Shown: positions 1 to 43,244 of the stretch, in pieces
Layout of the letters: each line of letters begins with the position of its first letter
How positions within the stretch are numbered: the stretch's first letter is position 1
Assembly: GCA_003152485.1 (NCBI GenBank)
Contig: PMAE01000078.1
Location: 144,601-187,844 of the forward strand
Origin: Gemmatimonadota bacterium
GTDB lineage: Bacteria; Gemmatimonadota; Gemmatimonadetes; Gemmatimonadales; Gemmatimonadaceae
DNA length: 43,244 bases
Reading direction: 5' to 3'
Translations under genes and position numbers: made by a program
The notes under the pieces: model-generated
The model's database searches: none
What the model was told of the DNA's origin: nothing
What the model saw: only the letters and a program-made list of their open reading frames with translations

Positions 1-343
1 GGCGGGCGGCCGCCACGACACTCGAGTCGAGGAAGACGGCCACCGAGTCGCCGGTCATGAGGTCTCGGCGGTAGATGCGCTGACTCGTGAACACCGCGTC
101 GTAGTACGAATGGTCTTCGTCGGCGACGTAGACCTCGTAGAATTTCCCGTCGTATCGGGCCAGCACGAGGGGTGAGCCACGGACGCGGACGCCTTTGGGA
201 CCGGTGGTGACCCAGAAGGTGGAATCGCCGGCCGCGATCAGGAAATCCGCCCGAGGGGGCGGCGGCGCGGCGCGTGGTTCCTGGCGACGGGTGCAGGCCA
301 CGACCGCGCAGACGGCGACCCCGGCGGCCACGACGGCGCGCAT
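1..343 (-). CDS. Lipoprotein of unknown function (3' end beyond window)
   Basis: The reading frame is open from an ATG at 343 to the window edge, so about 114 residues are visible and the C-terminus is missing. The N-terminus is a lipoprotein signal: Met-Arg, a hydrophobic stretch rich in Ala and Val, then the lipobox VVAC with the modified cysteine at residue 17, followed by a Pro/Ala-rich linker. The mature part has alternating hydrophobic and charged residues (for example LVLARYDGKFYEVYVAD) that suggest beta strands. An in-frame GTG lies 12 bases upstream (355). I do not recognise the family. It is divergent from the glycosidase-like gene at 534, with about 190 bases between them for both promoters. 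Confidence 0.7.
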   Translation of the reverse strand, partial: MRAVVAAGVAVCAVVACTRRQEPRAAPPPPRADFLIAAGDSTFWVTTGPKGVRVRGSPLVLARYDGKFYEVYVADEDHSYYDAVFTSQRIYRRDLMTGDSVAVFLDSSVVAAAR

Positions 344-533
344 TCGGACGCGCACCGGCAAGGGCTGCCCGCGCAGTGGGCTATGCCGCGACGGTCCGTG
401 ACGCATCGAGGAGGAATATAGTCTTGCCCCGAGAGCGGAGCAGGCAGTCGTCGCGCTCGCCACACTCTCGCTCGTCACCGTCTCCCGGCTTCGCCGCCGC
501 CCGGCGTTCCCCCGTCCGCTGGCACTCGATCGC

Positions 534-1781
534 GTGACATTTCTCCGTAGTCCGGGCCCTCGCCAGACGGCGATCGCGCTCATGACCGCATCGGTCGTCG
601 CCTGTGGTACCCGTAGGGCCGATGCCGTACCCGCGGGCGCGGTGCACGAGGCAGCCCAACAAGTCGCCAGTCCGGCGACCCCACGGTCAGCGGTGGTCGA
701 CACGTTCCACATCACCCCGCCTCCAGGCGTCGTCCGCGGGCTGTACGTCAACCGGTTCGCGGCCGAGAGTCCGAGGAAGATGCGGGCGCTGATCGCGCTC
801 GCCGATTCGACGGAGATCAATGCCTTCGTCATCGACATCAAAGACGAATTCGGTATCAACTACACCTCGTCCGACACGTTGGTTCGGCGTAATGCGGGCC
901 ACGGCGGAGTCATCGCGAATCTGCCGGCGCTCCTCGACACACTCAAGGCACACCACATCCTGGCGATCGCGCGCATCGTCGTCTTCAAGGACTCGGTGAC
1001 CGCCCGCGCCAATCCGCAGTGGACGATCCGGACCGCGGACGGGACACAGTGGCGCGACAAGAAGGGTATGGCCTGGGTCAACCCATACAATCAGTCGGTG
1101 TGGGAATATAATTTCCGCGTCGCCGACGACGCCGCGCGCATGGGGTTCGGCGAGGTTCAGTTCGACTACATCCGGTTCCCCGAGCCGTACAAGAGTCTGC
1201 CGACGCAGGTTTTTCCCGGGGCGGGTGATCGGAGAAAGCCGGAAGTGTTGGGAGAGTTCCTCCGCACCGCGCGTGCACGACTCGCCAAATACGGCGTGCG
1301 CACGACCGCGGACATTTTTGGGATGGTGACGAGCGTGCCCGGGGCGCTCGAAGTGGGACAACAGTGGGAACAACTCGCGCCCTGCACCGACGCGCTCCTC
1401 CCCATGGTGTATCCATCGCACTATCCGGCCGGGTCGTTCAACGTCGCGCACCCCAACGCCGATCCGTACAAAGTCGTCTTCGCGGCCGTGGCCGCGGCCC
1501 ACAAACGTGACGCCGCACTCGGCCTCACGGGCGAGCGGGTGCGTCCATGGCTTCAGGCGTTCACGCTGGGTTCACCCCGGTATGGACCCGCGGAGTTGAA
1601 CGCCCAGAAGCGCGCAGTCTACGACGCCGGGTATCAGGGTTGGGTACTATGGAATCCCGGGTCGCAATACGGGGCCGTGGAATCCGCGTTGGCGCCGAAG
1701 ACGGCGCGCCCCATCACGACTCCCGCCCCCACGAGCGCGCCGACAGCGGTACCGACACCCGCTCCCGCCCCCGCGCGGTAG
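534..1781 (+). CDS. Putative glycoside hydrolase lipoprotein (DUF4015 family)
   Basis: This 415-residue protein matches the DUF4015 family, predicted TIM-barrel glycosidases related to GH13. The GTG start gives a signal sequence with lipobox VVAC and Cys24, so it should be anchored in a membrane facing outward. From about residue 65 the barrel starts with GLYVNRFAAES, then AFVIDIKDEFG, and carries the typical FGEVQFDYIRFPE strand whose Asp is the likely catalytic or binding acid. A second conserved segment, LLPMVYPSHY, lies near residue 290. The C-terminus is a Pro/Thr/Ala-rich tail, probably a flexible linker. Substrate is unknown; family members are thought to act on polysaccharides. It is a single gene. 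Confidence 0.85.
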   Translation: MTFLRSPGPRQTAIALMTASVVACGTRRADAVPAGAVHEAAQQVASPATPRSAVVDTFHITPPPGVVRGLYVNRFAAESPRKMRALIALADSTEINAFVIDIKDEFGINYTSSDTLVRRNAGHGGVIANLPALLDTLKAHHILAIARIVVFKDSVTARANPQWTIRTADGTQWRDKKGMAWVNPYNQSVWEYNFRVADDAARMGFGEVQFDYIRFPEPYKSLPTQVFPGAGDRRKPEVLGEFLRTARARLAKYGVRTTADIFGMVTSVPGALEVGQQWEQLAPCTDALLPMVYPSHYPAGSFNVAHPNADPYKVVFAAVAAAHKRDAALGLTGERVRPWLQAFTLGSPRYGPAELNAQKRAVYDAGYQGWVLWNPGSQYGAVESALAPKTARPITTPAPTSAPTAVPTPAPAPAR

Positions 1782-1849
1782 AGTTGCCGCTCCCGGCGAT
1801 GCCGGCCGGGCTCTCTGTAACAATTCGCGATCACAATTTTCTGGACCGC

Positions 1850-1868
1850 TGTAGCCTGTTAGGCTACA
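1850..1868. promoter_or_regulatory. Palindromic operator upstream of higBA
   Basis: A perfect 8-base inverted repeat, TGTAGCCT-GTT-AGGCTACA, ends 8 bases before the ATG of the toxin remnant. HigA antitoxins autorepress by binding palindromes of this kind that overlap the higBA promoter, so this is the likely HigA operator. The position and symmetry are seen directly; the binding is inferred. Confidence 0.7.
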
Positions 1869-1876
1869 CTTAACGT

Positions 1877-2165
1877 ATGGAGATCAGGAACATTGTCCAC
1901 AAGGGCCTGAAGCGTCTCTCACCGAAGACACCGGCAGAGGATTGCCGGCCGAATCCGTGGACAAGATTCGCAAGATGCTGGCGTTCCTGGACTCGATGAC
2001 GGACGAAAGCGAACTACACTCCGTTTCGACCTGGAAGGCGCATCAGCTCGGTAGCAACCGAAAAGGCGATTGGGACTGGCTGTGACCAAGAATTGGCGGC
2101 TGACATTTTGGATCGATCACGACGAAAAGGCGATATGTGACCTGAACTACGAGGATTACCACTGA
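1877..2165 (+). pseudogene. higB: HigB-family (RelE-like) toxin, broken by two frameshifts
   Basis: HigB toxins are ribosome-dependent mRNA endonucleases of about 92 residues. The typical HigB pieces are all here but lie in three successive frames. The first is the N-terminus MEIRNIVHKGLKRL from 1877. Next comes the central helix region KIRKMLAFLDSM followed by HQLGSNRKGDW, from about 1924 to 2083. Last is the C-terminal strand region [20 protein letters not shown] ending in EDYH at the TGA at 2163-2165. Each junction fits the loss of one base. The downstream antitoxin gene is intact and the operator is perfect, so the toxin has probably been inactivated. A sequencing or assembly error is possible but would have to have happened twice. 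Confidence 0.75.
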
Positions 2166-2179
2166 AAGGAGAACTGACG

Positions 2180-2473
2180 ATGCCGATGCTAAACCCGCCG
2201 CACCCTGGCGACTTTATCCGTACTGAGATCATTGAGCCCCTTGGCCTGTCGGTCACGGCGGCCGCGGCCGCGCTCAAAGTGTCGCGCCCGGCCCTGTCCA
2301 GCCTCTTGAACGGCCATGCCGATCTGTCTGGTGAAATGGCCCTGCGCATTGAGAAGGCTTTTGGCGTGAAGATGGACACGCTGCTGCGGATGCAGAACGC
2401 CTACGACATCGCTCAGACGAGGAAGCGGGAAGGAACCATTCGCATCCGCCGGTACCAAGCTGCCGCCGTCTGA
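2180..2473 (+). CDS. higA: HigA-family antitoxin (XRE helix-turn-helix)
   Basis: This 97-residue protein has the HigA signature. It opens with [19 protein letters not shown], followed by a helix-turn-helix [18 protein letters not shown] and the conserved segment [10 protein letters not shown]. HigA neutralises HigB and represses its own operon. It starts 14 bases after the toxin remnant, with AAAGGAG as a strong ribosome binding site at 2165-2171. The reading frame is clean although the toxin is broken. Retention may reflect anti-addiction to another HigB, a regulatory role, or simply recent decay of the toxin. Confidence 0.9.
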
Positions 2474-2571
2474 GGCACGCAGGTATCGGGCGCCGTCCAC
2501 CGGGGAGAAGACTCGCTACCGCTGAATTCGCACCCACGCTGCCGCGGCTTACGCGATGGCTGACGTCCGCC

Positions 2572-3474
2572 TTACGCAATCTCCACGTGGGACCACTGCT
2601 CGATGACCTTGATGGCTTCGACGTGGTCGGCGGCGTCGCCGAGCGTGGCGTGCGCGAGGCGCATCATCTCCGCGGCGAGCTGCAGCATGGGCGACGGCAC
2701 GTGCTGCTCGCGCGCGAACGCGGCCGCGATGGCCACATCCTTGTCGAGCAACGCGAGTCGGAAGGTGCGGGGGAACGCACGCGTGACGACCCGCTGGGGG
2801 ATCAGATTCATGGTGGCGTTGGAGCGACCGCTGGATGCGTTGATGACATCGAGCGCGACGTCCGGCGCGACGCCGGCCTTGCGAAGCGCCGCCAGCCCCT
2901 CGCCCGCGGCCCAGAGTGCGGCGGCCAACAGAGCGTTGTTCACCGCTTTGACCGCATCGCCCGCGCCCACGGGACCGCAGTGGACGATCTTCGACCCGAA
3001 GGTCGCCAGCACCGGTCGCACTCGTTCGAGGACGGCGGCATCGCCGCCGCACATCACCGTAAGCGTGCCCTGCTCGGCGCCCGCGGTCCCGCCGCTGACT
3101 GGCGCATCGACAAAGGACACGCCGATGGCCGCGAGCTGAGCCGCCAGGAGCCGGCAGGTCGGTGGATCGCCGGAGGTGCAGTCCACCCACACCGTGCCCT
3201 TCGAGAGCGCAGCCGCTACGCCGTGCTCGGGCCCCAGGATGTCCACCACGTCGCTGGAGGTGGAGACGCAGCTGATGACCACGTCGGCGCCACGCACCGC
3301 ATCGGCGGGTCCACCCGCCACGCGCACCCGCGAGCGGTCGGGGAGGGCGGCCATGAACCGCTCCGCGCGAGCGGGCGTCCGATTCCAGACGGCGAGGTCG
3401 AGTCCCGCAGCCGCCACGCGACGCGCCATGAGCGCGCCGATATCACCGAGTCCGAGGAATGCGACGTGCGTCAT
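2572..3474 (-). CDS. NAD(P)-dependent beta-hydroxyacid dehydrogenase (3-hydroxyisobutyrate dehydrogenase family)
   Basis: This 300-residue protein is a full-length member of the 3-hydroxyisobutyrate / tartronate semialdehyde reductase family. It should oxidise or reduce a small beta-hydroxyacid with NAD(P). The Rossmann motif GLGDIGALMARR sits at residues 7-18. The substrate-binding segment FVDAPVSGGTAGAEQGTL is near residue 122, and the catalytic Lys lies in the motif GDAVKAVNN near residue 170. The C-terminal helical half contains LLDKDVAIA. WNRTP after the Rossmann domain marks the end of the second strand that selects the cofactor. Exact substrate cannot be told. It is monocistronic, convergent with higA. 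Confidence 0.88.
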   Translation of the reverse strand: MTHVAFLGLGDIGALMARRVAAAGLDLAVWNRTPARAERFMAALPDRSRVRVAGGPADAVRGADVVISCVSTSSDVVDILGPEHGVAAALSKGTVWVDCTSGDPPTCRLLAAQLAAIGVSFVDAPVSGGTAGAEQGTLTVMCGGDAAVLERVRPVLATFGSKIVHCGPVGAGDAVKAVNNALLAAALWAAGEGLAALRKAGVAPDVALDVINASSGRSNATMNLIPQRVVTRAFPRTFRLALLDKDVAIAAAFAREQHVPSPMLQLAAEMMRLAHATLGDAADHVEAIKVIEQWSHVEIA

Positions 3475-3551
3475 GGGTCACAACTTATCATTGCCGGCGA
3501 GTCGTCGGCACTCCCACGACCGCCGCGGCGTCGCGATGGCGCAGGAGGGCA

Positions 3552-4328
3552 TCACGCCGGCCGCCGGCGCGGAAGCACGAATACGACAATGACGGCACCG
3601 ACCACCGCGATCGCCGCAAAGGCAAACCATTGGATTGCGTAGCTCAAATGTGGTCCCTCGTCGAGCGGCGGTGTGGGAATGCGCTGCGGCAGGTGGCGGA
3701 TCGCGAGATCCGGCTCGGTATCGAGTACCACATAGTACGGCCCGACGGGATGTCCGACCGCGAGCGACAGCACCGCGGGATCCAACCAGCGGAATCGGTC
3801 GGGGTGACCAACCATGGCGGCCGGGAACTGCCCCGTGCGCACGTACTCCTGGATGTAGCCAGCACCATCGACGTGCGTCGGCTCACGCCACTTCGTCGCG
3901 TCCACGGTGGCGGCATCGGGCGAGTAGACCCACCCGCGATCGACCAGCACCGCGGTATCGCCCAGTGTCCTTGAGTCGGGGATGACGGGCGTCACGAGGT
4001 GCACGCCGGGCGCACCGTCGCGAATGCGGTTGATGAACAGCACCTCGTGCGCAAAGTCGTACGTGCCACTTACCCGCGCGCGGCGATAGTGGGCCTCCGC
4101 GCTGTCACGCGGCAACGCGGCGAGCGGGACCGCCGGTAGCGCAAGCCGCTGCATCACCTGCGCGTTGCGTGCACGCCGCTCACCGAGCCGCTGGAGTTGC
4201 CACACCCCGAGCCGGCAGAAGATCACCCCCATCACCAGCGCCGCGGCGAGGAACACCCATTCGCGTGGCCGCGGCCCGCGAGCGCCGGGCACCGGGGCCG
4301 GCGACGCGGCGGGCGACCCCGAGATCAC
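3552..4328 (-). CDS. SURF1 family protein (cytochrome oxidase assembly)
   Basis: This 258-residue protein has the classic SURF1 layout. A transmembrane helix at about residues 25-45 leads into the family motif LGVWQLQRLGER. A periplasmic domain follows, with LVDRGWVYSPD near residue 130. A second helix near the C-terminus is preceded by HLSYAIQWFAFA. SURF1 proteins help insert heme a during assembly of heme-copper cytochrome oxidase. No cox genes lie next to it here. Its ATG overlaps the stop of the DUF72 gene by 4 bases, so the two are probably translated together. Confidence 0.9.
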   Translation of the reverse strand: MISGSPAASPAPVPGARGPRPREWVFLAAALVMGVIFCRLGVWQLQRLGERRARNAQVMQRLALPAVPLAALPRDSAEAHYRRARVSGTYDFAHEVLFINRIRDGAPGVHLVTPVIPDSRTLGDTAVLVDRGWVYSPDAATVDATKWREPTHVDGAGYIQEYVRTGQFPAAMVGHPDRFRWLDPAVLSLAVGHPVGPYYVVLDTEPDLAIRHLPQRIPTPPLDEGPHLSYAIQWFAFAAIAVVGAVIVVFVLPRRRPA

Positions 4329-5185
4329 AGCAGCGACAGTTGATCGCCTAGCTGCGTCGGCGGGACCGGCTGTTGTCCGATCAGCGTTTGCAGCGCGCGG
4401 GCGGACGCCGGCGCATGGCCCGCGAAATGGTTACCCATATAGCCAAAGATGGTCCCCACCCGGGTCGCGAGACCACGAATCGCATCGGCCCACACCTCGC
4501 TCTCGCGCGACCGGTCCACCTGGATCCGCGAATGGTCGACCAGGTCGCGGTTCGGTCCAAGCCAGCGCACGTAGGCGAAATCCGCGGTCGGCCGCTCGGC
4601 GAGCGCAAGCGCGGTCTTGCGCGGGATGAATCGGGCATCGGTGAGCGCGAGCGCGACATTGTGTTCGGCCAGCAGCGCCATCACGCCGTCATGGACCCAG
4701 CCGCGGTGCCGAAACTCGACCGCGACTCGGCAATCGCGCGGGAGTAACGGGAGAAACGTGGCCAGGGCCGGCAGTTCCGCGGGTCCGAAGTCGGGAGCAA
4801 ACTGCGCGAGCACGGGTCCGAGCCGAGCCCCGAGTCCACGCACCCGGTCGAAGAACTCGGCCGTGACGTCCCCGGCGTGGCGCAGGCGGCGATGGTGCGT
4901 GATCTCCTGGGGCAACTTGAGGGAGAACACGAAGTTGGCCGGCACGCGACTCGCCCAGCCCTGGACGCTGGACGCCGACGGCGTCGCGTAGAACGTGGAG
5001 TCGATCTCGACGGTATCGAACGCTCGAGCGTACACCGTGAGGAAGTCGGCGGGGCGCGTCTCCGCAGGATAGAACGGCCCAACCCACGCGCTGTAGTTCC
5101 ACCCCTGCGTGCCAATGCGTACGACGCCGGGCGCGCGGGCGGGGCGGCGCGGGAACGGCGTGGTCGGGAGAGCAGTGTGGCGCAC
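4325..5185 (-). CDS. DUF72 (YecE-like) protein
   Basis: This 286-residue protein belongs to DUF72, a TIM-barrel family of unknown biochemical function. The N-terminal family motif RIGTQGWNYSAWVGPFYP starts near residue 22. It is followed by FDTVEIDSTFYATP and FVFSLKLPQEITH, all hallmarks of the family. Later segments include VAVEFRHRGW and FAYVRWLG, also conserved. It is the first gene of a two-gene unit with SURF1, joined by a 4-base overlap. The function cannot be stated from sequence. Confidence 0.88.
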   Translation of the reverse strand: MRHTALPTTPFPRRPARAPGVVRIGTQGWNYSAWVGPFYPAETRPADFLTVYARAFDTVEIDSTFYATPSASSVQGWASRVPANFVFSLKLPQEITHHRRLRHAGDVTAEFFDRVRGLGARLGPVLAQFAPDFGPAELPALATFLPLLPRDCRVAVEFRHRGWVHDGVMALLAEHNVALALTDARFIPRKTALALAERPTADFAYVRWLGPNRDLVDHSRIQVDRSRESEVWADAIRGLATRVGTIFGYMGNHFAGHAPASARALQTLIGQQPVPPTQLGDQLSLL

Positions 5186-5230
5186 AGTGTGAATGGGACG
5201 CGTCGCGAGACTGGTGTCAATCCCCAGCGA

Positions 5231-6736
5231 TCACCGATAGGTCTCGAAGAAACCCGTTCCCTCACCGGATATCGGCGCGCCGCCGACACGGCCCGAGAGT
5301 TGGGCGCGGCCCTTCATCTGCACGAAATACGGGCGGGTCAATCGCCGGGCCTCGTCGCCTTCCCCACGCTCGATGAATTGGCGGCGGGTGTCGGTCGCGA
5401 CGGCGTCTTCGACGGTGAGCTCGACCCGCAGCGAGTCGGCACCCCGTGTGTCCGTGAGCACCGCGCGCGCGGGAACCCGCAGGTCATGGCCATCAACGCG
5501 GATGACTCGAGCGTCGTCGTAGACGATCTCCGACGGCCGGAACACGGCGCGGAAGCCGAGGGAGTCGACGAGGTAGACGAACAGCGGGGCCGACGCGCCA
5601 AGCGAGTCGGGAGGCTGCACCCGGCCATAGAGCAGCGCATAGCTGCCGGCCCGCGCCGATCCCCACTCCCAGGTCACCCCTCGCCAGACCCCCCAGTTGT
5701 GATCGTGGTACGCCTGCACGCCGTCGAACCGCTCGCACCGGGCATCCACGCAGAGTGTGCCGGTGGCATTGGCTTCGAGGCCCGGCACGGTGTACCCCGA
5801 CGTGAAATCGCCGGTCTCGATCGCCGTGCCCGGGAAATAGGCCCCCGGCACCGGCGCGACGGTCAGGTCGAGCCGCACGCGACCGTGGCCGGTCCCATCT
5901 TCGGCCGCGGCGGCGGTGATCGCATACCGCCCGTCGGGCAGCACGGCGACGTGCGCGGTACCCAGCCGAAGGTCGGGACTCGTCGTCGAGAGATCGATCG
6001 CGGCGGGTGGCACCGTCGCCGTGAATCGACGTTCACGCGTCCCGGTGGCGCCGCTCTCATGGGTCGTGATCAACACACGTCCGCCCCACTTGCCGTCCGG
6101 CACCTCGCCCGCGACCATGAAGGTGATGAACGCCCACCGCCGGCGATCCGACGACACCACGTTGAAGTAGTGCCACTCGGCCCAGCTCGGCCGGTTCGCG
6201 AGATGCGCCGGCGGCAGGTGGAAATGATCGATATCGGCCTCGAGCTCGGCCCGCGTCGGCCGCGTCCACCGGCGATCCGCGTCGTCGTCGCGCCACTCAC
6301 CAGCCGCCAGCACGGGCGCCGCGCCGACCGCCGCCGTCGCGGACGGGATCTCCCCCGTGGCCCGCACCGGATGCTCCACACCGTCGGCCGTCGTGAGGTA
6401 GAGCAATTTGCCTTCGCTCTGCGGCGCGACCGCACGCACGGCGCCCGCGAGTCGCGGCGCGGCCAGTAGCTGCAGATAGAGGAACCGCGCGTTGGCGATC
6501 GAGAAAAAAAGGCCGCCCAGTCCGCCGGTCTTCATCACCTCGATGTCGATGCCTTCCGGGAGCACCGTGACATCGCCGCCGCCGACGAGCCGCTCGTCCT
6601 TCGCCTGCGTCACCATCGCCTCGCCGATCGACAGCAGCACGATCATGACGGACACGCCCATCCCGAAACCGAGGAACAGGAGCGCGGATCGCCACGGCTT
6701 GTGGAGGAAGTTGCGGAGGGCGAGGAGGGAGAGCAT
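5231..6736 (-). CDS. AttH/CrtC lipocalin-like protein with an N-terminal MacB-type membrane segment
   Basis: The protein has 501 residues in two unlike parts. Residues 1 to about 150 look like the start of a MacB/FtsX permease: LALRNFLHKPWRSALLFLG, one membrane helix, then SIGEAMVTQA and the beginning of an extracytoplasmic domain. None of the later permease helices follows. From about residue 165 it is an AttH/CrtC-type lipocalin-like protein, with WAEWHYFNVV and the family motif AYHDHNWGVW followed by WEWGSARAG. In Agrobacterium, attH sits beside attEFG encoding an ABC exporter, and the same neighbours occur here upstream on this strand. It begins 83 bases after the ATPase stop. It is probably a membrane-anchored partner of the transporter that binds or hydrates a hydrophobic substrate; this role is inferred. 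Confidence 0.75.
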   Translation of the reverse strand: MLSLLALRNFLHKPWRSALLFLGFGMGVSVMIVLLSIGEAMVTQAKDERLVGGGDVTVLPEGIDIEVMKTGGLGGLFFSIANARFLYLQLLAAPRLAGAVRAVAPQSEGKLLYLTTADGVEHPVRATGEIPSATAAVGAAPVLAAGEWRDDDADRRWTRPTRAELEADIDHFHLPPAHLANRPSWAEWHYFNVVSSDRRRWAFITFMVAGEVPDGKWGGRVLITTHESGATGTRERRFTATVPPAAIDLSTTSPDLRLGTAHVAVLPDGRYAITAAAAEDGTGHGRVRLDLTVAPVPGAYFPGTAIETGDFTSGYTVPGLEANATGTLCVDARCERFDGVQAYHDHNWGVWRGVTWEWGSARAGSYALLYGRVQPPDSLGASAPLFVYLVDSLGFRAVFRPSEIVYDDARVIRVDGHDLRVPARAVLTDTRGADSLRVELTVEDAVATDTRRQFIERGEGDEARRLTRPYFVQMKGRAQLSGRVGGAPISGEGTGFFETYR

Positions 6737-6819
6737 GAGGGGCAGGGATTAACGAACTGCAACTGCGAACGACGAGAGGAGAAAGTGGAAAGGTGACAAG
6801 AGAACAACCGCGAATGGTG

Positions 6820-7545
6820 CTAGGTCGGTGGGATGATCTGGCCGTCGCGCATGTGGATCGTGCGGCGGGCGGCGGCGGCCAGCTCGCCATCATGCGTCAC
6901 GACGACGACCGTCGTGCCATCCTCGTTGAGGCGGCGGAAGAGACCGATGATCTCGGCGCCGGTGTGCGCGTCGAGCTCTCCCGTCGGCTCATCGGCGAGC
7001 AGGAGCCCGGGGCGATTGGCGAGGGCGCGCGCGATGGCCACGCGTTGCTGCTCGCCACCCGAGAGTTGGCCGGGGCGGTGTCGCTCACGCGCCCCGAGCC
7101 CCACGTAGTCGAGCAGTTCACGAGCGCGAGCGATGCGGGCGGCGGCCGACATCCCGGCTTCGGCCATCGGCAGCTCGACGTTCTCGCGCGCCGACAGCAT
7201 CGCCATGAGATAGAACCGCTGAAACACAAACCCGATGTTGCGGAGCCGGAAGGAGGTCGCCTCGCGGTCGCGCATGGCGCCCACATCGCGGCCCTGAATG
7301 AGCACCTGGCCTTCGGTCGGTCGGTCCACAACGCCGAGCAGGTTGAGGAGCGTGGATTTTCCGCACCCGGACGGCCCGACGATCGCGACATAATCGCCGG
7401 GTGCGATCTCGAGTGAGACGCCGCGCAGCGCGCGGACGACCTCCTGGCCCATCCGATAGTCGCGGTGCGCATCGCGCACCGCGACGACGGGCGCGGTGGA
7501 GAGGCTGTCGCCCTGGGGAGCGGCACGGGTGTCGCTAGCGGTCAT
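6820..7545 (-). CDS. ABC transporter ATP-binding protein (MacB/LolD type)
   Basis: This 241-residue ATPase energises the two permeases encoded upstream. Visible motifs are Walker [10 protein letters not shown] at residues 57-65, the Q-loop at 109, signature LSGGEQQR at 161-168, Walker [11 protein letters not shown] at 181-190 and the switch His in VVTHDG near 218. The sequence [21 protein letters not shown] is typical of the MacB/LolD/FtsE class that works with FtsX-fold permeases by mechanotransmission. The ATG at 7545 overlaps the permease stop by 4 bases, which decides the start. The frame stays open far upstream, antisense-like through the permease, but that part is not coding. Confidence 0.92.
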
Positions 7546-8729
7546 GCGATCGCCTCGCGGCGGAGCGTTCCGGCGATGGGGAGAGAGGCCGCCCGCCAGG
7601 CGGGATAGACGCCCGCGAGGATGCCGGCGATCACGAGGAGACCGAGTGAGCGGGCGGCGGCGCTCGGCTGGAAAAGAAAGAAATGGAACGTCGCGGGCAG
7701 GCCGGGGAAATCCGATAGGATGGCATTGAGGAAGTGCGCGGTCACCAAGCCAAGCCCGAGACCGGCCACCGCGCCGACGAGCGACAGCGTGACCCCTTCG
7801 AGCACGATCTGCTGGACGATGTGGACGCGGCGCACGCCGATCGCCCGCATGACGGCGATCTCGCCCAGCCGCTCGTTCACGGAGACCGTGACCAGGGTGG
7901 TCACGAGGAGAAATCCTACGATCAGACTCACCGCGGCGAGGATGACCGCCAACTGCCGGAAGTATCCCATGCGTTCGTCCACCTGACGCATCGCGGCATC
8001 GGTGGAGATCGTGGAGACGCGCGGGATCGTGCGATCGACCCACGCCGCGGCGGAATCGGCATTCGCGGAATCTCGGACTCGGGCGAGGACGAGCGACACT
8101 CGATCCGCCCGCTCCGGACCCCCCATGGCCTGCATCGTCGCCAATGGCACGGCGGCCACCGGCTGTTCGGCTGACGTATAGAAGAATCGACCGCGGCCGA
8201 CGACCACGAGTCGCCGCCGTCCGACATAGGTCCGGAGCTGCGGATCGAACCCGGTCACGACGTCTACCGTGTCGCCGCGGTGGACGTGCATCGCGGTGAG
8301 GAACGCGGCGTTGCCGACGATGTGGTCGGGGGCGGCGACATTGGTGCCCGCTTCGAGCTGGTAGTCCGCTTCCGTGGATTCGTCGATGCCGACGGCGAAG
8401 CTCGTGATCGCCCGTGTGCCTTGGAGCACATGGATCTGCGCGCCGAGGACGGGTGTGATGGCGATGATATCGGGGTTGGTGCGGAGTGTGCGGAGGAGGG
8501 CGCTCGCGCCGTTGATCGTCGCCTCGGTATCCATTGGCAGCGTGCCCTTGGGCGCGATACGCAGTTGAAAGCCCTGGACGAGCAGAAATCGCCGGAAGGA
8601 TTCCCGCATCCCCGTCCCGAGCATCACCATGTCCAGCAGCAATGCGCCGGCGACCGCGACGCCGAGGATGGCGAGGATCGTGCGCGCGGGATGGCGCCGC
8701 AGCGACGCCGCCGCGAGTGTGCGGATCAT
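7542..8729 (-). CDS. FtsX/MacB-type ABC transporter permease
   Basis: The 395-residue protein has the four-helix FtsX-fold layout. One helix sits at residues 15-35 after SLRRHPARTILAILG. It is followed by a large extracytoplasmic domain of about 230 residues and three C-terminal helices. Between the latter is the coupling motif ERLGEIAVMRAIGVRR, typical of this family. A Gly-rich helix GLGLGLVTAHFLNA follows. It overlaps the upstream permease and the downstream ATPase by 4 bases each. With its neighbours it forms an AttEFGH-like or MacB-like export or lipid-trafficking machine; the cargo is unknown. Confidence 0.9.
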   Translation of the reverse strand: MIRTLAAASLRRHPARTILAILGVAVAGALLLDMVMLGTGMRESFRRFLLVQGFQLRIAPKGTLPMDTEATINGASALLRTLRTNPDIIAITPVLGAQIHVLQGTRAITSFAVGIDESTEADYQLEAGTNVAAPDHIVGNAAFLTAMHVHRGDTVDVVTGFDPQLRTYVGRRRLVVVGRGRFFYTSAEQPVAAVPLATMQAMGGPERADRVSLVLARVRDSANADSAAAWVDRTIPRVSTISTDAAMRQVDERMGYFRQLAVILAAVSLIVGFLLVTTLVTVSVNERLGEIAVMRAIGVRRVHIVQQIVLEGVTLSLVGAVAGLGLGLVTAHFLNAILSDFPGLPATFHFFLFQPSAAARSLGLLVIAGILAGVYPAWRAASLPIAGTLRREAIA

Positions 8730-9604
8730 CGGCCGAAGAGCGTGAGCGGCGGGGTGCGCACGAGGCGCATCGCGGCCACGAATCCGGCGCCCACGCCGAG
8801 CCCGATGGCGAGGACGACGGCGGCCACCACGATGTTGGGCGTGACGAGCGCAAAGGCGAGCGGCGTGCGGTATACGCCCCGGTAGTGCCAGTTGATGAGC
8901 AGCGATCCGAGCCAGCCGATGCCCGTGCCGAGCGCACTGCCGACGACCGATATGAGAGCGGCCTCGAGGACGACCGACCAGACCACCGACCGTCGGGAGA
9001 TGCCGATCAGGCGCAACGCGGCGATGTCGCGTCGCCGTTCCTCGACCCGGAGCAGCAGGATGCAGAGGAGGAAGATCCCGCTGGCGACGATCGTGATGAG
9101 CGCGATCGCGTGGTGGAATCGGCTCACGACCTGGAAGGTGCGTGAGGTGCCGACCGCGACATCGATCGATCGGTAGGCGTGGAACCCGAAGGCCGCGGCA
9201 TTGATGCTCGCGCGGACGGAGTCGGCCGCCGCGCCGCCGGCTGTTCGGATCGCGAAGCGATCCACGCGGTCGGCGGCTCCGGTGAGCCGTTGAAGATCCG
9301 TGAGGTGCAGCCGGACGCGATATTCGTCGCGCGCGATCTCCGATGGATCGGTACCCTGTTTCGTGATGGCGGCGATGACGGCGGTGTCACCGGATCCTGT
9401 AGCCGCCGCTCCGGGATCACCGGAGATGACTACCCGGTCACCGACCTTGAGGTGCTCATCCTCCGCGAACCGCTCGTCGATCGCGATCGAGCGTGCGGCG
9501 ACCGCGGCTGGCACACGGGACGTCGTTTGTGCCGAGGCGATGACGGCCGCGGTCGCCAGCAGCGTGCAGGTCGCGGCGATCAGCGCGACACGGTGAGACA
9601 CCAT
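8726..9604 (-). CDS. Second FtsX/MacB-type permease, short form
   Basis: This is a 292-residue permease when started at the ATG at 9604, which places a hydrophobic helix (VALIAATCTLLATAA) at the N-terminus. An in-frame GTG at 9628 would add 8 residues. A periplasmic domain of only about 130 residues is followed by three C-terminal helices with the coupling segment ERRRDIAALRLIGISRR. It is first in the four-gene cassette and overlaps the next permease by 4 bases. The small outer domain suggests it is the non-identical partner of a heterodimeric transporter, as in AttF/AttG. Confidence 0.85.
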   Translation of the reverse strand: MVSHRVALIAATCTLLATAAVIASAQTTSRVPAAVAARSIAIDERFAEDEHLKVGDRVVISGDPGAAATGSGDTAVIAAITKQGTDPSEIARDEYRVRLHLTDLQRLTGAADRVDRFAIRTAGGAAADSVRASINAAAFGFHAYRSIDVAVGTSRTFQVVSRFHHAIALITIVASGIFLLCILLLRVEERRRDIAALRLIGISRRSVVWSVVLEAALISVVGSALGTGIGWLGSLLINWHYRGVYRTPLAFALVTPNIVVAAVVLAIGLGVGAGFVAAMRLVRTPPLTLFGR

Positions 9605-9623
9605 GCGAAGTAAAGTACCGCCG

Positions 9624-9635
9624 ATCACTAACCAC
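9624..9635 (+). repeat. Left copy of a short direct repeat flanking the accessory pair
   Basis: ATCACTAACCAC here and ATCACTAGCCAC at 11647-11658 differ by one base and bracket the less GC-rich gene pair at 9740-11575. The surrounding sequence (CCACTATCCACTAGCCAC) is a low-complexity run, so chance similarity is possible. Confidence 0.35.
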
Positions 9636-9739
9636 TATCCACTAGCCACAGGCGCTATGTAGATGACGAACGGGCGGCATGGCGAGTCGTGCGGTCAGGC
9701 TCACTGGCGCATCGATCAGCGCTGGTGTTGCCCTCTCTA

Positions 9740-10285
9740 TCACGTGATCACAAGCATTTTCACGAACTGAGCCAGTCGTTCCGCTTCGGTAGCCGTAAGA
9801 TCGCTCGGAACGTTACTCAATGTCACGACAGTGCCCGGACGAATTGGGAACGCCGACTGATAGCTCCCGCGTTGATTGCTGCCTGCTGGTTCGCTTGGCT
9901 CTACCTCGGCGATCGGGCGCAAATCTCCTTCGAGGTTGGCGCCACGTTCCTTCCGGCGCGCTGTATTCGTTGCTCGCGTCTTGGCGGAAAAATTCGCGGG
10001 ATCCAGACTCCACTGCGTGTAAAGATCGATCGCTCGGTGGACCCGTCGACCGTACTCCTTGAGTGACGACGGATTAAAGTCCTTCGCACGCCTGTTGTTG
10101 AATCGTTTGATCACGGCGTTGAGATCGAGCCGATTTAAGTCGGCCCGTTCGTCATCGCTCAGAATGCCGAATACGTTGCGGGCCGCCACCGCCAGAGACT
10201 GAGCCGTAGTCGTCGGCATGAGTCCATGCTCGCTTGCGTGATCCAAGAACCCTAGAATGTCTTCCGCCGAGTATTTATTTGCCAT
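9740..10285 (-). CDS. Unknown accessory protein with recombinase-SAM-like N-terminus
   Basis: The 181-residue protein has GGAG 6 bases before its ATG, one of the clearer ribosome binding sites in the window. The N-terminal 100 residues are helical. The stretch SLKEYGRRVHRAIDLYTQW resembles the core-binding (SAM-like) domain of tyrosine recombinases, but there is no catalytic domain. A basic linker, ending near residue 140, leads to a C-terminal segment FPIRPGTVVTLSNVPSDLT followed by AEAERL-like residues. That kind of tail recurs in uncharacterised regulators. It is divergent from the DUF4143 ATPase. Its DNA is visibly less GC-rich than the neighbours, suggesting transfer. A DNA-binding role is inferred only. 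Confidence 0.65.
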   Translation of the reverse strand: MANKYSAEDILGFLDHASEHGLMPTTTAQSLAVAARNVFGILSDDERADLNRLDLNAVIKRFNNRRAKDFNPSSLKEYGRRVHRAIDLYTQWSLDPANFSAKTRATNTARRKERGANLEGDLRPIAEVEPSEPAGSNQRGSYQSAFPIRPGTVVTLSNVPSDLTATEAERLAQFVKMLVIT

Positions 10286-10299
10286 TTTTACTCCGAACG

Positions 10300-10327
10300 T
10301 TAAATTGACTACTGGCGATCAATATAA
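10300..10327. promoter_or_regulatory. Inverted repeat in the shared divergent control region
   Basis: TTAAATTGA, a 10-base spacer and TCAATATAA form an inverted repeat with 8 of 9 positions matching. It lies in the 63-base AT-rich gap between two divergent genes. The right half overlaps TATAAC at 10323-10328, a plausible -10 box 20 bases before the ATG of the ATPase. This is where an autoregulator would bind. Confidence 0.45.
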
Positions 10328-10348
10328 CATTTATAGACAATATCGCAA

Positions 10349-11575
10349 ATGTTGCTATACCCGCGATTCGTTAAACCGCTGCTAGAGCAAGACTTAACGT
10401 TGTATCCGGCCGTAGCGGTTATGGGAGCTCGACAGGTTGGAAAGAGCACCCTCTGCCGTGAAATAGCAGATCAACGCGGGATGGCGTACCGCACTCTCGA
10501 CGATCGCGATGTCCGCGATCAGGCGCTGGCGGATCCTGAAGGCCTGCTCGACGACCTGGGACAAGAGGGGGCTGTCATTGACGAGGTACAACGCGCACCG
10601 AACCTATTGCTGGCGCTAAAGTCGACTGTGGATCGCGAGCAAAAACTCGGGCGTTATCTGCTAAGTGGCTCAAATCAGCCGAAGGTCGCCCATGCGCTCG
10701 CTGATTCGCTGCTGGGTCGCACCGGCTACAGGACTCTCCGGCCGCTGACCCTAGGCGAACAACGATATGACGAAAAGCATCGCGGGTGGGAATTCCTATT
10801 TGGTCCGGATGACAAGATCGTATTGGACTCACTTATCGAGCGCGCGACGACAAGCGGCGAGCTCGATTGGCACGAGATTGCAAGAACTGGGGGCTTCCCA
10901 CGCGCCCTGGCGGCACCACCGAATCAGCGCTTACGAATTCTGGACGACTACATCCAAACCTTTGCGCACCGAGACATTCGAGAAGTGGTGGGTATCGAAT
11001 CGGTGGATCGCTTCGAGACATTCCTACGCCTAATCGCGACGCGGACGGCGCAGGAACTGAATGCCTCTAACCTCTCATCCGACCTCGGAACACCCGTGGC
11101 CACCATTCGACGCTGGGTGGACGCGCTCGTGCGCAGCTACCTGGTAGAGGTAATACCTGCGTACCACCGGAACGCAGGCAGGCGCGTGATCAAAGCCCCC
11201 AAGATCTATATGGTCGATACCGCCCTGGCACTGGCCGCCTCCCGCGCGCAGGAGCCCACAGGCGGCTTTTACCTCGAAACAGCGGTAGCCGGCGACTTGT
11301 GTGTTTGGCGAGATGAGGCGCCCGAGCAACGCGCGTTGCACCACTGGCGCGTCCCCAACGGGCCGGAAGTGGACTTTGTGCTCGGGCAGGGCAAATTGCT
11401 GTTGCCAGTCGAGATAAAAACGTCCGGGAGCGTCGACTCGAGCGACGCCCATCACCTCCGTAGGTTCCGTACGGACAATTCAAACGCGCCGCGAGCCGTA
11501 CTTCTTAGCTGCGATCCCTACATCAGGGTGCTCACGGACGGGATCATCGCCGCACCTTGGTGGGCGGTTATCTAG
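10349..11575 (+). CDS. AAA ATPase with DUF4143 domain
   Basis: The 408-residue protein is a typical AAA_14-DUF4143 ATPase. The Walker A motif GARQVGKST lies at residues 26-34 and Walker B AVIDEVQRAPNLL near 75. The sensor region YLLSGSNQ is near 103. The family segment YRTLRPLTLGEQRY follows, and the DUF4143 half includes YIQTFAHRDIREVVGI. Near the C-terminus EVDFVLGQGKLLLPVEIKTS has the D-(E)xK arrangement seen in this family, which resembles a nuclease core. Function is unknown for most members; they are common in accessory regions. The short leader after the putative -10 box suggests an almost leaderless message. It is divergent from the unknown gene at 9740. Confidence 0.9.
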   Translation: MLLYPRFVKPLLEQDLTLYPAVAVMGARQVGKSTLCREIADQRGMAYRTLDDRDVRDQALADPEGLLDDLGQEGAVIDEVQRAPNLLLALKSTVDREQKLGRYLLSGSNQPKVAHALADSLLGRTGYRTLRPLTLGEQRYDEKHRGWEFLFGPDDKIVLDSLIERATTSGELDWHEIARTGGFPRALAAPPNQRLRILDDYIQTFAHRDIREVVGIESVDRFETFLRLIATRTAQELNASNLSSDLGTPVATIRRWVDALVRSYLVEVIPAYHRNAGRRVIKAPKIYMVDTALALAASRAQEPTGGFYLETAVAGDLCVWRDEAPEQRALHHWRVPNGPEVDFVLGQGKLLLPVEIKTSGSVDSSDAHHLRRFRTDNSNAPRAVLLSCDPYIRVLTDGIIAAPWWAVI

Positions 11576-11646
11576 GCAGACGGGAACTGCGCCTAAGGTC
11601 GAGCGCGGCTCTCATACGGTGGCTTGGTCCAATACCGACTTCCGTA

Positions 11647-11658
11647 ATCACTAGCCAC
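11647..11658 (+). repeat. Right copy of the short direct repeat flanking the accessory pair
   Basis: ATCACTAGCCAC matches the left copy at 9624-9635 except for one base. It lies 71 bases after the stop of the DUF4143 gene. Confidence 0.35.
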
Positions 11659-11671
11659 CAACTCTTAATCG

Positions 11672-12115
11672 CTAGCGCACCGAAGACGCGTCCGATCCCG
11701 TCCGCACAAGCAGCACCGGCACCAGCGACCGGTGGCGCACATCGTTGGCGACGCTGCCCCGCCAGAGGTCGGCGAAGAACCGATGTCCGTGGGTGGACAT
11801 CGCGATGAGGGTGCAGTTCTCGCGCGTCGCAGCGGCCGCGATCTCCGTTCCCGGATCACCCGTGGCGAGCACCGCTTCGGTGGCCAGGCCTTCGGCGGCC
11901 AGCTCGGCCGCGATCTGCTCCAGGTAGGCGCGGTCGTCGCGCATCTCCTCCGATTCGCGGAGCTGGAGCTGGGTGATGTTTCGGGCGGCCCACCCGTCGG
12001 CCACGTGGATGAACACGAGCGTGGAGCCGCACATCCTGGCGAGCGGGCGGACGTAGTCGAGGACGCGGGCGTCCGACGGCGAGTGTTCGAGTGGAACGAG
12101 GATGCGTGAGTACAT
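11672..12115 (-). CDS. Universal stress protein (UspA family)
   Basis: The 147-residue protein has the UspA fold: strand ILVPLEHSPSDARVL at the N-terminus and strand STLVFIHVAD. At the end LIAMSTHGH is followed by RGSVANDV, the loop that binds ATP in the G-2x-G-9x-G(S/T) subclass. The ATG at 12115 puts the first strand at the usual distance; an in-frame GTG at 12127 is less likely. It follows the Nudix gene on the same strand with a 21-base gap. Family members help cells survive starvation and stress, but a specific role cannot be assigned. Confidence 0.9.
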   Translation of the reverse strand: MYSRILVPLEHSPSDARVLDYVRPLARMCGSTLVFIHVADGWAARNITQLQLRESEEMRDDRAYLEQIAAELAAEGLATEAVLATGDPGTEIAAAATRENCTLIAMSTHGHRFFADLWRGSVANDVRHRSLVPVLLVRTGSDASSVR

Positions 12116-12136
12116 TCGCGGGACCACGGAGCCGAA

Positions 12137-12763
12137 CTATGGACCGACGGAAGGGGCCACCACGTCCAGCAACTGCCGTATGATACGCTCGGTGAGGCCC
12201 CACACCACATAGTCGCCGTGGCGGAAGCTGGGGACCCGCATCTCGCTCTCGCGGACCCGAACGACCGAAGTCGTTGCGGCATCAGGCGCGGCAAACGTCG
12301 CCAGCGGCACCCAGAACGCGGCCGCGACCTCGTCGCTCAGGACGAGGGGCCGGCTCTCGCGGAGCGCCGCGACGAAGGGTTGGACGTGCACGGCGAGTGG
12401 CCTGGCATGTGGGCACAGGGCGTCGAGCGCGCCGAGGATCCGCCCATCGCGTACGAGATCGACACCTGTCTCCTCTCGGGTCTCGCGCACGGCGGTGGCT
12501 TCGAGCGACGCGTCACGGGGCTCCTCGCGGCCTCCGGGGAGTGCCACGTGTCCACTCCACGGATCGTCGTCCCGGTCGGCGCGCTTGATCAGCAGGAGTT
12601 CGAGTCCGGCGGGTGCGTCTCGGAGGACGAGGGCGACGGCCGCTCGTGGTGTCGCGGACGATTCGGGGGAACTGTGCGGCGGCGGGACACCGATGTTCGG
12701 CGGCGCCGGGCGGCTCCGCAGTCGCTCGGACAGCTCGGCGAGCGTGGCCGTGCCGGCACTCAC
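12137..12763 (-). CDS. Nudix CoA pyrophosphatase-like hydrolase
   Basis: This 208-residue Nudix protein has the complete box, beginning GGREEPRDASLEATAVRET and continuing REETGVD, which fits Gx5Ex7REUxEExGU. Just before it, LLLIKRADRDDDPWSGHVAL is close to the extra motif of CoA pyrophosphatases (YeaB/NUDT7 group), with the His and downstream LPGG. These enzymes cleave CoA and oxidised CoA to phosphopantetheine and 3',5'-ADP. I chose the GTG at 12763 because it lies just after the rhodanese stop; the frame remains open further upstream inside that gene. It is likely co-transcribed with the rhodanese gene. Confidence 0.85.
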   Translation of the reverse strand: MSAGTATLAELSERLRSRPAPPNIGVPPPHSSPESSATPRAAVALVLRDAPAGLELLLIKRADRDDDPWSGHVALPGGREEPRDASLEATAVRETREETGVDLVRDGRILGALDALCPHARPLAVHVQPFVAALRESRPLVLSDEVAAAFWVPLATFAAPDAATTSVVRVRESEMRVPSFRHGDYVVWGLTERIIRQLLDVVAPSVGP

Positions 12764-12785
12764 GGCCGTCGTGTGAGCCGCGAGG

Positions 12786-13160
12786 TCACCCTTCGATCTC
12801 TCCGCCCGCGTCGGCCCAGGCGCGAAACCCGCCGGCCATGGACGCGACATCGTGATAGCCCATCTGCTGCATCGTGTCGGCGGCGAGGGCCGATCGGTTC
12901 CCGCCGGCGCAGTAGACGACGACCTTCGTGTCGCGCGGCACGCGCTGTTCGATGGTCGTCTCGAGGACGCCGCGGGGGATGAACGTGGCGCGGGGGAGCC
13001 GGCCGAGGTTCCACTCGTTCTGCTCGCGGACATCGAGATAGACCACGGGCTCCCCGCGGGCCTGCATGGCGCGCACGTCAGCGACCGAGACCTCGCGGAT
13101 CCGGTGCTTGGCGTCGTGGACCAGTTCTACTCCGCTCTTGTCAGCCATGGTGGCGGTCAT
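12786..13160 (-). CDS. Rhodanese-domain protein
   Basis: A single rhodanese domain of about 124 residues. It contains VVYLDVREQNEWNLGRLPRA, the sulfur-accepting loop CAGGNR in VVYCAGGNRSALAA, and the C-terminal MAGGFRAWADAG. The active cysteine is therefore present, so sulfur transfer to an acceptor is possible. Starts are uncertain: ATG 13160, ATG 13148, or GTG 13217 are in frame, and none has a good ribosome binding site. It is first in a run rhodanese-Nudix-universal stress protein, divergent from the methyltransferase operon. Confidence 0.88.
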   Translation of the reverse strand: MTATMADKSGVELVHDAKHRIREVSVADVRAMQARGEPVVYLDVREQNEWNLGRLPRATFIPRGVLETTIEQRVPRDTKVVVYCAGGNRSALAADTMQQMGYHDVASMAGGFRAWADAGGEIEG

Positions 13161-13314
13161 CGGTGGTGGGGAATGGCAGGCGTCGGCAGCCCGGAAGGCG
13201 TCTCTCCGAATGTTCACTGGCTGCAGGGATTAGGGCCAGAGGGCGCGGGTTCCGTTCGATGATGGGGCGTTCGTGCGATGACGGTGGCCTCGCAGGCCAC
13301 GGACATGCTCGGGC

Positions 13315-15699
13315 GTGCTCACGCTCCGTGCCGCCGCCGCGATGTTGACCGCGGACGACCCTGAGGCGTTGCCGCGTCTGGCAGCTGCGTGCGGGTGCGA
13401 GGGGACGCCGCGCGTGCTCGATGCGGCAGATCGCGAGCGGTTGGGACTAGGGGTGTTGGGAGGCGGTGCCGGAAGCCCTGGGGTCCGGGTCGCCCGTGGC
13501 CCGGGGAGCTTGCGGGCGCTGTTACTCGAGGTCGAGCCGGGGACGGCGTGCGGGCCCTTTCGCGAGGCGTTGCCTCGGTTGGCGGCGCGCATGGCGCGAC
13601 GCACGCCGCATCTGGCGTGGCTCTGCATTGCCGCGAGCCGCGCCGCGGGGCGGCCACTGGCACTCGTCTCGTGGTCGGCGGATCGGGTGCCGCCGCACGT
13701 GGTCGCGCTCGCGGTGGACCGCGACGACATCGTAGACAGCGACGCGGAGACGTTGTGTGCGCTGGCTGCCGCGGCCGGCCCGGATGACACGCTCACGCAC
13801 GCCCGATGGCTCGACGTCCTCGGCCGCCAGTCGTTGACGCGCCGGTTCTATCGCGCGCTCGACCGGGGTGTGGACCGGTTGGCGCAGACCATGGCCGTGC
13901 CCGGGGTGACGGCACGAGTATCGGGGTCGAGTCGTCGCGCGCTCGCCCTGTTGTCGGCGTCACGCCTGTTGTTTCTCTCGTTCCTCGAAGCCAAAGGGTG
14001 GCTGGACGGAGACCGCGGGTTTCTCGGACGCACGTTCACCGACTGTGTCGGCGGCCCGGGACGATACCATGCGCGCGTGTTACGGCCCCTCTTCTTTGGC
14101 ACGTTGAACACGCCGGTCCGCCGTCGGGCGCCGCGGGCGCAGGCGTTTGGTCGCATTCCATTCTTGAACGGCGGGCTGTTCGCGCCAACGTCGCTCGAAC
14201 GGCAGGTCGCCGGCGCGGAGTTCTCCGACGAGGCGTTGGGGGCGTTGTTCGGGGAGGTGCTCGGCCGCTACCGATTCACGGCGCGGGAAGATTGCCGAAC
14301 ATGGTCGGAAGCGGCGGTTGATCCGGAGATGCTTGGCAAGGCGTTCGAGTCGCTCATGGAGCCGCGCGAGCGCCGAGTGACGGGAGCGTTTTACACGCCG
14401 CAGGCGCTCGTTGAGCGGATCGCGCGGGAGGCGCTCACGCGAGCGCTGACGTCTCCCGACGTGCCGGCCGCCTACCCCGAAGCGCTCATCGCAGGCGCGT
14501 CCGACGGGGCGCCGGACGTGGCACTCGACCTGGCGGCGCAACACGCGATCCGAGGGCGGCTCGCGCGGATACGGGTGCTGGATCCGGCGTGCGGATCAGG
14601 TGCGTTTCTCGTGTACACGCTGGAGATGATGGCCGCGATGGCCGCGCACGTCGGTGACGCGCGGTCGGTGAGTGCCCGACGCCGTACGGTGCTGACACGC
14701 TCGATCTTCGGTGTGGATGTCAATCCCACAGCCGTGTGGCTGTGCGAGCTGCGGTTGTGGTTGTCGGTGGTGATCGAGACCGCGGAGAGCGATCCGTGGC
14801 CGGTGCCCCCCCTGCCCAACCTGGACCACAACGTCCGCGTCGGCGACGCGTTGGGCGGCGGGGCATTCGGCGACGGGCAAGGGGGGCCGTCGGGACCACG
14901 GGCGGCCGGTCGGGCCGGCGCCCGGCTGACGAGCCTGCGCGAGCGATATGCTCGGTCATGTGGTGCGCGCAAGCATGGGGCGTTGCGAGCGCTCGACCGG
15001 GCGGAACGGGCACGAGCCATCGAGGCGGTCGAGCGGGAGCTCGCACGCATCGTCACGGCCAGGCGGGACGCAGTGATGATGGCGCGGGGGCGCGATTTGT
15101 TCGGTGCGCCGGCGGCGAGCGGTGCGGCGGATCGTGCGCGCCGAGCAGATCTTCGCGTACGAGCGCGAGTGACGCGCGCACGGTTGCGAGCGCTGCGGGA
15201 TGGGGCGGCGTTGCCGTTCGTATTCGCCGGGCAGTTCGCCGACGTCGAGGCGACGGGCGGGTTCGACATCGTGCTGGGGAATCCGCCGTGGGTGCGGCCG
15301 CATGCGGTGCCGATCGCGGACCGGCAGCGCCTTCGACGCGACTTCGCGGTTAGCCGTCACGCGGCGTGGCTTCCAGGTGCTGCCGCCGGTCGAGGCGGGC
15401 CGGGGTTCGGTGCACAGGTGGATCTCGCCGCGCTCTTCGTCGAGCGAGCGGTCTCGCTGACGTGCGATGACGGCATCGTGGCACTCCTGCTGCCCGCGAA
15501 ACTCTGGAAGTGCCTGGCCGGTGGCGGCGTACGGCGGCTCATCGCGGAGCGGACGACAATCCATGCGATCGAGGATTGGTCAGCCGCACCCTCGTCATTT
15601 GATGCGGCGGTCTACCCATCCCTGCTGGTGGCACGGCGGCGCGCTGCCGTCCGCGACACCGACGGGTCGGATGCGCGCGGCGGCGCGGTGTCCGGATGA
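13315..15699 (+). CDS. Adenine-N6 DNA methyltransferase, catalytic half (Eco57I/DrmMI-like)
   Basis: The 794-residue protein is a gamma-class N6-adenine methyltransferase. GAFYTPQ near residue 357 precedes SAM motif I VLDPACGSGAF (Asp423). Motif II is FGVDVNPTAVWLCELRLWLS and the catalytic motif is NPPW at 656-659. A helical insertion of about 130 residues separates motifs III and IV. After GIVALLLPAKLWK it ends soon after VYPSLLVARR, without the usual specificity region. The first 340 residues resemble the N-terminal part of Eco57I-like and DrmMI-like enzymes, but I see no PD-(D/E)xK nuclease. GTG 13315 is used; ATG 13342 is also possible. The next gene, coupled by ATGA, supplies the missing C-terminus. 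Confidence 0.88.
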   Translation: MLTLRAAAAMLTADDPEALPRLAAACGCEGTPRVLDAADRERLGLGVLGGGAGSPGVRVARGPGSLRALLLEVEPGTACGPFREALPRLAARMARRTPHLAWLCIAASRAAGRPLALVSWSADRVPPHVVALAVDRDDIVDSDAETLCALAAAAGPDDTLTHARWLDVLGRQSLTRRFYRALDRGVDRLAQTMAVPGVTARVSGSSRRALALLSASRLLFLSFLEAKGWLDGDRGFLGRTFTDCVGGPGRYHARVLRPLFFGTLNTPVRRRAPRAQAFGRIPFLNGGLFAPTSLERQVAGAEFSDEALGALFGEVLGRYRFTAREDCRTWSEAAVDPEMLGKAFESLMEPRERRVTGAFYTPQALVERIAREALTRALTSPDVPAAYPEALIAGASDGAPDVALDLAAQHAIRGRLARIRVLDPACGSGAFLVYTLEMMAAMAAHVGDARSVSARRRTVLTRSIFGVDVNPTAVWLCELRLWLSVVIETAESDPWPVPPLPNLDHNVRVGDALGGGAFGDGQGGPSGPRAAGRAGARLTSLRERYARSCGARKHGALRALDRAERARAIEAVERELARIVTARRDAVMMARGRDLFGAPAASGAADRARRADLRVRARVTRARLRALRDGAALPFVFAGQFADVEATGGFDIVLGNPPWVRPHAVPIADRQRLRRDFAVSRHAAWLPGAAAGRGGPGFGAQVDLAALFVERAVSLTCDDGIVALLLPAKLWKCLAGGGVRRLIAERTTIHAIEDWSAAPSSFDAAVYPSLLVARRRAAVRDTDGSDARGGAVSG

Positions 15700-16775
15700 C
15701 CGATCTGCCCGACGACCGCGGGACGATCGCCGCCGCGGTGCACGCGAGCGTCGGGGCCAGGCGGTGGACAATGCCGGTCGGAGCGCTCCCGCTCGACGGG
15801 TCGCCGGGAAGTCCATGGGTATTAGTGCCGCCCGTGGTACGGCGGGCCTTCGACGCCGTCTGCGCGGCCGGCGCGCCCCTCGCGGAAAGCGCGTTCGGGT
15901 CCCCCGTGCTGGGTGTGAAATGCGGATGCAACGACGCGTTCCTCGTGACGCTCGATGTCGGTGACTCGGCAGAGGGAGAACTGGCATCAGTGCGAACCGC
16001 GGACCGACGCGCGCCGACACGTCACGGCGTCGTGGAGCGGCGACTGTTGCGGCCCATCGTGCGGGGAGAGACGCTGCGACGGTGGTCGCTCCCGCGCCAG
16101 AGCGGGTCGCCGCAACTCGCGCGATCGCCAGCGAGCGACGCGCGGGGTCAGGTCGTTGGGGCCCCCCGTCGGACTCGTCGGACCGTCCAGGAATGGATGG
16201 TCTGGACGCACGAGGAGTCGGACGCCGGGTGCGCAAAGCCATTGGACGTGCTGCCCGCAGCGGCGGCGCGGTGGTTGGCGCCGTGGCGCCATCGGCTGGC
16301 CGCGCGGAGTGACACGCGGGGCCGAGCACCGTGGTGGGCGTTGTTTCGTACCGACGGCGCGGACACGAGGCAGCCGCGAGTGGTGTGGTCTGACTTCGGT
16401 CGAGCGGCACGGGCCGCAGTGGTCGGGCCGGCCGATCGGACGGTACCGCTCAACAGTTGTTATGCGGTGCGCGCACCGTCGGAGATCGATGCCCATGCAC
16501 TGAGCGCGATCATCAACAGTACGGTCGCGACAGCGTGGCTCAACATCGTGGCCGAGCCCGCGCGCGGGGGATTCCATCGGTATCTGGGCTGGACCGTCGG
16601 ACTCCTACCACTCCCAAAGGAGTGGGCGCGCGCACGCGAGGTGCTCGGCCCAGTCGGGGCCCGCGCGGCGGCCGGGGACGCACCGGCCGACGATGCACTG
16701 ACGGCGTACGTCGCGGAGGCGTACGGAGTCTCCGTCGACGCACTGGGACCGCTCCTGATGTGGCCCGAGGGATGA
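15696..16775 (+). CDS. Specificity (target recognition) half of the split DNA methyltransferase
   Basis: This 359-residue protein resembles the C-terminal part of Eco57I-type methylases, the TaqI-like specificity domain. GSPWVLVPP is followed by SPVLGVKCGCNDAFLV, then the family-typical LLRPIVRGETLRRW. A conserved tail has VPLNSCYAVRAPS, LSAIINSTVATAWLN and GLLPLPKEW. In most relatives this region is fused to the catalytic domain. Here it starts by ATGA overlap with the methylase gene and ends by ATGA overlap with the SNF2 gene. It should bind DNA and choose the methylated site. A single frameshift in an originally fused gene is the main alternative, though the good start codon argues for a real split. 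Confidence 0.8.
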   Translation: MTDLPDDRGTIAAAVHASVGARRWTMPVGALPLDGSPGSPWVLVPPVVRRAFDAVCAAGAPLAESAFGSPVLGVKCGCNDAFLVTLDVGDSAEGELASVRTADRRAPTRHGVVERRLLRPIVRGETLRRWSLPRQSGSPQLARSPASDARGQVVGAPRRTRRTVQEWMVWTHEESDAGCAKPLDVLPAAAARWLAPWRHRLAARSDTRGRAPWWALFRTDGADTRQPRVVWSDFGRAARAAVVGPADRTVPLNSCYAVRAPSEIDAHALSAIINSTVATAWLNIVAEPARGGFHRYLGWTVGLLPLPKEWARAREVLGPVGARAAAGDAPADDALTAYVAEAYGVSVDALGPLLMWPEG

Positions 16776-19123
16776 CGCTGCTGGTGGTGGACGCCGCGAC
16801 CGCGCGGGCGGCAGTCGCGGAATGTTGGCTCGAGTCCTCGGATGATGCGGGCGTGCAACTGGGGTCGGTATCGCTTCGGCCGCATCAGATGGTCGCTGTG
16901 CGGGAGATCCGGGCGCTGCTCGACGAGTTCGGCGGCGCATTGCTGGCGGACGAGATGGGATTAGGCAAGACGTTCGTGGCGCTGGCACTCGCCAGTGAGG
17001 CACAGCGACCGTTGGTCGTGGCGCCCGCGGGACTACGCGGGATGTGGCAGCAGGCCGCGGGTCGCGCGGACGTGCGAGTCACGATGTACTCGACCGAGGC
17101 GCTCAGTCGCGGGGACGCCCCACCCACCACCGATGGTGGCTGGGATCTCATCATCGTTGATGAGGCGCATCATTTCCGAAATCCCACGACCCGCCGGTAC
17201 CGGGCACTCGGGCGGCTGTCCGGAGGGGTCCGACTCGTGCTGCTCTCCGCGACGCCGATCCACAACCAGGTGGGCGACGTGGCGGCGATCCTGGAGTTGT
17301 TTCTCGGCTCACGCGTGAAATCGCTGTCGGATGCCGAACGCGCGCGGTGCATCGTGCGGCGGAAATCGGGCATGCTCACCACCACGGAGTCGGCCGTGGG
17401 GACCGAGTCGCGGGTGCCGATCGTGGAGGGACCGCATCGCCTGACGCTGGCCGACGACCGCGAGACGTTGGACGCGATCCTGGCGTTGCCGGACGCGGTC
17501 CCACCACGAGACGGTGGGAATGCCGGAGCGCTGGTCAGCTTCGCGTTGGTTCGACAATGGGCGTCGAGCGCCGGGGCGTTGCGAGCCGCGCTCCGCCGGC
17601 GTCTCGCCCGCGCGGTGGCGATGGTGTCCGCGCTCGAGTGCGGCCGCCATCCATCATATCGAGACTTACGAGCGTGGTGCATCGGCGAGGGTGCGGTGCA
17701 GCTCGCGTTTCCGGAGCTGTTGGTCCCGCCATCGAGCGAGGCGGGCCCACTGCTCGAGGCGGTCCGCACCCACGAGGCGGGGGTGCGTGCGCTTCTCGAC
17801 CGGCTCGTCGCCGCACGAGATCCCGACGTCGAACGCGCTGACCAGATACGGGGTGTCATGCGGACGCACCCCGGGGTCAAGGTCATTGCATTCTCGGCGT
17901 TCGAGGACACCGTGCGCACACTCTACCGGCACCTCGCGGCGCAAGAGCGGGTGTGCGTGTTGAGCGCAGGCGGAGCCGTGATCGCCAGCGGACGAACGAG
18001 CCGTGCCGCGGTGATGGCGCAATTCGCGCCGGCGGGGTCGCGGGTTGGCGGACCCACCGCGAGCGCCGCCGAGCGCATCGATCTGTTGCTCACTACCGAC
18101 CTATTGAGTGAGGGGGTGAATCTCCAGGAGGCGGCGGTGGTCGTGCACCTCGACCTGCCGTGGACGCCGGCGCGACTGGAGCAGCGGGTGGGGCGGGTCG
18201 CGAGACTCGGCTCGGTGCACGAACGCGTGCATGTCTATGCGCTTGCTCCGCCGGTGTCGGCCGATACGTTGCTCGGAGTCGAGCGCCGGTTGCGGGCGAA
18301 GCTTGACGCGGCAGGGCGCGCGATCGGCGTACTGGGTTCGATCCTGCCAATCGGGGCCGCACCGGATATGACGGCACCTCAGACGAGACCGGGACCGCCG
18401 GAGCAGATCGCCACCACGCGGGCCGCGGTGCGACGATGGCGCCCGAGTGACGCTGGGTCTGTGTGCGTGGCGCGCGAATCCGCCGGTACCGTCTGTGCCG
18501 CAGTCCGCGCGGCCGCGTCAGGGTGGTTGGCAGCGTGCGTGCGTGACGGGCGATCGATGCTGCTCGCGTGTTCGGGTAGCGTGGTGACAGACACGCCCGC
18601 CGCGGTCGCGCGTGCGGTCTCGCTCGCGGAAGGTCGCCCGGTACCCATGGACGAGTCGAGGTGCCGTGCTGCGCTCATCGCGATCCACGAGTGGTGCGGA
18701 CGGCGGCGAGCGGCGGACGACGCGGGGTTGCACGTGGCCGCCGACACCGGAGCACGGCGTCGCGTACTCGCTCGCATCGCCGCGATCGCACGGCAGGCGC
18801 CGCCACATCTCCGTCCGCGCCTCGCGACGTTGATCCGGCGCGCCCGATACGCCGCCGTCACGCGCTGTGGCGCGGGTGCAGAGTGGGTACTGGGCGAGTT
18901 GGCGAACACGCAGATGGCGGACCGGGCATGGCTCGTCGCCGTCGCAGCGTTCGGAGACAGCTATGGGCTGCGGGGCGCAGGGGAAACGCGGATTGCGCGC
19001 GACACCGAATCCATAGAAGGTCGCAGCGACACAACCGGTACTACCGTGACCGCAGTGATTCTGTTTCAGCGGGACGCTGGGAAGCGTTGCCTAGCGGCGG
19101 CCGACGGCCGAGTTAGTTTGTGA
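16772..19123 (+). CDS. SNF2-family helicase-like ATPase (DrmD-like)
   Basis: The 783-residue protein has both SNF2 lobes. LRPHQMVAV and Walker A ADEMGLGKT lie at residues 35-67, DEAH at 130-133, and SATPIHNQ at 159-166. In lobe 2 are VIAFSAFEDTVRTLY near 371, TTDLLSEGVNLQEA at 441-454 and QRVGRVARLG at 471-480. SNF2 proteins translocate on double-stranded DNA using ATP and do not unwind it like true helicases. About 280 C-terminal residues match no domain I recognise, and no nuclease motif is visible. The open frame extends upstream to 16457 inside the previous gene, but the coupled ATG at 16772 is the sensible start. With the methylase genes it resembles the drmMI-drmD pair of DISARM. Confidence 0.88.
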   Translation: MTLLVVDAATARAAVAECWLESSDDAGVQLGSVSLRPHQMVAVREIRALLDEFGGALLADEMGLGKTFVALALASEAQRPLVVAPAGLRGMWQQAAGRADVRVTMYSTEALSRGDAPPTTDGGWDLIIVDEAHHFRNPTTRRYRALGRLSGGVRLVLLSATPIHNQVGDVAAILELFLGSRVKSLSDAERARCIVRRKSGMLTTTESAVGTESRVPIVEGPHRLTLADDRETLDAILALPDAVPPRDGGNAGALVSFALVRQWASSAGALRAALRRRLARAVAMVSALECGRHPSYRDLRAWCIGEGAVQLAFPELLVPPSSEAGPLLEAVRTHEAGVRALLDRLVAARDPDVERADQIRGVMRTHPGVKVIAFSAFEDTVRTLYRHLAAQERVCVLSAGGAVIASGRTSRAAVMAQFAPAGSRVGGPTASAAERIDLLLTTDLLSEGVNLQEAAVVVHLDLPWTPARLEQRVGRVARLGSVHERVHVYALAPPVSADTLLGVERRLRAKLDAAGRAIGVLGSILPIGAAPDMTAPQTRPGPPEQIATTRAAVRRWRPSDAGSVCVARESAGTVCAAVRAAASGWLAACVRDGRSMLLACSGSVVTDTPAAVARAVSLAEGRPVPMDESRCRAALIAIHEWCGRRRAADDAGLHVAADTGARRRVLARIAAIARQAPPHLRPRLATLIRRARYAAVTRCGAGAEWVLGELANTQMADRAWLVAVAAFGDSYGLRGAGETRIARDTESIEGRSDTTGTTVTAVILFQRDAGKRCLAAADGRVSL

Positions 19124-19803
19124 GCGCCATGTCTGACACACCTCACCGCGCCATCCTGTTCGACCTCGATGGCACGCTCGTCGATACGATCGCCCTCCTG
19201 CTCGAATCGGTGCGTCACGCGTTCGAGGGACGGCCGGACGGCGCACCGACTACCGCGGACTGGATCGCGGGGATCGGGACGCCGCTCGCCGATCAACTCC
19301 GACCATACTCGGCCGACGAAGCAGACCTCCAATCGCTGACCGAGCGGTATCGACGGTATCAGCGCGCCAACCACGATCGGCTCACGTACTGCTACCCCGA
19401 CGTCGTCGCCACCGTGCGCCAATTGCACGAACGCGGATACCCCATGGCCGTGGTCACCTCGAAGGCCAACGACATCGCGCTCCGCACCGTGACCTATGTC
19501 GGACTGGCGCAGTACTTCCCGGTGATCGTCGGGGTCGAATCGACGAGCCGCCACAAGCCGGACCCCGAGCCGGTCCAGTTCGCGCTCGAGTCGCTGGGCG
19601 CTCGGCCCTCCGACGCCGTGTTTGTCGGCGATTCGCCCCACGACGTGCGCTCCGGCAACGCCGCCGGGGTCACGACGATCGGCGCGTTGTGGGGGCCCTT
19701 CTCCCGCGCGCAACTCGAAGCGGCGCACCCGTCCCGCCTGCTCGAGCGGATCGGCGGGTTGCCCGCGCTGTTGGACAGCTTACCCGTGCCGGCCGCCGCG
19801 TAG
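19120..19803 (+). CDS. HAD-superfamily phosphatase (Gph/PpaX-like)
   Basis: The 227-residue protein has all HAD motifs. The nucleophile motif is ILFDLDGTLVDT near residue 12, motif II is VVTSKAND near 110, the motif III Lys lies in RHKPDPEPV, and the motif IV acids are in VFVGDSPHDV. The alpha-helical cap after the first motif marks subclass I, the phosphoglycolate phosphatase / pyrophosphatase group. GTG 19120 overlaps the SNF2 stop; ATG 19129 is an equally good start. Being last in the operon, it is either a member of the methylase-SNF2 system or a housekeeping gene reading from the same message. The substrate is unknown. Confidence 0.88.
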   Translation: MSAMSDTPHRAILFDLDGTLVDTIALLLESVRHAFEGRPDGAPTTADWIAGIGTPLADQLRPYSADEADLQSLTERYRRYQRANHDRLTYCYPDVVATVRQLHERGYPMAVVTSKANDIALRTVTYVGLAQYFPVIVGVESTSRHKPDPEPVQFALESLGARPSDAVFVGDSPHDVRSGNAAGVTTIGALWGPFSRAQLEAAHPSRLLERIGGLPALLDSLPVPAAA

Positions 19804-19935
19804 CTTCCCCGAGGATGGCCGCGGACGCGCCGCGCCCCCGTTCTGGCACCCCGCCAGAGGGCGTCCGCCACATCGGTTCAAACGATCCACCTCGTCCGGG
19901 CATCTCACTCATGAGACCCGTGACCCCTCCTGCCA

Positions 19936-20565
19936 ATGGCCGTGGCGCCGCCCGACGCTGAATCACGATCCACTGAGCACTCGAAGGCGACGGACAGCGT
20001 GACCGGGGGCGGAGACGCCGCGGGCCTCGCGGCCGATGTCGCGCTCGCGGCCGCCGGTGACCGTTCGGCCTTCGAACGGGTGTACCGGGCGCATTGCGAT
20101 CGGGTGTACTCGGTCTGCGTTCGCATGACCGCGGATGCGGCGCAGGCAGAGGAGCTGACACAGGACACGTTCGTGCGAGCGTGGGCAAAGATGAGCCTCT
20201 TCCGTGGGGAGAGCGCTTTCGCGACGTGGCTCCATCGGCTGGCGGTCAACGTGGTGTTGAACGCGCACAAGGGCGAGGGACGCCGACGACGGTTGATGGA
20301 CACCACGTCGGAGGGCGACCACGAGGAGGCGGGGGGCGGATTGGCGGCCGTGGCGGCGCCGACGCACTTCGCGGCGGGCGAATGGCTGGACATCGAGGCG
20401 GCGATCGCGGCACTCCCGCCAGGGGCGAGGCGCGTGTTCGTGCTCCACGACGTCGAAGGCTATCGGCACGAGGAGATCGGAACGATGCTGGGAATCACAT
20501 CGGGTGGGAGCAAGGCGCAGTTGCACCGGGCGCGGATGCTCATACGGGAGACTCTGAGTCAATGA
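19936..20565 (+). CDS. ECF-type RNA polymerase sigma factor
   Basis: The 209-residue protein has sigma region 2 from about residue 45 (FERVYRAHCDRVYSVCVRMT, then AEELTQDTFVRAWAKM) and region 4 near the C-terminus. Region 4 runs from LPPGARRVFVLHDVEGYRHEEI to a helix-turn-helix GTMLGITSGGSKAQLHRAR. There is no region 1 or 3, as expected of ECF sigma factors. It overlaps the anti-sigma gene by 4 bases (ATGA), the standard arrangement for a sigma/anti-sigma pair. The first 35 residues are low-complexity, so a start slightly downstream is possible. Confidence 0.93.
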   Translation: MAVAPPDAESRSTEHSKATDSVTGGGDAAGLAADVALAAAGDRSAFERVYRAHCDRVYSVCVRMTADAAQAEELTQDTFVRAWAKMSLFRGESAFATWLHRLAVNVVLNAHKGEGRRRRLMDTTSEGDHEEAGGGLAAVAAPTHFAAGEWLDIEAAIAALPPGARRVFVLHDVEGYRHEEIGTMLGITSGGSKAQLHRARMLIRETLSQ

Positions 20566-21386
20566 CGACACGTCGTGAGGATGCCGGAACCGAGACCGCC
20601 GACGGATGCGCGGCCTTCGCGGCCGCACTGCCCGACTACCTCGACGGCGCGTTGACCGGCGAGGCGGACGGGTCAGCCCGCGCGCACATCGTGTCGTGCG
20701 ACTCGTGCCGGACGCTCGTCCGGGATCTGGAGCGCATCCGCGTGCGAGCCGCTGCGCTCCCCGTGCAGCGGCCGTCCACGGATCTGTGGGCGGGGATCGA
20801 GGCCCGGATCCAGGCGCCGCTGCGATTGGAGGAACACCCGGAGGGCCGGCGCGCGCCGGCCGCGCGGGGGGTGGGTCGCCGGTGGCTCACGCAGCCGTGG
20901 GCGAGGGCCGCGGCCCTGGTCATCGCGACCGCGGGCGTGACTATCGTGGCGACACGCCAGTGGACGGCAGTACCGGTCGTCGGCCCGACGCAGGCGCCGG
21001 TGCGGGTGGCGACCGGCCAGCCCGTCGTCCCGACTCCCAAGCCGCCGCTGGTGACGCCGGTGATCGGCCAGCCGGGATCGGTCGTCACCTCGGTCAAGAA
21101 CGATGGGCGGTCCGCACGCCCCGCCGCGCCGACCTCCGAGTTCATCTACGACCAGCAGATCACGACGCTCCACCGGATCGTGGAATCGCGCCGCCGGCAG
21201 ATGAATCCCAAGACGGTGGCCATCATCGAGAAGAATCTGCGCGTGATCGACGCGGCGATCGCGGAGAGCAAAGCGGCGCTGGCGAAGGACCCCGCCAATG
21301 GATTCCTCGCCCAACAGTTGGACGCGACGCTCAGCACGAAGCTCGACCTGCTGCGGACTGTCGCCATGCTCCCCAGTCGGACCTGA
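20562..21386 (+). CDS. Zinc-finger anti-sigma factor, membrane anchored
   Basis: This 274-residue protein begins with a ZAS-type anti-sigma domain. The zinc motif Hx3Cx2C is visible in AHIVSCDSC near residue 50, preceded by LPDYLDGAL. A single membrane helix follows at about residues 112-130 (AAALVIATAGVTIVA). The outer part has a Pro/Val/Thr-rich stretch and then a helical region with QQITTLHRIVESRRRQMN and EKNLRVIDAAIAESK, likely a coiled coil. It should hold the cognate ECF sigma factor at the membrane until an envelope signal releases it. The start is fixed by the ATGA overlap with the sigma gene. Confidence 0.9.
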   Translation: MTTRREDAGTETADGCAAFAAALPDYLDGALTGEADGSARAHIVSCDSCRTLVRDLERIRVRAAALPVQRPSTDLWAGIEARIQAPLRLEEHPEGRRAPAARGVGRRWLTQPWARAAALVIATAGVTIVATRQWTAVPVVGPTQAPVRVATGQPVVPTPKPPLVTPVIGQPGSVVTSVKNDGRSARPAAPTSEFIYDQQITTLHRIVESRRRQMNPKTVAIIEKNLRVIDAAIAESKAALAKDPANGFLAQQLDATLSTKLDLLRTVAMLPSRT

Positions 21387-21414
21387 TCGCTCACTATTCT
21401 GGACGGACTACACG

Positions 21415-22422
21415 ATGCCGCTTCCTAAGATGTTCGCCCTCCTGGCACTGGTCCTGGTCGCGATCGCGCCACGCGCGCAGGCGCAACACAGTCAACAAGT
21501 CCAGGCCCCAGAGCGCGGCGAGCGCCACGAACGCCGTGAGCACGACGTGGACGACGACGTGGTCGAGCCGGATGGCGACAACGGCGTGAAGATCGATACC
21601 ACGATCCCCTTCGCGACGTCTGGCGGCGTGGTCGATCTCACGCTGGTGTCGGGCGAGATCACCGTCAGCGGCTGGAACCGCGGCGAGGCGCACATCCATG
21701 TATCGAGCGACGACGTCCCGGTACGCTTCGAGCATGGAACGGACCGGGTCCTACTCGATACGCGCTTCGGCCATCATTCGGAGCGCGACGAGGGTGACGT
21801 GGAGTATGTGCTCACCGTGCCCGTCGGGACGCGCGTCATCATGCACAGCATGTCGGGCGAGCTGCGATCGCAAGGGACCCACGGCGAGATCGACGCCCGC
21901 TCGGTGAGTGGCGATGTCGAGGTCGATGACGTCGTGCGGACCGCGACGCTGGAGAGCGTCTCGGGCAATGTGATGGCGCGAAACATTCAGGGCGATCTGC
22001 ACGCCCGCACAGTGAGCGGCGATATCGATGCCGATCGAGTCGCCGGCGACGTGACGGTCGCATCGGTCAGCGGGCACGGCGCCGTGACAAACGCGAAATC
22101 GCGCTCCCTGCGCATGGAGACGGTGAGTGGTGATCTCACCTACCGCGGCACGTTCGACCCGACCGGCACGTACGACCTGCACGCCCACTCAGGGAACGTG
22201 CAGCTCGAGATCCCCGCCGACGCCGGGGCGACAATCTCGCTCGATACCTTCAGTGGCGAATTCCGGACCGATTTTCCGATGACCGTCCAGACGGGCGGTG
22301 ACGAGCCCGGCCTCACGCGTCACCATATGGACGCCACGCTGGGCAAGGGTGGTGCGCACATCACGGTGACGACGTTCAGTGGGGATGTGGAGCTCCGAAA
22401 GCTGTCGGCGGCCACGCGGTAG
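21415..22422 (+). CDS. DUF4097 beta-helix envelope protein
   Basis: The 335-residue protein has a cleavable signal peptide (MFALLALVLVAIAPRAQAQ) and then an acidic linker. The rest is made of repeating beta strands of the DUF4097 type. The repeats are of about 19-20 residues, each marked by a VSG core: ARSVSGDVEVD, LESVSGNVMAR, ARTVSGDIDAD, VASVSGHGAV and METVSGDLTY. This predicts a right-handed beta-helix that is exported. It follows the sigma/anti-sigma pair after 28 bases, so it is probably co-transcribed and a target of the same stress response. The ligand is unknown. A clear terminator hairpin lies downstream at 22509. Confidence 0.85.
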   Translation: MPLPKMFALLALVLVAIAPRAQAQHSQQVQAPERGERHERREHDVDDDVVEPDGDNGVKIDTTIPFATSGGVVDLTLVSGEITVSGWNRGEAHIHVSSDDVPVRFEHGTDRVLLDTRFGHHSERDEGDVEYVLTVPVGTRVIMHSMSGELRSQGTHGEIDARSVSGDVEVDDVVRTATLESVSGNVMARNIQGDLHARTVSGDIDADRVAGDVTVASVSGHGAVTNAKSRSLRMETVSGDLTYRGTFDPTGTYDLHAHSGNVQLEIPADAGATISLDTFSGEFRTDFPMTVQTGGDEPGLTRHHMDATLGKGGAHITVTTFSGDVELRKLSAATR

Positions 22423-22508
22423 CCACGACGGCTTCTGGTGAGCGACGAGCGGCCGCCAGTCGTGGCCGCCAGCCAGGGCCGTTGGTTCGTGGTTGGTCGT
22501 CAATGATT

Positions 22509-22542
22509 GGGGCCAGCTCCGCGGGACGGGGCTGGCCCCTTT
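22509..22542 (+). terminator. Rho-independent terminator after the sigma/anti-sigma/DUF4097 operon
   Basis: GGGGCCAGC and GCTGGCCCC form a perfect 9-base stem around a 13-base loop, followed by TTT. The hairpin is strong but the T run is short, as often seen in GC-rich genomes. Confidence 0.75.
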
Positions 22543-22550
22543 CGTAGGCC

Positions 22551-22590
22551 GGCGGACGGCCGGGCGGACGGCCGGCGGACGGCCGGCGGG
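22551..22590 (+). repeat. Tandem repeat of an 11-base GC unit
   Basis: Three perfect copies of GGCGGACGGCC (22551-22561, 22563-22573, 22574-22584) and a partial fourth lie between the terminator and the Bax inhibitor-1 gene. Confidence 0.85.
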
Positions 22591-22646
22591 CCGCGGGGGT
22601 CTCGCTATATTTCGGGTTCTACCGCATCTCACTCGAGGGGTGGACT

Positions 22647-23321
22647 ATGGGCGTCTCGTACGCCGCCAGTGCCGTCGTTCGCACCGGGGAAGAGCGACTC
22701 ACGCTCATCCGCCGGACCTACTCGCTGGTGTTCGCCAGCGTCCTGGTCACGATCGGCGGTGTCGCCGTGGGGTTCACGCAGCCCCAGATCATGGACGCGG
22801 TGGCAGCACACCCGTTCATCAGCTTCATCATCGTATTCGCGCCGCTGCTGATGGCGCAGCGCATGGACACGGCGTTTCCGGCGAACGTCGGATTCATGTT
22901 TCTCTTCACGTTCATCATGGGGCTGTGGCTCTCGCCGCTGCTCTTTCTGGTCAACAAGACTCAGCCCGGTGTCATCGGCGAAGCGGCGTTGCTCACCGGC
23001 TCGACGTTCGGCGTCTTGACGGCATATGCGTTCGTCAGCCGGCGGGACTTCAGCGCCTGGGGCGGTTTCTTCGTGGTCGGACTCTGGGTGCTGATCGGCG
23101 CGTCGCTGATCAACATCTTCGTCCAGAATGTGAACGTCGACCTGTGGCTCGCCGCGTTGACGGTGTTCATCTTCAGCGGCCTCCTGATCTTCCGGACGTG
23201 GCAGATCCGAAATGTGTTCGGACCGGACCAATACGTCGTCGCGGCGATCAGCATCTACATGGCGCTGATCAACCTGTTCCTGGCGATCCTGCGGATCGTG
23301 GGCGGCGGACGCCGGTCCTAG
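22647..23321 (+). CDS. Bax inhibitor-1 (YbhL/YccA) family membrane protein
   Basis: The 224-residue protein has seven predicted membrane helices and the family end pattern NIFVQNVNVDLWLAALTV, then a short loop and ISIYMALINLFLAILRI. Bacterial BI-1 proteins are thought to be calcium or proton leak channels or interact with FtsH; the role is not settled. A GAGGGG ribosome binding site sits 6 bases before the ATG, and TATATT at 22606-22611 is a likely -10 box about 35 bases upstream. The gene is monocistronic, ended by a strong hairpin. Confidence 0.9.
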   Translation: MGVSYAASAVVRTGEERLTLIRRTYSLVFASVLVTIGGVAVGFTQPQIMDAVAAHPFISFIIVFAPLLMAQRMDTAFPANVGFMFLFTFIMGLWLSPLLFLVNKTQPGVIGEAALLTGSTFGVLTAYAFVSRRDFSAWGGFFVVGLWVLIGASLINIFVQNVNVDLWLAALTVFIFSGLLIFRTWQIRNVFGPDQYVVAAISIYMALINLFLAILRIVGGGRRS

Positions 23322-23348
23322 CGCCGGCCTGTAGTCGAATGCGAATCG

Positions 23349-23378
23349 CGAACGCCGGCCTCTCGGGGCCGGCGTTCG
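23349..23378. terminator. Bidirectional terminator hairpin
   Basis: CGAACGCCGGCC and GGCCGGCGTTCG form a perfect 12-base stem with a 6-base loop. It lies between two convergent genes and abuts the stop codon of the minus-strand gene at 23379. It likely ends transcription of both. Confidence 0.8.
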
Positions 23379-25100
23379 TCATTTCGAGCCCGTCGAGTCC
23401 GATGCCAGCCCCCACACCGCTCCGTCGCTGAAGCGGGCGACCACACGCAGCGCGAGGATGCGCGCGATGGTGTCGGGCGACGCGAGATCGGTGTTCGGGG
23501 AGCTGAACCCCACCAGCACGCCGTGGCTGCGCGTCAGCCGGTCACGAAATCGGCGGAGGGTCAGTGCGTCGGTGACATCCGGCAGGTCGTGCGCGGCCCG
23601 ACCGGCGCGGAAATACAGGGCGGAGGGCCAATTGGAGTAGAGGACACGGGTGGCACCCCCGTCCGGCGCCTGCACCCACGCCATCGTCGGGGATTCGCGC
23701 CAGTCGCTGCCCGCGAAATCATTGCCGTCTTCCAGCGCGTACACGACGCGCGCGGAGCTCGTCACCACCGACGCCACGAACCACGCGGCCACCACGCTGG
23801 CAACCGACAGATGCGCCGCTCGCGTGCGGCCTGGCCACCACCGCGCGAGCCCCACACCCACCGCGATCTCGGCGAGCAGGATCAGTGGCGCGAGGATCCG
23901 GTCGTCAAAGGGGATGTTCGGGTCGGCGAGTACGCGGGACGCCACCACGACCACGAGATACGACAGTCCGACAAGCGTGAGCGCGGCCAACAGCACGGCC
24001 GACCGGCGCGGGTCGATCGTGGGATTTTGCCGGAGCCACGCGGCGGCGTCCGAGCCTCGATGTCGCTGTCGCCACGCGTCCGCGGCGAGGCCGACGGCAC
24101 AGATCGCGAGCGCGATCGCGACCGGCACACGCCAGTCTCCGCAGCCCGCCGGCACCAACCAATCCGTAGCGGTGCGCAGTCCCTCCCGGACCGTGTCGCC
24201 GAGGTGGCCGTAGACGCCGAATTCACGAACGCTCGTCGCACCGGCCAATCGCGTCGACCGAACGACCCACGCGCCCAGTACACAGGCGGCGGGGATCGCG
24301 ACGAGCCCGCATCGCACGATACGCGCGCCCCACCGCCGCCGCCGAATACCGGGTCCCACGAGCGCGGCGACCGCGGCCGCCGCCACCAACGAGACGCCGA
24401 CGTAGCGCAGCATGACCGCCGCGGCCACCGCGAGCCCGGTCCACGCGGCGGCCTGGATCCCCGCTCCGCGTCGCCGGCCGCGCGCGTCCAATCGGGGATC
24501 CGCCATGGTCACCATCCCGGCCAGCGCGGCCACCAGCGCGGTGAGAAAGAGCGGCTCGCTGAGCACCGACAGGTGGACGTTGAGGAGCGCGGGGGTCGCC
24601 AACGCGGCGAGCGCGGTCATCATGCCGACTCGGGTTCCGGCGGCACCGGCCACAAGCAACACCACACCCGTCCACGTGCAGAACGCCGCCAACGCCACGA
24701 GCAACCGTGCGCTCTGCACCGGCGACAGCCCCGCGACGACCGGGACTGCGATCGCGGTCGAAAATCCGGGGGGGAAATGGGAGAGCGGCTCGGAGCTGTC
24801 GGACGCGGCCCAACTGCTCGTCGGCACGCGATAGACCCCGGACCGCACGAGGGATTTCGCCGCGCCGAGGTACGACATGGCGTCGGGATCGAGGCCCGGC
24901 CCGGGTGACGCGGTCGCCGTCACGACGATGCCGAACGCCAGCGCCCCCACGAGGCACGCGGCGGCGAGTCGTGAGCGGGTCAGGCGACGATCCGGCGCGA
25001 ACGCGGCAGTGGTATGCGCGCGCTCAGGGCCGATGTGATGAATCGGCGGCCGGCCGCGGCGCCGAGTCCGCGACTGGCGTCCCGGCACCGCCAGCGGCAT
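23379..25100 (-). CDS. Polytopic glycosyltransferase-like membrane protein (GT-C type)
   Basis: The protein has about 573 residues with some ten hydrophobic helices and the layout of GT-C lipid-linked glycosyltransferases (PMT/ArnT-like). After the first helix, SPGPGLDPDAMSYLGAAKSL carries the conserved acidic DxD-like motif expected in the first loop. SHFPPGFSTAIAV follows a little later. A soluble domain at the C-terminus is rich in beta strands. The substrate is not clear. The start is uncertain: ATG 25100 overlaps the lipoprotein gene by 77 bases, a GTG at 24950 would cut into helix 1, and ATG or GTG codons further upstream lie still deeper in the lipoprotein gene. I regard 25100 as provisional. 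Confidence 0.65.
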   Translation of the reverse strand: MPLAVPGRQSRTRRRGRPPIHHIGPERAHTTAAFAPDRRLTRSRLAAACLVGALAFGIVVTATASPGPGLDPDAMSYLGAAKSLVRSGVYRVPTSSWAASDSSEPLSHFPPGFSTAIAVPVVAGLSPVQSARLLVALAAFCTWTGVVLLVAGAAGTRVGMMTALAALATPALLNVHLSVLSEPLFLTALVAALAGMVTMADPRLDARGRRRGAGIQAAAWTGLAVAAAVMLRYVGVSLVAAAAVAALVGPGIRRRRWGARIVRCGLVAIPAACVLGAWVVRSTRLAGATSVREFGVYGHLGDTVREGLRTATDWLVPAGCGDWRVPVAIALAICAVGLAADAWRQRHRGSDAAAWLRQNPTIDPRRSAVLLAALTLVGLSYLVVVVASRVLADPNIPFDDRILAPLILLAEIAVGVGLARWWPGRTRAAHLSVASVVAAWFVASVVTSSARVVYALEDGNDFAGSDWRESPTMAWVQAPDGGATRVLYSNWPSALYFRAGRAAHDLPDVTDALTLRRFRDRLTRSHGVLVGFSSPNTDLASPDTIARILALRVVARFSDGAVWGLASDSTGSK

Positions 25101-25629
25101 CCGGGGTGGTGACGCCATGTTGGCTCGCCGCGTTGGCGGCGTCCGCTGCCCGACGCAATGAGTCGGCCCGGGCATTGGCTGCCGCCGCCTGGCGTTCGAG
25201 CGCCGCCTGCCTCGCTTCGAGCGCCGCCTGTCGCGCCTGCGAGAGCGCCAACTGCCGGGAGAGACGGAGCTTCTGGAGACTATCGGTCGATTGCAGCGCC
25301 AAGACGCGGGCGTAGTGCGCCTCCGCGATCTGGGCGGTGCGGAGCGCGATGTCGGCGATCCCGTCGGTGTAATCCTGACTCTGTCCTTGAGTGACGGCCG
25401 TCTGCGCGGTGTCGAGCGTGGCGCGGGTGCGGATCATATCGCCCTCGACACGCTGGTCCGCGTGTGCTCCCTGCAGCGTCGTGTAGATCGACTCCGCCTG
25501 CGAGAGCGCGGCGGGCTTCTGGGTCGATGCACACGCCGCGACGACCGCGACGACCGCGACGACCGGGATTAGCGCGGCGGCGGCGAGCACCGGGACGCGG
25601 CGTACTGCCGGGAATCGTGGGGGCATCAT
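25024..25629 (-). CDS. DUF4398-like lipoprotein with coiled coil
   Basis: The 201-residue protein has a lipoprotein signal ending in VVAACAS, with the modified cysteine at residue 33. The mature part is almost all helix. It has Ala/Gln/Arg-rich heptads such as LSQARQAALEARQAALE and a low-complexity tail. The pattern of a long helix starting after the lipid anchor resembles DUF4398 proteins, which are linked to envelope or outer membrane organisation. It overlaps the upstream lipoprotein gene by 4 bases. Function cannot be stated. Confidence 0.7.
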   Translation of the reverse strand: MMPPRFPAVRRVPVLAAAALIPVVAVVAVVAACASTQKPAALSQAESIYTTLQGAHADQRVEGDMIRTRATLDTAQTAVTQGQSQDYTDGIADIALRTAQIAEAHYARVLALQSTDSLQKLRLSRQLALSQARQAALEARQAALERQAAAANARADSLRRAADAANAASQHGVTTPDAAGGAGTPVADSAPRPAADSSHRP

Positions 25630-26057
25630 GGCCGTTGCCCCGACGGTCCGGTGCCGGCGGCCGAGGGTGCGGGCGGAGTCAACGGCAGTTGCTGGAGCAG
25701 GCTCTCTTCCGCGGCGCGCGAGCGTTCAGCCATGATGCGGTCCGCGAGCGCTTTGGCATACGTCGCGTCGGCGACCGCTTCTCGCGCGCGCAGCTGGGCC
25801 CGGCCAACATGCTTGTCACGCATCTCGATCTGCGCATCGGCGAAATGCTGGCGCGCGGCCGCTATCACATCATGGGCCAGGGTGTCGGCGCCGGCGGCGG
25901 AGGCCTCGTCGATCATCGTCTGGGCGTGACGAACGAAGGTGTTTGGGTCGCCTACGGCGACCGGGAACGCGTTGCTGGTCGAGGCACACGCGGCCAGGAT
26001 AGGCGCCGACAGTCCGATGGCGCCGCCGACCGCGAGCAGGCGCAACACACGCATCAC
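25626..26057 (-). CDS. DUF4398-type lipoprotein
   Basis: The 143-residue protein starts with a signal ending in ILAACAS (cysteine at 24). After it come DPNTFVRHAQTMIDEAS and a helix with AAARQHFADAQIEMRDKH, which match the DUF4398 pattern of evenly spaced Ala and Gln in a long helix. A Pro-rich tail ends it. It and the next gene overlap by 4 bases and both encode lipid-anchored helical proteins, so they probably act together in the cell envelope. The gene is divergent from the radical SAM gene, with about 145 bases between. Confidence 0.75.
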   Translation of the reverse strand: MMRVLRLLAVGGAIGLSAPILAACASTSNAFPVAVGDPNTFVRHAQTMIDEASAAGADTLAHDVIAAARQHFADAQIEMRDKHVGRAQLRAREAVADATYAKALADRIMAERSRAAEESLLQQLPLTPPAPSAAGTGPSGQRP

Positions 26058-26202
26058 GCAGACTCTCCAGGAGGACTATCCACCGCCCGCCGTCGCGCGG
26101 TCCCCGGGCTGATGGGGACGGTTGCGCGCCGGGCAGCGGATGGTAGCTTTTAGATTCGGTGTTTGTTCGGTAGATGCATGAGCCCTCCACCGACTCGTAA
26201 AC

Positions 26203-27333
26203 GTGCGTCGCTCACTCCCCGTACGCCAGACCGCATTGTTCGACGATGCCCTCGCTCGACTTCCTCGGGTGCACCCGACGATCGGGCAACAAGGTGACAT
26301 CACGTACATCGGTGTGTCGGCTCGGTCGGTCCTGAATCGGCCCGAGAGCACCGGGATGCCGTACTGGTCGATCAACCCATACGTGGGCTGCGCGTTCGGC
26401 TGCGCGTATTGCTACGCCCGCTACGCTCACCGCTACCTGAGTGAGCGCAACGCCGACGACGCGGCACCTGCTCCGGCCCCTGCTCCGGCCCCTGCTACGG
26501 CTCCTGCTACGGCCCCTGTTACGGCACCTGCTACAGTGCCAGCGACCGATGACGCACCGGCGATGCCGCCGTGGCTGGCGTTCGAACGGCGGATCTTCGT
26601 CAAACGCAACCTGCCGGATGTGTTGCGGACGTCGCTCCGGCACGGCAACGCGCGGCACGCGGATTTGGCGCGCGGCGAATCGCTCATCATCGGCACGGCC
26701 ACCGACCCGTACCAACCGGCGGAGCGGCACTTCCGGCTCACACGCAGCGTCCTCGAGACGCTCGCCGAGCATGAGGGACTGCGGGTGGTGATCATCACCA
26801 AGAGCGCACTCGTCACACGGGACATCGACGTGTTGACTCGTTTGGCTCGGCATTCGCGCGTCACGGTCCATCTCTCGCTGATCACGCTCGATCGCGACCT
26901 GGCCCGGCGGCTGGAACCACGGGCACCGACGCCCGACGCGCGGCTCCGGGCGTTGGCTCGGCTTCGCGATGGCGGCATCGACGTCGGGATCAACATCATG
27001 CCGGTGTTGCCGGGGATCACCGACACGCCGGCCGGGCTCCGAGCGCTCATCGAGCGGGTGGCGGCCGGCGGCGCGACGCACGTCAATGCCGGCGTGCTAC
27101 GACTTCAATCGGAGGCGCGCAAGCGGTACCTCCCGTTCATCGAGGCGGAGTTTCCGCATCTCGCCGCCCGGTATCGCGCGACGTACGCCGGGAGCCACGA
27201 CGCAGGCTCGCGGTACCGGGAGGGACTGCAGCGCGTGGTGCGGCAATTGTGCACCGCCAGTGGCATCTGCTGTGGACGTCCGGACGGCGATCAGCTCCTC
27301 CTGTCCCTCGAGTCTGGCGGCCAGTCGGCGTAG
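26203..27333 (+). CDS. PA0069-family radical SAM protein
   Basis: The 376-residue protein has the radical SAM cluster motif Cx3Cx2C in GCAFGCAYCYAR near residue 68, with the family prefix YWSINPYVG just before it. This spacing and the tail, including SGICCGRPDGDQL with extra cysteines, match the PA0069/SplB-like radical SAM family, whose reaction is not known. It should hold one [4Fe-4S] cluster and cleave S-adenosylmethionine. Between the cluster motif and FERRIFVKRNLPDVL is a low-complexity Ala-Pro-Thr insert of about 30 residues, encoded by a 12-base repeat and unlikely to be functional. The start is a GTG; no better in-frame start is seen. Confidence 0.9.
   Translation: MRRSLPVRQTALFDDALARLPRVHPTIGQQGDITYIGVSARSVLNRPESTGMPYWSINPYVGCAFGCAYCYARYAHRYLSERNADDAAPAPAPAPAPATAPATAPVTAPATVPATDDAPAMPPWLAFERRIFVKRNLPDVLRTSLRHGNARHADLARGESLIIGTATDPYQPAERHFRLTRSVLETLAEHEGLRVVIITKSALVTRDIDVLTRLARHSRVTVHLSLITLDRDLARRLEPRAPTPDARLRALARLRDGGIDVGINIMPVLPGITDTPAGLRALIERVAAGGATHVNAGVLRLQSEARKRYLPFIEAEFPHLAARYRATYAGSHDAGSRYREGLQRVVRQLCTASGICCGRPDGDQLLLSLESGGQSA
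26464..26535 (+). repeat. Six imperfect 12-base units within the radical SAM gene
   Basis: The unit GCCCCTGCTACG and close variants are repeated six times, keeping the reading frame and coding for Ala-Pro-Ala-Pro/Thr. It looks like a replication-slippage expansion. Confidence 0.85.
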
Positions 27334-27342
27334 CCGTTGCTG

Positions 27343-29256
27343 ATGGGGCTCGTGGGGCGTCGAGCGCGGATGAGTGGCACCTCGATGGACGACAGCCCGA
27401 ACGCCCGCGATCGCGCAGCAGAGGCCATCGGCGCGCCCATACCGAATGCGGCACCTGACCGCTGGGCGGCGATCGCCATCACGCTCGTCGCCACGCTGGC
27501 GTACGCCAACGCGCTGGCCAACCGCTTCTCGCTTGATGACAACGCGGTCATCAGGACCAACTCATTGGTCCACCAGATTGCGGGCGTGTGGCAGGCGTTT
27601 GCGCGTTCGTACTGGCCGCCTGCGTCGGGTGCGGGGCAGTATCGTCCGCTGACCATGGCGACGTTCGCGATCGATTGGGTCGTGTCGGGCGGCGACACGG
27701 TGTGGTTGCATGCCGTGAATGTCTGCTGGCATGTGGCGATGTGCCTGTTGCTCTGGCGTCTGCTGCTCGATCTCACATCGCGGACCGGCGCGCTGGTGGG
27801 TGCTTTGGTCTTCGCCGTGCATCCGGTGCACGTCGAGGCCGTGTCGAGTCTCGTGGGTCGCAGTGACATCATCTGCGCGGCGTTCACGATCGCGGCGCTG
27901 CTGGCGCATCGTCGGCGCCAGTGGCTCGCCGTCGCATGCTATGCCGCGGCGTTGTGTGCCAAGGAAAGCGGGGTCACCTTCCTCGCGCTCGCGGCGGCAT
28001 CCGACCTGCTGCTCGTCAATCCAGTCCGCGGCTCATCGCGCGATGTCGCGGCCGGTGGGCACACGTCATCGACATCGAATCGAGGGCGGCTCTGGGGACT
28101 CTACGCCGCCTATGGGGCCGTGACGGCCGCGTATGCCGGGGTCCTGGTGCGGCTGTTTCACGACGCGCCGCTGGTCCGAGTGGCCGAGCCATGGCAGCAC
28201 GCCTCCACCGTCGCACGCTGGCTCACGATGGCGCGGATCGTACCGGAGTACGCGCGGTTGCTCCTGTTCCCGGTCCGACTCCACGTGGACTACATGCCAC
28301 GGGTGATCGATGTCGTGCATGGGCCAACGGTGGCGGTGGCGTTCGGCCTCGCCATCGTCCTCGTCGCGGTCGCGATTGTGATCCGGACGTGGCGGCGCGC
28401 GCCCGTGATCGCGTTCGCGGTCCTCGTGTTCGTCTGCACGATCGCGCCGGTGGCCAACGTGCTCTTCCCCTCGGGGGTCATGTTGGCGGAGCGCACTTTG
28501 TATCTGCCCAGCATTGCGTTGGCCATCCTCGTAGCCTGGGCGTGGGACCAGTGGGCGGCCGTACGCCACACCGGAGTACACTCGGCGCGAGCGGTGGGTG
28601 GCCGCGCGGCTCAGTGGTGGTCGGATCGGCGCCTCCGAGCGGCCGTGGTCGCGACGATCGTGTGTGCGTTCGCGATGCGCACGTGGACCCGGACGGCGGT
28701 GTGGCATGACGATAAGAGCGTGCTGGTCGCGTCGCTGCTCGGCGAGCCCGAATCGTATCGCGTGCGCGAGCGGGCGGCCGAGGTCATGTATCGGAAGGGC
28801 GACATCCCGGGCGCCGTCCACGAGTACGCGATCGGGCGGGCGCTGTATCCGGTCGCCCCACTCCTGTACCAGGCACCGGCCGCGTTATTGGCACAGCACG
28901 GGCAAGACGCCGAGGCCAACCGGCTGCTGGACAGTGCACAGCTGATCGATCCCCGGCCCTACGCCGACGCGATGCGTCGCGCGTGGGTGCGATACGCGGC
29001 GGGCGACTATCGCGGCTGCATCGCATGGGCACGCATGGCGTATCTCATGGAGCGCGACTCCGTGGATGCCGTGATGGTGTTGACGCAGGCCGCGCAGCAG
29101 ATCGATGACGTGCCCGACGCGACGACCGCGTTTCGGTTGGCGATCGCCGACCATCCCCGCAGCCGCGCGCTCCACCGCAGCTACGCCGCGATGTTGGCGG
29201 CCACCGGCGACTCCACGGGATCGCGTCGCGAGGCAGTACTCGGCGGCGGATCGTAA
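27343..29256 (+). CDS. TMTC-like membrane protein with TPR tail
   Basis: The protein has about 637 residues. The N-terminal two thirds form a polytopic GT-C-like region with signatures of the TMTC (O-mannosyltransferase) family. These are NRFSLDDNAVIRTNSLV, QYRPLTMATFAIDW, HAVNVCWHVAMCLLLW, VFAVHPVHVEAVSSLVGRSD, and later LAERTLYLPS. The acidic DD after the first helix is the likely catalytic site. The last 200 residues are helical repeats resembling TPRs, for example YRKGDIPGAVHEYAIGRALYP. It may attach mannose or another sugar to exported proteins. Start candidates are TTG 27337, ATG 27343 and ATG 27370. Confidence 0.85.
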   Translation: MGLVGRRARMSGTSMDDSPNARDRAAEAIGAPIPNAAPDRWAAIAITLVATLAYANALANRFSLDDNAVIRTNSLVHQIAGVWQAFARSYWPPASGAGQYRPLTMATFAIDWVVSGGDTVWLHAVNVCWHVAMCLLLWRLLLDLTSRTGALVGALVFAVHPVHVEAVSSLVGRSDIICAAFTIAALLAHRRRQWLAVACYAAALCAKESGVTFLALAAASDLLLVNPVRGSSRDVAAGGHTSSTSNRGRLWGLYAAYGAVTAAYAGVLVRLFHDAPLVRVAEPWQHASTVARWLTMARIVPEYARLLLFPVRLHVDYMPRVIDVVHGPTVAVAFGLAIVLVAVAIVIRTWRRAPVIAFAVLVFVCTIAPVANVLFPSGVMLAERTLYLPSIALAILVAWAWDQWAAVRHTGVHSARAVGGRAAQWWSDRRLRAAVVATIVCAFAMRTWTRTAVWHDDKSVLVASLLGEPESYRVRERAAEVMYRKGDIPGAVHEYAIGRALYPVAPLLYQAPAALLAQHGQDAEANRLLDSAQLIDPRPYADAMRRAWVRYAAGDYRGCIAWARMAYLMERDSVDAVMVLTQAAQQIDDVPDATTAFRLAIADHPRSRALHRSYAAMLAATGDSTGSRREAVLGGGS

Positions 29257-29260
29257 CTGC

Positions 29261-29290
29261 GTGGTCGGCGCGATCCGCGCCACCGACCAC
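29261..29290. terminator. Bidirectional hairpin between convergent genes
   Basis: GTGGTCGG and CCGACCAC form an 8-base stem, with CGCG pairs also complementary inside it. It lies between the end of the TMTC-like gene and the end of thiC. Confidence 0.6.
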
Positions 29291-29299
29291 TCGGGCGCG

Positions 29300-30793
<1,494 letters not shown>

Positions 30794-32050
30794 CTACCGG
30801 GATTCCCAGGCGAACCCGCTGACCCAGCGGGCGGCACGGTTGTGCGGGCCAAGTGCGAGGATCACGGTGGCGCCAGAGGCTTCGGTGACGCCCTTGGCGA
30901 CGATGCCGTCAATGCCCGCGCCGTTGGGATCGAGAACGGCGAGGAAGTCGTGTCCCTTGAATCGATAGTCGTCGATGCGCAGCGTGGTGACGCGGCCCAG
31001 CGTATCGAGGAGAACGGCGCGTTCGCGCACCCACTCGTTCGCGCCCGCGCGAAGATCGACGGCGAGCGCCAACCGGTTGCCGCCACCGAAGCAGCCCGCG
31101 ACCTGGGAGGACTGGGTCTTTTCCGTCGCCAGCAGGCGATCGTACGGGGGTGGCGGCTGGCTCCGGAGCCAGAGCTCGATTGAATCGCGGACCACGGCCG
31201 CGCGGGCGAGGACGTCCGTCGGGAGCGTGTCATGGGCGCAGCTATCGCGTGTCGCGACCTTGATGGAGTCGGCGCGTCGGGCACTGTCGGCCTGCCGGAG
31301 GCTGTCGGCGTGGCGGAGGGAATCGCCGTGCGCGGACGTGTCTCTCGCGACCGTGCTGTCGGCACCGCCAGCGGCATGCTGGGCCGAATCCACGCGTTCG
31401 ACGGCGGCGAACGCCGATGGCGCGGCGCGTACGAGGGAATCGAGGTGGGGCGAGAGTTTCACCGTGGCCACGATGCGGCCGTTCCAGTCGCCGAATCCGG
31501 AGACGGCTACGGTGTCCTGGCCCCATAAGTGAAAGAGTCGAAGGGTGGCCCCAACCGGCAAGGGAGAGCGCGCCCCGACTGCTTCGGCGAAGGCGGCGGC
31601 CCGGTGGTGATCGTGGCGGACATCAGTGTCCACCCGCCCGATGTCTACGAGGAGTCTCTTGCCCCGCTTCGCCGCGAGAAACCATGTTTGCACCGTCGGC
31701 GCGAAGACCAGGTACTGGGCGATCGTATCGGCGAGTGGGGAGAGGACACGCTGGGGCGGCGCAGGAGCGGCGGGTGCGGTGGCCGCGACCACCGCACGGT
31801 CGGTCGGTGCGAGAACACTGTCGCTGGTCGTACGGCCGGCGCTGTCGGCGGCCGCCGATTCGGCGGTCGCCGCCGAGGAATCGTCTTGCGTCGTGGATGC
31901 CGTGCGTCGGGCAGTACAGGCGAGAGCGACGGCGCACACGGCAACGCGAAGCGCGACGACGCCAACGAGATGAGTGGTCGCGCGGCGGCGGGGACGGTGT
32001 CCCCGCGTCACGCGCTGTAGCGACCCGCACGCGGTAGCCAAGATTCGCAT
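30794..32050 (-). CDS. Large lipoprotein of unknown function
   Basis: The protein has about 418 residues from ATG 32050, with an unusually long N-terminal basic region before the hydrophobic part and the lipobox ALAC (cysteine 45). A low-complexity Ser/Thr/Ala segment follows. The middle has a charged helical repeat, DSLRHADSLRQADSARRADS. The C-terminal 150 residues look like a globular domain with FGGGNRLALAVDLRAG and DFLAVLDPNG. I do not recognise the family. The ATG and its AGGTG site lie within a palindrome shared with the divergent FHA gene. A GTG at 32059 is the alternative start. Confidence 0.7.
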   Translation of the reverse strand: MRILATACGSLQRVTRGHRPRRRATTHLVGVVALRVAVCAVALACTARRTASTTQDDSSAATAESAAADSAGRTTSDSVLAPTDRAVVAATAPAAPAPPQRVLSPLADTIAQYLVFAPTVQTWFLAAKRGKRLLVDIGRVDTDVRHDHHRAAAFAEAVGARSPLPVGATLRLFHLWGQDTVAVSGFGDWNGRIVATVKLSPHLDSLVRAAPSAFAAVERVDSAQHAAGGADSTVARDTSAHGDSLRHADSLRQADSARRADSIKVATRDSCAHDTLPTDVLARAAVVRDSIELWLRSQPPPPYDRLLATEKTQSSQVAGCFGGGNRLALAVDLRAGANEWVRERAVLLDTLGRVTTLRIDDYRFKGHDFLAVLDPNGAGIDGIVAKGVTEASGATVILALGPHNRAARWVSGFAWESR

Positions 32051-32061
32051 AGGTGTCACCT
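32051..32061. promoter_or_regulatory. Palindromic double ribosome binding site between divergent genes
   Basis: AGGTG-T-CACCT reads as AGGTG on both strands. On the plus strand it precedes ATG 32065 by 9 bases, and on the minus strand it precedes ATG 32050 by 6 bases. It thus provides a Shine-Dalgarno sequence for each of the two genes, whose start codons are only 14 bases apart. Confidence 0.65.
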
Positions 32062-32064
32062 AAT

Positions 32065-33075
32065 ATGTCCTTTCTCGAGCACGACGGCGTCACGCGCGAG
32101 CTGCCGGTTGGCGACACGATGGTCGGCGGCGGGAGCCAGGCTGACTGGCGGCTGCAGACCATCAACCTCGCACCGCGGCACTTCACCGTCCGCGCAGACA
32201 GCAGCGGCAGCGCGGTGCTGACCGCATACGGTACCCAGGTGGTGGAGATCAACGGCGAGGCCGTGACCGCGCCGCATCCGCTCGCGCATGGGGACGAGAT
32301 CATTGCGGGCGTGGGCATCTTCGTGTACCTCGCGCGCATCGACGCCGCGGGCGCGGGCGCTCCGGAGACGCGCGGCGCGACGCCGGCCGACACCCCGCTG
32401 CCGGTGGCGCCGCCGGTAGCAGTGCAGGTAGCGGTGCCGGTAGCGCCGCCGCTCGCGAACGCATCGATTGTCGCTCCCGCGGCGGGTGCGGCGCCGGCCA
32501 CCGTTCCCGCTGCCTCGGGCACTGCGGAGCGGCCGCCGCGAGACCTCGGACTCACCCGCTTGTATCTGGTGGACGTCACCGCCTCGGTGGCCTATCCGTT
32601 GGCGGACGATGTCGTGGGGATCGGCCGCGATCCGGTCAATCACGTCGTGGTACGTGATGCCGCGACGTCGCGATTCCACGCCGATGTGCGCCGCGCTCCC
32701 ACGGGCGCGTACGTCTTCCGATCCATGGGGACGAACGGATCGACCGTCAACGAGGAGCCGGCGGGTCGCACCCCGCGGCCGTTGGCCGAAGGCGACGTCA
32801 TTCGAATCGGGGGAACCGCGCTGCGATTCACGGCTGCGCCGCCGGCCGGTGTCCGCATCGTGCCCCGAAGTGAAGTCGCCCCGGGTCCGCGGAAGCATCA
32901 ACCGACGCCGATCTATCGTTCGGACGAGCCCAACACCGTGCCGCCGCCCACCCAGTCGGGCCGGGTGGGCCGCGGCTGGGTCATCGCGACTATTTCTGCG
33001 GTAGTGCTGGCGGCGGCGGTGGCGGTGGCAGTGTGGGCGATGCGCGGCGGGCTGCACCTGTCGCTGCACCACTAG
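32065..33075 (+). CDS. FHA-domain protein with C-terminal membrane helix
   Basis: The 336-residue protein has two forkhead-associated-like domains. The N-terminal one is degenerate (LPVGDTMVGGGSQADW, then APRHFTV). A Pro/Ala/Val-rich linker joins it to a canonical FHA at about residues 165-260 (VGIGRDPVNHVVVRDAATSR, then FHADVR and TNGSTVNE). It ends with a basic linker, one membrane helix and a few residues. FHA domains bind phosphothreonine, so this protein may recognise a kinase substrate at the membrane. No kinase gene is visible nearby. The 3' end overlaps the convergent FHA gene by 86 bases. Confidence 0.85.
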   Translation: MSFLEHDGVTRELPVGDTMVGGGSQADWRLQTINLAPRHFTVRADSSGSAVLTAYGTQVVEINGEAVTAPHPLAHGDEIIAGVGIFVYLARIDAAGAGAPETRGATPADTPLPVAPPVAVQVAVPVAPPLANASIVAPAAGAAPATVPAASGTAERPPRDLGLTRLYLVDVTASVAYPLADDVVGIGRDPVNHVVVRDAATSRFHADVRRAPTGAYVFRSMGTNGSTVNEEPAGRTPRPLAEGDVIRIGGTALRFTAAPPAGVRIVPRSEVAPGPRKHQPTPIYRSDEPNTVPPPTQSGRVGRGWVIATISAVVLAAAVAVAVWAMRGGLHLSLHH

Positions 33076-34015
33076 CGGAAGTTCTGACCGCGTTCGGGTC
33101 GGTGGCCGTCGATTCGGTGATCGGCGCCGCTGCGACCGGTGTGGCGATATCGGTGCCTGGCGCGCCGACCGACCGGGAAGCCCGGCGACCGGGGCGGATC
33201 GAGCGGATACCCGGTCCAGTCGAGGTTCGCCCACCAGTGTAGAGCGTGACGACGACCGCGGCCATCGTGAGCGCAACCAACACGATCGCTGTCACTCGGG
33301 TAACGCGGCGACGCGTCCCACGGGTCCGTTGGTCGCGGGCCTCGATCGCCCCCATGAATGTCGTGGCGGCACGCGACTCTCGCCCTGGGTGGGCGAGCCG
33401 TCCCGCCGGCTCCGTGGCCACTCTCGTGCCGGTGGGTACCGCGGTCGTGAAGCGGAGGACCGTGCGGCCTACGGCGATCTCATCGCCTTCCTGTAGTCCG
33501 ACGGGCGCGAGGAGTCGCGCGCCGTTGACGGAGGTGACGCTCGCCGGGTTCGGCACGATGACGTAGGACTCGCCTCCCTGGATGAGATGGGCATGGACTC
33601 GCGACACATCCGGCTCTTCCACGGTGACCGTGCTGGTCGAATCACGACCGATCGTACTGCGCTCGCGAAGCCGGTAGAGTCGGCCGCGACGGGTGTCGCG
33701 GAGATACGCGGCCGGCGACGTGTCGGGGCCGGCAGGGAGGCGGCGATAGCGGAGCTCGACGGTGCCGACCTGGACACGGTCCCCGAACGACAGCAGTGTG
33801 CGCGGAGTGGTCAGCTCGACGCCGTTGATGCGCGCGGTGGACCCGGGGGCACCCCGAATAAGGAGGGCCCGGCCGCCGGTTTCCACCGACAGCAACACAT
33901 GCACGGGCTCGAGCCCGCGCCCCAGGATGCGCCAGCCGGCCTCAGGCGCGCTCCCGACCGTGAGCACTCCGGGTCCCAGCGGGCGCACGTCCCCCTCGAA
34001 CTCGACGTAGGCCAT
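32990..34015 (-). CDS. Second FHA-domain protein with membrane helix
   Basis: The 341-residue protein has the same architecture as the gene it converges with. A degenerate FHA-like domain (LGPGVLTVGSAPEAGWRILG, LEPVHVLLS) leads to a canonical FHA with STIGRDSTSTVTVEEPDVSR, VHAHLI and SVNGARL. A membrane helix (VIVLVALTMAAVVVTLY-like) and a disordered, Pro-rich tail ending in PPPPPPPALPQK follow. Similar domain order suggests the two genes came from an inverted duplication. The last 86 bases are antisense to the membrane-helix region of the other gene. It probably binds a phosphothreonine partner; the partner is unknown. Confidence 0.85.
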   Translation of the reverse strand: MAYVEFEGDVRPLGPGVLTVGSAPEAGWRILGRGLEPVHVLLSVETGGRALLIRGAPGSTARINGVELTTPRTLLSFGDRVQVGTVELRYRRLPAGPDTSPAAYLRDTRRGRLYRLRERSTIGRDSTSTVTVEEPDVSRVHAHLIQGGESYVIVPNPASVTSVNGARLLAPVGLQEGDEIAVGRTVLRFTTAVPTGTRVATEPAGRLAHPGRESRAATTFMGAIEARDQRTRGTRRRVTRVTAIVLVALTMAAVVVTLYTGGRTSTGPGIRSIRPGRRASRSVGAPGTDIATPVAAAPITESTATDPNAVRTSASGAATGAARRASPTLPPPPPPPALPQK

Positions 34016-34236
34016 TGCGCACTAGTTCGACGATCCCGGTCGGGGTTGGGCACACGGAGAGGCCGCAACCCGCAAACGGGGCGCCCAAAGCGAAATCGCG
34101 ACCCCCCGCGGGATAGAGCGAAGCCCTGGACGACGCTTGCGATGCTGCCAATCGGGCAGGTTGCTGGATCGGGCCCCAAACGCCAACCGCTTGTGTCACA
34201 ACCATTTAGCGCGGCGTTGACGACTGCCCATTTCGA
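34016..34236. other. Gap upstream of the suf promoter
   Basis: No coding region, tRNA or riboswitch is recognisable in this stretch. It should contain the promoter of the minus-strand FHA gene, but I cannot point to clear boxes. Confidence 0.5.
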
Positions 34237-34265
34237 TTGACAATGGGGACAAATACACTTAGGAT
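34237..34265 (+). promoter_or_regulatory. Sigma70-type promoter of the suf operon
   Basis: TTGACA at 34237-34242, a 17-base spacer and TAGGAT at 34260-34265 make a near-consensus promoter 145 bases before the sufB ATG. This part is AT-richer than its surroundings. It leaves a leader of about 135 bases. Confidence 0.7.
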
Positions 34266-34276
34266 TCCAATCCTTA
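34259..34276. promoter_or_regulatory. Palindrome over the suf -10 box and start point
   Basis: TTAGGATT-CC-AATCCTTA is an inverted repeat with 7 of 8 pairs matched. Its position over the -10 box and start point is that of a repressor operator. Suf operons are often controlled by Rrf2-type (SufR/IscR) regulators sensing iron-sulfur supply, but no such gene lies in the window, so the identity of the regulator is only a guess. Confidence 0.5.
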
Positions 34277-34409
34277 GAGGCCGATCGCGTGATCGGTGGC
34301 GCGGACGCCGTTGGCCAAGGACCGTGTCGCGGGTGCGGGCAGGCAACACCGGCCATGCGACGCACCCACACGCCCGTCTTAACACGCGCCGACCGGACCT
34401 GGAGTTGGG

Positions 34410-36615
<2,206 letters not shown>

Positions 36616-36619
<4 letters not shown>

Positions 36620-37938
36620 CGGTTCACGGATTTCTCGACGACTTCAGCAAGTTTGCGGCGGATCATGGGCGGAACCCGGAGTGGTTGCTGCCCGTTCGCC
36701 GCGCGGCGATCGAGCGGTTCGGCGAACGGGGGTTTCCAACCACCCGCGATGAAGACTGGCATTTCACGAGCGCCGCCCGGATCGCCGACGCGGAGTTCGT
36801 GTCGCTGGCGGCAGGCGGTGGCGACGTACGCGCGGCGGATCTCGAGCCCTTCACCTTCGGCGCGACCGACTGGACGCAGCTCGTGTTCGTCAACGGACGA
36901 TACACGCCCGAGCTGTCGGCCGTCGGTGCGCTGCCCGCGGGCGTCCGGGTCGCGAGTCTCGCGGATGCGCTGCGCGAGGGCGTACCGGCGGTCCGGGAGC
37001 GACTGACTTCGCTCGCGGCCCTCGATCACGGGGCGTTCGTCGCACTCAACACCGCGCTCTTCGTGGACGGCGGGTTCGTACACGTGCCCGCGAACGTCGT
37101 CGTGGAGCGCCCGATCCACCTGCTCTTCGTGGCCGATGCGGACGGAGCGAGCGGCGCGGCGCATCCACGGACCCTCATCATCGCGGACCGTCATGCCCGG
37201 GCCACGATCGTCGAGAGTTACGTGGCGGTCGGGGATCCGATGTACTTCATGAATCCGGTCACCGAGGTCGTCCTCGCCGACGGGGCGCACGTGACGCACC
37301 TTCGCGTGCAGCGGGAGAGCGAGCGCGCCTATCACGTGGGGACGACGCAAGCCCACCAGGGACGGGACAGCAAATACAGCTCGTTCTCGTTCGCGACCGG
37401 GGCCGCGTTGTCACGCACGAACATCTACACCGTGCTCGCGGGGCCCGGCGGGGAAGTCACCCTCAATGGCCTCTACATGGCGGACGGGACGCAGCACGTG
37501 GACCACCAGACGCGGATCGAGCATGTCGCGCCCAATTGCACCAGTCACGAGGTGTATAAGGGCGTGTTGGACGACGCGGCCCACGGCGTGTTCAACGGCA
37601 AAGTGTACGTGCACCCGGAAGCGCAGAAGACGGACGGCAAGCAGACCAACAACAACCTGCTGCTGTCTCCGGACGCACACATCGACACCAAGCCGCAGCT
37701 CGAGATCTTCGCCGATGATGTGAAGTGCACGCACGGCGCGACCGTCGGGCAGCTCGATGAGAACGCCCTCTTCTACCTGAGAAGCCGCGGCCTGGGCGCC
37801 GACGACGCGAAGACGCTCCTGACGTACGCATTCGCCGCCGATGTCGTCCAGCGGATCGACGAGCCCGCGGTCCGGGATGCATTGGAGACCCTGGCTCGCG
37901 AACGGTTCGTGGGCGCCATGCCCGCGGGCGTGGGATAA
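36616..37938 (+). CDS. sufD: Fe-S cluster assembly protein SufD
   Basis: The 440-residue protein is the partner of SufB. The N-terminal helix region has RRAAIERFGERGFPTTRDEDWHFT (split here at the usual family position). The beta-helix core has TLNGLYMADGTQHVDHQT-like residues. It ends with the conserved KPQLEIFADDVKCTHGATVG and FYLRSRGLGADDA. The start is the GTG that overlaps sufC. No cluster ligand beyond the conserved Cys and His in VKCTHG is expected in SufD. Confidence 0.96.
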
Positions 37939-37949
37939 CAGGCGCGCGC

Positions 37950-38453
37950 ATGGGCGAACTGCGTGAGCTGTACCAGAGCATCATCCTGGACCACAACCGT
38001 GCACCGCGGAACTATGGTGCGCTGCCGGACGCGAACGGTCACGCGGACGGGCGCAATCCACTGTGCGGCGATGAGGTCACGGTGTGGGTCAAGATGGACG
38101 GCGAACGGATCGCCGACGTGCGATTCGTGGGCGGCGGGTGCGCGATCTCGAAAGCATCGGCGTCGCTGATGACGATCGCCGTGAAGGGGAAGACGGCGAC
38201 CGAAGTGGGCACGCTGGCCGATCACTTCCAGGCGGTAGTGACCGGGCAGGTCGCGGCGCCGGCGCACACGGACCCCACGTTGGGCCGATTGGCCACCCTC
38301 TCGGGCGTGTCTCAATTCCCGATCCGCGTGAAATGCGCGACGTTGGCCTGGCACGCGTTACGGGCCGCGATCAACTCGGCGCCGGGGACGAGCGCACCGG
38401 GGACGAGCGCACCGGGGACGAGCGCACCGCTCGGCGCGCCACCGGGACAGTAG
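37950..38453 (+). CDS. sufU: SufU-type sulfur-relay/scaffold protein
   Basis: The 167-residue protein keeps all metal ligands of SufU: Cys39 and Asp41 in NPLCGDEV, Cys64 in GGGCAISKAS, and Cys129 in RVKCATLAW. In Bacillus these bind zinc, and SufU takes persulfide from SufS. After INSAPGTS the C-terminus is a short tandem repeat of SAPGT that differs from relatives and looks like repeat expansion. It begins 11 bases after sufD. Confidence 0.93.
   Translation: MGELRELYQSIILDHNRAPRNYGALPDANGHADGRNPLCGDEVTVWVKMDGERIADVRFVGGGCAISKASASLMTIAVKGKTATEVGTLADHFQAVVTGQVAAPAHTDPTLGRLATLSGVSQFPIRVKCATLAWHALRAAINSAPGTSAPGTSAPGTSAPLGAPPGQ
38382..38426 (+). repeat. 15-base tandem repeat at the 3' end of sufU
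   Basis: CCGGGGACGAGCGCA occurs three times without change, coding for the repeated PGTSA tail of the first SufU protein. Confidence 0.9.
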
Positions 38454-38455
38454 CG

Positions 38456-38794
38456 GTGGCGGCAACGGCTGGATTTGTGCCGGTGGCGACCCTGGCTGAA
38501 GTCCCACCGGGTCGGCTCCTCAGCGTGCGGGCGCCAGACGGGGAGCAGGTCGTGCTCACGAATGTCGGCGGCGAGATCGGCGCCTTGTTGGACCGGTGCT
38601 CGCACCAGGAATACGCCCTGTCCGCGGGCGAGGTCCTGGATGACGGCACGATCGAATGCGTCTGGCATGGTGCGCGATTCGACTGCCGTACGGGCGCCGT
38701 CCGCGGCCTACCGGCGGTCGAGGGCGTCCCCGCATACACGGTTCGTGTGGAGGGGGACGCCATCCTCCTCGGCCCCCGAATCCCGAGTCCATGA
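38456..38794 (+). CDS. Rieske-type [2Fe-2S] protein of the suf operon
   Basis: The 112-residue protein is a small soluble Rieske ferredoxin. The cluster ligands are in RCSHQE (Cys48, His50) and CVWHGARFD (Cys68, His71), the usual Cx1H and Cx2H pairs. Many Gram-positive and related SUF operons contain such a protein, where it probably delivers electrons or is an early cluster acceptor. It uses a GTG at 38456, 3 bases after sufU ends. Its TGA overlaps the sufS ATG. Confidence 0.9.
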   Translation: MAATAGFVPVATLAEVPPGRLLSVRAPDGEQVVLTNVGGEIGALLDRCSHQEYALSAGEVLDDGTIECVWHGARFDCRTGAVRGLPAVEGVPAYTVRVEGDAILLGPRIPSP

Positions 38795-40002
38795 GCCACC
38801 GAGCCGACTTCCCGTTGCTCGTCCGTCAACCGACGCTCCGCTACCTCGATTCCGCGGCCACGGCGCAGAAGCCGGCGATCGTCCTGGACGCCGTGCGCGA
38901 GTTCTACGAGACGAGCTACGCCAACCCGCACCGGGGCGCCTACGCGCTCTCGGGGCGCGCCACCGAGTGCTATCACGACGCGCGGTCACGCGTCGCACGA
39001 TTCTTCGGGCTCCGCGATGCCGCCTGTTTGATCTTCACGCGCGGCACGACGGAGTCGCTCAATCTCGTGGCGACCGCCTGGGGAACGCACAACATTCAGC
39101 GCGGTGACGAGATCGTGGTCACCCGGCTCGAGCATCACGCCAACTTCGTCCCCTGGCAACAGCTCGCGCTGGCCCGCGGCGCGGCGTTCCGGATCGTGGA
39201 ACTCACGCCCGACGGACAGGTGGACCTCGATCATCTGCGGCGGGTGGTCACGTCGCGGACCAAGGTGGTCGCGGTCGCGCACGTCTCCAACGCCTTAGGC
39301 ACGATCACGCCGTTGGCCGAGATCGCGTCGGTCGCGCGCGCCGTCGGAGCGTTGGTGGTCGTCGATGGCGCGCAGAGTGCGCCGCACATGGCCGTCGATG
39401 TGGACACGCTGGACATCGACTTCTACGCGTTCAGCGGGCACAAGATGGGTGCGCCGACCGGCATCGGAGGATTGATCGGCCGCCGCGCGATCCTGGAGAC
39501 CATGTCCCCATATCAGATGGGCGGGGACATGATCGAGCTGGTGGGCGACGATCGCACGAGCTGGAACGTGCTGCCGCACAAGTTCGAAGCCGGGACCCCG
39601 AACGTCGGGGGCGCAGTCGGACTCGCGGCCGCGGCCGGCTATCTCACGTCGATCGGCATGGCCGAGGTCCGGCGCCACGAGCAGGCGCTGACCGCGGTCG
39701 CCACCGAGCGACTGGCATCGATCCCGGGTGTCCACGTCTACGGCCCCGACGCCGCCCACCGCAGCGGCGTGGTGAGCTTCACCGTAGATGGAATCCACGC
39801 GCACGACCTCGCGACCATCCTCGATCAGGACGGCGTCTGTATCCGCGCGGGACATCATTGCGCGCAGCCGTTGTTGCGCCGGCTCGGGGTCGGCGCGACG
39901 GCACGCGCGTCGTTCTTCGTCTATAACGACCGTACCGATGTGGACGCATTGGTCGCCGGAGTGCGATCGGCACAAGCGCTGTTCCACGGGGCCGCCGCGT
40001 GA
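38791..40002 (+). CDS. sufS: Cysteine desulfurase SufS
   Basis: This 403-residue PLP enzyme takes sulfur from cysteine. The PLP Lys is K218 in SGHKMGAPTG, and the sulfur-carrying Cys is C357 in RAGHHCAQP. Other marks are YLDSAATAQKP at the N-terminus, FTRGTTESLNLV and EHHANFVPWQQL. The frame stays open upstream, but the ATG overlapping the Rieske stop is the family start. It works with the two SufU proteins. Confidence 0.97.
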   Translation: MSHRADFPLLVRQPTLRYLDSAATAQKPAIVLDAVREFYETSYANPHRGAYALSGRATECYHDARSRVARFFGLRDAACLIFTRGTTESLNLVATAWGTHNIQRGDEIVVTRLEHHANFVPWQQLALARGAAFRIVELTPDGQVDLDHLRRVVTSRTKVVAVAHVSNALGTITPLAEIASVARAVGALVVVDGAQSAPHMAVDVDTLDIDFYAFSGHKMGAPTGIGGLIGRRAILETMSPYQMGGDMIELVGDDRTSWNVLPHKFEAGTPNVGGAVGLAAAAGYLTSIGMAEVRRHEQALTAVATERLASIPGVHVYGPDAAHRSGVVSFTVDGIHAHDLATILDQDGVCIRAGHHCAQPLLRRLGVGATARASFFVYNDRTDVDALVAGVRSAQALFHGAAA

Positions 40003-40460
40003 CCGCCGGAGGCGCGGCGACACCCGCGTCGATCGACGCGGTGTACCAGGATCAGATCTTGGACCACTACCGGCATCCCCACGGCAAAGGGGCTCTCCCA
40101 CATCCGGATGCGACGGCCACCGTGCGGAACCCGTTCTGCGGTGAAGAGGTGACGGTGTCCGTGATGGTGGATCGCAGTGGTGCCGAGACCCGGGTGCGCG
40201 ACATCCAGTTCGTGGGTGATGGATGCTCGTTATCGCAGGCCTCGGCCTCGATGATGACGGACCTCGTCCGGGGTCGGACCGTCGCCGAAATCGCGGCGCT
40301 CGCCGATCGATTCACCGCGCTGCTCCGCGGTGATCCCGACGCGGCACGGGACGATCGATTGGGCCCGTTGCGTGCGTTCGCCGCGATGTCGCGGGTGCCG
40401 GCGCGGATCCCGTGCGCGCTGCTGGCGTGGGAGGGGCTGGGAAAGGCAATCGGCGGTTAG
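39999..40460 (+). CDS. Second SufU-like protein (CGE variant)
   Basis: The 153-residue protein is a second SufU/IscU-fold protein in the same operon. Cys47, Cys76 and Cys139 align with the SufU ligand cysteines (NPFCGEEV, GDGCSLSQAS, RIPCALLAW). The Asp after the first Cys is replaced by Glu49. That Asp is a zinc ligand in SufU and a key residue in IscU, so the metal site may be altered. The GTG start overlaps the sufS stop. It may be a sulfur relay or scaffold with a different partner. Confidence 0.88.
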   Translation: MTAGGAATPASIDAVYQDQILDHYRHPHGKGALPHPDATATVRNPFCGEEVTVSVMVDRSGAETRVRDIQFVGDGCSLSQASASMMTDLVRGRTVAEIAALADRFTALLRGDPDAARDDRLGPLRAFAAMSRVPARIPCALLAWEGLGKAIGG

Positions 40461-40574
40461 CCGCGGGCGGTCGGGGCGACCGATATGCCCGGAGTCGTCG
40501 CGAATGGCCCCTTCCCCGCGGGGCGCTAACTTCTCGCGGCCGCCAGTCGTCCTCCGGATAGCGCGGGAGGCAAC

Positions 40575-40736
40575 GTGGAAAAGGTCATTGTCACCATTGG
40601 CGCCACCATTGGCGGTAGCGTCGGGTGGTGGATGGGAAGCGGCGTCGGGTTCATGACGGCATTCTTTATCAGCATCGTCGGAACCGGCGTCGGGATGTAT
40701 TACAGCCGCCGGCTGGCGAAAAACATTCTGCCGTAG
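40575..40736 (+). CDS. Small glycine-rich membrane protein
   Basis: The GTG at 40575 has GGGAGG just upstream and opens a frame for 53 residues ending at TAG 40736. Two hydrophobic segments rich in spaced glycines (GATIGGSVGWWMGSGVG and MTAFFISIVGTGVGMYY) are followed by a basic end, SRRLAK. The Gly spacing suggests tightly packed helices. I do not recognise a named family. It lies alone between the suf and molybdate genes. Confidence 0.7.
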   Translation: MEKVIVTIGATIGGSVGWWMGSGVGFMTAFFISIVGTGVGMYYSRRLAKNILP

Positions 40737-40782
40737 ATTCTGCGACCCGGCGCGACCACGGCCCGCGGATGGCGCCGCGCGG

Positions 40783-41862
40783 TCAGCAGAGGTGCACCGC
40801 CATCGCCTTGAACGAGGCGTAGACCGACGCGCCCGGAGCGAGCGCGAGGTCGCGGGCCGATCGGGTGGTGAGCGCGGCGACGAGCGGCGTGCCGCCAATG
40901 TCCACCGTGACCCGAGTCAGCGCCCCCGTCGTCGCCAGTTCCACGATCCGGCCTTGGTACGAGTTGCGGGCCGACGACGCGGTCGCGGTGGACGAAAGCA
41001 CCACCTCCTCGGCGCGAATCACCGCGTGCGCCGGCCCCGGCTCGGCCTCGCCAACGGCGACCATCGACAGTCCGCCCAGGGAGGTCCGGAACTCGAACGT
41101 TTGGTACGACACGCTCGGGGCACGGCGCTCGTCCGGGTCGAGCGTCGCCGGGTCCGCGCGAGTGAGGACTCCGGCGAAGACGTTTTCCGCTTCCAAGAAC
41201 TCTGCGATGTAGGGAGACGCTGGCTTGCGAAACACCTCCTCGGGCGGCCCCGCCTGCAGGACGCGGCCCCCATCGAGCAGGATCGCGACGTCGCCGAGCA
41301 ATCCCGCTTCCGCAAAATCGTGCGTGACCTGGAGCACGGTAAAACCCGCCTCGCGATGCAGCGCGCGTAGCTCCCGCCGAACGCTCGAGCGGCGGCGGGG
41401 GTCGAGTGCGCTGAACGGCTCGTCGAGCAACAGCACCGATGGTCGGCGGGCCAGTGCACGGGCGAGCGCGACGAGCTGCCGCTCTCCGCCGCTCAGGGAC
41501 CGGACGTCGCGCGACCACAGGTCGTCGGCCCCAATGCGGCGACCGATCTCGCGAGCAAACGCGACATCGGTGGCACCGTAGGCGACATTCGCTTCGACCG
41601 ACAAGTGAGGAAACAGGTATCCGTGTTGATAGACCAATCCCACGCCCCGTCCGTCGGGCGGAAGTCGAGTCGCGTCGCGGCCGTGGAGCCGAAGCGCGCC
41701 GCTGGTGATCGGTACGATTCCACCGATCGCCTCGAGCAGCGTCGTCTTGCCGGCGCCGGCGGGGCCGATCACGACGCCGTAGCCGGAGTCCGGCACCTCG
41801 AACGTCACGTCCGTCAGGCGGAACGAGCCCGCCTGTGCGGACAGGCAAGCGGCGGCGATCAC
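40783..41862 (-). CDS. Molybdate/tungstate ABC transporter ATPase (ModC/WtpC-like)
   Basis: The 359-residue ATPase has Walker A GPAGAGKTT, signature SLSGGERQLVALARALA, Walker B LLLDEPFSALDP and the switch His in VTHDFAE. The C-terminal third is a TOBE-type domain (SYQGRIVELATTGALTRVTV). That arrangement is typical of molybdate, tungstate and sulfate importers. GLVYQHGYLFPHLSVEANVAYG is close to ModC/WtpC sequences. It overlaps the permease gene by 4 bases. No binding protein gene is next to it. Confidence 0.85.
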   Translation of the reverse strand: MIAAACLSAQAGSFRLTDVTFEVPDSGYGVVIGPAGAGKTTLLEAIGGIVPITSGALRLHGRDATRLPPDGRGVGLVYQHGYLFPHLSVEANVAYGATDVAFAREIGRRIGADDLWSRDVRSLSGGERQLVALARALARRPSVLLLDEPFSALDPRRRSSVRRELRALHREAGFTVLQVTHDFAEAGLLGDVAILLDGGRVLQAGPPEEVFRKPASPYIAEFLEAENVFAGVLTRADPATLDPDERRAPSVSYQTFEFRTSLGGLSMVAVGEAEPGPAHAVIRAEEVVLSSTATASSARNSYQGRIVELATTGALTRVTVDIGGTPLVAALTTRSARDLALAPGASVYASFKAMAVHLC

Positions 41863-42656
41863 AGGTCGGCCGGGCCTCGGTCGTGCCGCAGCGCACGAAG
41901 GAGTATCAGCGGAATCAACGCCAGAATGACGAGCACTGCCGCGACGGGCAGCGCTTCGCCAAGTCCGTAACTGGTGAACCGGTCGTAACTGAGGACGCTC
42001 GCGACTTTGGGGTTGTAGGTGAGAATCACGATCGCGCCGAACTCACTGATCGCGCGCGCCCACATGACCACCGCCGCGGCGACCAGACCGCGACGAGCAA
42101 GGGGGAGCGTCACCCGCCGGAAGGCGCGCCACGCCGGGTCGCCGAGCGTCCGGGCGACAGCCTCGTACCGCGGATCGACGCGCGCGAAGGCCTCCCGGGC
42201 CGCACTCAGATAGAGCGGCGCGGCGACGAAGAGCATGGCGCAGATGATCCCCGTGGCCGACCCCGTGATCCGGACCCCCACCGCGAGCAACGCAGCGCCG
42301 ACCGGGCTCTGGCGACCGAGGGCCAGCAGCAGCGCGATACCGGCCACTGGGTGGGGGATGAGGATCGGCAGGTCGAGCGCCGCGGCGACGGCGGCGCGGC
42401 CCCGGAAGGCGCGCCGAGCGAGGAGGTAGGCGAGCGGAGTGCCACCCGCGATTCCGAGTGCGGTCGCGGCGGAGGCGGTTATCGCGGTCAGGACCAACGC
42501 ATCGCGCAGCTCGACGTCGTGGCCAAGCTGCGCGATCCCCCGCAGCCCGGCGGTCGCCACGAGCTCGGCGACCGGCGCGGTAAGGAACAGCAGGAGGCAG
42601 GAGGCGGCGAGCGCCGTGACGACGCTCGCGACGCGGTACAAGCCTCGGTCAGCCAT
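41859..42656 (-). CDS. Molybdate/tungstate ABC transporter permease (ModB/WtpB-like)
   Basis: The 265-residue permease has six helices and the EAA loop RYEAVARTLGDPAWRAFRRV followed by TLPLA. The C-terminal segment EFGAIVILTYNPKVASVLSY is close to archaeal-type tungstate/molybdate permeases (WtpB/TupB group). The frame is open upstream for 28 codons, but the ATG at 42656 gives the usual N-terminus with the first helix near residue 10. It is the first gene of the pair with the ATPase. Confidence 0.85.
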   Translation of the reverse strand: MADRGLYRVASVVTALAASCLLLFLTAPVAELVATAGLRGIAQLGHDVELRDALVLTAITASAATALGIAGGTPLAYLLARRAFRGRAAVAAALDLPILIPHPVAGIALLLALGRQSPVGAALLAVGVRITGSATGIICAMLFVAAPLYLSAAREAFARVDPRYEAVARTLGDPAWRAFRRVTLPLARRGLVAAAVVMWARAISEFGAIVILTYNPKVASVLSYDRFTSYGLGEALPVAAVLVILALIPLILLRALRHDRGPADL

Positions 42657-42765
42657 GATGGGCGGCCGTCGACGCGGCTCGGTACGTCGGCGCGCGGAAT
42701 GTCGCGACGACACATGGGGGCGCCCTGCGAGACTCGCCACAGGGCTGGAGGCGGTCGCGCCCTCG

Positions 42766-42801
42766 GGTGTTCGCTCGGGTGTTCGCTCGGGTGTTCGCTC
42801 G
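42766..42801 (+). repeat. 12-base tandem repeat upstream of the permease gene
   Basis: GGTGTTCGCTCG occurs three times in a row, with a degenerate fourth copy (GGATGTTGCTCG). Too short and uniform to be CRISPR; probably a slippage repeat. Confidence 0.85.
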
Positions 42802-43079
42802 GATGTTGCTCGGCCGGCGGTGCGCGGGCATGGCGCATATTATCGCCGCGTGGCCCGCCGCCGCGAGCACGGGGTTGGAGCCGTCGTCGGCCACTGCCAG
42901 TCCGGTTGTCGTGTCTCGAGACGCGCTGGAGGCGCGGGCTACTGCGCCCACGCAGCGGGGACGACGCAAGATGTGGCTGGCCCGCTGTGGTACGGCCGCG
43001 GCATCCCATGGGCCCGCTCGATCGCATACATTTCTGGAGTACGGAGCAGGCGCGGGCGGCATCCTAGCGATGACACCGT

Positions 43080-43102
43080 GGGCTGCATACGACGCAGCCC
43101 TT
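43080..43102 (+). terminator. Weak hairpin before the last gene
   Basis: GGGCTGC and GCAGCCC form a 7-base stem with a 7-base loop followed by TT and a run of C. No gene clearly ends here, so it may be a leader hairpin rather than a terminator. Confidence 0.3.
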
Positions 43103-43119
43103 CCCCCCGCCTAGGACCC

Positions 43120-43244
43120 ATGCCCGCCGCACTCGAGCTCTCGCACGTCACGAAGCGATTCGATGGCCACGTGGCGGTCCGGGATCTGTCCCTCACAGTG
43201 CCCACGGGCGTGGTCTATGGGCTGCTGGGTCCCAACGGCGCCGG
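43120..43244 (+). CDS. ABC transporter ATP-binding protein (5' part only)
   Basis: The ATG at 43120 starts LELSHVTKRFDGHVAVRDLS, followed by GLLGPNGAG, the start of the Walker A motif, where the window ends. The sequence TKRFDGHVAVRDLSL is typical of drug or natural-product export ATPases of the CcmA/DrrA type. The cargo cannot be told from 41 residues. Confidence 0.8.
   Translation, partial: MPAALELSHVTKRFDGHVAVRDLSLTVPTGVVYGLLGPNGA

Follow-up and report, generated by a model that had tools for sequence, protein, structure and literature searches.

A nuclease-free adenine methylase and SNF2 ATPase gene pair, vertically inherited in Gemmatimonadales, as a candidate core epigenetic system

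Organization of the methylase-SNF2 operon

The window, the whole stretch of 43,244 nucleotides that was analyzed, comes from a 4.27-Mb draft genome of a Gemmatimonadota bacterium. Among named records, the closest to it is a Gemmatimonadetes MAG, whose SNF2 protein is 73% identical. Reading of its open reading frames identified three plus-strand genes encoding proteins of 794, 359, and 783 amino acids (aa), with consecutive genes overlapping by 4 bases. A third 4-base overlap, GTGA at position 19120, joins the stop codon of the SNF2 gene to the start codon of a HAD-family phosphatase gene. The features of the region are as follows:

13315..15699, + strand: Eco57I-type N6-adenine DNA methyltransferase, catalytic half (794 aa; Pfam Eco57I, E value 5e-16)
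15696..15699, + strand: ATGA stop/start overlap of the methylase half and the specificity half (read from the sequence; junction GGATGACC)
15696..16775, + strand: target-recognition (specificity) half of the same methyltransferase (359 aa; weak TaqI_C match)
16772..16775, + strand: ATGA overlap of the specificity half and the SNF2 gene (read from the sequence; junction GGATGACG)
16772..19123, + strand: SNF2 ATPase/translocase (783 aa with the ATG at 16772; Pfam)
19120..19803, + strand: HAD-family phosphatase (Pfam HAD_2, 1.5e-43; synteny)

The sequence-only reading had described an operon of an NPPW methylase with SAM motifs and an SNF2 ATPase joined by 4-base overlaps, and the open reading frames, junctions, Pfam matches, and conserved motifs all agree with that description. 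The 794-aa protein scored above the Pfam cutoff for Eco57I methylases, and its motif I (DPACGSG) and motif IV (NPPW) are invariant or nearly so across 40 orthologues; its N-terminal ∼150 aa, which are alpha/beta in the predicted structure, are poorly conserved. No second Eco57I methylase was found in the window's genome. The 783-aa protein scored above the Pfam cutoffs for SNF2-rel_dom (1.7e-15) and Helicase_C (4.2e-14); across 44 orthologues, its residues of Walker A, DE-H, and motif VI do not vary. Against the nearest relative, all three genes gave a pN/pS of ∼0.25 to 0.34, which reflects purifying selection and indicates that the operon is maintained. The methylase and SNF2 genes likewise overlap by 4 bases in many relatives of family f1.

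The genes surrounding the pair, in the window or in the loci of relatives, encode a rhodanese, an LD-carboxypeptidase, a glycosyltransferase, the HAD phosphatase, ThiC, SufB/D, an extracytoplasmic function (ECF) sigma factor with a zinc-finger anti-sigma-like protein, and a DUF4097 protein. This housekeeping neighborhood is common to many f1 loci. In the window, the ECF sigma, anti-sigma-like, and DUF4097 genes form a cluster downstream of the pair (19936 to 22422), and the cluster is conserved beside the pair in many genera. The HAD phosphatase gene is linked in about half of the f1 loci, upstream or downstream; in other genera (L118, L130, and L131, for example) the homologous gene precedes that of the methylase, so that the link is kept and the side has changed. 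The phosphatase is probably a housekeeping passenger. Upstream in the window, at 10349 to 11575, lies a DUF4143/AAA_14 ATPase gene that is not common to the relatives' loci examined.

A methylase split within one genus

The separate specificity protein noted from the sequence is present in the window but is confined to its genus. The methylase and its recognition part form one open reading frame of ∼1,050 codons in all out-of-genus relatives in which the junction was read, and the two-frame arrangement occurs only in three genomes, each a different species, of the window's genus, where the overlap, at one shared linker, reads ATGA in two and GTGA in one. A frameshift or an assembly error is an unlikely cause, since three species share the stop/start overlap at that linker. 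The split is a genus-level gene fission and not a separate specificity subunit of an older kind.

The fold was examined in a single-chain orthologue (L022; model pLDDT, 88.9). Its closest structural match was CamA, with a target-normalized TM score of 0.74 to 0.79 at a sequence identity of ∼13%, followed by M.BseCI, MmeI, and BrxX.

Distribution and inheritance of the pair

We surveyed 149 relatives, mostly Gemmatimonadales, with RecA and the type I HsdR N terminus as controls. The methylase was found in 136 genomes and the SNF2 protein in 130, compared with 138 for RecA and 29 for HsdR; among the 114 good genomes, the corresponding counts were 106, 102, 112, and 24. The pair is single copy. 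Both genes were present in 130 of the 149 genomes, the methylase alone in 6, the SNF2 gene alone in none, and neither in 13, with assembly reasons accounting for some of the 6 and incompleteness affecting some of the 13. The two genes are lost together as well as retained together. The pair is carried by a genome assembled as a single contig of 4,636,964 bases (G023), and in another genome (G015) both genes are retained although they lie ∼12 kb apart. In a 7.5-Mb genome on 4 contigs (G018; locus L135), the SNF2 gene is gone while the methylase and the flanking genes are kept, and this genome together with the 13 that lack both genes indicates that the system is dispensable.

The pair also occurs in two sister families of the same class, f4 and f9. 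In the methylase tree, families f1, f2, f3, f4, and f9 each form one clade (SH-aLRT support, 99 to 100), and the 5 label changes needed are the smallest number possible. The SNF2 tree requires 6 label changes, and across f1 to f3 the SNF2 distances correlate with the methylase distances (Mantel r, 0.91). The pair is a core, vertically inherited element whose trees follow the taxonomy. Recent horizontal spread is contradicted by both trees, the exceptions being a Myxococcota copy and a single unplaced MAG. The Myxococcota MAG carries a nuclease-free methylase-SNF2 pair (L042, 6588 to 12157) that falls beside Gemmatimonadales in the methylase tree, and this copy was probably acquired by horizontal transfer.

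Absence of a nuclease and its probable loss

Searches of the three proteins against nuclease families returned nothing except whole-chain type IIG models that aligned over the methylase part. The conserved acidic/Lys/His set expected of a nuclease is absent from the SNF2 C terminus and the methylase N terminus. At the position of the type IIG PD-(D/E)xK domain, residues 1 to 160 showed no conserved acidic/Lys set across 40 orthologues, and none of the matches listed was to a nuclease domain. The AlphaFold model of the SNF2 protein (pLDDT, 85.5) was nearest by Foldseek to the motors of Chd1, Ino80, ISW1, and RapA. Its C-terminal ∼250 residues are predicted to form a beta-meander with helices, contain no conserved catalytic residues, and gave no nuclease-specific structural match. 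No recognizable nuclease was found in the proteins or in the operon neighbors, and the earlier description of a nuclease-free methylase and SNF2 pair holds.

Homologous pairs in other phyla, including Poribacteria, Hydrogenedentota, and Planctomycetota, have an SNF2 protein with an N-terminal HKD domain (HAK...GSSNF; Pfam PLDc_2). Family f4 has a PLD-like domain, which is either encoded between the two genes by its own open reading frame of ∼185 aa or present as an N-terminal extension. It is homologous to the HKD domain (hhalign probability, 97%; E value, 7.5e-11) and has W-x-P-D in place of HxK. The small PLD-like proteins without HxK that are encoded between the methylase and SNF2 genes in f4 are the following:

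L166, 5066-5623
L168, 4232-4813
L170, 5778-6308

Those of L166 and L170 matched no Pfam family, and the f4 domain had no match among solved structures. In f9, the SNF2 N-terminal extension showed a weak match to the f4 domain (31%; E value, 5e-4) and none to the active PLD domain, and its kinship as a PLD remnant is uncertain. In f1 to f3, the SNF2 protein begins at the motor, with no N-terminal HKD or PLD domain.

The most economical reading of this series is that the nuclease probably decayed and was lost within this lineage rather than never having been present. One long-branch relative without the HKD domain (L032) means that this reading needs a second loss. The sequence-only reading had held that homologues always accompanied by drmABC or a nuclease would refute it. 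Outside the phylum this is partly the case, with the HKD domain on the SNF2 protein, which bears on the nature of the ancestor and does not refute the absence of a nuclease in the window pair.

Divergence of the recognition domain

The target-recognition domain (TRD) and the methylase core diverge together in the nuclease-free order, with a TRD/core divergence ratio of 1.03 (standard deviation, 0.07; 1,891 pairs), whereas the nuclease-bearing homologues gave a ratio of 1.64 (range, 0.92 to 2.32; 48 pairs); the contrast is clear, although the pairs are not independent and the 48 control pairs represent a small number of lineages, some with short TRD alignments (34 columns). Poribacteria pairs with a core identity of 76 to 85% had a TRD identity of 53 to 74%. 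No recognition-domain swap was seen in the nuclease-free order. A TRD that is not diversifying suggests a fixed target, and there is probably one conserved target across the order.

Comparison with known systems

We found no paper on Gemmatimonadota methylomes or on this methylase-SNF2 pair. Models of type IIG enzymes, DrmMI, DrmD, DpdE, and HKD-Snf2 gave partial matches only. For the SNF2 proteins from f9 and from the nuclease-bearing relatives, the top-scoring model was HKD+Snf2 (PADLOC C3a139). The window pair shares with HKD+Snf2 modules a homologous SNF2 motor adjacent to an Eco57I-type methylase that is single chain in those modules. The modules themselves have an intact N-terminal HKD domain, usually place the SNF2 gene before the methylase gene, and have a faster-diverging TRD, whereas in the window pair the gene order is reversed, the TRD diverges in step with the core, and a nuclease domain is missing. 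By descent, the pair is nonetheless nearest to these HKD-Snf2/Eco57I-methylase modules.

With type IIG enzymes such as MmeI, the pair shares the methylase fold and domain order; it differs in having a separate ATP-dependent motor and no detected N-terminal nuclease. The PglX models of BREX reached 24 to 41 bits against cutoffs of 400 to 900, and neither PglZ nor BrxC was recognized adjoining the operon. The type 2 BREX-related (BR) systems likewise combine an N6-methylase with an SNF2 helicase related to HKD-SNF2 effectors (PMC12839542). The defining gene of BR systems encodes a DUF499 ATPase, joined in type 2 by DUF3780, and their methylase belongs to another class, with DUF1156 (PMC12839542); none of DUF499, DUF3780, and DUF1156 was seen among the annotated neighbors of the window pair. 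By the tests made, the pair is neither DISARM nor BREX.

CamA, the top structural match, is likewise a methylase without a linked nuclease, and CamA of Clostridioides difficile is an orphan enzyme belonging to the core genome. It is conserved in one species, whereas the pair extends across an order, and we know of no SNF2 partner of CamA. The genes of the pair are near-universal, single copy, and vertically inherited, with no cognate nuclease, as in orphan core methyltransferases of the CamA/CcrM kind. CamA is reported to be an orphan methyltransferase with a role in promoting sporulation (PMC13395437).

Alternative explanations

The sequence-only reading had offered an orphan DISARM half, which would be DrmMI plus DrmD of class 1 with drmABC elsewhere in the genome. 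The likeness lies in the adenine methylase and SNF2 helicase, and the best partial matches include the DrmMI and DrmD models. However, the NCBIfam DrmD models score at about one-fifth of their cutoffs or less (108.4 bits against 610 and 93.4 against 950), and all DISARM models fall far below cutoff. No drmA, drmB, or drmC gene is linked to the operon, where the neighbors are housekeeping genes. The window's genome contains no MZB/DrmB-type gene, and such a gene occurs in 10 of the 149 relatives, never on the pair's contig. As noted above, the HKD+Snf2 model gave the highest scores for the SNF2 proteins from f9 and from the nuclease-bearing relatives. We reject this explanation, which the DrmD scores and the lack of an MZB/DrmB-type gene largely refute, and regard it as very improbable. 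Somewhat less remote, and still improbable, is a restriction system with its nuclease either supplied in trans, by a gene that is unlinked or unrecognized, or hidden in the methylase N terminus or the SNF2 C terminus. Both the alpha/beta N terminus and the post-motor region are divergent, and a degenerate REase-like domain occupies this C-terminal position, after the motor, in the related RapA-like helicases from BREX-related systems (PMC12839542). Against this, neither region has a conserved catalytic set, the methylase N terminus had no nuclease-domain match among the matches listed, the linked neighbors are housekeeping genes, and the TRD is not diversifying. A nuclease hidden in either terminus was rejected on the lack of a catalytic set and of a nuclease-specific structural match.

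Nuclease-free innate immunity is a possible but doubtful explanation. The methylase would mark self, and the SNF2 protein would block the replication or expression of unmarked DNA without cutting it, or pass that DNA to a housekeeping nuclease (RecBCD or AddAB, for example). Its relatives DrmD, BrxH, HmaA, DpdE, and HKD-Snf2 are defense helicases, and the SNF2 gene never occurs without the methylase, as restriction logic predicts. The SNF2 protein is also evolving faster than the methylase (SNF2 identity of 25 to 46% outside the genus; mean methylase core identity of 55% within f1), and this may be a sign of conflict instead of a housekeeping role. Yet a mark that is probably order-wide would not distinguish self from phages grown on related hosts, the recognition domain is not diversifying, and near-universal vertical retention in a housekeeping setting is unlike the patchy HsdR control. 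The minimal defense system proposed from the sequence is consequently not the best fit, given near-RecA universality, housekeeping neighbors, taxonomy-like trees, and a static TRD; the epigenetic system that had been offered beside it fits better on the same evidence.

A proposed domesticated epigenetic system

We favor the explanation, at slightly better than even odds (about 55%), that the pair is a domesticated, nuclease-free descendant of a restriction-like module of HKD-nuclease/SNF2 and Eco57I methylase that now serves as a vertically inherited core epigenetic system. It draws on gene content, single-copy retention, agreement of the trees, absence of a nuclease, and intact motifs under purifying selection, and also on the joint loss of the two genes and the co-divergence of target domain and core. 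Counting against it are the faster divergence of the SNF2 protein and the dispensability of the system, and we know of no role for an SNF2 partner in orphan methylation.

In such a system, the CamA/MmeI/BrxX fold and the non-diversifying TRD suggest that the methylase would place m6A genome-wide at one fixed and probably asymmetric target. The target sites of CamA, MmeI, and BrxX are asymmetric. Replication of an asymmetric site leaves one daughter wholly unmarked, and a clearing or scanning motor could therefore help maintenance. Translocation along double-stranded DNA is the most likely activity of the SNF2 protein, which would cooperate with the m6A mark, for example by removing proteins from the DNA and thereby allowing newly replicated sites to be methylated; alternatively, it may act where the mark is missing. 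More doubtfully still than the immunity explanation, we suggest that it could be a dedicated SNF2 remodeler for the core methylation of the order, a bacterial counterpart of DDM1/LSH in its partnership with DNA methyltransferases, stripping DNA-bound proteins so that a fixed m6A is maintained or read, and that it was born of a restriction system shedding its nuclease.

Restriction systems are the presumed ancestors of orphan methylases. If the domestication proposed here is correct, intermediate stages of such a descent would be visible, from relatives that carry the nuclease, through a sister family with a pseudo-nuclease, to an order that has none and whose TRD has stopped diversifying. Scans for defense genes can take core epigenetic genes of this kind for defense islands. 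A translocase retained across the order without a nuclease raises the question of what job an SNF2 motor may have in bacterial DNA methylation, a question that is testable in cultured Gemmatimonas.
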